DNA of 64,000 bases. Source: Leucothrix mucor DSM 2157. Lineage in GTDB: Bacteria > Pseudomonadota > Gammaproteobacteria > Thiotrichales > Thiotrichaceae. The notes beneath the pieces are model-generated. The model ran no database searches and was not told the DNA's origin. It saw only the letters and a program-made list of their open reading frames with translations. A program made the translations under genes and the position numbers. Of this stretch, positions 1-64,000 are shown piece after piece. Positions within the stretch are counted from its first letter, which is position 1, and each line of letters begins with the position of its first letter. The DNA lies in the NCBI RefSeq assembly GCF_000419525.1, contig NZ_ATTE01000001.1:1860001-1924000 (forward strand). The letters are read 5' to 3'.

Positions 1-50
1 AAGCACTTGGCTAGATCTAGCTGAGCACGGCAAAGCGTAATCGTCAGTCG

Positions 51-794
51 TTAATCGGTTTGGCCTGGCTCCCAGCGAGACAGGTCAACCGATTGATCAA
101 ATACCCAGTCTGCCTGCTCAGGCTCGGGCGCTGAGCGCAGGACGGTCATATAATCTTTTCTTGAAATACTCGTCGAGCCCAGACTCAGCAAATGTGAGTT
201 TTCCAGCTGGCAGTCAATCAAGGTATATCCCACATGCTGCGCATACCAAGCTAAGGCGATAAAGGCAATCTTGGATGTATTTGGCTCAGTGCTAAACATC
301 GACTCACCACAAAATACACCGCCGCTGCTAATGCCATACAGGCCACCCACCAGCACATCATCCTTATTATAGACTTCTACCGAATGCGCGACGCCAGCGT
401 CATGTAAGCGGCAATATGCCTGTTGCATTTCGGGAGAGATCCAAGTGCCGGAGCTATACGAGCGCGGTGCTGCGCAAGCGGCGATCACCTGTTTAAAATT
501 ATGATCAAAAACAACCTTGTAGCCTTTATTTCTAATCGTCTTTCTAAGGCTTCGACTGAAGTTAACCATCTCTGGAAGCAGCACTGCACGCGGGTCTGGA
601 TTCCACCAATAAATTGGCTCCCCCGGATTAAACCAGGGGAAAATCCCAGAGCGGTAAGCATTGATAAGCCTTGGAACTGACAAATCGCCCCCGATGGCAA
701 TTAAGCCATTGGGCTCATCCCACGCCATTTCTGCGGGTGGGAAGGGCTCATCATGGGCACCGGGTTCAAGAAATGTCAGCTCTTGAGGCGTCAT
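51..794 (-). CDS. aat: leucyl/phenylalanyl-tRNA--protein transferase
   Basis: Transfers Leu or Phe from charged tRNA to proteins with N-terminal Arg or Lys, creating N-degrons in the cytoplasm. The 247-residue product has the family's N-terminal hallmark, with FPPAEMAWDEPNGLIAIGGD at about 18-37 and FPWFNPGEPIYWWNPDPRAV at 52-71. CGESMFS and the CQLENSHL segment lie in the C-terminal GNAT-like half. Length is normal (E. coli Aat is 234). It lies 17 nt after trxB on the same strand, so the two probably form an operon, as in many Gammaproteobacteria. Its products are delivered by ClpS to ClpAP, and both of those genes are in this window. The call is secure. Confidence 0.97.
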   Translation of the reverse strand: MTPQELTFLEPGAHDEPFPPAEMAWDEPNGLIAIGGDLSVPRLINAYRSGIFPWFNPGEPIYWWNPDPRAVLLPEMVNFSRSLRKTIRNKGYKVVFDHNFKQVIAACAAPRSYSSGTWISPEMQQAYCRLHDAGVAHSVEVYNKDDVLVGGLYGISSGGVFCGESMFSTEPNTSKIAFIALAWYAQHVGYTLIDCQLENSHLLSLGSTSISRKDYMTVLRSAPEPEQADWVFDQSVDLSRWEPGQTD

Positions 795-811
795 AGGGCT
801 AGATTTCCGAC

Positions 812-1786
<975 letters not shown>

Positions 1787-1875
1787 TTAGGTATTAATGA
1801 TTCATATGCTAAGTAATGGGGAGCATAAGGTAAAGCAACTACAGAATAAATATTCTTTTTCTGTGGTTAAAGCCT

Positions 1876-1881
1876 TATAAT
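1876..1881 (+). promoter_or_regulatory. candidate ftsK promoter (-10)
   Basis: A perfect TATAAT lies about 108 nt upstream of the ftsK start, in the divergent trxB/ftsK gap. The -35 region 17 nt upstream (TTCTTT) is poor, so this is a reasonable but unproven sigma-70 site. Confidence 0.4.
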
Positions 1882-1988
1882 CCTTTGGCCTAGGGGGCAT
1901 GGAACGGCTATCCAAGCACAATCACCGACCAGCATCACACTAAAAATATTAAGCCCGTTCGGGCATTGAAAGCGTCATGGAGTAAGTT

Positions 1989-4760
1989 TTGGCAGAAAAA
2001 GGAATTAAAAATAAATTAAATGCGCAAAAATTAGTGAGTCTGCAACAAACCAGCATTCTTTTCTTTTCAGGACTTAGCGCAGTCATTTTATTAGCCTTAG
2101 TATCATTTAACCCGGATGACCCGAGTTTTTTCCAATTTAACAGTGACGCAATTATTCAGAACAAGGCCGGAAGAGCAGGGGCCTATCTTGCAAGTATTTT
2201 GATTGGTTTCTTTGGCTATCTGGCTTATTTGATTCCAATTTCTTTATTGTATTTCGGTTTTTTCCTGTTTCGACCACTGCCGAGCCATGGTGGATTAAAT
2301 ACGTGGTTGACTGTAATCGGCGTGTTTCTGGCACTGCTTTGCGGCTGCGGGCTGATCACGCTCCTCTGGCCGGAGAGTACGCTCACCTACAAAGCAGGCG
2401 GATTGCTGGGGCTGATGATGGCCAAGGCCATGGTGGCCGTGCTCGGTGACTTTGGCTCAACTGTTTCTTTGTTCTGCGGATTCTTTGCGGGCTTAACGCT
2501 GCTGCTGGATATTTCGTGGTTAAAAGTAATTGATCGCGTTGGCGAAGGGTCACTTTGGCTGTTTGATAGACTGATCGGCGAGCCAGAAAGTGGCGCAAGT
2601 GGAAAATCGTCAAAGCCGAAAAAGCCATTAATTCCTAATTTGTTTAAAAAAGGCCCCGACAAGCCCGCTGGAAAAGCGCCCAAATCAGCACCTAAAACCA
2701 AGAGCAAAGGGCCGAGCACTGCGCCTACTGAAGAAGCCTATGATGATTACGACGATGAAGTCGACATGGCCGCACAACCGGCAGCAAAAGCTAAAACCAG
2801 CGCCAAGCAAAAATCAGCTAGCTGGGTATCCGGCTTAACCGAGAAAGGCTCTGGCGTACTGGCTAAACTGAAAAAGCCAACAACCAAGAAAAGCGCCGAT
2901 ACTTTGGATGCTTTTGAAGGTCTTGATGATTACGACGAGATTGACGAGCAAGACATTCCCGTTGTGCGTGAAGTCGTCTCTGGTGGTGGTGCTCGTAATG
3001 CTCCCGCTCCGCAAGCAGCAGCACCTGCGCCAACCGCTGCACCAGCAGAAACACTCAGCATTCCCGATAATATGATCGGTGCCGCTCCGCAAAAGCCAGC
3101 AGCACCGGCTGAAGTGCCTGTGGCAGAAGAGGAATACAGCGACTTAACACCGGTTGCATTGCCACAAGCGGCCAAAACACAAGCGCCAGAGCCAGCCAGA
3201 CAAGTGCCTAAAGTTGCACAAGCACCGAGGAAGCCAGCGCCTAAGTCATACCATGGCGATAAGTTAGGGTTATTACCGCCGCTTGATATGCTGGAGCCAG
3301 CACCTAAAAACCAGGATAAATTCTCCGACGAACAACTGGACGCTCTGGCTGAAAATATCCAAAGCACCTTATCTGACTACGGCATACATGGGGTTGAGGT
3401 TGTTGACCGCTTCCCAGGACCGGTAGTTACCCGTTTTGAATTGGACTTACCACCAGGTACAAAGGTTAGCCGCATCTCTGGCTTGGGCAAAGATATTGCC
3501 CGTAGCATGCGTGTACCCAGTATTCGTATCGTTGAAGTCATTCCGGGTAAGACGACCATCGGACTTGAAATTCCGAATGATACCCGTGAGTTAGTCGCAA
3601 TTAGTGAGATTTTAAATGCACCAATATTCCAGAATGCGAAGTCGCCGCTAACACTCGCCATGGGTAAAACCATTGCTGGAAACCCTGCGATTGCTGATCT
3701 GGCTAAAATGCCTCACGTGCTAGTTGCGGGTACCACCGGTTCTGGTAAGTCGGTTGCGGTTAACGCAATGATTATGAGTTTGTTGTACAAATCCACACCG
3801 GACAAAGTAAAGCTGATTCTGATCGACCCCAAGATGCTTGAATTGAGTATTTATGAGGGCATTCCTCACTTGCTGACTTCTGTCGTCACCGATATGAAAG
3901 ATGCGGCCAATGCGCTGCGCTGGTGTGTTGGTGAGATGGAAAAGCGTTATGCCGCCATGTCGTATATGAAGGTACGTAATATCGCTGGCTACAATGCCAA
4001 GGTGCAAGAAGCCATTGACCGTGGCGAGCCGATTACAGATCCAAGCTTTGACCCAACCCAACATATTGATACAAGGCCATCCACTTTGGAACCTTATCCG
4101 TATATCGTGGTGGTTATCGACGAATTTGCTGACATGATTATGGTGGTCGGTAAAAAAGTTGAAGAGCTAATTGCACGTTTGGCACAAAAAGCCCGTGCTT
4201 CTGGTATCCATCTGATTTTGGCGACCCAGCGTCCGTCTGTTGATGTCATCACCGGCTTGATTAAAGCCAATATCCCATCGCGAATTGCGTTTCAGGTATC
4301 GACCAAGATCGACTCCCGAACCATTCTGGACCAGGGTGGTGCAGAACAGCTACTGGGTAATGGTGACATGCTTTACATGCCACCGGGAACGGGTTTGCCG
4401 CAACGTATACATGGCGCCTTTGTGAGCGATGAAGAAGTTGAAGAAGTGGTCAATTATCTTAAAGAACACGGGGAACCCCAATACCTGGACGATGTCCTAA
4501 AGGATACAGGCGGAGCAAGTGCCCCAATCCCCGGACTGGAGCCCTTGAGCGATTCTGAAGGTGATGATCTGTATGATCAGGCGGTTGGCGTCGTGACGGA
4601 ATCACGTCGCGCATCAATCTCTTACTTACAGCGTCGCTTGAAAATCGGATACAACCGCGCAGCCTCGATGATCGAGGCGATGGAAGATGCCGGTGTCGTA
4701 AGTGAAGTACAATCGAATGGAACACGCGAAGTACTTGCGCCACCTCCCGTTAAAGACTGA
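1989..4760 (+). CDS. ftsK: DNA translocase FtsK
   Basis: Septal membrane-anchored DNA pump that clears the chromosome from the division plane and activates XerCD at dif. The 923-residue protein has about four hydrophobic segments in the first 190 residues. A Lys/Ala/Pro-rich linker follows to roughly 430. The RecA-like motor carries Walker A GTTGSGKS near 580-587 and Walker [11 protein letters not shown] near 705. A C-terminal winged-helix gamma domain ([20 protein letters not shown] and following, about 860-915) is the type that reads KOPS. The start is TTG at 1989, preceded by GGAG with 6-nt spacing. The linker is shorter than in E. coli FtsK (1329 aa). lolA follows after 8 nt, the conserved ftsK-lolA order. 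Confidence 0.97.
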
Positions 4761-4768
4761 GGTTATAC

Positions 4769-5395
4769 ATGAGAAATAAATTTTTAGTTGCCGCACTGCT
4801 GGCTGCCAGTATTGGTCAAGCTGCCTATGCTGACACAGCCCGTGAACGTTTAGACTCTTTTTTCACTGACGTAAAGAGCCTGAAAGGTAGCTTTACTCAG
4901 CAAGTGTTTGATAAGAAGGGTGTTGTTACCCAAAACTCTAGCGGTGATTTGTACTTAAGCCGCCCAGGTCGTTTCCGCTGGGTTTATAAAAAGCCAGAGC
5001 CACAGGAAATGATTGGTGATGGTAAGAATGTCTGGATCTACGATAAAGATCTGGAGCAGGTTACTGTTAAGCCAGTTAACCAAGCGGTATCAAACACGCC
5101 AATCGCTATCCTGACGCGCCTTGACCCACCGGGTTCACAGTTTAACGTTCAGGAAATTCAGGGCGGTTCTGGTTTGGATTGGCACCAGTTGGTTCCTAAG
5201 CAAGCAAGCCGTGATTTCAAATACATTCAACTGGGCTTGGATACTGCAGGCAACCTTAAGCGTATGGTGCTGTTTGATCAATTGGGTCAGCGCACTGAGA
5301 TCACTTTAAATGCACAGAATAATGTGCCCATCAGCGGTAGCACATTCTACTTCAGCCCACCACGTGGTGTTGATGTGATCGGCAAGCCTCAGTAA
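4769..5395 (+). CDS. lolA: outer-membrane lipoprotein carrier protein LolA
   Basis: Periplasmic chaperone that takes lipoproteins from the LolCDE transporter and hands them to LolB at the outer membrane. The 208-residue precursor has a Sec signal peptide (about 1-21, ending AYA before DTA). The LolA fold follows, with the typical KSLKGSFTQQVFD opening and the YLSRPGRFRWVYKKPEPQ segment. GAGG 6 nt upstream of the ATG serves as ribosome-binding site. It is co-transcribed with ftsK and closed by a strong hairpin terminator. Confidence 0.96.
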   Translation: MRNKFLVAALLAASIGQAAYADTARERLDSFFTDVKSLKGSFTQQVFDKKGVVTQNSSGDLYLSRPGRFRWVYKKPEPQEMIGDGKNVWIYDKDLEQVTVKPVNQAVSNTPIAILTRLDPPGSQFNVQEIQGGSGLDWHQLVPKQASRDFKYIQLGLDTAGNLKRMVLFDQLGQRTEITLNAQNNVPISGSTFYFSPPRGVDVIGKPQ

Positions 5396-5411
5396 TCGCT
5401 TAGCCAGAATC

Positions 5412-5445
5412 AAAAAAGCCACCCAGCAATTAAGGTGGCTTTTTT
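5412..5445. terminator. bidirectional terminator between lolA and the aminotransferase gene
   Basis: Perfect stem GCCACC/GGTGGC flanked by A6 and T6, with a 10-nt loop. The A and T runs make it usable from both convergent genes. Confidence 0.9.
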
Positions 5446-5473
5446 ATGCCTGCTGTTTACGAGCTAGTAGCCT

Positions 5474-6781
5474 TTATTTGGCGTAATAAGCACTGACTGC
5501 GTTTCCAATTTTCTCCAAGGTATTAGTAAATACCTCGTCGTCTTCCTGCAATAGCGTCATCCGAAAGCCGTTTAAGTTAGAGCCAAAACCGCTCAATGGC
5601 ACGACGCAAACACCTTCAGAAGCCATTAATTCATAGCTAAACTGAAAATCTTCCGCGACTTCCTTCTCCGATAACAACTTATCGATAAACAAACGGGACG
5701 CTTTAGTCGTTGCACTCAGCTTGGAACGGGGAAGATCTAAAAGTTCTACCACAAGATAAAACACACCGCCCGGCATAGTGACACGCAGTTGCGGGAAGGT
5801 ATTAAAATATTCCACCGCTTGCTTAGCCCGGCGTTGATACTTTTCAATACGCGCTCGAATACTGACTTTAAACTCTGGCGCATCATACAAATGTGGCAAT
5901 ATCATCTGCGGCAGAGTGGTTGAACAAACCTCTAGCATTTTTGCCAGCAAGATCATGCGAATAAAGTCTTGGAACTGTGCATCTTTCTCGGCATTGTAGA
6001 CTTCGATCCAGCCACAGCGAGAACCCGGCCAAGGCACATCTTTACTGATGCCTTTCATGCTAATACCGGGCACATCACCGATAATTTCATGCAGCAAGGT
6101 ATTCTCAACGCCATCAAAGGTCATCGCATGATAGATTTCGTCAAAAATCAGGAAGCAGTCATGATCTTTGGCGATTTTTACGATGCTTTCCAAGGTTTCA
6201 CGGTTAAAGACACGACCCGTTGGGTTATTGGGGTTGATTACCAAAATGGCCACAACGTGATCGTTGTACTTCACCTTATTCTCAATTTCTTCAAGATTCG
6301 GTTCCCAATTATTTTCAGGATCTAGCTTGTAAGAAATGAATGAGCAACCTGCATGCATTGCCTCAGCGGTAGCATGGGATGGATAAGTCGGTGAGGGCAC
6401 CAAGATACGTGCTTCCCGGGGCAGGTTATTGATAACCTTATTAATTGCCTCACCTAAGCCATTGAAAAACAAGATATCGTCAACCGTACAGATTTTCTCA
6501 TTCGAGAAATTTTCAAGGATATACTGACGCGCCGGTAAGTAACCACGGGTGTCAGTATAGGCAAAGGCCTGATCAGTAGTGGCATTCTCTCTGACAATCT
6601 CTTTGATCCAATCCGGCACGCTTTCGCCTGCTGTAATCGGGTCGCCGATGTTTTCCCAGATCATATTCAAATTACCCAGCTTTTCCAGCTGTTTGCCGAT
6701 AGTCACCACTTCACGAATTGGATAATTCAGAAGCTTGTTATCAGCACGTAGCAGATTCTGTCGCACGGATTGCAGTCTCAC
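5474..6781 (-). CDS. PLP-dependent class I/II aminotransferase
   Basis: A fold-type I aminotransferase of 435 residues, cytoplasmic, amino-acid substrate not determinable here. NPNNPTG at 183-189 and DEIY at 214-217 are the PLP-ring region, and SKDVPWPGSR contains the probable Schiff-base Lys247. The best general match is the AlaA/AspC-like 'pyridoxal phosphate-dependent aminotransferase' class. The Trp-Pro after the active lysine and the long N-terminus differ from E. coli AlaA, so I give no symbol. It is monocistronic, convergent with lolA and divergent from apbC. Confidence 0.85.
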   Translation of the reverse strand: MRLQSVRQNLLRADNKLLNYPIREVVTIGKQLEKLGNLNMIWENIGDPITAGESVPDWIKEIVRENATTDQAFAYTDTRGYLPARQYILENFSNEKICTVDDILFFNGLGEAINKVINNLPREARILVPSPTYPSHATAEAMHAGCSFISYKLDPENNWEPNLEEIENKVKYNDHVVAILVINPNNPTGRVFNRETLESIVKIAKDHDCFLIFDEIYHAMTFDGVENTLLHEIIGDVPGISMKGISKDVPWPGSRCGWIEVYNAEKDAQFQDFIRMILLAKMLEVCSTTLPQMILPHLYDAPEFKVSIRARIEKYQRRAKQAVEYFNTFPQLRVTMPGGVFYLVVELLDLPRSKLSATTKASRLFIDKLLSEKEVAEDFQFSYELMASEGVCVVPLSGFGSNLNGFRMTLLQEDDEVFTNTLEKIGNAVSAYYAK

Positions 6782-6960
6782 TATTTAGAAGAGCTGTCTA
6801 TCTTAGCAAACGCAATTCAATCTGTGCGCCGTATTTAGCCTATCTAATTAGATATATTGACTGTACTGATGCAATCTCCCTAAAGATTCTGGAGTTTTTG
6901 TCTGCACACGCGTAGTGTAGACTCTCCTTAAAATTTGACCCTACTACCGGAGACATCAAT

Positions 6961-8046
6961 ATGAGTGAGCTTTCAAAAGCGGCTATCGAAGCGCAATTAA
7001 ATACTGTGCAAGATCGCTACCTGGAAAAAGATATTGTCAGCAGCAATGCTGTCAAATCCATAGAGCTGACTGATGATAAAATTCTGGTACGCATCGAGTT
7101 GGGCTATCCTGCTGGCGACTACCGCAACGAATTAAAGAAGCAGGTTGAAGAGGCACTAGCAGGCTTTAACACTGCACTCGATATCAGCATTGAGCAAAAG
7201 ATTGAGGCGCATGCCGTTCAGAAGAGCCTGAAGCGCATTTCTGGCATCAAGAACATTATTGCGGTGGCGTCTGGTAAAGGTGGCGTGGGCAAATCCACAA
7301 CCTCAGCGAACCTCGCATTAGCACTGGCTAGCGATGGCGCACAGGTTGGTATTTTGGATGCGGATATTTACGGCCCAAGCCAGCCACGCATGCTGGGCAT
7401 GTCTGGCACACCAGAGTCTAAAGATGGCACGACGCTAGAGCCCATGCAAAACCATGGTCTGAAGGCAATGTCGATTGGCTTTTTGGTAGAAGAAGATACC
7501 CCAATGATTTGGCGTGGCCCTATGGTGACCCAAGCGCTAGAGCAGCTACTGAAAGATACCAACTGGGGGGATCTGGATTATCTTATCGTTGATTTACCAC
7601 CAGGAACTGGTGATACACAGCTAACTTTATCGCAGAAAATTCCAGTGAGTGGTGCCGTGATTGTAACCACACCTCAGGATATTGCCTTGCTGGATGCGCG
7701 TAAGGGCTTGGCGATGTTTGAAAAGGTTGAAGTGCCGGTTCTGGGTATCGTTGAAAACATGAGCATTCATATCTGTAGTGAATGCGGCCATGCTGAGCAT
7801 ATTTTTGGACAGGGCGGCGGTGAGCGCATGTCTGAGGAATACAAGGTTGACTTCCTAGGTTCATTGCCACTGGATATTCATATTCGTGAGCAAGCGGATA
7901 ATGGTAATCCGACAGTCATTGCTGACCCTGATGGAAAAGTGGCAGGCATGTATCGTGATATTTCACGCCGCATGGCTTCTCGCCTAGCTGAGCAATCTAA
8001 AGATTATTCCAGCAAATTCCCGAATATCGTGATTCAAAACACCTAA
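6961..8046 (+). CDS. apbC: iron-sulfur cluster carrier ATPase (Mrp/ApbC/NBP35 family)
   Basis: Cytoplasmic P-loop ATPase that binds and transfers Fe-S clusters. The N-terminal 1-85 region looks like the MIP18/DUF59 domain. The deviant Walker A GKGGVGKS is at 105-112 and the cluster-binding CSEC at 272-275. At 361 residues it is close to E. coli ApbC/Mrp (369). GGAG sits about 8 nt upstream of the ATG. It stands alone between divergent and terminator boundaries; E. coli instead has metG next door. Confidence 0.95.
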   Translation: MSELSKAAIEAQLNTVQDRYLEKDIVSSNAVKSIELTDDKILVRIELGYPAGDYRNELKKQVEEALAGFNTALDISIEQKIEAHAVQKSLKRISGIKNIIAVASGKGGVGKSTTSANLALALASDGAQVGILDADIYGPSQPRMLGMSGTPESKDGTTLEPMQNHGLKAMSIGFLVEEDTPMIWRGPMVTQALEQLLKDTNWGDLDYLIVDLPPGTGDTQLTLSQKIPVSGAVIVTTPQDIALLDARKGLAMFEKVEVPVLGIVENMSIHICSECGHAEHIFGQGGGERMSEEYKVDFLGSLPLDIHIREQADNGNPTVIADPDGKVAGMYRDISRRMASRLAEQSKDYSSKFPNIVIQNT

Positions 8047-8065
8047 ATTACTCTACCGATTGTCA

Positions 8066-8106
8066 CAAAAACGCCGCGCCTATTTATTGCGCGGCGTTTT
8101 TGTTTT
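8066..8106 (+). terminator. strong terminator after apbC
   Basis: Perfect 14-bp stem (8066-8079 with 8089-8102, core ACGCCGCGC/GCGCGGCGT), 9-nt loop, followed by a T-rich tail. It isolates apbC from the lipoprotein gene that starts only 12 nt later. Confidence 0.92.
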
Positions 8107-8117
8107 AATATGCCCGA

Positions 8118-8576
8118 ATGACTAAAATAACATCAAAAATATTCACCTTCATTACAACACTTTTTCTAATTACCGCCTGCAGTAACAGCAGCGGCATTAA
8201 AGGCGTTGCCGAGCCACCAACCGTTAGTGTGCAAAACGTCAGCCTAGAGCGATTAACGTGGCAGGGCGGCGAAGCCAACTTCACACTCAACGTGACTAAT
8301 CCGAATGCTTACCCATTACCACTCAGTGGTTTTGATTACGGCTTATCACTAAATGGCGTTGAAGTTGCCAATGGCAATCAAGAGCAGAAAATGATGCTCA
8401 ATGCGCGCCAAACTCAGCAAGTAAACGTACCTTTAAAGCTCAGTTTTGTTAATATTGCCAGTGTGTTGCCAGGTCTTATGCGACAAGGCACAATACAATA
8501 CCAACTGGCGGGTTCAGTGCATTTATCGCTACTGAATATCCCGTTCAGTCGTTCAGGCATGACCCAATTGAGATAA
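8118..8576 (+). CDS. LEA type 2 family lipoprotein
   Basis: A small 152-residue lipoprotein. The signal peptide ends in a lipobox LITAC with the lipidated Cys at 21. The mature part resembles LEA14/WHy-type beta-sandwich domains (FTLNVTNPNAYPLPLSGFDY, then a VPLKLSF strand). The family is found in many Proteobacteria with no agreed function. Its stop is 3 nt before dcd, so it may be co-transcribed with it. Confidence 0.8.
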   Translation: MTKITSKIFTFITTLFLITACSNSSGIKGVAEPPTVSVQNVSLERLTWQGGEANFTLNVTNPNAYPLPLSGFDYGLSLNGVEVANGNQEQKMMLNARQTQQVNVPLKLSFVNIASVLPGLMRQGTIQYQLAGSVHLSLLNIPFSRSGMTQLR

Positions 8577-8579
8577 AAT

Positions 8580-9146
8580 ATGAGTATCAAAGCCGATCGC
8601 TGGATTCGTAAAATGGCCATGGAGCAGGGCATGATTGAGCCTTTTGCCGAATCCCAAGTCCGGATGAACAATGATCAGCGCATTATTTCTTACGGCACCT
8701 CTAGCTACGGATATGACGTTCGCTGCGCAGATGAGTTTAAGATTTTCACCAATATTAACTCTGCCGTTGTGGACCCAAAAGCGTTTGATGAAAACAGTTT
8801 TGTAGATATTAAATCGGATGTTTGCATTATTCCACCTAACTCATTTGCACTGGCACGCACGGTTGAATATTTTCGCATTCCACGCAGTGTATTAACCATC
8901 TGTTTGGGTAAATCAACTTATGCTCGCTGCGGTATCATCGTTAATGTGACGCCATTAGAGCCTGAGTGGGAAGGGCATGTAACATTGGAGTTTTCCAACA
9001 CGACCACCTTACCTGCGAAGATTTATGCCAATGAAGGCATCGCCCAAATGCTGTTTTTTGAATCCGATGAGATTTGTGAGACATCGTACCTCGACCGTGG
9101 CGGAAAATATCAGGGACAAACTGGCGTTACACTGCCAAAAACCTGA
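8580..9146 (+). CDS. dcd: dCTP deaminase
   Basis: Deaminates dCTP to dUTP, supplying dTMP synthesis and working with Tmk, also in this window. At 188 residues it has the full family pattern: [13 protein letters not shown] start, [41 protein letters not shown] (active-site Ser/Arg and catalytic Glu region), and [12 protein letters not shown] at the end. It has no strong Shine-Dalgarno and follows the lipoprotein gene by 3 nt, suggesting translational coupling. Confidence 0.97.
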
Positions 9147-9186
9147 TTGCTAACCAAGTAGAAGCTTACAATTACAGGGGTGCCTG

Positions 9187-9570
9187 ATGAGAACTGAAAA
9201 GGTAGTATTTGCATTTTTTATTGTCCTGGCGCTGACCTTAAATTTCGGCTTCTTCTTGGGCGATATAGATAACCCTGCGCATCATCACGTCTACGAGTTA
9301 TTTGCCGCCATCGTGGTTAGCTTGATCGCGACGGTACTAAAGTTTGGTGATCGTACCCATTTGGGTTCCGTATTTTTAGCCACTAGCTTGGTGGCTGACT
9401 TACAACTGGTGTGTGCGGCCATTATTTGGGGCATTCACGCGCAGATCATTAATCCTGAAATGACTGCTGACACCTTATCAACGATCGTATCACTCAGTGG
9501 TGGCGCTTTATTGGCGAACCTGATCTCAGTGGTACTGCTAGTTGTTGAAACCGTAAACCTTCGCCGTTAG
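9187..9570 (+). CDS. DUF6394-type integral membrane protein
   Basis: A 127-residue membrane protein with about four hydrophobic helices: VVFAFFIVLALTLNFGFFLG, an ELFAAIVVSLIATVL segment, ADLQLVCAAIIWGIHA, and LLANLISVVLLVVETVNL. I recognise it as the DUF6394 kind, function unknown. It ends 15 nt before a potassium channel gene on the same strand, so I infer an accessory role with that channel. AGGGGTG upstream acts as ribosome-binding site. Membrane topology is by eye. Confidence 0.7.
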   Translation: MRTEKVVFAFFIVLALTLNFGFFLGDIDNPAHHHVYELFAAIVVSLIATVLKFGDRTHLGSVFLATSLVADLQLVCAAIIWGIHAQIINPEMTADTLSTIVSLSGGALLANLISVVLLVVETVNLRR

Positions 9571-9585
9571 GCGGGCACTTATCCC

Positions 9586-11301
9586 ATGTCAAACCTGATC
9601 TATATATTGCTGCGACGCTTACGGTCGCCATTGATCACGTTGATATTGGTGTATGCCATTTCAATGCTGGGATATGTACTAATTCCCGGCGAAGATGGTA
9701 ACCATGACCCCTATCAAATGACGTTTTTTGATGCGTTCTATTTTGTTAGTTTCATGGGTACCACCATCGGTTTTGGCGAAATCCCTTACGAATTTACTCA
9801 GGCCCAGCGTTATTGGACGCTGGTTTGTTTGTATGGCACGGTGATTAGCTGGTTATATGGTATCGGCTCCTTGCTAGCTGTATTCCAGGACCCCGCGTTT
9901 CGCCAGCAAACCAAACTCAATCGATTTAAACGCAGCGTACAGCGAATCAGGGAGCCGTTTTACCTGATCTGTGGCTATGGTGAAACGGGTCGTCAGCTGG
10001 TGCAGGTGTTAGCAGAAGATGGCATTTTATCGGTCGTGCTAGACCCCGATGAGGGGCCAATCAATGACCTTGAAGTTAATGACCTACCGCTGTCGCCACT
10101 TTGGTTAAAAGCAGACGCTTCCGACGCTCAAATACTGGAGCATGCTGGTATCAACCACCGATTCTGCTCTGGTATTATCTCTCTGGCCAATGATGACCGC
10201 GTTAATTTAACCATTGCTATCGTCGCCCAACTCTTAAATAAAAATGTCCGCTTGATTGCTCGGGCAGACACTAAAGAAGCCGAATCCAATATCCTGTCAT
10301 TTGGCGCCAACGAGGTTATCAACCCCTTCGAAACCTTCGCCTCCAGACTGGCAATGGCGATGCAGTCTCCCGGCCTACATTTAATCTATGAATGGACGAC
10401 TGGCCCCAGAAATGTACGTACCAATGAATTAATACTACCTAAACCCGGAAATTGGATTATCTGTGGCTTTGGGCGTTTTGGTCGCTCTGCATACCAATAT
10501 ATGGATGACATCGAGAGCAATAATATCTGCGTTATTGAGCCTGATCGTAGCCGTCGTGACGTACCTTCAGGTGCGATTACCGGACGCCCAACGGAAGCAG
10601 CGACCTTACGCAAAGCCGGAATTGATGAAGCTGTTGGTATTATCGTAGGCACCGGCAATGACCCAGATAATCTTTCGGTGCTGATGACCGCTAGGGAATT
10701 GAACCCGAATATTTTCAGGGTCGCGCACCAAAATGAAGAAAAGAATCGCCCGATCTTTGAAGCCGCCAAGTTAGATTTGGTCATGCAGCGCGGTAATTTG
10801 ATTTCAAATAAGATTTTTGCCTTGTTACGCACACCATTGCTTGGTGATTTCTTAAGGATTGTGAGTCGCTTTAAGAGAGAGCGTGCCAATTTACTGGCTA
10901 GCCGCATGATCGCGGTAATGGGTAATGAATACCCAGAGCTTTGGGAGCTTGAGATCAATCGCAAGCAAACTCCCGCACTGGTCGACCGCTTACAGCATTC
11001 TCAAATTGTGGTGGGGGACTTATTAAGGCACCCAGAAGATCGCGAACAGCACATAGAAGCACTAATGCTATTTCTTAAGCGTGGAGAGGGAAATGTTATT
11101 CTCCCGGAAAATAATCGTATCGTGCACGAGGGCGATCGCTTCTTAATGTGTGGTAACAAAATAGCGCATCACAATATTCAGATCATTACACGTAATGCAA
11201 AGTATCTGGAATACGCCTTAACCGGTGAGCGACTGCCCGATAGCTGGGTATGGCAAAAGATCTCTGCCTACAGTCATAAAAAATCCCAAAAGAAGGCATA
11301 A
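9586..11301 (+). CDS. two-RCK potassium channel (2TM/pore with tandem TrkA-N domains)
   Basis: A 571-residue ion channel subunit. One helix spans about residues 14-33, the pore loop carries the filter TTIGFGE at 59-65 (a TxGFG variant of the potassium signature), and a second helix spans about 79-100. Two cytoplasmic RCK/TrkA-N domains follow, with nucleotide-binding glycine motifs GYGETG at 130-135 and GFGRFG at 294-299. A TrkA-C-like tail is plausible near 470-540. This layout resembles bacterial GsuK-type channels whose tandem RCKs form the gating ring. It is linked to the DUF6394 gene upstream. Gating ligand is unknown. Confidence 0.85.
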   Translation: MSNLIYILLRRLRSPLITLILVYAISMLGYVLIPGEDGNHDPYQMTFFDAFYFVSFMGTTIGFGEIPYEFTQAQRYWTLVCLYGTVISWLYGIGSLLAVFQDPAFRQQTKLNRFKRSVQRIREPFYLICGYGETGRQLVQVLAEDGILSVVLDPDEGPINDLEVNDLPLSPLWLKADASDAQILEHAGINHRFCSGIISLANDDRVNLTIAIVAQLLNKNVRLIARADTKEAESNILSFGANEVINPFETFASRLAMAMQSPGLHLIYEWTTGPRNVRTNELILPKPGNWIICGFGRFGRSAYQYMDDIESNNICVIEPDRSRRDVPSGAITGRPTEAATLRKAGIDEAVGIIVGTGNDPDNLSVLMTARELNPNIFRVAHQNEEKNRPIFEAAKLDLVMQRGNLISNKIFALLRTPLLGDFLRIVSRFKRERANLLASRMIAVMGNEYPELWELEINRKQTPALVDRLQHSQIVVGDLLRHPEDREQHIEALMLFLKRGEGNVILPENNRIVHEGDRFLMCGNKIAHHNIQIITRNAKYLEYALTGERLPDSWVWQKISAYSHKKSQKKA

Positions 11302-11330
11302 ACAAGAGCCGATCAGAAAGCCTTGTTTAT
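11298..11330. terminator. weak inverted repeat between channel gene and AP2-like gene
   Basis: ATAAACAAG pairs with CTTGTTTAT across a 15-nt loop. The stem overlaps the channel stop codon and is AT-rich, so it is a weak bidirectional terminator candidate. Confidence 0.4.
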
Positions 11331-11989
11331 TTCACCAGTCTACTTAGATCGAACTTATCAGCAGGGTCTGCTGGCACTTCATCATCTAATAACTCATCTG
11401 GCAGGCGGTGCTCCGGAATCTCGTAGCCTTGCTGGTTCTGCCAGTTGCGAATCAACGAGAACTGCTTTACCGGTGGCTTCTTAGATAATAGATGCGTGTA
11501 GTGCTTGATGCTTTTTTGGTCGGCTAAGTACATGACCGCCTTCATCCATGCATGATCAAAGCCTAGCGTCTTAATATTAAACTTGCGGATGTACTTCTTG
11601 CCATCAACGCTGCCAGATACAACAAAATAAGGCGTGTAAATAACGGAGGTGTAGACCTTTTTACGCCCTGGGCGCACTTTCTTAGCTCTGGATTCTCGGC
11701 GCTTGATATGGCGCACAAATTTCATTTTGATGCCAGAGACACCGGTCACATAAGCAGAGTTTTGGGGGCGCTCGACCTTCATGCGGTCGCGCTGGCTCTT
11801 TTCGAGCATTGCCTCAAACTCCCACTCGGCTAGTAGTTTCTTAGCCTCTTTGTGGACAGCTTCGATCTGCTTGTCTTTGATTCCTAACCAGCGCTGACGG
11901 TTCTTTTTCTCGCTGGCAAAATACCGCGTAACACGAAATCCTCTGAATCCAGAAGGGTGTGCGGTTTCAGTATGGTCATATATCGGCAT
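11327..11989 (-). CDS. small basic protein with AP2-like segments, function unknown
   Basis: A 220-residue, Lys/Arg-rich protein. Two segments read like degenerate AP2/ERF-type DNA-binding units: HPSGFRGFRVTRYF near 12-25, and VTGVSGIKMKF near 78 followed by YFVVSGSVDGKKYIRKFNI and GFDHAWMKAVMYL. The Gly-rich opening, basic beta-strands and closing amphipathic helix fit AP2 folds found in bacterial and phage homing enzymes, but no nuclease motif is visible. I cannot assign a function. It stands alone, with an AT-rich leader holding a perfect hairpin. Confidence 0.6.
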   Translation of the reverse strand: MPIYDHTETAHPSGFRGFRVTRYFASEKKNRQRWLGIKDKQIEAVHKEAKKLLAEWEFEAMLEKSQRDRMKVERPQNSAYVTGVSGIKMKFVRHIKRRESRAKKVRPGRKKVYTSVIYTPYFVVSGSVDGKKYIRKFNIKTLGFDHAWMKAVMYLADQKSIKHYTHLLSKKPPVKQFSLIRNWQNQQGYEIPEHRLPDELLDDEVPADPADKFDLSRLVK

Positions 11990-12017
11990 TGGCGTATTCA
12001 GAATTAGGTTAAATCAC

Positions 12018-12037
12018 ATATTTTCAGACGAAAATAT
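12018..12037. repeat. perfect inverted repeat in the leader of the AP2-like gene
   Basis: ATATTTTC, loop AGAC, GAAAATAT: an 8-bp perfect stem 29 nt upstream of the AP2-like start codon. It could be an operator or mRNA hairpin. The rest of the 12.0-12.14 kb gap is AT-rich with no gene. Confidence 0.5.
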
Positions 12038-12142
12038 CTCAATCATGGGTCAATTATCTCATGCTTTTGATCACAAAAAAATATGGGTTTTGTTATAAGT
12101 ATATTATGTATTTCTAATAGTGGAACACTTTGGCCTAGACAA

Positions 12143-12170
12143 TAAAAAGGCCAACACTAAGTTGGCCTTT
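12143..12170 (-). terminator. rne terminator
   Basis: Perfect 10-bp stem AAAGGCCAAC/GTTGGCCTTT with a 5-nt loop, followed on the minus strand by TTTTTA. It lies about 30 nt after the rne stop. Confidence 0.9.
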
Positions 12171-12200
12171 AATACTTATCTAACTATGTAGCATCAAAGC

Positions 12201-15200
12201 CTACTTTGGTTCATCCTGAGTAGATGGAGCTTCAGGAGCACTCTCAACCAATTCAACTGGCTTAACTAATGCCGTAGCTGCAGACTCTACCTCAGCCACT
12301 GCAACCGCACTTGAGCTAACCACTTTCTTACTGGTCTTAATTACCGACTTCGGAATTTCCGGAACGATCGGAACAATCTTCTCCACAGACTCAGCAACTG
12401 CTTCAACTACAGGTTTCGGCTTAGGAGCAGTTTGTGCGCTAGCTGAACGACGTGTTGTTTTTGTCGTTGTTACCGGAGCAACAGGAGCCGCTGGAACAAC
12501 TGGAGTAACAGGCTTAGGTGCAACCGCAACTGGCTGCTCATCAACCACGGGCGACTTAGGCGCACTTTCAACAGTAGGTGACTCCGCAACTTTACTTTCA
12601 CTAGCCTCTGCCTTAGGCGCCTCAGTGGCACTTGGCTTATTAGACTTACTACTTGAACGACGAGTCTTACGTGTTGAGGTTGTTGTCTTAGCGGGAGCCT
12701 CAGTTGCTTCTAGCTTAGGCGCAGCCTCAACGGACTTTTCTGCCTTCACTGGCTCAGGACTTGCAGCTTCAGCTTTTGGAGTAGTCGGCTCAACTAATGT
12801 CAGTTCCGCTTGGGCACTAGCATTAGGCTTAGTAGCAACATCGGAGCTAGTCTTGGCTTCACTTGTTTTAGCGGCAACATCAGAGCCCGCTTTAGCTTCA
12901 TCAGCCTTAGGAGCAGAGTCAGTACTTGCCTTGCTATCATCCGCTTTAGCCTCAACAACAGAGCTCACCTTTGCTTCATCTACCTTAGAGGCAGAATCGG
13001 TGCTAACCTTAACTTCATCCGCCTTAGGGCTTGAAGTCGCTTCAGCAACGCTATCCTTTGCCGAACTCTCTGCTGTTGCTTTATTAGCCTCTGCTTTAGA
13101 GTCAGTTATTTGGTTCGCGCTATTGGTATCTGTCGTAGCACTAGTATCAGCATTAACAGAAGCATCTGTAGACGTATTCTCACTCGTTTGATCCTGTGCT
13201 TCAGTCTTAGCCTTAGAGTAGCTACGAGGCTTACGACTTCTAGAACGTGATCTTGTTTTAGTTGGCTTGCTGGTGGTTTCAGTAGCTTCCTCTGGAGCAG
13301 CATTGGTATCAGTAGAATCTGCAACGACAACAGCAGATGCAGCAGCAACTTTTGCAGCATCGGCACTATCAGTTGCAGTAGCTTCAGCGGGAGCCTCTAC
13401 TGACTCAACCTGCTTATTCGCAGAAGAGGTCACAGGCTTGTTAATATCCACTTTCTCAGAATTCGACTTTCTAGAGCCTGACGTGTTCGACTCTTTAGCG
13501 GATGACTTATTATCATCACCTGAGCGATCCAATGGAATAGTAATTTCCAAAGGTGTCTGCTCGCTTTGAGCCTGATCAACCACAGTAGAAGTCTCCTTAG
13601 GTGCTCTACGTGACTTACCACGTGAACGTGAGCTCTTCTTCTTTTCCGTCTTCTCCGGAGTTACAGACTCTTGACCTTTGGCTACATCAGCATCAACCGC
13701 TGCGGTAGTTTGAGTGTCTTTACGGTGATCCGTATTACTCTGCTTATCATTGCCTTTATTATCAGCATTATTTGATGACTTGTTACGATTACTCTGGCGT
13801 GGCTTCTTAGAAGAGCTAGAAGATGAGCTTTTAGCTGAGTCATCATTGCCCGCAACATCGCGCTTAGCATTGCGGCTATCCTTATTATCTACTGCATCAT
13901 CATTAGATTTGGATGAAGAAGAGCGATCTTTAGTCTTATTGCGTGACTGCTGTGAACGACTATTCGTATTGTTGCTAGATCGACTATTTTTTCTATCCGT
14001 CGATGTTGAACGACTCTCACTTGGCTTTCTGACCGGCTTCGGCTGGTCCGCCTCAGCGTCTTTAGTCGCACCAAACAACGTCGCGATAATACGAGTAATC
14101 AGGCCTGGCTTATTGCTACCCGTTGGGGTTGGTGTAGCTGGGTGAACCTGAGACACAATTGGCTGCGCCTGAGCTTGTACAGTCGGCTCAGTGTGACCAG
14201 CGTGACCATCAGCAGATGTATCCGCTTGCTTCATACGCAAATACGTCTTAGGAAGGTCTTCAACATCTTCTTCCTTAAGGCGAGTAATTTCGTAATGCGG
14301 TGTTTCAAGATTTGGATTCGGGATAATCGTCATTTGAATACCATGACGTTCCTGAATATCATTCAACGGCTTACGCTTCTCGTTTAACAAGAAGGTCGCG
14401 ACTGCAACAGGCGTTTCCGCAACAACTTGAACCGTCAGATCCTTCATTGCTTCTTCTTCCATCAAACGCATAATGGACAGTGCTAATGATTCAACGCCAC
14501 GGATGGTGCCTTCACCACTACAACGTGGGCAGATAATCTGGCTAGACTCACCCAAAGAAGGACGCAGACGTTGGCGAGACATTTCCAACAAGCCAAAGCG
14601 TGAAATACGACCGACCTGAACGCGTGCACGGTCCATCTTAAGTGCGTCACGCAAGCGGCGTTCAACTTCACGCTGGTTACGGTTAGGGAGCATATCAATG
14701 AAGTCGATAACAACCAATCCACCCAAATCACGCAAACGTAATTGACGGGCAACCTCATCGGCTGCTTCAAGATTGGTATTCAGCGCAGTTTCTTCGATAC
14801 CCTGGCCACGAGTCGCACGAGCCGAGTTAACATCGATAGAGATCAATGCTTCCGTATGATCGATTACAATCGCACCACCAGAAGGCAAGTTAACCTGGCG
14901 ATGGAACGCTGAGTCAATTTGATTTTCTACTTGATAGCGGCTGAATAGTGGCACGGTATCCGTGTACATTTTCAGCTTGCGCAAATTCTGAGGCATTACT
15001 GCAGAAATAAAATCATGCGCTTGCTGATAGACACGTTCGTTGTCGATCAGGATCTCGCCGATATCATTTCGGAAGTAATCGCGAAGTGCGCGAATGATGA
15101 CGTTACTTTCTTGATACAACAGAACTGGCGCAGGGTGCTGAGCATTAGCATCTGAAATCGCCTGCCACAGTGTCTTAAGATATTCCATATCCCAAGTCAG

Positions 15201-15740
15201 CTCATCAAGCTCACGACCAACACCTGCAGTACGCACAATTGCGCCCATGCCTTCAGGAATATCTAACTGAGAGAGGATGTCGCGAATCTTGTGACGATCA
15301 TCTCCTTCGATACGACGGGATACACCACCAGCGCGAGGGTTGTTAGGCATCAGAACTAAGTAACGACCAGCAAGGCTGATATGAGTCGTTAGTGCGGCAC
15401 CTTTATTACCACGCTCTTCCTTATCAACCTGAACTAGTAGCTCTTGGCCTTCTTTAAGAACAGCACGGATATTCGGGCGGCCTTCGATTTTCTTGCCGTT
15501 AGTATTCCAGTAATCTTTTGAGATTTCCTTGAATGGCAGGAAGCCGTGGCGGTCAGCGCCGTAGTTGACGAATGCAGCCTCTAAGCTAGGCTCGAGACGG
15601 GTAATAATACCCTTGTAAATATTGGATTTTTTCTGTGTACGATTGGGATGTTCAATATCAAGATCATAAAGATACTGACCATCAACCATTGCCACACGAA
15701 TCTCTTCGGACTGCGTAGCGTTAATTACTATTCTTTTCAT
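12201..15740 (-). CDS. rne: ribonuclease E
   Basis: Essential endoribonuclease and degradosome scaffold for mRNA decay and rRNA/tRNA processing. I start at [10 protein letters not shown] (15740), because this is the family's conserved N-terminus and AGGA lies upstream; a 13-residue longer frame lacks support. This gives 1179 residues. The catalytic half (about 1-500) has the S1 domain, [12 protein letters not shown] and VVIDFIDML (metal-binding aspartates), and the zinc-link CPRCSGEG. The C-terminal half is low-complexity: Ser/Lys/Asn-rich, Arg-rich patches ([10 protein letters not shown]), long Ala/Thr/Glu runs, and five 13-residue repeats. The tail is unstructured like that of E. coli RNase E but shows no recognised enolase or PNPase site. 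The leader is long and structured. Confidence 0.96.
12828..13022 (-). repeat. five tandem 39-bp units encoding 13-residue repeats in RNase E
   Basis: In the rne frame, 65 codons split into five units of the form xDEAKxSxDxAxK, for example [13 protein letters not shown] and [13 protein letters not shown]. The DNA copies are diverged, so the protein period is clearer than the nucleotide period. The segment lies in the disordered tail. Confidence 0.85.
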
Positions 15741-16199
15741 GTAAGTTGTGGGCTTCCTGTTATTGGAATAACAGTCCACTAAGCCATGTGTCTTGTTACT
15801 CTCGCAGTAACAACACTGTATCCGTTTCCCTAAACGCTGGGTTTCCGGCAGGGCAACACGTCGTTCGATCGGGCTTGATTATGGTTATCTCCCGGCGTTC
15901 GTAGGTGTAGCGCTGATTTAAAAGACCACACGGATAATCGTGGGGCTTTTGAATTCTTGTTCAACTAACGATAATTATCATCAGTACTGGCAAAGGAACT
16001 GTTATCAAGATGGCGAAATCGCTGCATCTTTGTCCAGTTTTAATCTGTCTGTTTGACTTAATGTCCAGACAACATGGTAGAGGCTCGTCGGTAGAAAAAC
16101 GAGCGTCCGAGTATTAGCTTTGGATAGGGATTGCAATGAATTACGAAAGTCAATTGATTTTGTAATCAGCAGCCCCGATCCTGCATCTCATTGAAATAC
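15741..16199 (-). promoter_or_regulatory. long structured 5' leader of rne
   Basis: This is the gene-free stretch between the rne start and its candidate promoter, about 460 nt. It holds at least three stem-loops: TTGTTACT/AGTAACAA (15793-15813, 8 bp, 5-nt loop), CACG/CGTG with outer AAAAG/CTTTT (15920-15950), and GCTCGT/ACGAGC (16083-16104). E. coli rne has a 361-nt leader whose hairpins let RNase E degrade its own message; the same feedback is inferred here, not shown. Confidence 0.6.
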
Positions 16200-16205
16200 C
16201 CGCTG

Positions 16206-16234
16206 AATATAACAACTTTGTTACACTGCAGCAA
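16206..16234 (-). promoter_or_regulatory. candidate rne promoter
   Basis: On the minus strand, -35 TTGCTG, 17-nt spacer, -10 TATATT with an extended TG one base upstream. Transcription would start near 16199. It overlaps the opposing rluC promoter. Confidence 0.55.
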
Positions 16235-16246
16235 TACATATATCAT
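16218..16246 (+). promoter_or_regulatory. candidate rluC promoter
   Basis: -35 TTGTTA, 17-nt spacer, -10 TATCAT, predicted start near 16253, about 50 nt before rluC. It is interleaved with the rne promoter on the opposite strand. Confidence 0.55.
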
Positions 16247-16303
16247 GCATATACCATCTTTATAAGTCAGGTAATTTGCAACATTTAAAGGTATTATCTT
16301 CGC

Positions 16304-17275
16304 ATGTCACAGATAACAGATTATAGCCAGGTTAGCTTCATAACCGTCACCGAAGCCAGTGCAGGGCAGCGCATAGATAATTTTTTATTGAAGGAGCTTA
16401 AATTCCTTCCTAAAACAGCGATCTACAAGCTATTACGCAAGGGTGAGATTAGGGTTGATAAAAAGCGAATTAAGCCTACCAAAAAATTGGTACTAGGTGA
16501 GATTTTGCGTATTGCGCCAATTAGAGATGTGCCAGAGGAGACTGAAGTTCAACAAGCGGGCTCCAGGCTAGTTGCGCAGATTGAGGCTTCAATTATCTTA
16601 GAAGATGATGACCTCATTATTATCAATAAACCCTCCGGCATTGCGGTGCATGGTGGTACGGATAATTTGCATGGGGTTATTGAAGTAATTCGTCAGTTGC
16701 GACCTGATCTTGCTTACATTGAACTGGTGCATCGAATTGACAAAGAAACCAGTGGCTTACTGCTACTAGCTAAGAATCGACAAACGCTACTGGACCTGCA
16801 CGAAGCGTTTAAAACAGACGGCATTAGTAAGCATTACCAAGCACTCGTTTTCGGCAATTGGCGAGGAGGGGAACGACGCATTTCAAACCATTTACAGCGA
16901 ACCGAAGGCAAAGGGCCTCAGAAAATGCGGGTATCGGATAATGAAGAAGGCAAACTCTCCGAAAGTGTCTTTAGTCCCTTAGCGCAGTTTGAGAATAACA
17001 GTCTACTGAGTGTTAAATTGCTTACTGGCCGAATGCATCAAATCCGCACCCAATTAGCTGAGCTTGAGCTGCCTATTGTTGGCGACAGCAAGTACGGTGA
17101 CTTCACTCTAAACCGAGAGTTTGCTCGAACTAATAAACTTAAACGGTTGTTTTTACATGCTTATCGCGTTGAGTTTAAGTTGAAACATTCAGGAAAAGTG
17201 TATCGACAGGAAATATCACTAGCGGATGACCTGCAAACTGCTTTAAACCATCTAAATAACAACATTAAGACCTAA
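16304..17275 (+). CDS. rluC: 23S rRNA pseudouridine synthase C
   Basis: Converts uridines 955, 2504 and 2580 (E. coli numbering) of 23S rRNA to pseudouridine. The 323-residue protein has an N-terminal S4 RNA-binding domain (about 1-80, with LRKGEIRVDKKRIKP). The RluA-type catalytic domain carries HRIDKETSGLLLLA, with catalytic Asp146, and GRMHQIRTQLAELELPIVGD. Divergence from rne is a conserved gammaproteobacterial arrangement. The S49 peptidase gene follows after 7 nt. Confidence 0.95.
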   Translation: MSQITDYSQVSFITVTEASAGQRIDNFLLKELKFLPKTAIYKLLRKGEIRVDKKRIKPTKKLVLGEILRIAPIRDVPEETEVQQAGSRLVAQIEASIILEDDDLIIINKPSGIAVHGGTDNLHGVIEVIRQLRPDLAYIELVHRIDKETSGLLLLAKNRQTLLDLHEAFKTDGISKHYQALVFGNWRGGERRISNHLQRTEGKGPQKMRVSDNEEGKLSESVFSPLAQFENNSLLSVKLLTGRMHQIRTQLAELELPIVGDSKYGDFTLNREFARTNKLKRLFLHAYRVEFKLKHSGKVYRQEISLADDLQTALNHLNNNIKT

Positions 17276-17282
17276 TTTACTT

Positions 17283-18251
17283 ATGAATTCTACCAATGAA
17301 CAAGCTATTGATGCACTTAAACAAGTTGCTCTAGCAGGTATTCAGGAACAGCGCCGAGCACGTCGCTGGAATATACTATTTCGCTTTATTTTCATATTGA
17401 TAGCCATATCTTTTATTATGATTTCTGCGGGTATTCTGGGCAGTATTAGCCAACTAAGCAGTGGAACATCAGGTACATCCGCTGATGGCGATGCCTACGT
17501 TGCGCAAGTTAGCGTGACTGGGACGATTATGGATGGTCAGGCCGCCAGTGCTTCAAATCTGATTGATGCATTACAGGATGCTTTTGAAGATAAAGACGCG
17601 AAAGGTGTGATTATTCGCTGCAATAGCCCAGGCGGAAGCCCAGTTCAATCGAGCCATATTTATAATGAAATTATGCGCTTAAGAGGTTTATATCCAGAAA
17701 AACCTGTCTATGCCGTTGCTGAGGATGTTTGCGCCTCAGGTGGATATTACATAGTCGCCGCAGCACAGAAAATATTTGCTAATGAGTCGAGCTTAGTGGG
17801 CTCGATCGGCGTTCGGATGGATAGCTTTGGTTTTGTGGAAATCATGAATAAATTGGGGATTGAAAGCCGTCAGATTACAGCGGGTGAGAACAAAGCCTTG
17901 TTAGATCCGTTTAAGCCACAACAGGCTTCGGATATTCAATATTTAGAGAAGTTACTAGCGAATACCCATCAACACTTTATTGATGCCGTAAAAGCAGGGC
18001 GTGGTGATCGGATTGATGCGGAGAAGAATCCAGACTTATTCAGCGGATTGTTTTGGAGTGGAGACCAAGCTAAAGACATAGGGCTTGTGGATGGATTTGG
18101 CTCGGTGCAAAGTGTTGCGCGTGAGGAACTGGATGCAGAGTCGATTGTAGATTTTACATTGAAAGATGACATCTTTGAGCGACTGTCAAAACGCCTTGGG
18201 GCAAGCGTGAAGTCGACATTGGTTGGCATGCAGGAAACGGTATTACGCTGA
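17283..18251 (+). CDS. sppA: S49 family peptidase (SppA-type signal peptide peptidase)
   Basis: Membrane-bound serine protease that cleaves leftover signal peptides. One N-terminal transmembrane helix lies at about 32-54. The catalytic region CASGGYYIVAAA places the nucleophile at Ser152. GENKALLDPF places the base at Lys204, matching the Ser/Lys dyad spacing of short bacterial SppA. At 322 residues it is the half-size form, not the 618-residue E. coli SppA. It is in an operon with rluC, a common pairing. No clear Shine-Dalgarno is seen before the ATG, suggesting coupling to rluC translation. Confidence 0.88.
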   Translation: MNSTNEQAIDALKQVALAGIQEQRRARRWNILFRFIFILIAISFIMISAGILGSISQLSSGTSGTSADGDAYVAQVSVTGTIMDGQAASASNLIDALQDAFEDKDAKGVIIRCNSPGGSPVQSSHIYNEIMRLRGLYPEKPVYAVAEDVCASGGYYIVAAAQKIFANESSLVGSIGVRMDSFGFVEIMNKLGIESRQITAGENKALLDPFKPQQASDIQYLEKLLANTHQHFIDAVKAGRGDRIDAEKNPDLFSGLFWSGDQAKDIGLVDGFGSVQSVAREELDAESIVDFTLKDDIFERLSKRLGASVKSTLVGMQETVLR

Positions 18252-18263
18252 GCGAATTTTGTT

Positions 18264-18308
18264 AAGCGGCACAGAGTTAATTGAAATGATTTTGTGCCGC
18301 TTGATTTT
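18264..18308 (+). terminator. terminator after sppA
   Basis: Stem AAGCGGCACA/TGTGCCGCTT, perfect 10 bp, 19-nt loop, then GATTTT. The weak T tract lowers confidence. Confidence 0.6.
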
Positions 18309-18606
18309 GGATTAACTTTAAGAAAAGACTTTTAGATTCGGCACCCGTAGTTAGATGCATGAATCACCAACAATAGTATTTTGACCCAGCCGAATAATTG
18401 CATCACAGAACGGATTGAGGCATGGGTCGAAGAGGAACAGAGTTACGGTAGAGTATGAGCAAAGGGCAAGTCAGGTTATCCGATGCAAACACCATATTTA
18501 ACATAATATTAATTATGCGTAGTTTTATTATTGCCGATACAACCCAAACTAGGTCATCAAATCGACTAGAAAATCCTAAACTCTGACTTACGCATGCATC
18601 AGCTAG

Positions 18607-18662
18607 TCAAATCTCAAATCTCAAATCTCAAATCTCAAATCTCAAATCTCAAATCTCAAATC
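18607..18662. repeat. heptanucleotide tandem array, TCAAATC x 8
   Basis: Eight uninterrupted identical copies of TCAAATC (56 bp), bounded by CTAG on the left and followed by TAGT. An extra lone copy lies at 18557-18563. Perfect short tandem repeats of this kind are prone to slippage. Confidence 0.97.
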
Positions 18663-19005
18663 TAGTATGCCTAAGAAACTAAAACGACGAGCTTTGAATT
18701 GTAAAAAAACTGTCTTGATCTTGGTTCAGTTATTGATACCGAAAAAATGATGAACTAGCATGGGTATGGGCCAATACTGGAGAACAGAAAACACTGAAGA
18801 GAAATGAACAAAGCGTGAGAGATTCACTGTGAGCAGTATCAAGCAGGTGAAATCAAAAAAATACAAAAGTACAGCTCAAAAAGATCATAGCTATATAGAA
18901 CGGAACTATCGGAAGAAGGATACGAGAACAAAGAAGAATGCTCGCACCCTCTTCTTTATTTGGCTGTTTTTTGATCTTTTTAAGACAAAAAACTAATCGC
19001 TATTC

Positions 19006-19027
19006 GCTCAGAATAAAGATTCTGAGC
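19006..19027. repeat. perfect hairpin in the gene-poor gap
   Basis: GCTCAGAAT, loop AAAG, ATTCTGAGC: a 9-bp perfect stem with a tetraloop and no adjoining T tract. It starts 10 nt after the stop of the 55-codon open frame. Confidence 0.6.
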
Positions 19028-19104
19028 CATAAATTCAAAACTAAACGCTTTTTAAGCTAGTTTTTAAAGCGCTCACAATGCTAAATAGCCGTCACTTTCG
19101 CTAA

Positions 19105-19148
19105 AAACACCCCTAAAAATCACCTCTCCCCTGTTTTTATGGGTGTTT
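19105..19148 (-). terminator. candidate terminator of the fabD-pilZ operon
   Basis: AAACACCC/GGGTGTTT plus inner TAAAAA/TTTTTA separated by one mismatch, 14-nt loop. Read on the minus strand it is followed by more Ts. It is about 130 nt past the pilZ stop. Confidence 0.5.
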
Positions 19149-19237
19149 CGATGTAAAATTAAACAAAATAAGGCCGATTCTAAGCGATTTTCAGCAAAAA
19201 CATGCAATTTCACTTTAGTGCAAAACAACGGCAAAAC

Positions 19238-19253
19238 GGAAAATTAATTTTCC
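19238..19253. repeat. 16-bp perfect palindrome downstream of pilZ
   Basis: GGAAAATTAATTTTCC is fully self-complementary, starting 28 nt beyond the pilZ stop codon. It could be a protein-binding site or a transcript-end hairpin. Confidence 0.55.
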
Positions 19254-19280
19254 TGTGAATTCTGGCACTTCCACTGAGGC

Positions 19281-19640
19281 TTAGTAAGTATGATAAACCG
19301 ATGGCTTGGCCGCCAAATCCCCTAGAATCGACTCCAGCGCCATGCGAACATTATCCTTAGTGCGACCACTAAACTGAACACCAACGCCGCCCTGTGTGCT
19401 CATAGCTTGATTTGGAGACACCCAGACAACCTTAGCTGGAACAGCATACTTTTTTGCTTCAGACATAATCTTAAGCGACAAAATAACCTCATCACCTAAG
19501 TTAAAGCGCTTATCCGTGATCGCATATATACCGCCACCTTTAATAAATGGCATGTAGTTTGCGTGCAAGGCAGTTTTGTCTTTGATTGAAACGTTGATGA
19601 CATTGCGAACCGCCTCTTCTTGCTGGCTGTCAATTTCCAT
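19281..19640 (-). CDS. pilZ: PilZ domain protein (type IV pilus-associated)
   Basis: A 119-residue PilZ-fold protein. The context after holB is that of the founding type IV pilus PilZ of Pseudomonas, needed for pilus assembly. Visible features are FIKGGGIYAIT near 32-42, LGDEVILSLKI, KVVWVSPN and GVGVQFSGR. It lacks the RxxxR c-di-GMP-binding N-terminal motif, as does the pilus PilZ, so it probably does not bind the nucleotide. It is the last gene of the fabD-to-pilZ run, 39 nt after holB. Confidence 0.88.
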   Translation of the reverse strand: MEIDSQQEEAVRNVINVSIKDKTALHANYMPFIKGGGIYAITDKRFNLGDEVILSLKIMSEAKKYAVPAKVVWVSPNQAMSTQGGVGVQFSGRTKDNVRMALESILGDLAAKPSVYHTY

Positions 19641-19679
19641 GATTTATTTTCCGATCTTATTGTTATTATTAGTAAAGCT

Positions 19680-20651
19680 CTAACGATTCAAAGCTTCTTT
19701 CTGCCACAACAGTAGCATATTTTCGGTGTACAACAGAGCATTTAACGATGTGTGGGCATGCTTTTTCAACTCCAGCATACTATCACGAAGTCGCCATAGG
19801 TCATTGTTTTTAAGTGACATATGCTTCCTCAGATGAGGGCTAATTGCATCAGTGACACCTTCGGCACCCGAAAAAACACTGCGAATCATCGACTCAATCC
19901 ACTGCAGCTGCCAATCCAATAACTCGCCTTTGTCACTCTTCTCCCAACGCTTTGCGACGCTGATAAGTGAATGACGCCCCTGAAGCAGCTTAAGAATATC
20001 AGTAGCAAACTGCTTTCGTTCGGCAAGCTTCTCACCACTATCCAAAGCCTTTGCCAACAAAGGACGCCCGCCGGAGGCTAGGAGTAACTCACCAATTGGA
20101 TGCGTTAAATCCTGCGACTCAAGCCAATCAGTTGCTTGCAGGGTGGTTGGCTGTGGGAGTTGTATAATTTGACAACGGCTACGGATGGTCGGGATCAGCT
20201 GTGAGAAATTAGAACTCACCAGCAACATCACCGTGTTCTTAGGTGGCTCTTCAAGTGTTTTCAGTAAGCTATTGGCGGCATTAGTATTTAAGCGCTCTAC
20301 GGGATAGATAAACACCACCCGGCTCTCTTGGTAACTGCGGCTTAGATACACAAACTCATTTAATCGACGAATCTGATCAACAACAATCTGCGTTTTTTTC
20401 TCTTCTAAGAGTACGGAGCTGTAATCCGGGTGAGAACTTGCTTCGAATAAATGACAGCTTTTACAGTGTCCACAGGCGAAGTCATCAGCACCATGTGCAT
20501 TCTCACACATTAACGCTTTTGCCAGCCCTAACGCAAAGTCACGCTTGCCACAATACTCTGGTCCCGCCAACAATAAAGCATGTGGCATATGGTCGCGAGC
20601 ACGCGCACGTGACAATGCATTCCAGGCATCTTGCTGCCATGGATAAATCAT
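19680..20651 (-). CDS. holB: DNA polymerase III subunit delta'
   Basis: Part of the clamp loader that puts the beta clamp on DNA. The 323-residue protein has an AAA+ region with a degenerate P-loop (LLLAGPEYCGKRDFALGLA) and a zinc-binding module (Cys near 49, then CGHCKSC). VFIYPVERLNTNAANSLLKTLEEPP and the SRCQII sensor region are also visible. Delta' is an AAA+ subunit that does not hydrolyse ATP, consistent with the altered P-loop. Its start overlaps the tmk stop by 4 nt. Confidence 0.95.
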   Translation of the reverse strand: MIYPWQQDAWNALSRARARDHMPHALLLAGPEYCGKRDFALGLAKALMCENAHGADDFACGHCKSCHLFEASSHPDYSSVLLEEKKTQIVVDQIRRLNEFVYLSRSYQESRVVFIYPVERLNTNAANSLLKTLEEPPKNTVMLLVSSNFSQLIPTIRSRCQIIQLPQPTTLQATDWLESQDLTHPIGELLLASGGRPLLAKALDSGEKLAERKQFATDILKLLQGRHSLISVAKRWEKSDKGELLDWQLQWIESMIRSVFSGAEGVTDAISPHLRKHMSLKNNDLWRLRDSMLELKKHAHTSLNALLYTENMLLLWQKEALNR

Positions 20652-21292
20652 TCGAAATTCGTATCTTTAAGTAATTGTGATGTGGTCATTTTCAACTGAT
20701 CTCTGACTTGCTCAAGAGATTGAGAGGCATCTAATACCTTAAATCGTGTCGGCTCTGCCGCTGCCCGAGCTAAGTAACAATCTCGAATTCGCTGAAAAAA
20801 CAATACCGCCTCTTGCTCAAAGCGATCAGCTGCACCACGAGACTTCGCACGAGATAAGCCAATTTCAACCGGTAGATCAAACAAGAAAGTCTGATCCGGC
20901 TTGCGGCCACCTAAAACCCAGGATTCAAGCTCTGCAATCCGAGCCATATCAATGCCACGCCCCCCGCCTTGATAAGCAAAGCTGGCATCTGTAAAACGAT
21001 CACATAAAACCCACTGGCCTTCATTTAAAGCCGGCAAAATCTTATGTTGATAATGCTCAGCACGAGATGCAAACATTAGTAACAACTCAGTATCCGAATG
21101 CATTGCCGGCAGATCAGGGTTTAACAGAATCTCACGAATTCGCTCGCCAACTTCCGTCCCACCGGGCTCACGAGTGACTAAAACAGTTTTCCCGCTAGTT
21201 TCAAGCATCTCCTTCACATACTGCAGATTACTGCTCTTCCCTGCTCCTTCCGTTCCCTCAAAGCTCAGAAATAAGCCACGTGGATGACTCAT
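20648..21292 (-). CDS. tmk: thymidylate kinase
   Basis: Phosphorylates dTMP to dTDP. The 214-residue enzyme has the P-loop FEGTEGAGKSSN at 11-22, TREPGGTEVGERIRE (the DR/EPG motif), CDRFTDASFAYQGGGRG, and a lid with SRGAADRFE. Four-base overlaps with mltG upstream and holB downstream point to translational coupling. Confidence 0.97.
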   Translation of the reverse strand: MSHPRGLFLSFEGTEGAGKSSNLQYVKEMLETSGKTVLVTREPGGTEVGERIREILLNPDLPAMHSDTELLLMFASRAEHYQHKILPALNEGQWVLCDRFTDASFAYQGGGRGIDMARIAELESWVLGGRKPDQTFLFDLPVEIGLSRAKSRGAADRFEQEAVLFFQRIRDCYLARAAAEPTRFKVLDASQSLEQVRDQLKMTTSQLLKDTNFE

Positions 21293-22323
21293 TTATCCCC
21301 CTGATAAGCTTTAGCATTTCCGTTGAGCTGATATTTTACAACGGCTCTGCGATGTTCTTTATAACTATTTGAAAAATGCGAGGTTCCATCACCACGTGCG
21401 ACAAAATAAAGCGCTTTTGTCGCTTCAGGATGTAGCACTGCCCTGATCGCTTCAGCACTTGGCGTTGCAATCGGCGTCGGCGTTAACCCTTTACGTGTAT
21501 AGGTGTTATAAGGTGTATCACGTCTAAGGTCGGATTTTCGAATATTGCCTTCAAAGCGCTCACCCATGCCATAAATAACACTGGGGTCTGTTTGCAGCAT
21601 CATCCCTATTTTCAAGCGATTTTGAAATACAGCGGCAATCAATGGCCGCTCTTCAGGCACGCCGGTTTCTTTCTCAACGATGGATGCCAGAATCAAGGCC
21701 TGATAAGGAGTTTTAAGCGGAATACCGGCTTCACGCTGCTCCCATTCCTTATTAAGGAATGACTTCATTGCCTGATGGCTACGTTTTAAAAACTCAAGAT
21801 CGGTTGTGCCACGCGGATAGTTATAGGTATCCGGGAAGAACCACCCTTCAGGGCTTTTCTCTTCAGAGCCAATCCGCTGCATAATATTAGCGTAGTCATC
21901 ATCGGTAAGTGTTTGAACCAAGTTCTCATCGGCTTTAACAGAGGCGACTAAGTCCTTATAAACAAAGCCTTCAATGATACGACTGCTATAGCTGATTGTT
22001 TTTCCAGACACAAAATGATCAAGCACATCTTGCGCGCTCATGCCGGGTTTAATAGCAAACTCGCCCGCTTTAATTTTTGTATCTTGTTTGGTGATTTTTG
22101 CCAACAGCTGAAACTGCCATGCTGGCTTAACGATGCCTTGCTGCTCCAGATCCCTGGCAACTTGGCGAATACTACTGCCTTTAGCAATCTCAAAACGCTT
22201 AGGTGCTGTCTCTGGAACGGTCTGCTTTATGAATTGCTCATACTGCAGATAACCATAGCCACCGGCAGCTAGGGCCGAAAACAACAGAATTATAAATAAC
22301 CACTTGAATGCTGCTTTCATCAC
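21289..22323 (-). CDS. mltG: endolytic murein transglycosylase MltG
   Basis: Inner-membrane lytic transglycosylase that cuts nascent peptidoglycan and is thought to release or terminate glycan strands. The 344-residue protein has a transmembrane helix at about 7-26, a LysM-like region, and a YceG catalytic domain. LASIVEKETG places the catalytic Glu at 217, next to E. coli E218. GMMLQTDPSVIYGM and DTPYNTYTRKGLTPTPI are further family motifs. It follows fabF by only 28 nt; pabC, which lies between them in E. coli, is absent. Confidence 0.95.
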   Translation of the reverse strand: MMKAAFKWLFIILLFSALAAGGYGYLQYEQFIKQTVPETAPKRFEIAKGSSIRQVARDLEQQGIVKPAWQFQLLAKITKQDTKIKAGEFAIKPGMSAQDVLDHFVSGKTISYSSRIIEGFVYKDLVASVKADENLVQTLTDDDYANIMQRIGSEEKSPEGWFFPDTYNYPRGTTDLEFLKRSHQAMKSFLNKEWEQREAGIPLKTPYQALILASIVEKETGVPEERPLIAAVFQNRLKIGMMLQTDPSVIYGMGERFEGNIRKSDLRRDTPYNTYTRKGLTPTPIATPSAEAIRAVLHPEATKALYFVARGDGTSHFSNSYKEHRRAVVKYQLNGNAKAYQGDK

Positions 22324-22351
22324 TCACCCTAACTGCCCGTTTAATGGGCTA

Positions 22352-23596
22352 TTATATTTTTTTGAAAATCAATGTGCCGTTCGTCCCACCAAAACCGAAG
22401 GAATTGCTCATTGCAATTTCAACTTTGGCATCACGCGCTGTATTTGGAACATAATCCAAATCACACGCTGGATCAGGATCATCCATATTGATGGTTGGTG
22501 GTAAAATTTGATCACGGATAGCCAATACACTGAATACCGCTTCGATACCGCCTGCCGCTCCCAGCAAATGACCTGTCATAGACTTAGTCGAGCTGATTGC
22601 AACGTTCTTCGCGTGATTACCCATGGCCAATTTCAGCGCCATTGTTTCAGCAACGTCACCTGCAGGTGTGGATGTACCGTGCGCATTGATGTAATCAATA
22701 TCTTCAGGGTTCAAACCAGCATCTTTCAGAGCGTTACGCATGCAACGTGCTGCGCCTTCGCCATTCTGTGATGGTGAAGTCATGTGGTAAGCATCACTGC
22801 TCATACCAAAACCGACTAATTCACAGTAGATTTCTGCGCCACGAGCTTTAGCGTATTCGTACTCTTCAAGTACCAAAATACCAGCACCATCACCCAGTAC
22901 GAACCCATCACGTCCAGAATCCCATGGACGGCTTGCCGCTTCAGGGTCATCGTTACGAGTTGACAGTGCACGAGCTGCAGCGAAGCCACCGATACCCAAT
23001 GGCGTTGTAGCCATTTCCGCACCACCTGCCAGCATTACGTCTGCATCGCCATAAGCGATCATGCGCGCTGCATCACCAATACTGTGAGTTGCCGTCGCAC
23101 AAGCAGAAACCGGAGACATATTATGGTTCTTTAAGCCGTGCATAATCGACAGATTACCGGCAACCATGTTTACAATACTACTTGGTACAAAAAACGGTGA
23201 AATCTTACGTGGTCCGCCATTCATGTACGCTTCAAAATTCTTTTCGATGGTACTAATACCACCGATACCAGAACCAACGATCACACCAATGCCTTCGGCA
23301 TTATCTTCAGTCACAACAATGCCTGAATCGTGCAATGCATCAGTACCAGCGCCAATACCGTAATGGATAAAAGGATCCATTTTGCGTTGGTCTTTAGGTT
23401 TAATATATTTGCTCGCGTCAAAATCTGTTACGTTTCCAGCGATTCGCACGCTGAATTCACTCGCATCAAATAAATCGGGGCTGATTTTATTGATACCGCT
23501 TTTGCCTTCGGTGATATTTTTCCAAGCTGTTCCGATGGTGGAACCAACCGGAGATACGATACCAAGACCGGTAACTACTACTCGACGTTTAGACAC
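22352..23596 (-). CDS. fabF: beta-ketoacyl-ACP synthase II
   Basis: Condenses malonyl-ACP with growing acyl-ACP in fatty-acid elongation and controls temperature-dependent unsaturation. The 414-residue enzyme keeps the Cys-His-His triad: Cys in [11 protein letters not shown] (about 165), His in [11 protein letters not shown], and His in [13 protein letters not shown]. It is separated from acpP by 128 nt holding a strong hairpin. It belongs to the fabD-fabG-acpP-fabF run. Confidence 0.97.
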
Positions 23597-23676
23597 GATG
23601 ATTTTTCCTTCACTATTTGATGTTACTGACAGGACAACATCAGCAATTAAATAATTTGCGATTCTTTATAGTACAA

Positions 23677-23709
23677 AGACCGCAGTTTAAGCGGGTTAAA
23701 CTGCGGTCT
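23677..23709 (-). terminator. strong intercistronic hairpin between acpP and fabF
   Basis: AGACCGCAGTTTAA pairs perfectly with TTAAACTGCGGTCT, 14 bp, 5-nt loop. On the minus strand only TTTG follows, so it is a partial terminator or an RNA-stabilising end. Either would favour acpP over fabF expression. Confidence 0.75.
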
Positions 23710-23724
23710 CAACGAATCCTGGGT

Positions 23725-23961
23725 TTAACCCTGATGCGATTTTACGTAATCAATTGCAAGCTGGACTGTTGTAATCTTCTCAGCTTCTTCATCAGGAATT
23801 TCGGTACCGAACTCTTCTTCGAGTGCCATAACCAGCTCTACGGTATCCAGTGAATCCGCGCCAAGGTCATCAACGAAAGATGCAGCATTTGTTACTTCTG
23901 CTTCGTCAACACCTAACTGTTCTACAACAACATTTTTGACGCGCTGTTCAATATCACTCAT
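23725..23961 (-). CDS. acpP: acyl carrier protein
   Basis: Small acidic carrier of acyl chains. The 78-residue protein has the DSL motif in [11 protein letters not shown], with phosphopantetheine on Ser37. Sequence and length are near those of E. coli AcpP. It is flanked by 86 nt upstream and a hairpin downstream, which fits separate high-level expression. Confidence 0.98.
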
Positions 23962-24047
23962 GATATTTTGTCCTCAATTAAAAAAAACACAATATGCATA
24001 CTATTATAATAAAAATCAAGTACACAAGCTATAAAGCAATGGCGGCT

Positions 24048-24803
24048 TTACGCCATATGCATGCCACCATTAACGTGCAAGGTTTCACCGGTCACGTAGG
24101 TGCCCATGTCCGATGCTAAAAACAATACGGCATTCGCAATATCTTCAGGCTTACCCAAACTCCCCAGTGGAATCTGTGATGCCATCGCATTGCGCTGCTC
24201 TTCGGCTAAGGCCTTCGTCATATCAGTATCAATGAACCCCGGCGCAACCACATTAACGGTAATACCGCGTGAACCCACTTCGCGAGCTAATGACTTTGAA
24301 AAACCAACAATTCCAGCTTTTGCTGCAGCGTAGTTACACTGCCCTGGATTGCCCGTTGCTCCAACTACCGAAGCAATTGAAATAATACGGCCATGTCGTG
24401 CTTTCATCATGCCACGCAAGCAAGCCTTGCTAAGGCGGAATACTGAACTTAGATTGGTATTGATAATATCATCCCACTCATCATCCTTCATTCGCATCAG
24501 CAAATTATCACGCGTAATCCCTGCATTATTCACTAAAACCTGAATTGGGCCAAACTCTGCGACCGTTTCTTTCATCAGAATTTCAATGGATGCGGAATCT
24601 CCTACATTTAACACCTTTCCGCAACCTTTAATGCCATTTTCAGCAAAATAAGCGCTAATAGCTGCAGCACCGCTTTCCGAAGTCGCTGTTCCTACAACAG
24701 TAGCGCCTGCTTTACCAAGCTTTTCAGCAATTGCACGTCCAATTCCGCGACTTGCGCCAGTGACTAACACGACATTACCATCCAGTAAGCTGTCAAAATT
24801 CAT
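24048..24803 (-). CDS. fabG: 3-oxoacyl-ACP reductase
   Basis: NADPH-dependent reduction of beta-ketoacyl-ACP. A short-chain dehydrogenase of 251 residues with TGASRGIG near 15-22, NNAG, the catalytic Ser (SIASVVGATG), the YAAAK catalytic Tyr/Lys, and the PGFIDTDMT motif. It starts 3 nt after fabD, suggesting coupling. Confidence 0.97.
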   Translation of the reverse strand: MNFDSLLDGNVVLVTGASRGIGRAIAEKLGKAGATVVGTATSESGAAAISAYFAENGIKGCGKVLNVGDSASIEILMKETVAEFGPIQVLVNNAGITRDNLLMRMKDDEWDDIINTNLSSVFRLSKACLRGMMKARHGRIISIASVVGATGNPGQCNYAAAKAGIVGFSKSLAREVGSRGITVNVVAPGFIDTDMTKALAEEQRNAMASQIPLGSLGKPEDIANAVLFLASDMGTYVTGETLHVNGGMHMA

Positions 24804-24806
24804 GAA

Positions 24807-25742
24807 TTATTCCTTGGTTGCAGCCAGTGCTTTTTCTAATGAGGCTGTGTCGTTAATGGTCAGGTTACCCAGCTTACGATTGATTCTGCGGTTCAGGCCA
24901 AATAATACTTTGCCCGGTCCAAATTCAATTATGGTGTCAGCGCCAGCAGATTCAAGCGCATTAATGGTATCTACCCAGCGGACCGGCTGATACAGCTGAT
25001 CGGCGACAGATTGGCGAATCGCATCTGGCGTATCGCAGCTAGAAGCAGAGACATTATGAAGAACAGGGATATTTGCTGCATTAAAGCTGGCCGTTGCCAG
25101 TGACTGCGCCATGATCTGAGAGGTTTCTTTAAGCAGACTACAGTGGGAAGGTACGCTCATGGCTAATTTAACCACGCGCTTAGCGCCCATTTCGGTTAAC
25201 ACTGCCATGGCTCGCTCAACCGCTTCATTATCACCACCAATAACGGTTTGCTCTGGCGAGTTAAAGTTTACCGCTTCAACTACCTGACCGTTTGCGGCCT
25301 TCGCACAGCCTTCAACAACAGCCTCAGGGCTTAAACCAAGAATTGCCGCCATGCCGCCAGTCCCTTCCGGAACCGCTTGTTGCATCAAACTGGCACGCTT
25401 ACCGACCAGTGCGACCGCTGTTGGGAAATCAATAATGCCCGAAGCAACCAAAGCACTGTATTCACCGAGACTGTGGCCCGCCATCGCTAACGGCATAGCG
25501 CCGCCCTGCTGGTTCCAAATCCGCCAAACAGCCACGCCGGCTGTTAGCATCAGCGGCTGAGTAATCTCAGTCTGACTTAACAATTCCTCCGGACCATCCG
25601 TCACAATTTGCCACAGATTCTTGCCTAGTACTTCTGACGCTTCATCGAAGGTTTCCTGAACCAACGTAAAAGAGCCCGCTAAATCATTCATCATCCCTAA
25701 AGACTGGGAGCCCTGACCAGGGAAGACTGCCGCAAAATTCAT
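24807..25742 (-). CDS. fabD: malonyl-CoA:ACP transacylase
   Basis: Moves malonate from CoA to ACP. At 311 residues it shows FPGQGSQ at 7-13, AGHSLGEYSAL with the active Ser91, and SVPSHCSLLK with the partner His. It is the first gene of this run; the usual upstream rpmF-plsX-fabH genes are not present, because the divergent infA gene occupies that side. Confidence 0.97.
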   Translation of the reverse strand: MNFAAVFPGQGSQSLGMMNDLAGSFTLVQETFDEASEVLGKNLWQIVTDGPEELLSQTEITQPLMLTAGVAVWRIWNQQGGAMPLAMAGHSLGEYSALVASGIIDFPTAVALVGKRASLMQQAVPEGTGGMAAILGLSPEAVVEGCAKAANGQVVEAVNFNSPEQTVIGGDNEAVERAMAVLTEMGAKRVVKLAMSVPSHCSLLKETSQIMAQSLATASFNAANIPVLHNVSASSCDTPDAIRQSVADQLYQPVRWVDTINALESAGADTIIEFGPGKVLFGLNRRINRKLGNLTINDTASLEKALAATKE

Positions 25743-25907
25743 TAATACTACCTGCCACTAAAAAAACTGTTTGCGATAATACAGACCTGAAAACAATATA
25801 TCCAACATCTGAATCAATACGATTTGTAAGTAGCCTTATAATACATCATTTTGAACTTAATTTTGCCAGCAGGAATATAAATAAATGGCCATTTAGGGAA
25901 AAATGAC

Positions 25908-25935
25908 TTGTTTAATCAATCAGGTGGTGGATAAT
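25908..25935 (+). promoter_or_regulatory. candidate infA promoter
   Basis: -35 TTGTTT, 16-nt spacer, -10 GATAAT, about 40 nt before the infA start. Moderate match to sigma-70. Confidence 0.4.
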
Positions 25936-25974
25936 ACTGCGCTTCTATACAGATAGTAATTATTACTGGAACAC

Positions 25975-26193
25975 ATGGCTAAAGAAGAAAATATTGAAAT
26001 GGAAGGCACGGTTGTTGAAACTTTGCCGAATACAACCTTCAGAGTTGAGCTTGAGAACGGACATGTGGTTAACGCACACATTTCTGGTCGGATGCGCAAA
26101 AACTACATCCGCATCCTAACGGGAGACAAAGTCACCGTTCAGCTAACGCCTTACGACTTGACCAAAGGCAGAATCACCTACCGTAGCAAGTAG
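25975..26193 (+). CDS. infA: translation initiation factor IF-1
   Basis: Binds the 30S A site during initiation. The 72-residue OB-fold protein begins [20 protein letters not shown] and contains [20 protein letters not shown], nearly invariant in the family. It is monocistronic, divergent from fabD and convergent with clpA. Confidence 0.98.
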
Positions 26194-26235
26194 GTAACAA
26201 CACCTTTCGCTTCTGAGAGGAATGCCCAAATACTA

Positions 26236-26271
26236 AAAAGCCCGGTAACAACATGTTATTACCGGGCTTTT
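26236..26271. terminator. bidirectional terminator between infA and clpA
   Basis: Perfect 13-bp stem AAAAGCCCGGTAA/TTACCGGGCTTTT with an inner AACATGTT palindrome in the loop. Confidence 0.92.
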
Positions 26272-26295
26272 CTGTGGGCGCTTACCTGAGGTTAA

Positions 26296-28593
26296 TCAGG
26301 CAACCACCTCTTTCTCGTCATCATAGTCCAGAACCAATCCATCATCCTGAGCCGTAATTCTTACAGTGCCGCCTTTTGACAGACGACCAAATAGAATTTC
26401 ATCAGCCAGCGGACGCTTGATATTTTCCTGAATAACACGCTCCATCGGACGTGCACCCATCTTAACATCGTAGCCCTTCTCAGCTAACCAACGCTTAGCC
26501 TTGTCATCAACAACCAGCGTCACACGCTTCTCGTTCAATTGAGCTTCCAGACGAATCAGGAACTTATCAACGATTGACGTAATCACACCTTCAGGCAACG
26601 GTCTGAACTGAACAACCGCATCCAAACGATTGCGGAACTCAGGTGTAAAGGCATTTTCGATCGCCTTAGTAGTATCCAGTGAGTGATCCTGACGCGTGAA
26701 GCCCATTGAGCTACGGCTAATATCCTGTGCACCAGCGTTACTGGTCATAATCAGAATAACATTCCGGAAATCAATCTCCCGACCGTTACTGTCCGTCAGC
26801 TTACCGTTATCCATTACCTGCAATAACAAGTTGAACACATCCGGATGTGCCTTTTCAACTTCATCCAATAACAATACCGCATGTGGGTTCTTATTAACGG
26901 CATCCGTCAGTAAGCCACCTTCGTCATAGCCAACATACCCTGGAGGTGCACCGATCAAACGAGACACAGTATGTCTTTCCATGTACTCAGACATATCAAA
27001 GCGCAATAACTTAATACCTAAGTGCTCAGACAGCTGCTTGGTCACTTCAGTCTTACCAACACCCGTCGGGCCTGCAAACAAGAAAGAACCAATTGGCTTC
27101 GCATCATCACGCAAACCAGAACGAGCCATTTTAATCGCCGTAACGATTTGCTTGATTGCTTCATCCTGACCAAACACAACACGCTTAAGATCAGTATCCA
27201 GCGACTTCAGCACTTCCATATCAGAACTTGAAACAGCCTTAGGTGGAATACGTGCAATTTTTGCCACGATCGCCTCGATATCAGACACGTTAATTGTCTT
27301 CTTACGAGTTGCTTTTGGCTGTAGTTGACGATTTGCGCCAGCCTCATCAATCACATCAATCGCCTTATCGGGCAAGCGACGGTCAGTGATGTAACGCGCA
27401 GATAATTCAACCGCTGTTTCCAGTGCTGGCATGGTGTATTTCACATCATGATGCTCTTCAAAGCGCGACTTCAACCCCTTAAGGATTTTAATCGTCTCTG
27501 GCACTGACGGTTCATTCACATCAATTTTCTGGAAGCGACGAGCTAAAGCACGATCCTTCTCAAAAATACTGTGATATTCCTGATACGTTGTAGAGCCCAT
27601 GCACTTCAGCTCACCTGATGCCAATACTGGCTTAATCAGGTTAGAAGCATCCATTGTGCCGCCAGAAGTCGCACCCGCACCAATGATGATATGAATCTCA
27701 TCAATAAACAGTACCGCATGCTCCTCATCGCGAATCTGATTCAATACAGCTTTCAGGCGCTTCTCAAAATCACCACGATACTTAGTACCGGCAACCAATG
27801 CGCCTAAATCTAATGAATAGATTGTGGCATCAGCCAATACTTCTGGAACATCCTCATCAACGATGCGCTTAGCAAGGCCTTCTGCGATGGCTGTTTTACC
27901 AACACCTGCTTCGCCAACTAACAAAGGATTATTCTTACGGCGGCGACAAAGCACCTGAACCGTACGCTCAATCTCTTCTTCACGGCCAATTAATGGATCT
28001 ATTTTTCCATCAATCGCCATTTGATTCAGATTACGTGCGAATCGCTCAAGCGGGCTGGACTTTGACTCATCCTCACCAAACTCATGCTCTTCTTCATTCG
28101 CTCTTGGCTCTGCGGAGGACTCATCGTCATCCGTCGACAGACTATCAAAAGAGATATCTTCACCTTTTTGAATGCCATGAGAAATATAATTCACCAAATC
28201 CAAGCGTGACATATCCTGACGGGCTAAATAATAGACCGCATGGGATTCTGTCTCGCCAAAGATTGCCACCAGAATACTATCTCCGGTCACTTCTTCTTTG
28301 GCAGATGCCTGGACATGGTATACAGCACGTTGTAATACGCGCTGAAAACCAATGGTCGGACGCGTCTCGCGAACATCGTCCTCGACCAAAATAGGCGTGC
28401 TTTCTTCAATATGCCCTTCCAGCTCTTGCTGCAACTGGGGGATATTAATACCGCACGCCCGTAGCGTGTCAGCTGCGGAGGGATTCCTTGTCATCGCTAA
28501 TAAAAGATGCTCCACCGTTACAAACTCGTGGTGCTTCTCATTGGCTTCCCTGAACAGGCTGTTGATAGAATACTCAACTTCCGGACTTAACAT
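26296..28593 (-). CDS. clpA: ATP-dependent Clp protease ATP-binding subunit ClpA
   Basis: Hexameric unfoldase that feeds ClpP; with ClpS it degrades N-degron substrates. The 765-residue protein has a Clp N-domain (1-150) and an acidic linker. AAA+ module 1 has [15 protein letters not shown] and module 2 has [16 protein letters not shown]-terminal D2-small domain follows. Length matches E. coli ClpA (758). It follows clpS by 11 nt, in an icd-clpS-clpA run on the minus strand. Confidence 0.97.
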
Positions 28594-28604
28594 GTCTTAT
28601 CTCC

Positions 28605-28937
28605 TTAGGCCTCTTCCATGGTACATAACAAGGGGTGCTGTGACTTGCGCGCATACTCGTTCACCGTGACAACTTTGGTCTCTGCGATCTCTCGGGTAAA
28701 GACACCGCAGATCCCTTTGCCCTTTTGGTGCACGTTTAGCATAACGCGAGTGGCGGATTCATGATCCAGATTAAAGAACACCATTAGTACCTCGACAACG
28801 AATTCCATTGGAGTGAAATCGTCGTTCATTAGTATAACGCTATAACGTTTTGGTTCTTTGACTTCTGGGCGGGATTCCTCTACCGCCAAACCAGAATCGT
28901 CGTCTATCTCATGCTTGTTCGCCATATTACTCGCCAA
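28605..28937 (-). CDS. clpS: ATP-dependent Clp protease adaptor ClpS
   Basis: Adaptor that recognises N-terminal Leu, Phe, Tyr and Trp degrons and docks on ClpA. The 110-residue protein has [20 protein letters not shown] with the Asp-Asp substrate-pocket motif, and the [20 protein letters not shown] segment. It pairs functionally with Aat at the other end of the window, which creates such degrons. Confidence 0.97.
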
Positions 28938-28951
28938 CCCTCCGGCATCTG

Positions 28952-30220
28952 TTACATATTTTCGATGATGCGATCACCGAACTCTGCAGTTGTCTGTACA
29001 ACGGCATCATCCATTTCGTTCGCAAAATCGAAGGTTACTGTTTTTGCTGATATAGCACCAGAAATACCTTTAACCACAAGGTCAGCCGCTTCCAACCAGC
29101 CCATGTGACGCAGCATCATCTCTGCAGACAAAATAATAGAACCAGGGTTCGCCTTATTTTGACCGGCAATCATTGGTGCAGTTCCGTGTGTTGCTTCAAA
29201 CACAGCAATGTCATCTGATAAGTTAGCACCTGGTGCAATACCGATACCACCAACCTGTGCTGCCAGCGCATCCGACACAAAGTCACCATTCAGGTTCAAT
29301 GTCGCAACCACTGAGTAGTTCTCAGGGTAAAGCAGGATGTTCTGTAAGAATGCATCAGCAATCACATCATTCAGGATAATGTCTTCGCCTGTCTTCGGGT
29401 TCTTGAATGACAACCATGGACCACCATCCAACTCAGTTGCGCCAAACTCTTTACGAGCCAGATCGATACCCCATTGCTTGAAGCCACCTTCAGTGAACTT
29501 CATGATATTACCTTTGTGCACAATCGTCACAACCTTGCGGTTATTATCGATCGCATACTGCAATGCTTTACGCACTAAGCGCTCAGTACCTTCGCGAGAT
29601 ACTGGCTTAATGCCGATACCGCTGGTCTCAGGGAAACGAATCTTGGTGACGCCCATTTCGTTTTGCAGGAAGTCGATCATCTTCTTAACTTCAGGTGATC
29701 CTGCTTCCCACTCGATACCCGCATAGATATCTTCTGAGTTCTCACGGAAAATAACCATATCCGTTTTTTCAGGCTCTTTAACTGGGCTTGGTGTACCGGT
29801 GTAATAACGAACCGGACGCAGGCACGTGTACAGATCCAACGTCTGGCGTAGTGTTACGTTCAATGAGCGCATACCACCACCGACTGGTGTAGTCAGCGGG
29901 CCTTTAATAGAAACAACGTAGTCTTTAACGACATCAATTGTCTCATCAGGCAACCAAACATCACCACCGTAAAGCGCATTAGCCTTCTCGCCAGCATAGA
30001 TTTCCATCCACTGGATTTCACGTTTGCTGCCGTAAGCTTTTGCAACGGCCGCATTGATTACTTTTTTCATTACCGGTGTAATGTCCGCACCGATGCCATC
30101 ACCCTCAACAAAAGGGATTACCGGCATATCCGGTACATTCAAAGAAAAATCTGCGTTAGAAGTGATTTTCTCACCTTTTGCAGGGACGGTAATATGCTGA
30201 AAACTCATCATATGCTCCAA
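28952..30220 (-). CDS. icd: NADP-dependent isocitrate dehydrogenase
   Basis: TCA-cycle enzyme turning isocitrate into 2-oxoglutarate. The 422-residue protein has [15 protein letters not shown], containing the serine equivalent to E. coli Ser113 that is controlled by IDH kinase, and TVIREN-like and GIEW motifs. [17 protein letters not shown] and FEATHGTAP follow near the C-terminus. It lies 14 nt upstream of clpS and probably shares its transcript. Confidence 0.96.
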
Positions 30221-30422
30221 AAATATGCTTACTGAATAGTGAATGTTTGCCGAGTAAAAACGGCAGTGGCGCTAGTGTATCAAAAAGCAAGCGGTGTGTT
30301 ATCGGGTTTATTAATATAGATCGTTTGTTTCTGATTAGACTCAAAGCCAAAACTAATCGTTTATCTGTAACGATAATGCTTTAATATAAGCCCCCAATTT
30401 AGAATTTCAATAGAGAGCACAC

Positions 30423-31415
30423 ATGAGTTATCACGTTTACGGCATTGGCAACGCGCTGGTTGATATGGAATATGAAGTCACCGAGGACTTTCTTCAACAG
30501 CAAAGCATCGAAAAAGGCTTAATGACGTTAATTGATGAAGACCAGCAACAACAACTGCTGGGCGCCATGACAGAAACGTTCGGAATTAAAAAACGGACTG
30601 GCGGAGGCTCTGCAGCTAACAGCATCGTAGCGATCAGCCAACTGGGCGGCAAAGGCTTCTACGCCTGCAAAGTCGCTGATGATGAGTCTGGTGAGTTCTA
30701 TATGAATGACCTTCACGCGGCAGGCGTGACAACTCGCTTGGACCAGGTAAAGCATGAAGGCGTAACGGGCAAGTGCATGGTCATGGTTACCCCGGATGCC
30801 GAGCGCACCATGAATACCTTCTTGGGTATCACAACAGACTTCTCGGTAAACGAGCTGCACTTTGATGACCTCAAGCAAGCTGAGTACATCTATATCGAAG
30901 GCTACTTGGTTACTTCTGACGTTTCTCGCAATGCGGTACTAGAAGCACGTAAGGTCGCTGCGGAAAATAATGTTAAAACGGCAATGACGTTCTCCGACCC
31001 TTCAATGGTGACTTATTTCCGCGATGGCGTTAAAGAAATCATCGGCGATGGCGTTGATATCTTATTCAGCAATGAAGAAGAAGCACTGACCTTTACTGGC
31101 AAAGATGATCTGGAAGCAGCAATCACTGAACTGACTGGCTTATGCGAAACGTTAGTGCTCACTAAAGGCGCCAATGGTGCGGAAATCATCTCCGCAAATG
31201 GCAGAACACAAGTTGCTGCGGTTAAAACCACTGCGATTGATACCAACGGCGCTGGCGACATGTTCGCAGGAGCATTCCTGTATGGCATCACGCACGGCTT
31301 TAGTGATGCAGCGGCTGGTGAATTAGCCAGCGAAGCAGCGTCTATTATCGTGTCCCGCTTTGGCGCACGGATGGAAGCTGAAGAACAACAAGCCCTTATC
31401 AAAAAATACTGCTGA
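30423..31415 (+). CDS. PfkB-family adenosine kinase-like carbohydrate kinase
   Basis: Phosphorylates a nucleoside or sugar with ATP; adenosine is the likely substrate from resemblance to bacterial adenosine kinases. The 330-residue protein has GGSAANSIVAISQLGG near 60 and the PfkB signature DTNGAGD at 273-279, with catalytic Asp279. metG follows after 20 nt on the same strand. Substrate is inferred only from family. Confidence 0.82.
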   Translation: MSYHVYGIGNALVDMEYEVTEDFLQQQSIEKGLMTLIDEDQQQQLLGAMTETFGIKKRTGGGSAANSIVAISQLGGKGFYACKVADDESGEFYMNDLHAAGVTTRLDQVKHEGVTGKCMVMVTPDAERTMNTFLGITTDFSVNELHFDDLKQAEYIYIEGYLVTSDVSRNAVLEARKVAAENNVKTAMTFSDPSMVTYFRDGVKEIIGDGVDILFSNEEEALTFTGKDDLEAAITELTGLCETLVLTKGANGAEIISANGRTQVAAVKTTAIDTNGAGDMFAGAFLYGITHGFSDAAAGELASEAASIIVSRFGARMEAEEQQALIKKYC

Positions 31416-31435
31416 TCGACCCCGGATATTGAATT

Positions 31436-33469
31436 ATGACTCGTAAAATTCTTGTTACCAGCGCCCTTCCCTATGCTAATGGCCCGATTCACATCGGCCA
31501 CATGGTGGAATATATCCAAACGGATATCTGGGCTCGCTTTCAACGCCAACGTGGCAATAGCTGTTACTACGTCTGCGCCGACGATGCGCATGGTACACCC
31601 ATCATGCTACGCGCTCAGCAACAAGGCATTGAGCCGCAAGCACTGATTGATGAAATGAATCAGGAGCACCAAGCTGACTTTGCGGGCTTCAATATCCATT
31701 TCGACAACTACCACAGCACGCACTCGGAAGAAAACCGGGTGTTGGCTGAGGGCATTTATCTGGCCGCCAGAGACAAAGGCCATATTGATACTCGCACCAT
31801 CAAGCAAGCTTATGACCCAGAAGCTGAAATGTTCCTACCGGACCGCTTCATCAAAGGTGACTGCCCTAAGTGCGGCTCATCTGACCAGTACGGCGACAAC
31901 TGTGAAGTGTGTGGAGCAACCTATTCCACAACGGACCTGAAAAATGCCTACTCAGTAGTAACTGGCGCTGCACCTATCGAAAAGGATAGCGAACATTATT
32001 TCTTCAAATTAGGCGATTTCACTGAGTTTTTAGCTAAATGGCTAGACAGCGGCTCGGTACAAAAAGAAGTCGTTAATAAGATGAATGAATGGGTCAGTGA
32101 TGGCTTAACAGATTGGGATATTTCCCGTGATGCGCCCTACTGGGGCTTCAAAATCCCAGACACAGATAATAAGTATTTTTATGTCTGGCTGGATGCACCG
32201 GTTGGCTATTTAGCATCCTTTAAGAACCTATGTGACCGTACTGGTGAAAGCTTTGACGACTACTGGGCGAAAGACTCGACTGCTGAGGTGTATCACTTCA
32301 TTGGTAAAGATATTGCTTATTTTCACACCCTATTCTGGCCGGCGCAGCTGGAAGTAGCTGGCTACCGCCTTCCGACCGGCGTTCACTGCCACGGCTTCCT
32401 GAAAGTCAATGGCGAGAAAATGTCAAAATCTCGCGGCACATTTATTCAGGCACGCGTATTCCTGAATCACTTGCCAGCGGAACAGTTGCGTTATTACTTC
32501 GCTTCCAAGCTAAGCAACACCATTGAAGACATCGACCTGAACTTAGAAGATTTTATGCGCCGCGCAAATAGTGATTTGGTGGGTAAGGTAGTCAATATTG
32601 CTTCCCGCTGTGCTGGCTTCGTGCATAAGAACTTTGATGGCAAGCTATCGGCGGAATTACCTGATCCAGCGCTATATGCTCAGTTCGCTAGTGCTAGTGA
32701 AGAAATTGCTGAAGCCTATGAAAGCCGCCAATACAGCCGCGCAATGCGTCAAGTCATGGCTTTGGCTGATTTAGCAAACCAGTACATTGATGAGAATAAG
32801 CCTTGGGTACTAATCAAAGATCCTGAGACCAAAGATCAGGTTCAAGGCGTTTGTACGCAGGGCATCAACATGTTCCGCGCGCTGCTGACTTACCTGAAAC
32901 CAATCTTGCCAGAGCTTACTGAGAACGCTGAAGTGTTTTTGAATGCAGGCGAGCTGAACTGGGATTCTGTGCAAACTCCATTATTGGATCATCCACTAGC
33001 CCCATTCAAGCCGTTGATGACTCGTATTGAGCAGACACAAATTGATGCGATGCTGGAAGAAAACAAACAAGTATTGCTAGCTATGCAAGAAGCGGCGAAC
33101 AAACCTGCACTGAGTGAGCATTTGGTGAATGATCCGATTAAGCCAGAGATCACTTATGAAGATTTCGACAAGATCGATCTGCGGATCGCTAAAATCGAAA
33201 ATGCGGAAGCTGTGAAAGGCGCTGATAAGTTATTGTGTTTAACGTTGGATATTGGCGGCGAAAAGCGCCAAGTGTTTGCTGGAATCAAATCTGCTTACAA
33301 CCCAGAAGACCTGATTGGCAAGTTGACTGTAATGGTGGCTAACTTGGCACCACGCAAAATGCGCTTTGGCATGTCTGAAGGCATGGTGCTGGCAGCAGGA
33401 TCTGGAGGCAGTGACTTGTTTGTACTGCATCCTGATCAAGGTGCTGAGCCTGGTATGCGCGCGAAGTAA
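31436..33469 (+). CDS. metG: methionyl-tRNA synthetase
   Basis: Charges tRNA-Met. The 677-residue class I synthetase has HIGH ([14 protein letters not shown]) near 13-26. The zinc-binding knuckles CPKC and CEVC lie near 143-161, and KMSKS is at 328-332. A C-terminal EMAP/Trbp111-type tRNA-binding domain occupies about 575-677 ([18 protein letters not shown]), giving the dimeric long form. It ends at a terminator shared with the convergent gene. Confidence 0.97.
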
Positions 33470-33478
33470 GCAACAGAT

Positions 33479-33515
33479 AAATCGTCGGTCACTTTGATCG
33501 TGACCGACGATTTTT
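33479..33515. terminator. bidirectional terminator overlapping the end of the DUF4124 gene
   Basis: AAATCGTCGGTCAC pairs with GTGACCGACGATTT, 14 bp, 7-nt loop, then T tract. It closes metG, and its stem also encodes the last codons of the minus-strand gene (residues NRRSRSK). Confidence 0.88.
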
Positions 33516-34118
33516 AGAGATAACCTTAAACCGTGCCAAATCCTGAGCAAAGGTCACTTCGATTTTACTCCGCTCGATCAGATTCTCGGTGATGGCCTGC
33601 TGATAGACATGCAAGTTATCTAAGATGTCTTCAATGCGCATACCAATCCTATTCTTGTCATTTGGATTCACCGTCCGCTCGTGTCGAGCCTCTATCTCCT
33701 CCAAAGTCTCAGAAAGCTTCTTGTGGCGTGCTTTCAGAATTTGAATGCTGCCATCAGTCATTTCAAGCTTACTGTTATAGACATTAATCAGCTCTTCTTC
33801 AGTGCTGAACATAGAAAGCAGCTGAGTATCCCGCATTTCCTGCAAATCTTCTTCTTGCTTTTGCGCCTTCATTTTTTCCATCAGCGCACGCTCTTCCTCA
33901 ATCGCTTCTAACTGAGTCCGACGTGCTTCGGCGGATGCAACCCGCTCTTTCATTGTGCCATTTTTATTGAGCTTTACATGGCCAGACTGAGCCATTTCCG
34001 GTGGGATCTTATCCGAGTAATGCACTTTACCACTCGCATCTTCCCAACGGTACAGAGCAGCCTGCGATGACAGACTGGATATCAGCAATAAAAATGTAAG
34101 TGTATAAGTGATTTTCAT
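33489..34118 (-). CDS. secreted DUF4124 coiled-coil protein (copy 2)
   Basis: A 209-residue exported protein with a signal peptide (about 1-20, ending SSQA before ALYRW). The DUF4124 module LYRWEDASGKVHYSDKIPP sits directly after cleavage. The rest is charged coiled-coil (about 55-195) with a very basic end. The DUF4124 family is proteobacterial and uncharacterised; a periplasmic or envelope role is inferred. It is a diverged paralogue of the next gene upstream, 36 nt away. The only Shine-Dalgarno-like GAGG lies inside a palindrome in that gap. Confidence 0.8.
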   Translation of the reverse strand: MKITYTLTFLLLISSLSSQAALYRWEDASGKVHYSDKIPPEMAQSGHVKLNKNGTMKERVASAEARRTQLEAIEEERALMEKMKAQKQEEDLQEMRDTQLLSMFSTEEELINVYNSKLEMTDGSIQILKARHKKLSETLEEIEARHERTVNPNDKNRIGMRIEDILDNLHVYQQAITENLIERSKIEVTFAQDLARFKVISKNRRSRSK

Positions 34119-34131
34119 TATTATTATTTTA

Positions 34132-34149
34132 TTGTTGAGGCCTCAACAA
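34132..34149. repeat. 18-bp perfect palindrome between the DUF4124 twins
   Basis: TTGTTGAGGCCTCAACAA is fully self-complementary and fills half of the 36-nt gap between the two genes. It would form a hairpin in the minus-strand mRNA just before the second gene. Confidence 0.8.
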
Positions 34150-34154
34150 ACCGC

Positions 34155-34772
34155 TTAACGACTCTGTTTGGCCAGCTTATCAAATCGAATCAAGTTTTCC
34201 CGGTATTCGCTAGAGATTACATCACGTTCAGCGCGATTCTCAGTAGCGGCTTTGCGATAATCTGCCAAGCTTCCCTGAGCATTTGTCACTTGCATCAGCA
34301 AGTTGTCACGCGTTAACTGATCTTTGGTTGATTTATACTGACGCTTGAGGCTAAGCACTTTTTGAGTCAGGCTTTCATCACGCGCTGACAAAATCCCAAA
34401 ACTTTGATCGATTAAGGATAATTTCTTATTATAAGCAGAGACAAGCTCGTCACGGCTGGCATAAGTCGCCATTAGCTGCTCATCTTTTTTACGCTGCACT
34501 TCTTCTAAAGCCTGAGCTTCAGTCATTTCAGCATGTGCCTCACGCTTTTCCAGCTCTTCTGCGTGCTTTTTACGTAAATCTTCCGCTGAACTCACCTGCT
34601 CCGAAGTCAGGCCATTATTGCTTAACGAGGTATGCCCTTTCTGAGCCATTGCGGGAGGAACTTTATCCGAGAAATGTACTTTACCTGCCTCATCAACCCA
34701 GCGGTACATACTGGCTTGTGCGGCACTAGAACCTAAGAGAAGGCACAAAGCGATAAGCTTAATTGAAGTCAT
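34155..34772 (-). CDS. secreted DUF4124 coiled-coil protein (copy 1)
   Basis: A 205-residue paralogue of its neighbour. The signal peptide (about 1-20, ending AQA) is followed at once by the DUF4124 motif MYRWVDEAGKVHFSDKVPP. A Glu/Lys/Arg-rich coiled coil then runs to the end. The two align along their full length, with shared AEE/DELVSAYNKKL-type segments, indicating tandem duplication then divergence. Function is unknown. It is divergent from uvrB. Confidence 0.8.
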   Translation of the reverse strand: MTSIKLIALCLLLGSSAAQASMYRWVDEAGKVHFSDKVPPAMAQKGHTSLSNNGLTSEQVSSAEDLRKKHAEELEKREAHAEMTEAQALEEVQRKKDEQLMATYASRDELVSAYNKKLSLIDQSFGILSARDESLTQKVLSLKRQYKSTKDQLTRDNLLMQVTNAQGSLADYRKAATENRAERDVISSEYRENLIRFDKLAKQSR

Positions 34773-34789
34773 GATAATCAGGGGTATAA

Positions 34790-34817
34790 TTGTTAGTATT
34801 ACTAGTCATACTATCAT
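34790..34817 (+). promoter_or_regulatory. candidate uvrB promoter
   Basis: -35 TTGTTA, 16-nt spacer, -10 TATCAT, about 55 nt before uvrB. A TATAAT at 34785-34790 overlaps it. I find no LexA-like CTG-N10-CAG box nearby, unlike SOS-controlled uvrB in E. coli. Confidence 0.4.
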
Positions 34818-34875
34818 AAGGATTGAGACGGCCATGCGGTTTCCGACGAAAGCATGAGCTGCACCCACTACGCCT

Positions 34876-36885
34876 ATGTCAACACAGTTTAAGCTCCACA
34901 CAAGCTATCAACCAGCCGGTGACCAACCAACAGCTATTGCCTCATTAGTCGAGGGCCTGAATGATGGCTTGCTGCATCAAACACTGCTAGGCGTAACGGG
35001 CTCGGGAAAGACTTTTACCATCGCCAATATTATCGAGCAGACTCAGCGCCCGACCATCTTAATGGCCCACAACAAAACGCTGGCCGCTCAGCTATATGGC
35101 GAGATGAAAGAGTTTTTCCCTAATAACTCAGTGGAATATTTCGTCTCTTACTATGACTATTACCAGCCAGAGGCCTATGTACCCGCCTCCGGTGTTTATA
35201 TCGAAAAAGATGCCTCGATTAATGATCATATCGAGCAAATGCGTTTATCAGCCACCAAGGCCCTTATTGAGCGCAAGGACGTTATTATCGTCGCCACCGT
35301 ATCGGCGATCTATGGCTTGGGTAATCCGGAATCCTATCTAAAGATGATGCTGCACTTGGATCGTGGTGAACATATCGACCAGCGCAGCGTGTTACGACGA
35401 TTAGCTGAACTCCAATACACTCGTAATGACCTTGAATTATCGCGCGGTACTTACCGGGTGCGTGGTGAGGTGATCGACGTGCATCCGGCGGATTCTGAAA
35501 TCGAAGCGGTGCGCATTGAATTGTTTGATGATGAAATTGAGCAACTGAGCTATTTCGACCCGTTAACTGGTGAAGTATTGCGAAAAGTACCCCGCTTAAC
35601 CATCTACCCGAAAACACACTACGTAACCCCCCGCGATACCTTGCTGGAAGCTGTTGAGAAAATTCGAGATGAATTACGCGAGCGTCTCGAAGTACTAAAT
35701 ACGAATGGTCGTTTGGTGGAAGCCCAACGCCTGCAAGAGCGTACGCTATACGACATTGAAATGATTATGGAAGTTGGCTATTGCTCTGGTATCGAGAACT
35801 ATTCGCGCTATCTATCCGGAAGACCTGCAGGGGCAGCACCACCGTGTTTATTTGACTACCTTCCACCACACTCCTTAGTTGTTATTGATGAGTCGCATGC
35901 CACGGTGCCACAAATCGGGGCTATGTATAAAGGTGACCGCTCGCGTAAAAACAATTTGGTCGAATATGGCTTCAGACTTCCTTCAGCACTTGATAATCGC
36001 CCGCTACGCTTTGATGAGTTTGAACGCATTATTCCACAAACCATTCATGTCTCCGCCACACCCGGAGAATATGAAAAGCAACACTCAGATAATGTAGCCG
36101 AACAGGTGGTGCGCCCAACGGGATTGATTGACCCAACCGTAGAAATCCGCCCGGTTGCCTCGCAAGTTGATGATGTGATGTCAGAAATCAATATTCGGGC
36201 TGCCAAGAACGAGCGGGTATTGATCACTACGCTAACCAAGCGAATGGCAGAAGATCTCACAGACTATCTGATGGAGCATGGCATTAAAGTCCGTTATCTG
36301 CACTCCGACATTGATACGGTGGAGCGCGTTGAAATTATCCGAGATTTACGACTGGGTGAGTTTGATGCCCTAGTCGGCATCAACTTATTACGTGAAGGCT
36401 TGGATATGCCAGAAGTTAGCTTGGTGGCGATTCTGGATGCCGACAAAGAAGGCTTCCTGCGCTCTGAGCGATCTTTAATCCAAACCATTGGACGAGCCGC
36501 GCGTAATATTGAAGGTCGGGCCATTCTATACGCCGATCGCACTACCCGCTCTATGCAAGCCGCACTAGATGAAACCGAGCGCCGTCGTTCTAAGCAGCTA
36601 ATACACAATAAGCTTAATAATATTACGCCGAAAACCATCGTTAAACGCATTGCTGACATTATGGAAGGCGCTTACAGCCAAGGCCGCTCAACCAAACGTG
36701 GACAGCAGCCTCGCAAAGTCGCCGAAGATACCACAGAGTACAAATCACTCACCCCAGACAAGGCGCTTAAGCTGGTTGCTCAGCTAGAAAAGAAGATGTT
36801 TGAGCATGCTAAAAATCTGGAATTTGAGGAAGCGGCGAATACTCGTGATGAGATCACCAAGCTCAAGGAGCAAGCGCTAATGTAA
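34876..36885 (+). CDS. uvrB: excinuclease ABC subunit UvrB
   Basis: Damage-verifying helicase-like subunit of nucleotide excision repair. The 669-residue protein has Walker A GVTGSGKT at 39-46, the beta-hairpin [12 protein letters not shown] near 92-103, and DEXX in VVIDESH. Motif VI is in [13 protein letters not shown], and a C-terminal UVR domain (about 630-669) contacts UvrC. The start fits the family N-terminus, but no good ribosome-binding site is visible before it. Confidence 0.97.
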
Positions 36886-36890
36886 TACCA

Positions 36891-36913
36891 GACTAGCGGT
36901 GACTCCGCTGGTC
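36891..36913 (+). terminator. possible terminator after uvrB
   Basis: GACTAGCGG pairs with CCGCTGGTC (one G-T pair), 5-nt loop. The downstream tract is only moderately T-rich. Confidence 0.4.
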
Positions 36914-37031
36914 GACTGTTTATTTACAGACTCCAAAGGTAGTGGCTACTATTTAATCTCTGGTAAAATCCAGTGCTGGTAAACTGGTAATCAAAAATAA
37001 AAAGAACCCCTACAAATTGGAATCCCCGACT

Positions 37032-37622
37032 ATGAAAACTATTAATAAAATCGGTTTAGTCACTGTATTATTCTCTGCGGTTGCAGCTATGCCTGCCCAT
37101 GCTGAATTCATCGATAACGCGTCTACTAACGGCGGCGAGTTTTTTGAAGATGTATTCTTCGGTGGCGCATTTGGCCAATCTGAAGCAGACGGTTTCTGTG
37201 GCACGGCTGAAAGCTGTAATGGCGAAGACACTTCCTGGAAAGTCTACGGTGGCTACAAAATCAATTCAATGCTGGATGCTGAAGTCACGTATCACAGCCT
37301 TGGCGATATCAATCGCACAACGTCTGAGTCCACTGAAACAGCTGAAATGTCTGCCCTATCCCTGAGCGGCGTTGGTAAATATCAAATCAATGACTCCGTT
37401 GAAGCGCTAGGTAAAGTCGGTATTGCTAGTTGGAGCAGCGACAATTCCGATGGCGATGACAGCGGTTTTGGCATGAGCTATGGCTTCGGCGCTAAAGTCG
37501 CGCTAAACGAAAACATGAAAATTCGTGCCGAGTGGGAAAACATCACCGGCGTTACTACCAGCGATGGTCGTGATAGCGATGTGACTACTATGAGTCTGGG
37601 TATTGAGATGCAAACCTTCTAA
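37032..37622 (+). CDS. small outer-membrane beta-barrel protein
   Basis: A 196-residue precursor starting at MKTINKIGLVT. A TTG 15 nt upstream is also in frame but would spoil the signal peptide. The signal is cleaved after PAHA (about residue 23). The mature chain has alternating strands typical of an 8-stranded OmpA-like barrel (SWKVYGGYKINSMLDAEVTY, VGKYQINDSVEALGKVGI, YGFGAKVALNENMKIRAEWE) and ends in Phe, a Bam signal. Two Cys in FCGTAESC could form a loop disulfide. It is monocistronic with its own terminator. Function unknown. Confidence 0.82.
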   Translation: MKTINKIGLVTVLFSAVAAMPAHAEFIDNASTNGGEFFEDVFFGGAFGQSEADGFCGTAESCNGEDTSWKVYGGYKINSMLDAEVTYHSLGDINRTTSESTETAEMSALSLSGVGKYQINDSVEALGKVGIASWSSDNSDGDDSGFGMSYGFGAKVALNENMKIRAEWENITGVTTSDGRDSDVTTMSLGIEMQTF

Positions 37623-37647
37623 ACCCAACTCAACATAAAATGCACAG

Positions 37648-37673
37648 AGGCAGCCCAAGTGGCTGCCTTTTTT
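37648..37673 (+). terminator. terminator after the outer-membrane protein gene
   Basis: AGGCAGCC/GGCTGCCT, 8-bp perfect stem, 5-nt loop, followed by T6 in total. Confidence 0.93.
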
Positions 37674-37744
37674 GTTTTCAGCGATGCAATAAACGTCGAT
37701 TTCGAGTACATTAGCCGTTTCTCAAATATCATCACGGATTTGCC

Positions 37745-38443
37745 ATGGCACGACAAAGCGACAGTATCTCCCCATCCATTCTTTCTGCGGACTTTGCACG
37801 ACTGGGCGAGGAAGTTGATAACGTACTGCGATCCGGTGCGGATATGGTGCATTTTGATGTAATGGACAACCATTACGTGCCTAACCTGACCATTGGCCCC
37901 TTGGTTTGTGAGGCTTTACGCAAGCATGGCGTTACTGCAGACATTGATGTGCATTTAATGGTAAAGCCCGTTGACCGGATTATCCCTGATTTTGCTAATG
38001 CGGGTGCCAGCTACATCTCCTTCCACCCTGAAAGCTCCGAGCACATCGACCGCAGCCTGCAACTGATCAAAGATCATGGCTGTAAAGCAGGTTTAGTATT
38101 CAATCCGGCTACCTCCCTCGATGTGCTGGAATATGTGATGGATAAAGTTGACCTAATCCTTTTAATGTCAGTTAACCCTGGCTTTGGCGGTCAATCATTT
38201 ATCCCCTCCACTCTGGTCAAACTGGCACAAGCCAGAAAGCTGATTGATGACTCTGGTTATGATATTCGTTTGGAAGTCGATGGTGGCGTTAAAGCCAACA
38301 ATATTGCTGAAATTAAAGCAGCAGGTGCGGACACGTTTGTGGCTGGCTCAGCTATTTTCGGCGCGGCCAATAAAGACGATCCGAACCACTACGACTCTAT
38401 TTGCAAAGCCTTCCGCGAGCAACTGGCACTAGCCAAAATCTGA
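37745..38443 (+). CDS. rpe: ribulose-phosphate 3-epimerase
   Basis: Interconverts ribulose 5-phosphate and xylulose 5-phosphate. The 232-residue TIM barrel has [30 protein letters not shown] (metal His/Asp), [22 protein letters not shown] and [10 protein letters not shown]. It precedes the trp leader and trpE, as in many Gammaproteobacteria, though the phosphoglycolate phosphatase gene often found between them is missing. Confidence 0.96.
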
Positions 38444-38511
38444 ACTGCTTGATACGTGACATAATGATTGGGAAACGTTAGACTCATGACATACAACAGG
38501 AAACCCATAAC

Positions 38512-38547
38512 ATGAGATTAAATCTGTACAAACATTGGCGATGGTGA
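38512..38547 (+). CDS. trpL: trp operon leader peptide
   Basis: An 11-codon open frame reading MRLNLYKHWRW then TGA, with two Trp codons at positions 9 and 11. AGGAAA lies 8 nt upstream of the ATG, a good ribosome-binding site. It is followed at once by a hairpin and T tract, and trpE starts 56 nt after its stop. This is the classic layout of a transcription-attenuation leader: when charged tRNA-Trp is scarce, the ribosome stalls at the Trp codons and the terminator does not form. Function is inferred from sequence and position only. Confidence 0.82.
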   Translation: MRLNLYKHWRW

Positions 38548-38571
38548 AGCTTCTTTTAGATTAGCTTTTTT
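38546..38571 (+). terminator. trp attenuator terminator
   Basis: AAGCT (38547-38551) pairs with AGCTT (38563-38567), with an extra inner TCT/AGA pairing. T6 runs over 38566-38571. The stem is short, so it is a modest terminator. It overlaps the leader-peptide stop codon. Confidence 0.6.
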
Positions 38572-38603
38572 ACCTATTTAATTGCTTCAACAGGTTTATA
38601 TTC

Positions 38604-40085
38604 ATGAAAAGAGAGACTTTTCAGTCCTACATCGCGCAGGGCTTTAATCGCATTCCATTAATCCGTGAAGTTCTGGCGGATTTGGACACCCCACTAAGCA
38701 CCTATCTCAAGCTAGCAGATGGCCAATACAGCTATTTGTTTGAATCTGTTCAGGGCGGTGAAAAATGGGGTCGTTATTCCATTATCGGCTTACCCACTCA
38801 AAAGACGATCCATATTCGCGACCATCAGGTTGAAATTCGCCTGAATGACACCGTCAGCGAGCAGTTTGAAGTTGCCGACCCTCTGGATTGGATTGAGACC
38901 CTGCAAGCCGAATTCAAAGTCCCTGAAGTACCTGAGCTGCCTCGCTTTACTGGCGGCTTAGTGGGTTACTTTGGCTATGAAACTATTGGCTATATCGAGC
39001 CTAAACTTGCAGATCTGAAAAAAGCCGACACAATTGACACACCCGATATCCTACTTATGGTATCTGAAGAAGTGGTGGTATTTGATAACCTTGGCGGCAA
39101 ACTCTATCTGGTTGTACATGCGGATGCCGATGGCTATGACACTGCCCAAGCACGCCTACAAGCGCTGCATGAAAAATTACGTGAGCCACTAAGCTATCCA
39201 CTGGATCATATTCCGGATGAAGTGGCGACCAAAGAGTCTGACTTTATTTCTTCATTCCCGGAAGAGGACTTTAAACAAGCAGTGAGCGATGCACGCGAAT
39301 ACATTTGCGAAGGCGATGTCATGCAGGTGGTCATTTCTCAACGCCTGACGATTCCGTTTACCGCATCACCACTCGACTTATATCGTACGCTACGTAGCCT
39401 GAATCCTTCCCCATACATGTACTTCCTGCAACTGGGCGATTTCCAGATTGTTGGCTCGTCACCGGAAATTCTGGTTCGACTGGAAGATGAAGAAGTCACC
39501 GTGCGTCCAATTGCCGGAACTCGCCGCCGTGGCGCTGATGAAGCACACGACAAGCGCCTTGAAGAAGAGCTACTAAGCGATCCAAAGGAGCTTGCCGAAC
39601 ACTTGATGCTCATTGACTTAGGCCGCAATGATGCTGGTCGCGTCAGTCAAATTGGTACGGTTGAGCTCACTGAAAACATGTGCGTAGAGCGTTACTCTCA
39701 CGTTATGCACATCGTTTCCAATGTCTGCGGCAAACTGAACCCTGAAATGAGCGCGATGGATGTACTGCGTGCGACCTTCCCTGCCGGTACCGTAAGTGGT
39801 GCACCTAAAGTACGCGCGATGCAAATCATCAATGAGTTAGAGCCCATTAAGCGCGGCATCTATTCTGGTGCAGTTGGCTATCTCTCTTGGAATGGCAATA
39901 TGGATACTGCGATCGCTATTCGCACCGCAGTAATCAAAGATAAGCAGCTACACATTCAGGCGGGTGCCGGTATCGTTTATGACTCCGTACCGCAGTCTGA
40001 ATGGGATGAAACCATGAACAAAGCGCGAGCCATTATCAGCGCAGTCGCCGAGTTAAATAAAGGCTTGGACAAGGGAGTACATTAA
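38604..40085 (+). CDS. trpE: anthranilate synthase component I
   Basis: Makes anthranilate from chorismate with ammonia supplied by TrpG, the first step to tryptophan. The 493-residue enzyme has the N-terminal Trp-binding region ([20 protein letters not shown] near 43-62) and NPSPYMYF of the feedback site. [36 protein letters not shown] and the closing [10 protein letters not shown] catalytic segment follow. It is preceded by a Trp-rich leader peptide and followed by trpG after 1 nt. Confidence 0.97.
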
Positions 40086-40086
40086 A

Positions 40087-40677
40087 ATGATTCTAATGCT
40101 AGATAACTATGATTCATTCACCTACAACCTGGTTCAGTACTTAGGCGAACTGGGCGCGGATGTTGTGGTACGCCGTAACGATCAAGTGACATTGCAGGAA
40201 ATTCATGACATGCAGCCGGAGCGCATTATGCTATCACCCGGCCCTTGCACGCCATCTGAAGCCGGTATTCTGCTGGATACCATTGATGAGTTTGCTGGCA
40301 AGCTGCCGTTATTTGGCGTGTGCCTTGGTCATCAAGCCATTGGCCAAGCGTTCGGCGGCAAGGTGATTCGTGCGAAACAAATCATGCATGGTAAAGCTTC
40401 GCCTATTCACCATACCGGTGTGGGTGTATTTTCTGGCCTGAGCAACCCGTTCGTTGCTACCCGCTACCACTCACTGGTTGTTGAGCATGAAAGCTTTCCG
40501 GATTGCCTGGAAATCACCGCATGGACTGAAAACGAAGATGGCTCGATTGACGAGATCATGGGACTTCGTCATAAAACGCTGGATATCGAAGGCGTACAAT
40601 TTCATCCGGAGTCCATCCTCAGCGAACACGGTCACGATATGTTACGCAACTTTTTAGAGGGCAAGCCACGCACATGA
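40087..40677 (+). CDS. trpG: anthranilate/aminodeoxychorismate synthase glutamine amidotransferase
   Basis: Class I glutaminase subunit giving ammonia to TrpE (and possibly to PabB). The 196-residue protein has [15 protein letters not shown], the LSPGPCTP oxyanion region, the nucleophile in [15 protein letters not shown] (Cys near 79), and His/Glu in [10 protein letters not shown]. trpD and trpC do not follow. Instead an RDD membrane-protein gene overlaps its stop by ATGA, so the four genes trpE-trpG-RDD-CPBP seem to be one transcript. Confidence 0.95.
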
Positions 40678-41117
40678 GTACTACAGGCTATTTGCCAGCG
40701 AGCTTTTTAAGACGCATCGGCGCGATTTTTTACGACTCCATGTTGGTGGTATCGTTTTTGTTTGTTGCTGGCATGCTCAGCATGAAAGGCATGATGTTAG
40801 CAATGGGCCTTGAAAATGTGCCCGCCGGCAGCATTGCCGCTAAAGTGTTTTTTGTTTATCTGGTGCTACTGGCTTATCTATTCTTTGCTTGGTTTTGGAT
40901 TCATGGCGGCCAAACATTGGGTATGCGTGCTTGGAAAGTCAAACTGATTCGCCAAGATGGTATGACTATTTCTTGGGGACAGGCTTTTTTACGTTTCTGC
41001 TACTCGATCGTCAGCTGGGTGCCACTCGGCGCAGGATACCTGTGGTCATTAATCGACAAAGACAAGCAGGCTTGGCATGACAAAGCCTCTCACTCTTACC
41101 TGATTGATATAAGATAA
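40674..41117 (+). CDS. RDD family membrane protein
   Basis: A 147-residue inner-membrane protein of the RDD family: [24 protein letters not shown] at the start with the Arg/Asp signature, a second helix about 60-80, and [14 protein letters not shown] before a third. The family is loosely linked to ion or small-molecule transport, but no specific function is known. It overlaps trpG by 4 nt and the CPBP gene by 1 nt. Confidence 0.85.
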
Positions 41118-41860
41118 TGGAACCGCAAACTTCTCCAAAGACGATTGGTGTGGCACAGACGCTATGGCTATCATTTTTGGTCGTGCTGGTCTTGGGCTTT
41201 ATACAGTACTCCGTACTGGTTAACTTTGCTGAAGCACAAATGCTCAAGCAGCCGGATGCTGACCGTACCGAGCTCCTAATTGGCTTGCAGTATGATGCCA
41301 TGGTGGTCAGTCTATCTGAGATTTTTGGTGGACTGATTGCTGGCGCGATGCTGGTTTTGCTTGTCTTTCTGCGAGGGATTCCAGTTAAGCCCTATTTTGG
41401 GCTGGAGCCATTTTTAAAGCGCGATCTATTCAACTGGTTTTTAGTCGTCGTGGCAATTACGCTGGCCTTTACCTTGATGACTTGGTTGATTTCGCACGAG
41501 CAATCAGACTTTATGCTACAAGTCTGGCAGTCCTGCGATAATGTGCTTTTACTGGTTTTTGCAATTGCAGTAGTCGCGCCCATTTTTGAAGAGCTACTAT
41601 TTCGTGGGTTTATCTTTACCGGCCTGCGTAACAGCACATTGGGAACCGGTGGCGCTATAGTCATGAGCTCGGCACTGTGGGCTATTATCCACCAGCAATA
41701 TGGCTCGTTTGAACTGATCTTTGTGTTCTTACTCGGCACTGTGCTCGCTATCTCCCGCGTCGCCAGCAAGTCGCTCTATGTCCCTATTATTTTACATATG
41801 CTCAATAATCTATTCGCCATCGTACAAATAGCAATGACGGCGGAAAGCGTGGCAAAATAA
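41117..41860 (+). CDS. CPBP family intramembrane metalloprotease
   Basis: A 247-residue membrane protease of the CAAX-protease/bacteriocin-processing family. About six hydrophobic helices. The catalytic pattern is intact: EELLFR with Glu158, Glu159 and Arg163, His192 in WAIIHQQYG, and His227 with Asn231 in LHMLNN. Substrate unknown; relatives process prenylated or secreted peptides or act in stress responses. The start overlaps the RDD stop (TAATG). No terminator is obvious before pepA. Confidence 0.87.
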   Translation: MEPQTSPKTIGVAQTLWLSFLVVLVLGFIQYSVLVNFAEAQMLKQPDADRTELLIGLQYDAMVVSLSEIFGGLIAGAMLVLLVFLRGIPVKPYFGLEPFLKRDLFNWFLVVVAITLAFTLMTWLISHEQSDFMLQVWQSCDNVLLLVFAIAVVAPIFEELLFRGFIFTGLRNSTLGTGGAIVMSSALWAIIHQQYGSFELIFVFLLGTVLAISRVASKSLYVPIILHMLNNLFAIVQIAMTAESVAK

Positions 41861-41892
41861 CGCCCACGCACAACAACACAACAGGAAGCCCA

Positions 41893-43359
41893 ATGAACAA
41901 CTCTTTTAAAAGCAACCTTCCCGTCAATCAGGCTGAGGGAGACTGCTTACTATTAGCCGTATATGCCGACAACACGCTTTCTGCAGCCGCAGAAGTGGCG
42001 AATAAAGCAAGCAACGGCGCAATCAAAGCCTTTCTGGAATATGGTGACTTCACGGGTAAAACTGATGAATCACTGATGCTGTATGACGTGGCAGGCCTTC
42101 AGTGCAAGCGCACTTTACTGGTCGGCTGTGGCGATAAAGCTGAGTTTGATGTGTTTAAACTGGGTGATGCAGTTAAAGCGGCCATGAGCAAACTGGCTAA
42201 CAAAAACATTGAAGTCATTGTGTCGTACTTAGGCGATGAGTTTGCTGATCAGGCGGATGCCGTTGTCATGCAAAGCATTCTGAGTGCGGCAGATGCACGC
42301 TACCAGTTCACTGTACACAAAACTGAAAATAATGAAGCACCATTAAAGCAAGGCTTGGTTATTGCATTCACGGCCGCGGTTGCAGATGCTAGCGGGACTC
42401 TGGTACAAGCCGAAGGGATTGCAGCAGGTAGTGCATTCGCTCGTGACCTATCGAATCAGCCAGGCAACATTTGCCACCCAACCTACTTGGCAGAAGCGGC
42501 CAAAGATCTGGGAACTCAATTTGAAAACTTAAGCGTTGAGATCTTAGAAGAAGCCGATATGGAAACGCTGGGCATGGGCTCTTTATTGTCCGTTAGCCTA
42601 GGTAGCGACCAGCCAGCTAAACTAATCGTCTTGAAGTACAATGGCGCAGCAGATGATCAAGCACCTATCGCTCTAGTGGGTAAAGGCGTGACCTTTGATA
42701 CGGGCGGTATTTCATTAAAGCCTGGCTTGAACATGGACGAGATGAAGTTCGACATGGGCGGCGCGGCGAGTGTGTTTGGCTCAGTAAAAGCTTGTGCTGA
42801 AATGAAGCTGGCAATCAACGTCGTCGGTGTCATCGGTGCAGTTGAGAATATGCCAAGCGCTCGTGCTACTCGCCCTGGCGACATCGTTAAATCTATGTCT
42901 GGCACCACCATCGAAGTCTTAAATACTGATGCGGAAGGTCGCTTGGTGTTGTGTGATGCACTGACTTATGTTGGCAAATACAAGCCGAAGCTCGTGATTG
43001 ATATCGCGACACTGACCGGCGCTTGCATCGTAGCACTAGGCCGTGACATCTGCGCCCTGCTTGCCAATGATCAGGAACTGGCAGACGATATCCTTAAATC
43101 CGGCAGAACGATTGGTGATACGGCATGGCAGTTACCGCTACACGCGTCTTATAAGAAGCTACTGAAAAGTGCACATGCTGATCTTGGTAATATCGGTGGT
43201 CCGGCAGCAGGTACTATTACTGCGGCCTGTTTCCTGAGTCACTTCACTAAAGACTATCGCTGGGCGCACTTGGATGTTGCCGGTACCGCTTGGACTGGCA
43301 AAGATGCAACGGGCCGTCCGGTTCCATTGCTGACACAATTTCTGATTGATCAGGCTTAA
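41893..43359 (+). CDS. pepA: leucyl aminopeptidase (M17)
   Basis: Hexameric, two-metal aminopeptidase that also acts as a DNA-binding accessory factor in E. coli. The 488-residue protein has VGKGVTFDTGGISLKPG near 258-274, KFDMGGAASVFG, the signature NTDAEGRL, and TLTGACIVALG. It is followed by holC with a one-base stop/start overlap. Confidence 0.95.
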   Translation: MNNSFKSNLPVNQAEGDCLLLAVYADNTLSAAAEVANKASNGAIKAFLEYGDFTGKTDESLMLYDVAGLQCKRTLLVGCGDKAEFDVFKLGDAVKAAMSKLANKNIEVIVSYLGDEFADQADAVVMQSILSAADARYQFTVHKTENNEAPLKQGLVIAFTAAVADASGTLVQAEGIAAGSAFARDLSNQPGNICHPTYLAEAAKDLGTQFENLSVEILEEADMETLGMGSLLSVSLGSDQPAKLIVLKYNGAADDQAPIALVGKGVTFDTGGISLKPGLNMDEMKFDMGGAASVFGSVKACAEMKLAINVVGVIGAVENMPSARATRPGDIVKSMSGTTIEVLNTDAEGRLVLCDALTYVGKYKPKLVIDIATLTGACIVALGRDICALLANDQELADDILKSGRTIGDTAWQLPLHASYKKLLKSAHADLGNIGGPAAGTITAACFLSHFTKDYRWAHLDVAGTAWTGKDATGRPVPLLTQFLIDQA

Positions 43360-43778
43360 TGACAGAAATTAGTTTTTACGTCAGTAAGCAAGAAGGATTG
43401 CGCGACAGGCTGTTGGTAGCCTGTCGACTGATCCAAAAAGCTCACGACAAGGGTCTGCATGTGCACGTGCATACAGACTCTTTAGCTACGTCACGCCAGC
43501 TGGATGATCTACTCTGGACCTGGCACCCTTCCAGCTTTATTCCTCACGCATTGATCGAAAATGTGAAGCAGGAGAAGGTCACGATCGCCCACGATTATGA
43601 ACCTTTAGAGCACTGCGACTACTTAATAAATATCTCTAATGACCAGCCCGGATTTTTTTCGAGATTTGCGAAAATGGGCGAAATTATTGATCAGTCCCCC
43701 GAGATATTGACCGATGGTCGCAAAAGATATGCCTATTATCGAGATCGGGGGTATACTCTCAAGTACTACCAACTGTAA
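43359..43778 (+). CDS. holC: DNA polymerase III subunit chi
   Basis: Clamp-loader accessory that contacts SSB. The 139-residue protein has the opening TEISFYVSKQEGLRDRLLVACRLI (in two parts around residue 20), LDDLLWTWHPSSFIPHAL, and a final GRKRYAYYRDRGYTLKYYQL. Its start codon overlaps the pepA stop. pepA-holC-valS is the standard gammaproteobacterial order. Confidence 0.93.
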   Translation: MTEISFYVSKQEGLRDRLLVACRLIQKAHDKGLHVHVHTDSLATSRQLDDLLWTWHPSSFIPHALIENVKQEKVTIAHDYEPLEHCDYLINISNDQPGFFSRFAKMGEIIDQSPEILTDGRKRYAYYRDRGYTLKYYQL

Positions 43779-43791
43779 GGAAGTTGTTAAG

Positions 43792-44094
43792 ATGTCGAAT
43801 CCCCCGTCGAAAGCATCTGCTCATATTCCTGTGATTTCTGATCTGGTTGTGCCCGGAAACCCCCGACTCCGGCAACAAGCCAATGATCGTGCAAATTCAC
43901 AAGCTAATAATTATGTAGATGCGCTCAATTTGCGTATTGATGAACTAGAATCTGCCATTGGACAAGATACCATGGGCTCGCAAAGTCGTGCCTATGCCAT
44001 TCGTGCCGAAGCCAATCGTGGTAAAACACCCCAGGCGCAGCGCATTAAAGGCAGCCCCAGAAAACCACCGACTGACGATAAAGGCTTGTCATAA
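43792..44094 (+). CDS. hypothetical protein between holC and valS
   Basis: A 100-residue protein starting at MSNPPSKASAH (43792), chosen because AAGGAAG lies 8 nt upstream; a longer frame from 43714 overlaps holC. It is hydrophilic, with IPVISDLVVPGN near 11-22 and a helical middle (QQANDRANSQANNYVDALNL, then RIDELESAIG). The tail is basic and Pro-rich. No signal peptide or membrane helix. The VPGNP...I...L pattern resembles small proteins beside holC in related genomes, function unknown. Confidence 0.7.
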   Translation: MSNPPSKASAHIPVISDLVVPGNPRLRQQANDRANSQANNYVDALNLRIDELESAIGQDTMGSQSRAYAIRAEANRGKTPQAQRIKGSPRKPPTDDKGLS

Positions 44095-44181
44095 TCGCTG
44101 GTAACCAGGCAATCAATCTAATCTCTAAAAACAAAGCCATTCAATAAAATTGTCATCCTCAATTTGAAGTGAGAATAAGCA

Positions 44182-44211
44182 CTGACGTCTGGCCTTGATT
44201 CGGGCTATAAT
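44182..44211 (+). promoter_or_regulatory. candidate valS promoter
   Basis: Perfect -10 TATAAT at 44206-44211, with CTGACG 18 nt upstream as -35. Start would be near 44218, about 29 nt before the valS ATG. Confidence 0.55.
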
Positions 44212-44246
44212 TTCTCCCTTTCAAGACCAGACTACATAATATTCGC

Positions 44247-47030
44247 ATGGATAAAACGTATAACCCGCAAGCAATTGAGCAACGTTGGTATAAGCACTGG
44301 GAAGCACAGGGCTATTTCAAACCAACGGGTGACGGTAACCCCTACTGCATTATGATTCCGCCACCGAATGTGACCGGAACTTTGCACATGGGTCACGCAT
44401 TCCAAGATACCATTATGGATTCGCTGATTCGTTATCACCGCATGAAAGGTGATCAAACGCTTTGGCAGCCAGGTACCGACCATGCGGGTATCGCCACTCA
44501 AATGGTAGTCGAGCGTCAACTAAATGCCGCAGGCCAAACACGCCATGACTTGGGTCGTGAAGCCTTTGTTGAGAAGGTGTGGGAGTGGAAAGAAGAATCT
44601 GGTGGCACGATTACCAATCAGCTACGTCGCTTAGGTGCCTCACCTGACTGGTCGCGTGAGCGCTTCACCATGGATGAAGGGCTTTCAGAAGCCGTTGGTG
44701 ATGTATTCGAGCGCCTGTACGATGAAGGCTTAATCTATCGCGGTAAGCGTTTGGTTAACTGGGATACCGTATTACACACAGCCCTCTCTGACCTTGAAGT
44801 GCTAAATGAAGAAGAAGCTGGCCACATGTGGCACTTCCGCTATCCTTTAGCTGATGATCAAGGCAATGCTACTGAAGAATACCTAATTGTTGCCACGACA
44901 CGTCCGGAGACGATGCTCGGCGATACGGCCGTAGCTGTCCACCCAGAGGATCCTCGTTATCAGCACCTGATTGGCAAGCATGTAAAACTGCCATTAGTGG
45001 GTCGATTGATTCCGATTGTAGGCGATGATTATGCCGACCCTGAAAAAGGTACAGGTTGCGTAAAGATCACCCCTGCTCACGACTTCAATGACTATGAAGT
45101 GGGTAAACGTCACTCACTGGAAATGATCAATATTTTCAATGACAGTGCACAGATTAATGAAAAGGCACCTGAAGCCTATCAAGGTTTAGATCGCTTTGAT
45201 GCACGTAAAGTCATTGTTGCTGATTTAGATAAGCTGGGCTTACTGGAAGAAATCAAAGATCATACGTTGATGGTTCCGCGTGGTGATCGTTCCGGCACAG
45301 TTGTTGAGCCTTATATGACTGATCAGTGGTATGTGAAAATTGCACCACTGGCTAAGCCTGCGATTGAAGCAGTTGAGTCCGGCCGCATTCGCTTTGTACC
45401 CGACAGCTACAAGAATATGTACTACAGCTGGATGAATGACATTCAGGACTGGTGTATTTCTCGTCAACTGTGGTGGGGACACCGCATCCCGGCGTGGTAT
45501 GCCGATGATGGCAAAGTTTATGTCGGTAAAACTGCTGAGATCGTTCGCAGCAAATACAATCTGGCCGCTGACATTGCGTTACGTCAGGATGATGACGTAC
45601 TGGACACGTGGTTCTCCTCTGCCCTATGGCCATTCTCTACTTTAGGCTGGCCGTCACAAACTGAAGCGCTGAAAACTTGGTACCCAACCAATGTATTGGT
45701 GACTGGCTTTGACATCATTTTCTTCTGGGTTGCCCGGATGATTATGTTTGGTCTGAAGTTTATGGATGGCGAAGTGCCCTTCCATGAAGTGTATATCCAC
45801 GGATTGGTACGTGATGCCGAAGGACAGAAAATGTCCAAATCCAAAGGTAATGTAATCGATCCATTGGATGTTATCGATGGCATCTCGCTACCTGATCTAC
45901 TGGAAAAGCGCACCAGCAACCTGATGCAGGATCACAAAAAGCAAAGCATCGCCAAAGCCACTGAACGCCAATTCCCTGATGGAATTCCAGCGTTCGGAAC
46001 GGATGCTCTGCGCTTTTCGTTTGCCGCACTGGCGACGACGGGCCGCGATGTTCGTTTTGATTTACAGCGCATCGAAGGTTACCGCAACTTCTGTAACAAG
46101 CTGTGGAATGCCGCTCGCTATGTGCAAATGCAAACTGATGAAAAAGATATCGGACTGCATAATCCTGCACGCGAACTTTCTCAGGCTGATCGCTGGATTG
46201 TTTCTCGTTTACAGCACACTGCGACCGAAGTTGCCGGGCACTTTGATACCTACCGCTTCGATTTAGCAGCCAAAGCACTTTACGAGTTCACCTGGCATGA
46301 GTATTGCGATTGGTATCTGGAGCTTTCAAAGCCAGTGCTGTTTGCGGATGATGTAGGTGAAGCGGCTAAGCATGGCACACGTCATACCTTAGTTAGCGTG
46401 TTTGAATCCTTACTGCGCCTGCTGCACCCAATCATGCCGTATATTACGGAAGAGATTTGGCAGTCTATTAAACCACTACTGGAAATCGATAAAGACACTA
46501 TCATGCTACAGGGCTACCCTGTTGCTGATCCGGCGCTAATCGACTTGCAAGCACAGCACGATCTGGAATGGGCTCAAGAATTCATTGTCGGCATTCGCAA
46601 GATTCGCTCTGAAATGGATATTAAGCCGGGCAAAGCGCTACCCGTATTGATTAGCAACTGGACCGAGCAGGACCAGAAGCAATACACACAATGCGAGCGT
46701 GAAATTCTGTCTCTGGCAAAAGTAGAGTCAGTGCAATGGTTAGCCACTGATGAAGCAGCACCAGAATCTGCAACGGCCCTTGTTGGTGAAATGCAAATTC
46801 TGATTCCATTGGCAGGCTTGATCGATAAAGCGGCTGAAACAGCTCGCCTGACCCGTGAAATCGAGAAGATCAATAAAGCACTGCAAGGTGTTTTAGGCCG
46901 TCTGAATAATCCTGCCTTTACGGATAAGGCTCCGGAAAATGTGGTTGCTCAGGTTCGCCAGCAAGCAGAAACCCAGCAAGCAGCACTGGACCAACTTCAG
47001 CAGCAGCTGGTTAAGATCGAAACGATGTAA
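44247..47030 (+). CDS. valS: valyl-tRNA synthetase
   Basis: Charges tRNA-Val. The 927-residue class Ia synthetase has [15 protein letters not shown] with the HIGH-like motif near 40-50, a CP1 editing domain (about 190-340, with [19 protein letters not shown]), and KMSKSKGN near 527. A C-terminal coiled-coil arm (about 860-927) is rich in Ala, Gln and Glu. Length is close to E. coli ValS (951). Confidence 0.97.
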
Positions 47031-47058
47031 CAAGTATCTGCAAGGTATTTGAAGCAAT

Positions 47059-47098
47059 AAAAAAGCCCGGCCTGATCACTCAGAAACCGGGCTTTTTT
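47059..47098. terminator. bidirectional terminator after valS
   Basis: A6-GCCCGG pairs with CCGGGC-T6, with an additional CTGA/TCAG pairing inside the 16-nt loop. Confidence 0.92.
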
Positions 47099-47222
47099 AT
47101 ACTTGTGATTTAGCTAAATTAAGTATCAGCAATTGGTACTATTAAGCTCCCCGCCACGTTAGCAGTTAGCTAATCTTTCAATAGTTTAACTCAAATACCA
47201 AATTTAGCAGTCCAGGATCTAA

Positions 47223-49628
47223 TTAATTGGAGCGTACACCGCCACGGGAAAGAATAAATCTTTCTAAACTAGGATGTCTGGCAGCAATAGCCATATCCAG
47301 AGGCGTACTACCATCAGCCGCTTTTGCATTCACTTGAGCGCCTTGGGCCACTAATAGTTTAGCCATGTTTAGGTATCCACTTCGAGCAGCAATGTGTAAC
47401 ACAGTCCAACGGTTGCTTTGCGTAATATCAGGGCTTACACCAACTGACATACAGTTTTTCACATACGCTAAATTACCCACAGCTGCTTCTCGATGCATTT
47501 TCCCACCAATCACACAGTCATCGGTAATGGCTTTTATGCGAGCCAACTCCCGAGCCTTGATGGCACGGATTCGCTCGCGCTCGGTTTGTGGTGAACTTTG
47601 AGCTGATGCATTCGTGTTTGATGTAGATTGTGCCGTAGTGACAGCCTGATTGGAAACCGACGACTGTGCGGTATTTCTTGAACGAGACTGCGACTGAGTG
47701 GTCGCCCCTACTGGCGATGGAGTCACAGCAGGAGCCACTGGTGTTGTGCTTTGGGTATTTTGAGGCGATGTATTAGCACCATTACTCTCTGCACTGCCAG
47801 TAACTGCCGGAGCACTTACCTCATTAATTAAAGCCTGCGCTGCTGCAATTTCGGAAGCTAATAACTGCTCTTCCCACTCAGGCCTTGCTGCATTAACACG
47901 GGTATCGACCACCGTTGGCTCTTGCGAAGCTTCATTATCAACCGCCTGATCATTCTCTGCGGTAACCACTTCATTAGCCTCCGAGCCTGAAGCAACCTGA
48001 GCCTCTAGGCCTGAGCTATCAGGGCTAGAATCCGCCACTTGATCAGGGTCAGCTGATTCTGATAAAAAGGCTTCGGTGCTGCTTTGAGTTGACCCACTCT
48101 CTTGACTAGCTTCTGACTCAAGTGAATTAACGGAAAGTTGCTCCGGATCAGCAACGGGATCTTCGGATTGCAGTACAGCATTACTATTTAAATCTGATGT
48201 TTCTGTGGCTTCACTGGTATCCGAAGCAGTACCCACTGACGCAGACGCTGAATCAATAGCTTGATCTGCAGACTCCTCGCTAGCATCTACTACAGAATCA
48301 GCAACAACATCACCCGGCGCTGAGTCAACTGAAGCAGAATCAGAGCTAGATGAAGTAGCACCTACCTCAGTAACTTCTGCAATAGAGCCAGTTGAAACAC
48401 TCTGTTCCGCAACACCTACTGACCCAACTTCTCCTGACTGAGATTCCACAGCAGCAGGTTCGGCATTACGCGTACTATTAGCAGTAATCTGATCCGCATC
48501 ATGTGAATTAAGCATTGTATACGCCGTACCAGCAACACCAACTAACACAACCAGCCACCATAAGAGATGCTTCTTGCCCGTCTTCTCTGCAGGCTCTTGA
48601 TAAGCTCGCTCAGCAATAATGGCTTCATCACTCAACGCTGCTGCTTTCGATGGATTCGCTTTGGGCCTTTCAGATACCGTCTCAATAGCCACCGCCTTCA
48701 TACCAACTAACGGTGACTTAGCTTGTTTTGGCTGAGCAGGCTGTTCAGAAGCAACAGCTTTCTGGCCGACAGGTTCTGGTTCTACCGATGGCTCAGCTTG
48801 CAAAGCAGTCTGCAAACTATTCACAAACTCACGGCAATGGGCAAAGCGCTTTGTTGGGTTTCTTTCCAATGCCTGATCTAAAACATCAACAAACAATTGC
48901 GAATAAGCCTGAGTGACCGGCAACGACGGAACACGCGTGGTTGCCACCCGCATCCGGTAATCTTCACCCAAATCTGAAGCAAAAGGTGCTTTACCGGATA
49001 AAGCCCAATAAATAAGCGTCGCCAAAAGATATTGGTCATAACTACCCGAGTAATTACTTTTAATAAATTCAGGCGATAAATAATCCGAGGCATTAAGCGT
49101 TGTTAATGCGTCCTTAAACTTTCCTAAACGCTGCAAAGCAAATTCAGTAATAAAATCACCGATAATAATTTGCTGCTGAGAGCCTATTTGTACTGAGTCA
49201 GGACGTATATGGCTATGCACATAATCCGCTTGATGCAATTCATCAAGGATAACCGCCAACGGCGTTGCCCAATTCAAAACGGTTTCCGGGGGCTGCTCAC
49301 CACCCGCTTCTTTAACTAATTGCAGCAGTGTTGGGTGATTAGTGTGTTGTAATATTGCATACGGATGTGACTCATATATACCACCCCCAATTATTTTAAC
49401 CATTCCATTTAAACGAGCGCGGGATAAATGCTCCCAAGCATCTTTAAATGCGGCATTAAATCCGGGAATAATCAACAATTCAGTTTTAGGAAACGATAAA
49501 ACTACCGAGCGATCGTCCTGCGTGGTATCTAATGCAAGATAGCAATAATTACAAAGATTATCGGCCAGCTGCTTTTGTATGTTAAACCGTTTGTCTATAA
49601 AAATGCCGTTAGCTAATGGTTGTTGCAT
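47223..49628 (-). CDS. membrane protein with kinase-like and ankyrin-repeat domains
   Basis: An 801-residue protein. Residues 1-275 follow a Ser/Thr protein kinase fold. YLSPE at 183-187 matches the APE motif, and SYDQYLLATLIYWALSGKAPF from 196 matches the DxWSxG helix. The catalytic loop reads HSHIRPDS at 138-145, so the HRD aspartate is replaced by His. The DFG position reads DFI at 158-160. It is therefore probably a pseudokinase. One transmembrane helix lies at about 354-372. A 300-residue Ser/Ala/Glu/Asp-rich spacer leads to about three ankyrin repeats at 705-801 (LHIAARSGYLNMAKLLVAQG, then a GSTPLDMAIAARHPSLERFI unit). Topology suggests the kinase part in the cytoplasm and the ankyrins outside. 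Function unknown. Confidence 0.75.
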   Translation of the reverse strand: MQQPLANGIFIDKRFNIQKQLADNLCNYCYLALDTTQDDRSVVLSFPKTELLIIPGFNAAFKDAWEHLSRARLNGMVKIIGGGIYESHPYAILQHTNHPTLLQLVKEAGGEQPPETVLNWATPLAVILDELHQADYVHSHIRPDSVQIGSQQQIIIGDFITEFALQRLGKFKDALTTLNASDYLSPEFIKSNYSGSYDQYLLATLIYWALSGKAPFASDLGEDYRMRVATTRVPSLPVTQAYSQLFVDVLDQALERNPTKRFAHCREFVNSLQTALQAEPSVEPEPVGQKAVASEQPAQPKQAKSPLVGMKAVAIETVSERPKANPSKAAALSDEAIIAERAYQEPAEKTGKKHLLWWLVVLVGVAGTAYTMLNSHDADQITANSTRNAEPAAVESQSGEVGSVGVAEQSVSTGSIAEVTEVGATSSSSDSASVDSAPGDVVADSVVDASEESADQAIDSASASVGTASDTSEATETSDLNSNAVLQSEDPVADPEQLSVNSLESEASQESGSTQSSTEAFLSESADPDQVADSSPDSSGLEAQVASGSEANEVVTAENDQAVDNEASQEPTVVDTRVNAARPEWEEQLLASEIAAAQALINEVSAPAVTGSAESNGANTSPQNTQSTTPVAPAVTPSPVGATTQSQSRSRNTAQSSVSNQAVTTAQSTSNTNASAQSSPQTERERIRAIKARELARIKAITDDCVIGGKMHREAAVGNLAYVKNCMSVGVSPDITQSNRWTVLHIAARSGYLNMAKLLVAQGAQVNAKAADGSTPLDMAIAARHPSLERFILSRGGVRSN

Positions 49629-49949
49629 GAGTCGTCCTTGATATGCACATTATTTTGTGGGCGAGATTAACATATATTAATCAAATTTTTACGTACCGTA
49701 ACGGAAAAAACCATTAATTATTGGTAGCATCAACTCGCTATTAACAGAGACGTTTAATAAATATCACCAAACAAAAGGTATGTATCTGTTTCTTAAGGCA
49801 ACATACAAACCTTAATCTAAGTTTAATGGCCAATAATTATCAATGGTTTTTGGTCGTCATAGATTTGTTTGATCAGCACTTGTTAAATAGTGAATTAGTA
49901 ACGCAACGCAAATTTATCTATATTCCACGTGAACCAAATGAAAATGTTA
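49629..49949. other. divergent intergenic region, no gene seen
   Basis: About 320 AT-rich bases between the kinase-like gene and the DUF1800 gene. I see no open frame, repeat array or strong hairpin. It presumably carries promoters for both genes. Confidence 0.6.
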
Positions 49950-49978
49950 TTGTCACAACCTGCAATAACTAAAATAAT
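49950..49978 (+). promoter_or_regulatory. candidate promoter of the DUF1800 gene
   Basis: -35 TTGTCA, 17-nt spacer, -10 AATAAT. The predicted start, near 49985, would leave a leader of only about 9 nt before the ATG. Confidence 0.5.
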
Positions 49979-49993
49979 GCGAGTATTAGTATA

Positions 49994-51289
49994 ATGGGGA
50001 AGCTAGGACCTATCAGAGCCCGCCACCTGGTCTCAAGAACCGGTATTGGCGCAGAATGGGACATGATTCAGCGGTATAAAAATTTAAGCTTACAAGAAGC
50101 TGTTATTCATGTTTTAAGATACGTAAATTACAACTTACCACCAGCACCACGCACTACACCTTGGGCAAAAACGATTGCTAACCGCAACTCGATGAGTCGC
50201 CAGCGTAATATGCAGCGCATGTCCAAAAAAGAAGGTGCCGTGATTCAGACTTGGTGGGTTAATCACATGCTAACGACCAAAACACCATTCTTAGAGCGAA
50301 TGACGCTGTTTTGGCACAATCACTTTCCATCATCTATCGACCAGACCAAACAACCAAGCGTGCTTTACGAGCAGAATGTCATGCTACGTCGCCACGCACT
50401 GGGTAACTACGGGCAAATGCTATTCGCGGTCGCTAAAGACCCCGCCATGCTGGTCTACTTAGATGGTTATAAGAACGTTAAAGAAGATCCAAACGAAAAT
50501 TTTGCTCGTGAAGTACTGGAGTTATTCACCCTAGGTGGAACGCAGTACTACACCGAGCGCGATATCAAAGAAGCCGCCAGAGCCTTTACTGGCTGGGGCA
50601 TCGATGATCGCACCGGAAAATTCATCAACCGCCCTGAGCGCCATGATAACGGTATTAAAACCTTTATGGGTAAGCGCGGCGCATTTACCGGCGATGATAT
50701 CTTAAAGATTTTGTTACAACACCCACGCACAGCAGAAACCATTGCTGAAAAAATGTGGAGTGAGTTCATTAGTGTTACCCGCCCTAACCAAGGCTATACT
50801 CGCAAGTGGGCTCAAATATTTCGTCAGTCTAACTACGACATTAGCGCACTATTAATGGCCGTACTCAGTAGTGACCCGTTTTGGCACCCAAGTAATATGG
50901 GTGGCTTAATTAAATCACCCATTGAGCTAACTGTCGGCACGATGCGAACGCTACCTTATCGCCTGCAACGCAGCGATTTGTCGCACAACTTGGCACTAAT
51001 GGGGCAATCGTTATTTGCACACCCTAGCGTTAAAGGCTGGAAAGGTGGAGAAAACTGGATCAGTACCCAGTCACTCATGCGCCGTAACGGTATTCTAACC
51101 AACCTGACTCGTGGCAACCTTCGCCAAAGTCATGATGGCCGCTTAATCGACAAAATGCCTGACTGTAGCGATGAAGAACTGGTGCAATGGCTGCTACCGG
51201 TTAACCCGCTCAACCCATTACCAACCCAACCCGGACGTCAGCGTCTGGTGCGTGCTTTGGTTCTGGATCCAGCATTTCAAGTAAACTAA
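49994..51289 (+). CDS. DUF1800 family protein
   Basis: A 431-residue protein of the DUF1800 family, with ARHLVSRTGIG at 9-19, the hallmark LFWHNHFPSS, and FAREVLELFTLGG followed by AARAFTGWGID. The family is nearly always encoded next to a DUF1501 gene, as here; the pair is thought to act outside the inner membrane, but the activity is unknown. No signal peptide is visible. There is no Shine-Dalgarno before the ATG, and an in-frame stop at 49970 excludes a longer start. Confidence 0.88.
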   Translation: MGKLGPIRARHLVSRTGIGAEWDMIQRYKNLSLQEAVIHVLRYVNYNLPPAPRTTPWAKTIANRNSMSRQRNMQRMSKKEGAVIQTWWVNHMLTTKTPFLERMTLFWHNHFPSSIDQTKQPSVLYEQNVMLRRHALGNYGQMLFAVAKDPAMLVYLDGYKNVKEDPNENFAREVLELFTLGGTQYYTERDIKEAARAFTGWGIDDRTGKFINRPERHDNGIKTFMGKRGAFTGDDILKILLQHPRTAETIAEKMWSEFISVTRPNQGYTRKWAQIFRQSNYDISALLMAVLSSDPFWHPSNMGGLIKSPIELTVGTMRTLPYRLQRSDLSHNLALMGQSLFAHPSVKGWKGGENWISTQSLMRRNGILTNLTRGNLRQSHDGRLIDKMPDCSDEELVQWLLPVNPLNPLPTQPGRQRLVRALVLDPAFQVN

Positions 51290-51306
51290 CGGCCGGGGTA
51301 AACACA

Positions 51307-52461
51307 ATGGATCGTAGAGAGTTTTTACAATATTCCAGCTTAATTTCTGCAGCAGGCATCATGCCGGAAATGGCTTTTGCACAACGTCCTGCACGACAAA
51401 GAATCGTGGTATTCGTTGAGCTTAAAGGGGGTAACGATGGGTTTAATACCTTAGTACCGTATACCGACCCAGCATACCGGGAGCAACGTCCAACCATTCG
51501 CTTGGATGAGCGCAAGGTACTCAAGCTGGAAAAAGAGATGGGCTTACACCCTCACTTAAAAGATTTAATGCCATATTGGAATCGTGGTCAGATGGCGTGG
51601 ATACAGGGTGTCGGTTACCCCTCTCCAGTCCTGTCACACTTCCGCTCAATGGATATCTGGGACACTGGCTCCAATGCCAATCAAATCCTGGAAGACGGCT
51701 GGTTATCACAAATACTACCACGTTATAAAGATGGACTGCACGGCATTTGCGTGAGCCCCGATGGCTCTAGCTTAGGCCCATTAGGCAGCAGCAAGCTCAA
51801 CAGTGTGAGCATGCAAAGCCCGCGGATGTTTGTGAATCAGTCTAGTCAAATAGAAGATATAATCCCCGTAAATTCCACCGCAGCACTGGCGCATTTAACC
51901 AGAACACAGCACCAGCTGTATGACGTTGGTTATCAGTTACGCAGCAAGATGATGCGTAACTTGCGTCAAAAACCCAATCGCCGAGCTAAAGGTGTACTTG
52001 GACATAGCTTGGAGTCAGTTGCCCAGATGATTATCGCGGGCATCGACTCTCCGGTTTATAAAGTTACCCAAGATGGCTTTGATACACACTCCGGACAGGT
52101 TGGTCGTCATAACAATGTGATGCATCATGTCGGCAAAGGCTTAGCGGCGTTTGCTAACACCATGAAAGCCAAAGGCTTGTGGGATGATGTATTAGTCGTA
52201 ACCTATTCCGAATTTGGCCGTCGTATCGGCGAGAATCGTGGTGGTGGTACCGATCACGGCACCGCCTCCTCTCAGCTAATTATGGGTGGACGCGTACGTG
52301 GCGGCTTATATGGCCGACACCCTGACCTTGGAAAGCTGGATGCCAATGGGAACGTTGCGCACACGACTGACTTCCGACAGGTTTACGCAACAATTTGTCA
52401 ACGCTGGTGGCAGCAAAATCACCACCCTTGGCAGGGCCATAAAACGATCCCATTCGTTTAA
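51307..52461 (+). CDS. DUF1501 family Tat-exported protein
   Basis: A 384-residue protein with a twin-arginine signal (MDRREFLQYSSLISAAG, cleavage near AFA at 25) and the family core VVFVELKGGNDGFNTLVPYTD. FGRRIGENRGGGTDHGTASS lies near the end and resembles alkaline-phosphatase-superfamily metal sites (sulfatase-like). It is 17 nt after the DUF1800 gene. Tat export implies folding with a cofactor before translocation. Substrate unknown. Confidence 0.88.
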   Translation: MDRREFLQYSSLISAAGIMPEMAFAQRPARQRIVVFVELKGGNDGFNTLVPYTDPAYREQRPTIRLDERKVLKLEKEMGLHPHLKDLMPYWNRGQMAWIQGVGYPSPVLSHFRSMDIWDTGSNANQILEDGWLSQILPRYKDGLHGICVSPDGSSLGPLGSSKLNSVSMQSPRMFVNQSSQIEDIIPVNSTAALAHLTRTQHQLYDVGYQLRSKMMRNLRQKPNRRAKGVLGHSLESVAQMIIAGIDSPVYKVTQDGFDTHSGQVGRHNNVMHHVGKGLAAFANTMKAKGLWDDVLVVTYSEFGRRIGENRGGGTDHGTASSQLIMGGRVRGGLYGRHPDLGKLDANGNVAHTTDFRQVYATICQRWWQQNHHPWQGHKTIPFV

Positions 52462-52475
52462 ACCCAACGCTCAAC

Positions 52476-52504
52476 AAAGTGCCGCTGCTTGCGGCACTTT
52501 TTTT
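52476..52504 (+). terminator. terminator after the DUF1501 gene
   Basis: AAAGTGCCGC/GCGGCACTTT, perfect 10-bp stem, 5-nt loop, T7. It rules out a dapC start at 52489, which would lie inside the stem. Confidence 0.93.
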
Positions 52505-52560
52505 GGGTAAATCAGCAGACAGATACGGTATACTTTTCTTTTTATCAACTGCCTACTGCT

Positions 52561-53757
52561 ATGAACTCAGATCTTCAACGGCTTCAGCCATACCCCTTTG
52601 AAAAAATCGCCCTACTCAAGCAGCAGGTTCAGCCGAATCCAGCGCTAACACCACTGTCTTTATCGATTGGTGAGCCTAAACACCCAACGCCAGAAATTAT
52701 CTTGAACGGTGTTCGTGACCATGCGGATAAGCTAGCTGTTTACCCAAGTACTAAAGGTGTTCCTGAATTACGCCAGGCAATCGCTGACTGGCTCGTTAAG
52801 CGCTTTAAGCTGCCTACCAATGGAGTAAACCCAGAAACTCAGGTGCTACCGGTCAATGGCACCCGTGAGGCTTTATTTGCCTTCACCCAATGCATTGTTG
52901 AGCGCAAACCCAATGCTAAAGTGCTAATGCCTAACCCCTTCTATCAGATCTATGAAGGCGCGACCTTATTAGCCGGCGCAGAGCCTGTTTACCTGCCCTG
53001 CCTTGAGGAAAACAACTTTCTGCCAGATTTAGATGCGATTAGTGAACAGACTTGGCAAGACTGCCAGATCTTTTTCCTTTGCACCCCTGGCAACCCAACT
53101 GGCGCCCTAACTCCAGCTAGTGAAATCAAAAAGCTGCTAGAACTAGCTGAAAAATATGATTTTATCATTGCCTCAGACGAGTGCTACTCTGAAATTTATC
53201 TGGATGAAGCCAATCCACCAACTGGCTTATTAGAAGTTGCCGCCAGCGTGGGTAATACCGATTATAAGCGCTGCGTTGTCTTCCACAGCTTATCAAAGCG
53301 TTCCAATGCTCCCGGCTTACGCTCAGGCTTTGTGGCTGGCGATGCAGAGATCCTAAAAGCATTTTTGCTGTACCGCACTTACCATGGCTGCGCGATGCCA
53401 CTGACGGCTCAGCTAACGAGTGTGGTGGCTTGGCAAGATGAAAGTCATGTATTGGAAAATCGTAATTTGTACCGCGATAAATTTGATGCCGTACTCAAGA
53501 TTTTATCGCCGGTAATGGATATTCCGACGCCGCAAGCCAGTTTTTACCTGTGGGCGAAAACACCGATTGATGACGTCACTTTTACCCGTGATATTTATGA
53601 GCAGCAGCATTTGAATGTGGTTCCCGGCAGCTACCTATCACGAGAAGTGAATGGCGTTAACCCAGGCCAAAACCGCATTCGACTGGCATTGGTTGCTACG
53701 CCTGCGGAATGTATTGAGGCAGCTCAACGTATTAGGCAATTTATTGAAGCACTCTGA
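52561..53757 (+). CDS. dapC: succinyldiaminopimelate transaminase
   Basis: PLP aminotransferase of the lysine/diaminopimelate pathway. I start at MNSDLQRLQPYPF (52561), the conserved N-terminus of this family, giving 398 residues. The frame continues upstream to 52489 but crosses a terminator. Motifs: SLSIGEPKHPTP, YPSTKGVPELRQAI, NPFYQIYEGA, CTPGNPTGA, DECYSEIY, and the active-site SLSKRSNAPGLRSGF. Confidence 0.9.
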   Translation: MNSDLQRLQPYPFEKIALLKQQVQPNPALTPLSLSIGEPKHPTPEIILNGVRDHADKLAVYPSTKGVPELRQAIADWLVKRFKLPTNGVNPETQVLPVNGTREALFAFTQCIVERKPNAKVLMPNPFYQIYEGATLLAGAEPVYLPCLEENNFLPDLDAISEQTWQDCQIFFLCTPGNPTGALTPASEIKKLLELAEKYDFIIASDECYSEIYLDEANPPTGLLEVAASVGNTDYKRCVVFHSLSKRSNAPGLRSGFVAGDAEILKAFLLYRTYHGCAMPLTAQLTSVVAWQDESHVLENRNLYRDKFDAVLKILSPVMDIPTPQASFYLWAKTPIDDVTFTRDIYEQQHLNVVPGSYLSREVNGVNPGQNRIRLALVATPAECIEAAQRIRQFIEAL

Positions 53758-53885
53758 TTATTACTAGTGTTGCGCGGCGCACAAGCCAGCGACCTCTGCC
53801 ACACCACCTTATGAAATTTAATATTTCCTAAAGTAAAGTAAGTCTCTAAACGGCCGCAAAGCACTTAAGACAATAACCAACAAGC

Positions 53886-53927
53886 AAAAAAAAAGGGATA
53901 ATTCAGCACTATGAATTATCCCTTTTT
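53886..53927. terminator. bidirectional terminator between dapC and tex
   Basis: AAAAAGGGATAATTC pairs perfectly with GAATTATCCCTTTTT, 15 bp, 8-nt loop, flanked by a run of nine As on one side and five Ts on the other. Confidence 0.93.
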
Positions 53928-53954
53928 GGTTTCTAGCGTTGCCAAACCAGCAAA

Positions 53955-56300
53955 TTATTTATTATTCTTTGCCTTAGCGAAAGCGTCCGCAAACGCATTA
54001 TTAATCGGCGCAGATTCCTTCACTATTTTCGGCTTAGCAGGCTGACGGCTTTTGCCACGATTATCAGGCTTTTGCCCACCACGATTGGCAGCAGGTTTAC
54101 CGCCTTCCGGCTTTTCCATCGGATCATCAAGGCGCATGGTTAACGCAATTCGCTTACGTGCCTCATCCACTTCCATGACTTTAACCTTAACGATTTGCCC
54201 AGCATTAACCACCTGATGCGGATCTTTAACAAAAGTATCGGACAACGCTGAAATATGCACCAAACCATCCTGATGCACGCCAATATCCACGAAAGCACCA
54301 AAGTGCGTTACGTTGCTTACCGTGCCTTCCAGAACCATTCCCAGCTTAAGGTCTGATAACTTCTCAACACCCTCTTTAAAGGTCGCCGCCTTAAACTCAG
54401 GGCGCGGATCACGACCCGGTTTATCCAGCTCGGCAATAATGTCATTCACCGTCGGTAAACCAAAACGCTCATCAATATAACGCTCAGGTTGAATGGATTT
54501 CAGTTGTGCGGTGTTGCCAATCAACTGACGAATATCCGTATTAGTATCTTTCAGCATGCGCTCAACCACACTATAAGACTCCGGATGCACTGCCGAGGAA
54601 TCCAACGGGTTATCAGAGTTGCGAATGCGGATAAAACCAGCGGCCTGCTCAAAGGATTTCTCACCCAAGCGTGGTACTTTCATGAGCTGTTTACGATTCG
54701 TGAATACGCCATGCTCATCACGGTAATTCACAATATTCTGCGCAATGGTCTGATTCAAACCAGCAACCCGACTTAACAACGCCGCTGATGCGGTATTCGC
54801 CTCGACACCAACAAGGTTTACACAATCCTCAACCACTGAGTCCAGATTGCGAGCCAATTGCGCCTGATTAACATCATGCTGATACTGACCCACACCGATC
54901 GACTTAGGATCGATTTTAACTAACTCTGCCAGTGGGTCCTGTAAACGACGAGCAATGGAGATTGCTCCCCGAATCGTCACATCCAGCTCAGGGAATTCTT
55001 TGGAAGCCAACTCAGACGCCGAATAAACCGATGCACCCGCCTCACTAACAATAATCTTTTGCAAACCGAGCTCAGGATGCTTCTTCATCAGATCAGCACA
55101 CAAGCGATCTGTTTCTCTGGACGCGGTACCATTTCCAATCGCCACTAAATGCACATCATGCTTAGCCGCCATTTTCGCTAGCTCTGCAATCGATGCATCC
55201 CACTGATTACGCGGCTGGTGCGGAAAAATTGCGGTAGAGTCCAGATACTTTCCAGTATGATCGACCACAGCCACTTTCACACCGGTACGCAAACCAGGAT
55301 CTAATCCCATAGTTGCTTTCTGGCCAGCCGGAGCCGCCAATAACAAGTCTTTCAAGTTCTTCCCGAATACTTGAATGGCTTCTTCTTCGGCTTTTTGACG
55401 AAGCTCAGTCAGTAGCTCAGTTTCAAGCTTCATTTGTAGTTTAATTTTCCAAGTCCAACGCACGACTTCAGATAACCAGCTATCCGCCTTACGTCCTTGC
55501 TGACTAATATCAAAGCGCTTTGCAATGCGATATTCGCAAGGGTGCATATCTGAGCCATCTTCCGGTGCATCAACTTTTAACTGCAGAAAGCCTTCATTAC
55601 GTCCGCGCAGCATGGCTAAAATACGGTGCGATGGTACTTTGCTTAAATTATCCGTGTTATCAAAATAATCCGTAAACTTGGCGGCTTCCTGCTCTTTACC
55701 CGTAACCACCACCGACTTTAGTTCGCCGCGTTGGCCCATGAAGTCACGTAACTCACCGACCAGATTTGGCTCTTCAGCAAAGCGTTCCATCAATACATAT
55801 TTGGCACCTTCCAGCACGCCTTTTTCATCTTCAAAAGCCTGCTTATAGTCGGCACCGGTATTAAAGTATTTGGCTGCTTCCTGCACCGGGTCTAAGCTAG
55901 GGTTCGCCAGCAAGATATCCGCTAATGGCTCAATGCCCGCTTCAATGGCAATCTGCCCTTTGGTACGGCGCTTTTGCTTATACGGCAGGTATAAATCTTC
56001 CAGACGGGTTTTACTATCAGCCCCCATGATCTCTTGCTTTAGCGTAGGAGAAAGCTTGCCCTGCTCATCAATCAGCTTAAGAATGCTATCGCGACGGGAG
56101 TCCAGCTCTCTCAAGTAAGTCAGGCGTTCTTGTAATGCCCGCATCTGACTGTCATCCAAGCCACCGGTAACCTCTTTGCGGTAACGGGAAATAAAGGGTA
56201 CGGTAGCGCCCTCATCCAGCAAAGTAACCGCCGCAGTAACCTGCTGGCTTCGGACATTCAGTTCATTAGCAATACGATCCGCTATAGCAATCATCGGCAT
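53955..56300 (-). CDS. tex: RNA-binding transcription accessory protein Tex
   Basis: A 781-residue nucleic-acid-binding protein of the Tex/Spt6 family. It has an N-terminal helical domain with [20 protein letters not shown] near 34-53, a YqgF-like RNase H domain ([17 protein letters not shown] near 330-346), and helix-hairpin-helix repeats ([20 protein letters not shown]). The C-terminal S1 domain ([19 protein letters not shown]) is at about 655-725, with a basic tail. Divergent from the DUF599 gene. Confidence 0.95.
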
Positions 56301-56363
56301 TATCTGTGATTATTTTAAAGCATCGCATTATGATGAATTCTCCGCGACGATTAAAGGCCTTTT

Positions 56364-57062
56364 ATGCAAGCTCTGGAAAACCTCCCCTTATCAGTATTAG
56401 ATTGGGTCGCCTTAGTATGGTTTTTATTCTGCTGGCTAGGCTATAGCCGCTACGCCAACACCCACGAAAAATCACTGATGACCGTCATGGCCAGATGGCG
56501 GGACCGCTGGGCAATGGCAATGCTAAAACGCGATAACCGCATTATGGACTCACAAGTCATTATGGGATTATCTGCCGTGGTGACGTTCTTTTGCTCGACC
56601 TCTCTATTTATTACAGCCGGCTTGTTTGCAGCCATCGCGGCATCAGAAGAAATCGTCGCCCTGCTCAATCAGCTGTCGTTTGTTATCAAAACCGAAGTCA
56701 GTGTGGTCGAGCTGAAATTAGCTTTGATGATCGTAATCTTTATCTACGCGTTTTTTAAATTCGCTTGGTCGATGATGCAGCACTCCTACAGTGCCGTTAT
56801 TCTGGCATCAGTCAGCAATGATGAGGCCGAGAAAAGTGAGCAGGATGAAGCCGTTGCCAAACTGATGAGCCGCCTAAGCACACTCGGCGCTCAGCACTTT
56901 AATGATGGAGTACGCTCTTATTACTATGCACTGTCAGTGATTAGCTGGTTTATTCATCCATTAGTTTTTATCTTGGTTATTAGCTGGGTGATTCTGGTGC
57001 TGTATCGGCGGGACTTTTACTCAAAGATGGTTAAGCACTTACGTAAAACAATTGGTGAATAA
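56364..57062 (+). CDS. DUF599 family membrane protein
   Basis: A 232-residue protein with about four transmembrane helices: WVALVWFLFCWLGYSRY near 15-31, VTFFCSTSLFITAGLFAAIA near 73-92, LALMIVIFIYAFFKFAW near 120-136, and FIHPLVFILVISWVILVLY near 196-214. The KSLMTVMARWRDRWAMAML segment is typical of the family. Function unknown. Confidence 0.85.
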   Translation: MQALENLPLSVLDWVALVWFLFCWLGYSRYANTHEKSLMTVMARWRDRWAMAMLKRDNRIMDSQVIMGLSAVVTFFCSTSLFITAGLFAAIAASEEIVALLNQLSFVIKTEVSVVELKLALMIVIFIYAFFKFAWSMMQHSYSAVILASVSNDEAEKSEQDEAVAKLMSRLSTLGAQHFNDGVRSYYYALSVISWFIHPLVFILVISWVILVLYRRDFYSKMVKHLRKTIGE

Positions 57063-57071
57063 CTACTGCTA

Positions 57072-57106
57072 GCTGCCAACCGTCATTGCTACGGGTATTT
57101 GGCAGC
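57072..57106. terminator. possible terminator between DUF599 and flotillin genes
   Basis: GCTGCCAA pairs with TTGGCAGC, with inner CCGT/ACGG. No T tract follows on either strand, so it may act as a factor-dependent end or RNA stabiliser. Confidence 0.35.
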
Positions 57107-57133
57107 CAAGCTACTTAAATTGTGTTACCTGAA

Positions 57134-58783
57134 TTAGTCGTTGCTAGATGACTTCCCTGCAGATTTCGGCTTTGGCTCTGGAGCACTATCGTCAGGCGCT
57201 TCATGGTCAGCTGACTCGCCAAAACGATACAAGCCGGTCATATCAGCATCTGGTGGGATTTCATCATTTCCAAGTTCCTGACCACCATTATGCTTCTTGG
57301 GATTCATTTCACGTTGCAGGCTTTTAGTCAGGTCTTTAATACCGGTACCAGTGAGGCCGATTTCGTTCAACAGCGACTCAACCATTGGCGCTTGAGCACG
57401 ATAACGCAAAGCACTATCCACCACCTGATCAGCTAAACTACCACCGCCACCATTGCCACCACCAGACCCCGGTGGTAAAGCACCACCCGCACCGCCTCCA
57501 CGACTGACAACATTCGAGAAGCCATCAACCTGCATAATCTTAATGCCTTCGATATTCTCCAGTGGTCGTACACTTTCGCGAATAATTTCAGGCAGCTGCG
57601 AAACAATCTTAGTTTTAACCTGCATCGCAATCTGCTTATCAGAGAGCTGATTGGCCGCCAAGTTAAGTGCTGTCTTACCCTGAGCTTCCACTTCAAAACG
57701 CACTTTCGCAGCACCGGCTTCACGCACTTCCGCATCCGCATGCGCAATGGCAAAGATGCGTTGACGGTCCGCTTCTTTCTCAGCACTAATCACTTCTACC
57801 AAGCGGTTCCGATCGGCCTGTGCTTTCTCTTGAGCTGTGGTGATTTCTTCTTTCTTAGTCGCAGCCTTGGCTTTAACTTCATCCGTTTCAATCCATGCCT
57901 CAGCGATGGAGCGCTCTGCCTCAGCTTTTGCCCGACTTTCCTTACGGCGCGCTTCCTGCAACTCAATAGAGGTTTGAATTCTGGCTTCTTCGATCTGCCG
58001 ATCAACAATGATCTTCGCTTCTTCAATCGCTTTTTGCTGTTGTTGGTCCGCAAAAGCTTCCTGCTTTTCAATGTCAAGCTGCTTGTTATGCGCCTCTAAA
58101 TCGCCTTGCTTAATGGCGATCAGCTTGTTGTTTTCAACTTCATTCTGACGCTTTAAGTTATCTGCAATTTGCTGCTTGATATACGTCAGACCCTGTACAT
58201 CAAAGGCATTGTCCGTATTGAAGAATTTGAGATCAGTCTGATTTAACTGTGTCAGTGCCACCGACTCCAGCATCAAACCCATTTTAGCCAAATCCGTCTT
58301 AACACCTTCTTCGACGTTGCGACCAAACTCACTGCGCTTATCGTGCATGTCCTGCATATCCATCACGGATGCAGCGCGGCGCAAGGCATCAACGCAACGA
58401 CCTTCAACCTGCTCTTTCAATTGATCGGGATACAAAGTTCGCTGACCCAAGGCCTGAGCCGCTCTGGCAATGGATTCGTGATTCGGTTCGACACGCAGAA
58501 AGAATTCAGAGTTAACATTAATTCGGGTACGGTCCTTGGTAATCAGGGACTGCTCATCACCCCGTGAAATGATGATTTTCAGGGTACTCATGTTCACATT
58601 GATCTTGTCATGCAGAACGGGGAATACGAAACCTCCATTATCGGAGAATACTTTTTCACCACCCAAGCCGGTACGAACAAAGGCCAATTCTTTAGTGGAT
58701 CGCTTAAAAAACATGACAAACGCAACGGTAGCGACTGCCACCACAATAACCAGCAAAATCCCAATCGTTAATAGCATGCTCAA
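57134..58783 (-). CDS. flotillin family protein (SPFH domain)
   Basis: A 549-residue membrane-scaffold protein. The N-terminal helix (about 4-26) anchors it. The SPFH domain covers about 35-210, and an Ala/Glu/Lys/Gln-rich coiled coil of flotillin repeats about 210-360. A striking Gly-rich linker (SRGGGAGGALPPGSGGGNGG) sits near 425-445, then an acidic C-terminal tail. Bacterial flotillins organise membrane microdomains. The NfeD partner usually beside them is absent here. Confidence 0.88.
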   Translation of the reverse strand: MSMLLTIGILLVIVVAVATVAFVMFFKRSTKELAFVRTGLGGEKVFSDNGGFVFPVLHDKINVNMSTLKIIISRGDEQSLITKDRTRINVNSEFFLRVEPNHESIARAAQALGQRTLYPDQLKEQVEGRCVDALRRAASVMDMQDMHDKRSEFGRNVEEGVKTDLAKMGLMLESVALTQLNQTDLKFFNTDNAFDVQGLTYIKQQIADNLKRQNEVENNKLIAIKQGDLEAHNKQLDIEKQEAFADQQQQKAIEEAKIIVDRQIEEARIQTSIELQEARRKESRAKAEAERSIAEAWIETDEVKAKAATKKEEITTAQEKAQADRNRLVEVISAEKEADRQRIFAIAHADAEVREAGAAKVRFEVEAQGKTALNLAANQLSDKQIAMQVKTKIVSQLPEIIRESVRPLENIEGIKIMQVDGFSNVVSRGGGAGGALPPGSGGGNGGGGSLADQVVDSALRYRAQAPMVESLLNEIGLTGTGIKDLTKSLQREMNPKKHNGGQELGNDEIPPDADMTGLYRFGESADHEAPDDSAPEPKPKSAGKSSSND

Positions 58784-58896
58784 ATTATTCCCTGCCCAAA
58801 ATATCCTTCAGAATACTGCCAGCCATCGCTTGTCGCTCAATGATTAAGTCTTGACTATCAGTTATTTAAGCAGTTTAGCATAGTCATTAGATTAAA

Positions 58897-60219
58897 CTAG
58901 CTGGATTTTTTGCGGGCAATCTTATCTTTTTCGCGAAGCGCTTTTAACTTGTCGCCGATCTTGATTTCAAGGCCACGGGCAACCGGCTGATAGTAGACGC
59001 GATCTTGCAAGGCATCGGGTAAATAGGTTTCACCCGCAGCATAGGCATCGTCTTCATTGTGCGCATAACGATAACCCTCATTAAAGCCCATTTGCTTCAT
59101 CAAACGTGTGGGCGCATTACGTAAATGCATGGGGACTTCGAGGCTGCCAGATTTAGCCGCATCATCTTTCGCATGATTGTAAGCCATGTAAGCGGCATTA
59201 CTTTTAGGTGCAACTGCAAGATAAAGTACCGCCTGAGCCAATGCCAACTCTCCTTCAGGACTCCCTAAGCGATCAAATGTCTGCCAGGCATCCAATGCCA
59301 GCGATAGAGCACGCGGATCGGCATTACCGACCTCTTCGCTCGCCATACGCACAATGCGGCGTGCAACATAATGAGGATCACAACCACCATCCAACATGCG
59401 GCAAAACCAATACAAAGCCCCATCAGGATTACTACCACGCACCGACTTGTGCAGAGCCGAGATCTGTTCGTAAAAGACATCACCCTTATTATCAAAGCGG
59501 TTATGCCGCTCAGTGGCTAATTCAGCAATGACGGATTCTGAAATAATAACGCCATCATCGTCGGGATTCGGCTCGGCTAAATCGACCGCAATTTCTAACC
59601 AGTTAAGCGCCCTTCTGGCATCACCATCTGCGGCAACTGAAATATTATCAACCACCTTTTCAGGCACTTGCAGGCCTAACTTACCAAAGCCAACCACTTC
59701 ATCGTTAATGGCACGGCTTAAAACCTGACGGATATCGTCCGGCGTTAGCGCCCGCAGCACATAGGTACGCAAGCGTGATAACAAGGCATTATTTAATTCA
59801 AAAGACGGGTTTTCAGTGGTCGCACCAATGAAAATAAAGGTGCCATTCTCAATATGCGGCAAGAAAGCATCTTGCTGAGACTTATTAAAGCGATGGACTT
59901 CATCAACAAATAACACGGAAGCCCGCTGAGTATCCGCATAATGTTGTCGGGCTTTATCAACCGCCAAACGAATATCTTTAACGCCAGACAATACGGCAGA
60001 GAGTGTTTGAAAGGCCGCACCACTGTAGTTTGCAATCAGACGAGCCAGTGTTGTTTTGCCGGTGCCCGGTGGCCCCCAAAACAACATGGAGTGCAAATGA
60101 TCCTGATCAATCGCCGCTCGCAAAGGTTTGCCAGCCGCTAATAAATGAGACTGGCCGGCATAGTCTTCTAGCCGTTCAGGCCGCATGCGATCGGCCAGAG
60201 GCTGGAACGCATTACTCAT
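58897..60219 (-). CDS. rarA: replication-associated recombination protein A
   Basis: AAA+ ATPase acting at stalled forks and ssDNA gaps. The 440-residue protein has RMRPERLEDYAGQSHLL at 11-27, Walker A GPPGTGKT at 49-56, and Walker B FVDEVHRFNKSQQD. Sensor-1 is in FIGATTENPSFELN, and MgsA-type C-terminal segments follow. Its start overlaps the rnt stop by 4 nt. In E. coli rarA sits next to lolA; here it has moved. Confidence 0.96.
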   Translation of the reverse strand: MSNAFQPLADRMRPERLEDYAGQSHLLAAGKPLRAAIDQDHLHSMLFWGPPGTGKTTLARLIANYSGAAFQTLSAVLSGVKDIRLAVDKARQHYADTQRASVLFVDEVHRFNKSQQDAFLPHIENGTFIFIGATTENPSFELNNALLSRLRTYVLRALTPDDIRQVLSRAINDEVVGFGKLGLQVPEKVVDNISVAADGDARRALNWLEIAVDLAEPNPDDDGVIISESVIAELATERHNRFDNKGDVFYEQISALHKSVRGSNPDGALYWFCRMLDGGCDPHYVARRIVRMASEEVGNADPRALSLALDAWQTFDRLGSPEGELALAQAVLYLAVAPKSNAAYMAYNHAKDDAAKSGSLEVPMHLRNAPTRLMKQMGFNEGYRYAHNEDDAYAAGETYLPDALQDRVYYQPVARGLEIKIGDKLKALREKDKIARKKSS

Positions 60220-60854
60220 TCTTCTAAGCTAGGTACGTATTGACGCCATTTATTCATTACATGGCAAAATAAGTCGGCCGTTTTTTCAGCATCATACATG
60301 GCAGAATGCGCCTGTGTACCATCCCAATCAAAGCCTGCTTTTTTCACTGAACGCGCTAAAACCGTTTGCTCAAAAGCCATGGCTGCTAAAGTCACGGTAT
60401 CAAAGGTGCTAAATGGGTGAAACGGGTTGCGCTTTTGCTTAAGACGTTCTACTGTTGCATTAAGAAAGTTCAGGTCAAATGCTGCATTATGTCCCACTAG
60501 TACCGCACGGTTACACTCATTTAACTTGATTTCTTCGCGGGTAGCTTTGAACATCTGATTAATAGCAATACTTTCATCAACGGCTATTTGTTGACGGAAG
60601 GGCTGAAACGGATCAATACCGTTTACCTCCAGAGATTTGGGGTCCATATTAGCCCCCTCAAACGGTTCTATGTGCCAGTTCAGCGTTTTCCAACGGTAAA
60701 GGTCGCCATTAGCGTCTCGACGGATAAATACCGCCGCCATTTCTAATAGCGCATCTGTTTTGTGGTTAAAACCTCCGGTTTCAAGGTCAATCACTACCGG
60801 CAAAAAGCCTCTGAAACGCCCTGCGAGAGGGTAAATTTGGGATTCTTCAGTCAT
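60216..60854 (-). CDS. rnt: ribonuclease T
   Basis: DEDDh 3'-5' exonuclease trimming tRNA 3' ends and stable RNAs. The 212-residue protein has VVIDLETGGF with Asp23 and Glu25, LVGHNAAFDLNFL with the second Asp, and AHSAMYDAEKTADLF with the His/Asp pair. It is translationally coupled to rarA. Confidence 0.95.
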   Translation of the reverse strand: MTEESQIYPLAGRFRGFLPVVIDLETGGFNHKTDALLEMAAVFIRRDANGDLYRWKTLNWHIEPFEGANMDPKSLEVNGIDPFQPFRQQIAVDESIAINQMFKATREEIKLNECNRAVLVGHNAAFDLNFLNATVERLKQKRNPFHPFSTFDTVTLAAMAFEQTVLARSVKKAGFDWDGTQAHSAMYDAEKTADLFCHVMNKWRQYVPSLEE

Positions 60855-61020
60855 ACTATCAAGCTTACAGTAATGCTAAATAAAATAACACAGGATTCAT
60901 TTTCTCTGGGTTAATTTAACAATTGTTAAAACGGCCTTGAATTTATTCTTCCCTCGTAAGTTACTGTTTTTAAAATTGATATTTTTTAAGATTTTTTTTC
61001 TAGGATAAATTAAAAATCAC

Positions 61021-61029
61021 TGCTATGCT
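61021..61029 (+). promoter_or_regulatory. candidate extended -10 promoter of aceE
   Basis: TGCTATGCT (TG plus TATGCT) lies about 35 nt before the aceE ATG. There is no good -35. The upstream 170 nt is very T-rich. I see no PdhR-type ATTGGTATGACCAAT box. Confidence 0.3.
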
Positions 61030-61063
61030 AGATTCGCAACCTAACATGAGGAGAGACCTTATT

Positions 61064-63727
61064 ATGACGATCAATAACCCAGGAATGGATATTGACCCGC
61101 AGGAAACGGCTGACTGGACAGAATCGATCAATGCGATCATCGAAGCAGAAGGCGTTCAACGTGCTCATTTTATTATAGAAAAATTGATCGCTACCGCGCG
61201 AGTCAATGGTGCCAACCTCCCGTATTCTTCAAATACTGCTTATATCAATACGATTCCTACCCACCTTGAAGAGCCTATTCCGGGCGATCAGGCAATCGAA
61301 AGCCGTATTCGTACTTACATCCGCTGGAACGCTGCCGCGATGGTTGTTCGCGCAAACCGTAAGAGCTCAGAGCTCGGCGGACACATTGCGTCGTTTGCCT
61401 CATCCGCAACCCTGTATGATGTAGGATTTAACCACTTCTGGAATGCACCATCTCCAGAACACGGTGGTGACTTAGTATTCTACCAAGGCCATATCACGCC
61501 AGGTATCTACGCGCGTTCATTTATGGAAGGACGCTTAAGCGAAGAGCAGCTGGATAACTTCCGTCAAGAAACTGGCGGCAATGGTCTCTCCTCTTACCCT
61601 CACCCATGGCTGATGCCTGACTATTGGCAGTTCCCGACCGTATCAATGGGTCTGGGTCCAATCAAGTCTATCTACCAAGCGCGCTTCATGAAGTATCTGC
61701 AGCTGCGTCATCTGGCAGACACTAAAGACCGTCGCGTCTGGGGCTTCCTCGGTGATGGTGAAGTCGATGAGCCAGAATCACTAGGTGCTATTTCTCTAGC
61801 CGGTCGTGAGCAGCTGGACAACCTGACCTGGGTTATCAACTGTAACTTACAGCGTCTGGATGGTCCGGTTCGTGGTAATGGCAAGATCGTACAAGAGCTT
61901 GAAGCTATTTTCCGTGGCGCAGGCTGGAACGTGATTAAAGTCATGTGGGGTTCTTACTGGGATCCGCTATTGGCTAAAGACAAAGACGGCATTCTGCAAA
62001 AACGCATGCTGGAAGTAGTTGATGGAGAATTCCAGAACTACAAAGCTAAAGATGGCGCGTATGTACGTGAGAATTTCTTTGGTAAATACCCTGAGCTGAA
62101 AGCCATGGTATCTAAAATGTCGGATGATGATATCTGGCGTTTGAACCGTGGTGGTCACGATCCTCACAAGGTATATGCGGCATATCATGCGGCAGTTAAC
62201 CACAAAGGTCAGCCTACCGTTATTTTGGCACACACTGTAAAAGGTTACGGTATGGGCGCTGCGGGTCAGGGTCAAAACCGCACACACAGCCAGAAGAAGC
62301 TAAACGAAGAAGAGATGATGGACTTCGCAAAGCGCTTCAACATCCCAATCAGTGATGAAGATGCAGCTGCAGCAAACTACTATCTGCCTCCGATTGACAG
62401 TGAAGAACGTCAGTACATGCTGGCTCGTCGTAAAGAATTGGGTGGTTCGATTCCGGTTCGTAACACGACTGCGGCACCACTGAGCATTCCTGAGCTGGAT
62501 GTATTAGCACCAATCTTACAAGGTTCCGGCGATCGTGAAATGTCTACAACAATGGCATTTGTACGTATTCTGACGATCCTGACGCGTGATAAGAAACTGG
62601 GCAAACACATCGTTCCAATCGTCCCTGACGAAGCCCGCACCTTTGGTATGGAAGGTATGTTCCGTCAGTTAGGTATTCACTCTTCTGTAGGCCAGTTATA
62701 CGAGCCACAGGATAAAGATCAGGTTATGTTCTATAAAGAGGACAAATCCGGTCAGATTCTGGAAGAAGGTATCAACGAAGCAGGCGCATTCTCCTCATGG
62801 ATTGCGGCGGCAACGTCATACAGCGCGCACGGCGTAAATATGGTTCCATTCTATATTTACTACTCCATGTTTGGTTTCCAGCGTATTGGTGACTTGGCTT
62901 GGGCAGCAGGTGACTGTCGTTCACGTGGATTCTTGATTGGTGCAACCGCAGGTCGTACGACGCTGGCGGGTGAAGGCCTGCAACATCAGGATGGACACGG
63001 CATGGTTCAGGCTGCGCTGATTCCTAACTGTATTAGTTATGACCCAACCTTCTCTTATGAGATGGCGGTGATCATTCATGACGGTATGCGCCGCATGTAT
63101 GTGAATCAGGAAGATATCTACTACTACATCACTGCAATGAACGAGAACTACCAGCAGCCTGCGCTGCCTGAAGGTGCCAACGAAGGCATTCTTAAAGGTA
63201 TGTACTTGTTCCAAGGTGGCGGCAAGAAGAAGAAGAAGGTTCAGTTACTAGGTTCCGGTACGATTCTGCGCGAAGCCATTGCTGCAGCCGAGATTCTGAG
63301 CGAAGAATGGGGCGTGGACTCCGATATCTGGAGCTGCACAAGCTTCAATGAATTGGCTCGTGAAGCGAATGATGTTGAGCGTTGGAACCGTCTGCACCCA
63401 CTGGAAAATCCAAAAGTGCCATACGTTTCTCAACTGCTGAAAGGCCATCGCGGCCCTGTGATTGCGGCAACGGATTATATCCGCCAATATCCAGAGCAAA
63501 TTCGCCAATGGGTTCCAGCGCGTTACTCAGTACTGGGTACAGATGGTTACGGCCGCAGTGACACTCGTGTTGAATTGCGTCGTCACTTCGAAGTTAACGC
63601 AACCCACATCGTGGTTGCTGCACTGAAAGCCTTGGCAGACGAAGGCACATTGCCAGCCGCTAAGGTTGCTGAAGCGATTGAGAAGTACGGCATCGACGTT
63701 GATAAAACCAACCCACTACACGCCTGA
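61064..63727 (+). CDS. aceE: pyruvate dehydrogenase E1 component, homodimeric type
   Basis: Decarboxylates pyruvate with thiamine diphosphate and acetylates the lipoyl arm of AceF. I start at [15 protein letters not shown] (61064), with AGGAG 11 nt upstream, giving 887 residues, the same as E. coli. A frame open to 61025 adds 13 unlikely residues. Features: [11 protein letters not shown], the TPP motif [10 protein letters not shown] through [17 protein letters not shown], and a C-terminal transketolase-like half. aceF follows after 10 nt. Confidence 0.97.
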
Positions 63728-63737
63728 GGAGATAATT

Positions 63738-64000
63738 ATGTCGATTAAAAACATTGTTGTACCCGATATTGGTGATTTTGATGAAGTTGAAATCATCGAA
63801 GTGCTGGTGGCGGTCGGTGATCGCGTTGAAGTTGAGGACTCGCTGATTACGGTTGAGTCTGATAAAGCTTCGATGGAAATCCCAAGCTCAGATGCGGGAA
63901 TCGTTAAAGAAGTAAAGGTGAGTGTCGGCGATAAAATCGCAGAAGGTAGCCTGGTTATTACTTTGGAAGTGGATGCAGCAGCTGACGCTGCGCCTGCGGA
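63738..64000 (+). CDS. aceF: pyruvate dehydrogenase E2, dihydrolipoyllysine acetyltransferase (partial)
   Basis: The first 87 codons only; the gene runs off the window. It begins [20 protein letters not shown] with a GAGGAG ribosome-binding site just upstream. The visible region is a lipoyl domain with the lipoylated lysine in ESDKASME (about 43). An Ala/Asp-rich linker follows (AAADAAPA). It carries acetyl groups from AceE to CoA. Confidence 0.95.

Follow-up and report, generated by a model that had tools for sequence, protein, structure and literature searches.

The textbook example of a ribosome controlling the termination of transcription is attenuation of the trp genes, and the E. coli trpL-type transcription attenuator is represented in Rfam by the Trp_leader family (RF00513). 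In translational attenuation of the ermC type, by comparison, stalling of a ribosome on the leader frees a sequestered Shine-Dalgarno (SD) sequence, the stall being caused by an antibiotic. The ermC leader is mentioned in an excerpt of PMC2965389. In Actinobacteria, the LEU element before leuA contains a run of Leu codons that pairs with the leuA SD, inside a proposed pseudoknot (excerpt of PMC1262725), and in mycobacteria the speed of ribosome elongation on Cys-responsive, leaderless polycysteine upstream open reading frames (uORFs) is reported to regulate the downstream genes (Canestrari 2020, as cited in the excerpt of PMC9031893). Attenuation of trpE in Pseudomonas putida appears as an entry in the references of PMC8297930 (Olekhnovich and Gussin 2001).

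The locus described here lies in a 64-kb window (the whole stretch of DNA that was analysed) from a genome of 5.19 Mb, and its features are collected in Table 1. A preliminary description had placed AGGAAA 8 nt ahead of an 11-codon frame, MRLNLYKHWRW followed by TGA, with Trp codons at positions 9 and 11 and trpE downstream, all of which is borne out by the sequence. Trp-rich short frames occur in bulk 64-kb sequence, so it is location and recurrence that matter; the window holds two ATG frames per strand that have two or more Trp among their final seven residues, the leader included. There is no second near-identical copy of the leader in the genome, where a search at up to three mismatches returned one match. 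Promoter-like sites in the region scanned number two against 0.9 expected, which is weak on its own; by eye, both putative promoter hexamers are also found at L002, L004, L006 and L007 and are absent from L003 and L005.

Table 1. Features of the trpE leader region and of the genes that follow it, in window coordinates
Feature	Position	Strand	Evidence or detail
Putative sigma-70 promoter	38456..38484	+	GTGACA (38456-38461), 17 nt, TAGACT (38479-38484)
AGGAAA, likely Shine-Dalgarno of leader ORF	38498..38503	+	sequence; 8 nt to ATG
P1 extension CAUGAG (leader start codon)	38511..38516	+	pairs with UUCAUG 38601-38606 (trpE start codon); minimum-energy fold only
Leader ORF MRLNLYKHWRW	38512..38547	+	11 codons, ATG 38512, TGA 38545-38547
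P1 leader strand UAAAUCUGU, anti-Shine-Dalgarno, codons 3-6	38519..38527	+	fold, duplex search, covariation
TGG CGA TGG, presumed regulatory Trp codons 9 and 11	38536..38544	+	TGG at 38536-38538 and 38542-38544
Nested hairpin P2, GGUGA 38543-38547 with UUACC 38570-38574	38543..38574	+	minimum-energy fold
Short stem and T6, judged non-terminator	stem 38547-38551/38563-38567, T6 38566-38571	+	scan, fold, family count
P1 trpE strand ACAGGUUUA	38590..38598	+	fold, duplex search
trpE Shine-Dalgarno AGGU	38592..38595	+	4/4 nt paired in P1
trpE, anthranilate synthase component I	38604..40085	+	Pfam PF00425, PF04715; ATG 38604
trpG, class I glutamine amidotransferase	40087..40677	+	Pfam PF00117
RDD-family membrane protein	40674..41117	+	Pfam PF06271
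Rce1-like (CPBP) membrane protease family	41117..41860	+	Pfam PF02517

The trpG, RDD and Rce1-like genes lie close behind trpE on the same strand, so that a single four-gene operon, trpE-trpG-RDD-Rce1-like, is plausible from the gene arrangement. RDD-like and CPBP-like membrane genes are also seen by eye after trpG at L002, L004, L006, L007 and L023, and a link of these membrane genes to tryptophan metabolism is possible. Elsewhere in the genome, 1.26 Mb from trpEG, there is a PF00591 gene (G000:C1:635999-636751, locus L233), presumed to be trpD, at which no Trp leader is visible by eye.

The preliminary description was to be given up if the peptide or its Trp codons were not conserved in relatives, but conservation is what was found. 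In the order, 53 of 63 genomes carry trpE, all listed under a single family, and the upstream regions of 52 of these were read (G063 was left out, its match being cut at a contig end). ATG frames 7-28 codons long, at most 250 bases upstream of trpE, were counted when two or more of their final seven residues were Trp; 35 of the 52 family regions have one, against 0.35 expected from dinucleotide shuffles. The KHWRW ending is present in 7/7 genomes of the window's genus, while WRWRS, WRWCS and WLWI are frequent elsewhere in the family and W-R-W or W-L-W is common, so that terminal Trp pairs recur between genera and the codons upstream of them vary. A leader with such codons should put trpEG under the control of charged tRNA-Trp, as had also been claimed, and its recurrence in relatives is in keeping with that. 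For the helix and terminator analyses 41 family leaders were picked by hand, and 11 of the 52 regions were dropped as having no leader under the criteria (L017, L019, L024, L036-L039, L042, L043, L049 and L053). At L049 a longer frame containing RWR, and possibly a pairing, can be made out by eye, the frame exceeding the length limit.

The entire leader is absent from six genomes of genus g2 (L019, L036-L039 and L042), in which the TAGACT hexamer is followed by a short 5′ UTR and then trpE. On a trpE gene tree of 18 rows, the presence and absence of the leader needs three changes, at least two of them forced by supported branches, and L018, with a leader, and L019, without one, are sister rows, suggesting that its absence in g2 reflects two or more events. 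Such strains, standing next to leader-bearing relatives, amount to natural deletions.

Folding of the leader region had been proposed as a way of finding alternative pairings, and one does emerge, a helix (P1) that joins codons of the leader to the SD of trpE; the terminator sought at the same time does not, since a consensus scan of 38200-38800 returned 0 sites, with 0.4 given by shuffles. P1 comprises 9 bp in the window (-9.1 kcal/mol), and the whole leader fold there is no better than that of shuffled sequences (z -0.79, 39/200 as good). The predicted extension of P1 to the two start codons is weak evidence because CAUG is self-complementary. Within the fold, the GGUGA strand of P2 is formed by the end of the last Trp codon and the stop codon, and GGTGAA/TTTCACC, akin to P2, is seen by eye in some relatives of the same genus.

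In a search of each leader against the 40 bases that precede trpE, the strongest duplex takes in part or all of the SD in 31/41 family members; in 8/10 members of g2, as well as at L010 and L048, it lies just upstream. With positions -24..-1 as the target, cognate duplexes of the 41 leaders average -13.0 kcal/mol, against -6.2 kcal/mol for inter-genus swaps (1380 combinations), and in derangements restricted to one genome per genus 0/2000 were as strong as the cognate pairing. Swaps of partners within a genus average -11.2 kcal/mol (260 combinations), so that related genomes cannot be counted as independent. P1 of the window is one of the weaker helices, 19% of inter-genus swapped partners being equal or better. 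Judged against shuffles, 36/41 family leaders pair with trpE -26..-1 at p<0.05, compared with 2/27, 1/41 and 3/41 for the control windows -52..-27, +4..+29 and +28..+53, respectively, and 1/41 when the sequence upstream of the leader takes the leader's place. The SD is at least half paired in 40/41 family leaders; at L048 leader-SD pairing is absent.

Additional elements are found in some genera. In g2 (L011, L015, L018, L030, L035, L040, L041 and L052) a second segment, for example GGAAGTGTTTCAT, lies just upstream of the SD, often shares GGAAG with it and pairs with the leader start at -14.5 to -19.3 kcal/mol; it may be a decoy that competes for the anti-SD. In g5 (L020, L022, L023, L026, L027 and L044-L047) a conserved type of hairpin, GTCTTTTGAAAAAAAGAC, directly follows the leader stop, with paired variants in L027, L045 and L047. 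At L034 about 100 extra bases with the ends GCCCGGCG...TTGCCGGGC lie between the leader stop and trpE, by eye resembling an inserted element, and the leader-SD helix is kept around them.

Covariation was assessed in aligned rows that hold 32 of the 41 leaders, in a group of 22 and a group of 10; the rows do not include L005, L010, L012, L014, L022, L025, L041, L048 and L050, which either were duplicates or lacked the anchor. The 22-row group (genera g1, g3, g5, g7 and g8) was anchored on hand-checked CTGT-like and AGG-like motifs, with L026 reset by hand, and since these motifs form the core of the helix, such anchoring works in favour of the core pairs. In this group 85.2% of cells are paired, falling to 23-44% when the partner is slid; 26 cells are double-changed against a shuffled mean of 12.1 (0/500 shuffles), and 7/12 pairs change on both sides, a figure that 18/500 shuffles reach. 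A series within g8 illustrates the point, a single pair reading C-G in L008, U-G in L031 and U-A in L009. The 10-row group (g2 and one g6 genome), for which the first Trp codon and the SD's GGA served as anchors, is 88% paired and its columns vary little; with 3 double-changed cells (9/500 shuffles) and two pairs changed on both sides (84/500), it shows little covariation beyond column make-up and would not convince alone. The pattern taken as the mark of a translational attenuator, an SD paired with the leader together with covariation, is therefore found in the family, weakly in the g2/g6 rows.

The placing of P1 relative to the Trp codons was modelled with a ribosome taken to occupy -14 to +15 relative to the P site. 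In silico, a ribosome waiting at the first Trp codon of the window's leader covers 100% of the P1 leader strand and one at the stop codon 0%, the corresponding family means being 82% and 9%. In 37/41 leaders a stall at the first Trp codon hides half or more of this strand, in 33/41 the stop position masks a quarter or less, and both hold in 29/41. In a partition-function model, the predicted openness of the SD in the window is 0.11 with the leader free, 0.55 with the stall at the first Trp codon and 0.10 with the ribosome at the stop (family means 0.14, 0.42 and 0.26), and openness at the first Trp codon exceeds that at the stop in 31/41 family leaders (Wilcoxon p 0.00028). L009, L032 and L033 (g8) have a distant first Trp codon, the stall hides 28-36% of the strand and no opening is predicted. 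In six of the 10 g2 leaders the model gives the SD greater openness with the ribosome at the stop than with a first-Trp stall, probably owing to a competing segment.

Similar leaders are present beyond the family. Among 113 genomes of the class with trpE, 87 regions were analysed (the remainder being 13 already covered by earlier sets and 13 not retrieved). Candidate leaders with RW-type endings precede trpE in many other gammaproteobacteria, and 62 of the 87 regions have a candidate. After setting aside the 25 regions without a candidate and 10 more by score or length, 52 leaders were kept, of which 21 pair with the SD window at p<0.05; control counts were 2/52 and 4/52 for the coding windows, 2/34 for the middle window and 7/52 for sequence upstream of the leader. 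A named set of 42 leaders, chosen by hand from 80 loci with L066 left out as a family member, gives 14/42, against 3/42 and 0/42 (coding), 5/34 (middle) and 8/42 (upstream); L058, L059, L061, L064 and L065, with pairing p from 0.047 to 0.96, were left out of this comparison of windows. Examples of SD pairing are L085 (Thiotrichales bin102), L072 (Thiogranum), L121 (Ectothiorhodospiraceae), L193, L202 and L208, and no significant leader-SD pairing is seen for Pseudomonas profundi L131 (p 0.62) or for Halomonas L114 and L128. Modelled SD openness does not differ significantly between first Trp codon and stop (class 32/52, p 0.094; named set 23/42, p 0.55) and so was not counted as support. Leader-SD pairing of this kind elsewhere in the class suggests that such control of trpE is widespread, but because the upstream control is raised and the model gives no significant stall effect, the mechanism, stall geometry included, is only tentatively assigned beyond the window's family.

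The conserved RNA feature is a helix between leader codons and the trpE SD, which points to control of translation and not of termination, and the locus is most probably a Trp-responsive translational attenuator of trpE with an anti-SD encoded in the leader. This reading draws on evidence that is computational throughout, namely the leader, its Trp codons, the predicted helix, covariation, geometry and the absence of any conserved terminator. With charged tRNA-Trp in good supply, the ribosome would pass both Trp codons and reach the TGA, leaving P1 free to form, and the trpE ribosome-binding site would then be closed and trpE not initiated. When charged tRNA-Trp is scarce, the ribosome would wait with Trp codon 9 in its A site, where it would sit on the P1 leader strand, blocking P1 and exposing the trpE site so that trpEG could be translated. 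A poorly translated mRNA may, in addition, become exposed to Rho or RNases. In vivo stalling, the direction of the effect and co-transcription with the membrane-protein genes are parts of this scheme that we infer.

The preliminary description had favoured classical transcription attenuation, in which the ribosome on the leader selects between an antiterminator and an intrinsic terminator at 38547-38571. The leader with its Trp codons, the short stem and the T6 do all exist, attenuation has been reported for trpE of Pseudomonas putida (in the reference list noted above), and elements that pass a strict terminator rule occur at L006, L014, L023 and L027. A looser scan, which accepted any single hairpin before a T-rich stretch, gives candidates in 33/41 family loci, the window included, and at L012 a stem immediately before T6; having no shuffle control, it was not relied on. 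The stem itself, AAGCT/AGCTT, has 5 bp with two G-C pairs and an 11-nt loop and folds at -2.0 to -4.2 kcal/mol, too weak to be called a terminator, and there is the empty consensus scan besides. Counted over the family loci that have a leader, the interval from leader to trpE holds a terminator-like element in 4/41, against 3.0 (sd 1.6) expected. By eye, the stem and T6 are not kept at the same position in six genomes of the same genus, one of which (L006) does carry a different terminator-like element. In five of the six the T-run adjoins the SD with no stem before it; as in most of these five it pairs with leader AAACA, its candidacy as a terminator tail in these relatives was rejected, as was that of 38547-38571 as an intrinsic terminator. 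The covarying helix, moreover, ends at the SD and has no U-run after it. Of the proposed terminator, the stem and T6 stand as sequence, a terminator function being unsupported, and in place of a conserved terminator there is a conserved helix that targets the trpE SD. An intrinsic terminator could still act in single genomes, and classical attenuation is a highly improbable account of the locus.

A Rho-dependent scheme, in which P1 stops translation of trpE and Rho then terminates the untranslated mRNA within the gene, fits the sequence data because P1 is the first step in both it and translational attenuation and no intrinsic terminator is necessary; the covariation, however, is explained without Rho. 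We consider it rather unlikely that Rho is involved in this way, and the scheme overlaps with the translational attenuator as a further step of it. Plain translational coupling, by which translation of the leader would open P1 regardless of Trp and the Trp codons would be incidental, would likewise require a translating ribosome to open the helix, and is consistent with the stall position having no significant modelled effect in the wider sets. Against this, terminal Trp pairs recur across genera though the codons upstream of them differ, and the geometry suits the first Trp codon over the stop in the 29 leaders noted above, which leaves coupling of this kind improbable. For the Trp-responsive translational attenuator, the significance is that a Trp-codon sensor before trpE appears to be wired to translation initiation, the leader's own codons serving as the anti-SD. 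If true, this would explain why in one group many leaders are of the NLYK/NLFK type, pairing with ACAGGUU, and in another of the FPNK or a similar type, pairing with UUUGGAA, and it is a warning against dismissing leaders that have no terminator. A broader proposal, that Trp leaders encoding an anti-SD are a common and perhaps ancestral control of trpE in non-enteric Gammaproteobacteria from which the textbook terminator version was derived, is one that we put forward tentatively and regard as somewhat doubtful.

Known RNA families do not account for the locus. At E<=10, Rfam gave only two matches in 38300-38800, both to eukaryotic families at chance level and far below gathering scores, with no T-box riboswitch among them; the Trp_leader model had no match at this threshold in the same interval or at gathering in 15 relatives, where Rfam at gathering returned two tRNAs and no leader family. 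No description of leader-SD control of trpE was found in a literature search from whose coverage most subscription journals fell outside, and since the comparative papers of Vitreschak et al. 2004 and Merino et al. 2008 also lay outside it, an earlier prediction is possible.

Like E. coli trpL, the leader described here is a short peptide with nearby Trp codons before trpE, and RNA pairing reads the position of the ribosome; it differs in having no conserved intrinsic terminator, the target of the pairing being the trpE ribosome-binding site. Pseudomonas putida trpE is gammaproteobacterial too, and in Pseudomonas profundi there is an RWRW-type leader candidate, MMKALARWRWRT, for which pairing with the SD is not significant (L131, the p value being given above). 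The mycobacterial polycysteine uORFs, as excerpted, share the principle of an amino acid-responsive uORF upstream of the regulated genes, but they are leaderless and polycysteine, with another amino acid and phylum than the Trp leader. As in ermC, the SD would be freed by a stall on the leader, the signal in this case being, by inference, hungry Trp codons and not an antibiotic. The nearest precedent found, within the excerpted sources, is the LEU element, in which the Leu codons themselves pair, whereas P1 is formed by codons 3-6, upstream of Trp codons 9 and 11, so that the pairing strand lies under the stalled ribosome; the gene and the phylum are also different. Translational attenuation by leader peptides is therefore already known, and it is its use at trpE in Gammaproteobacteria that is apparently new.
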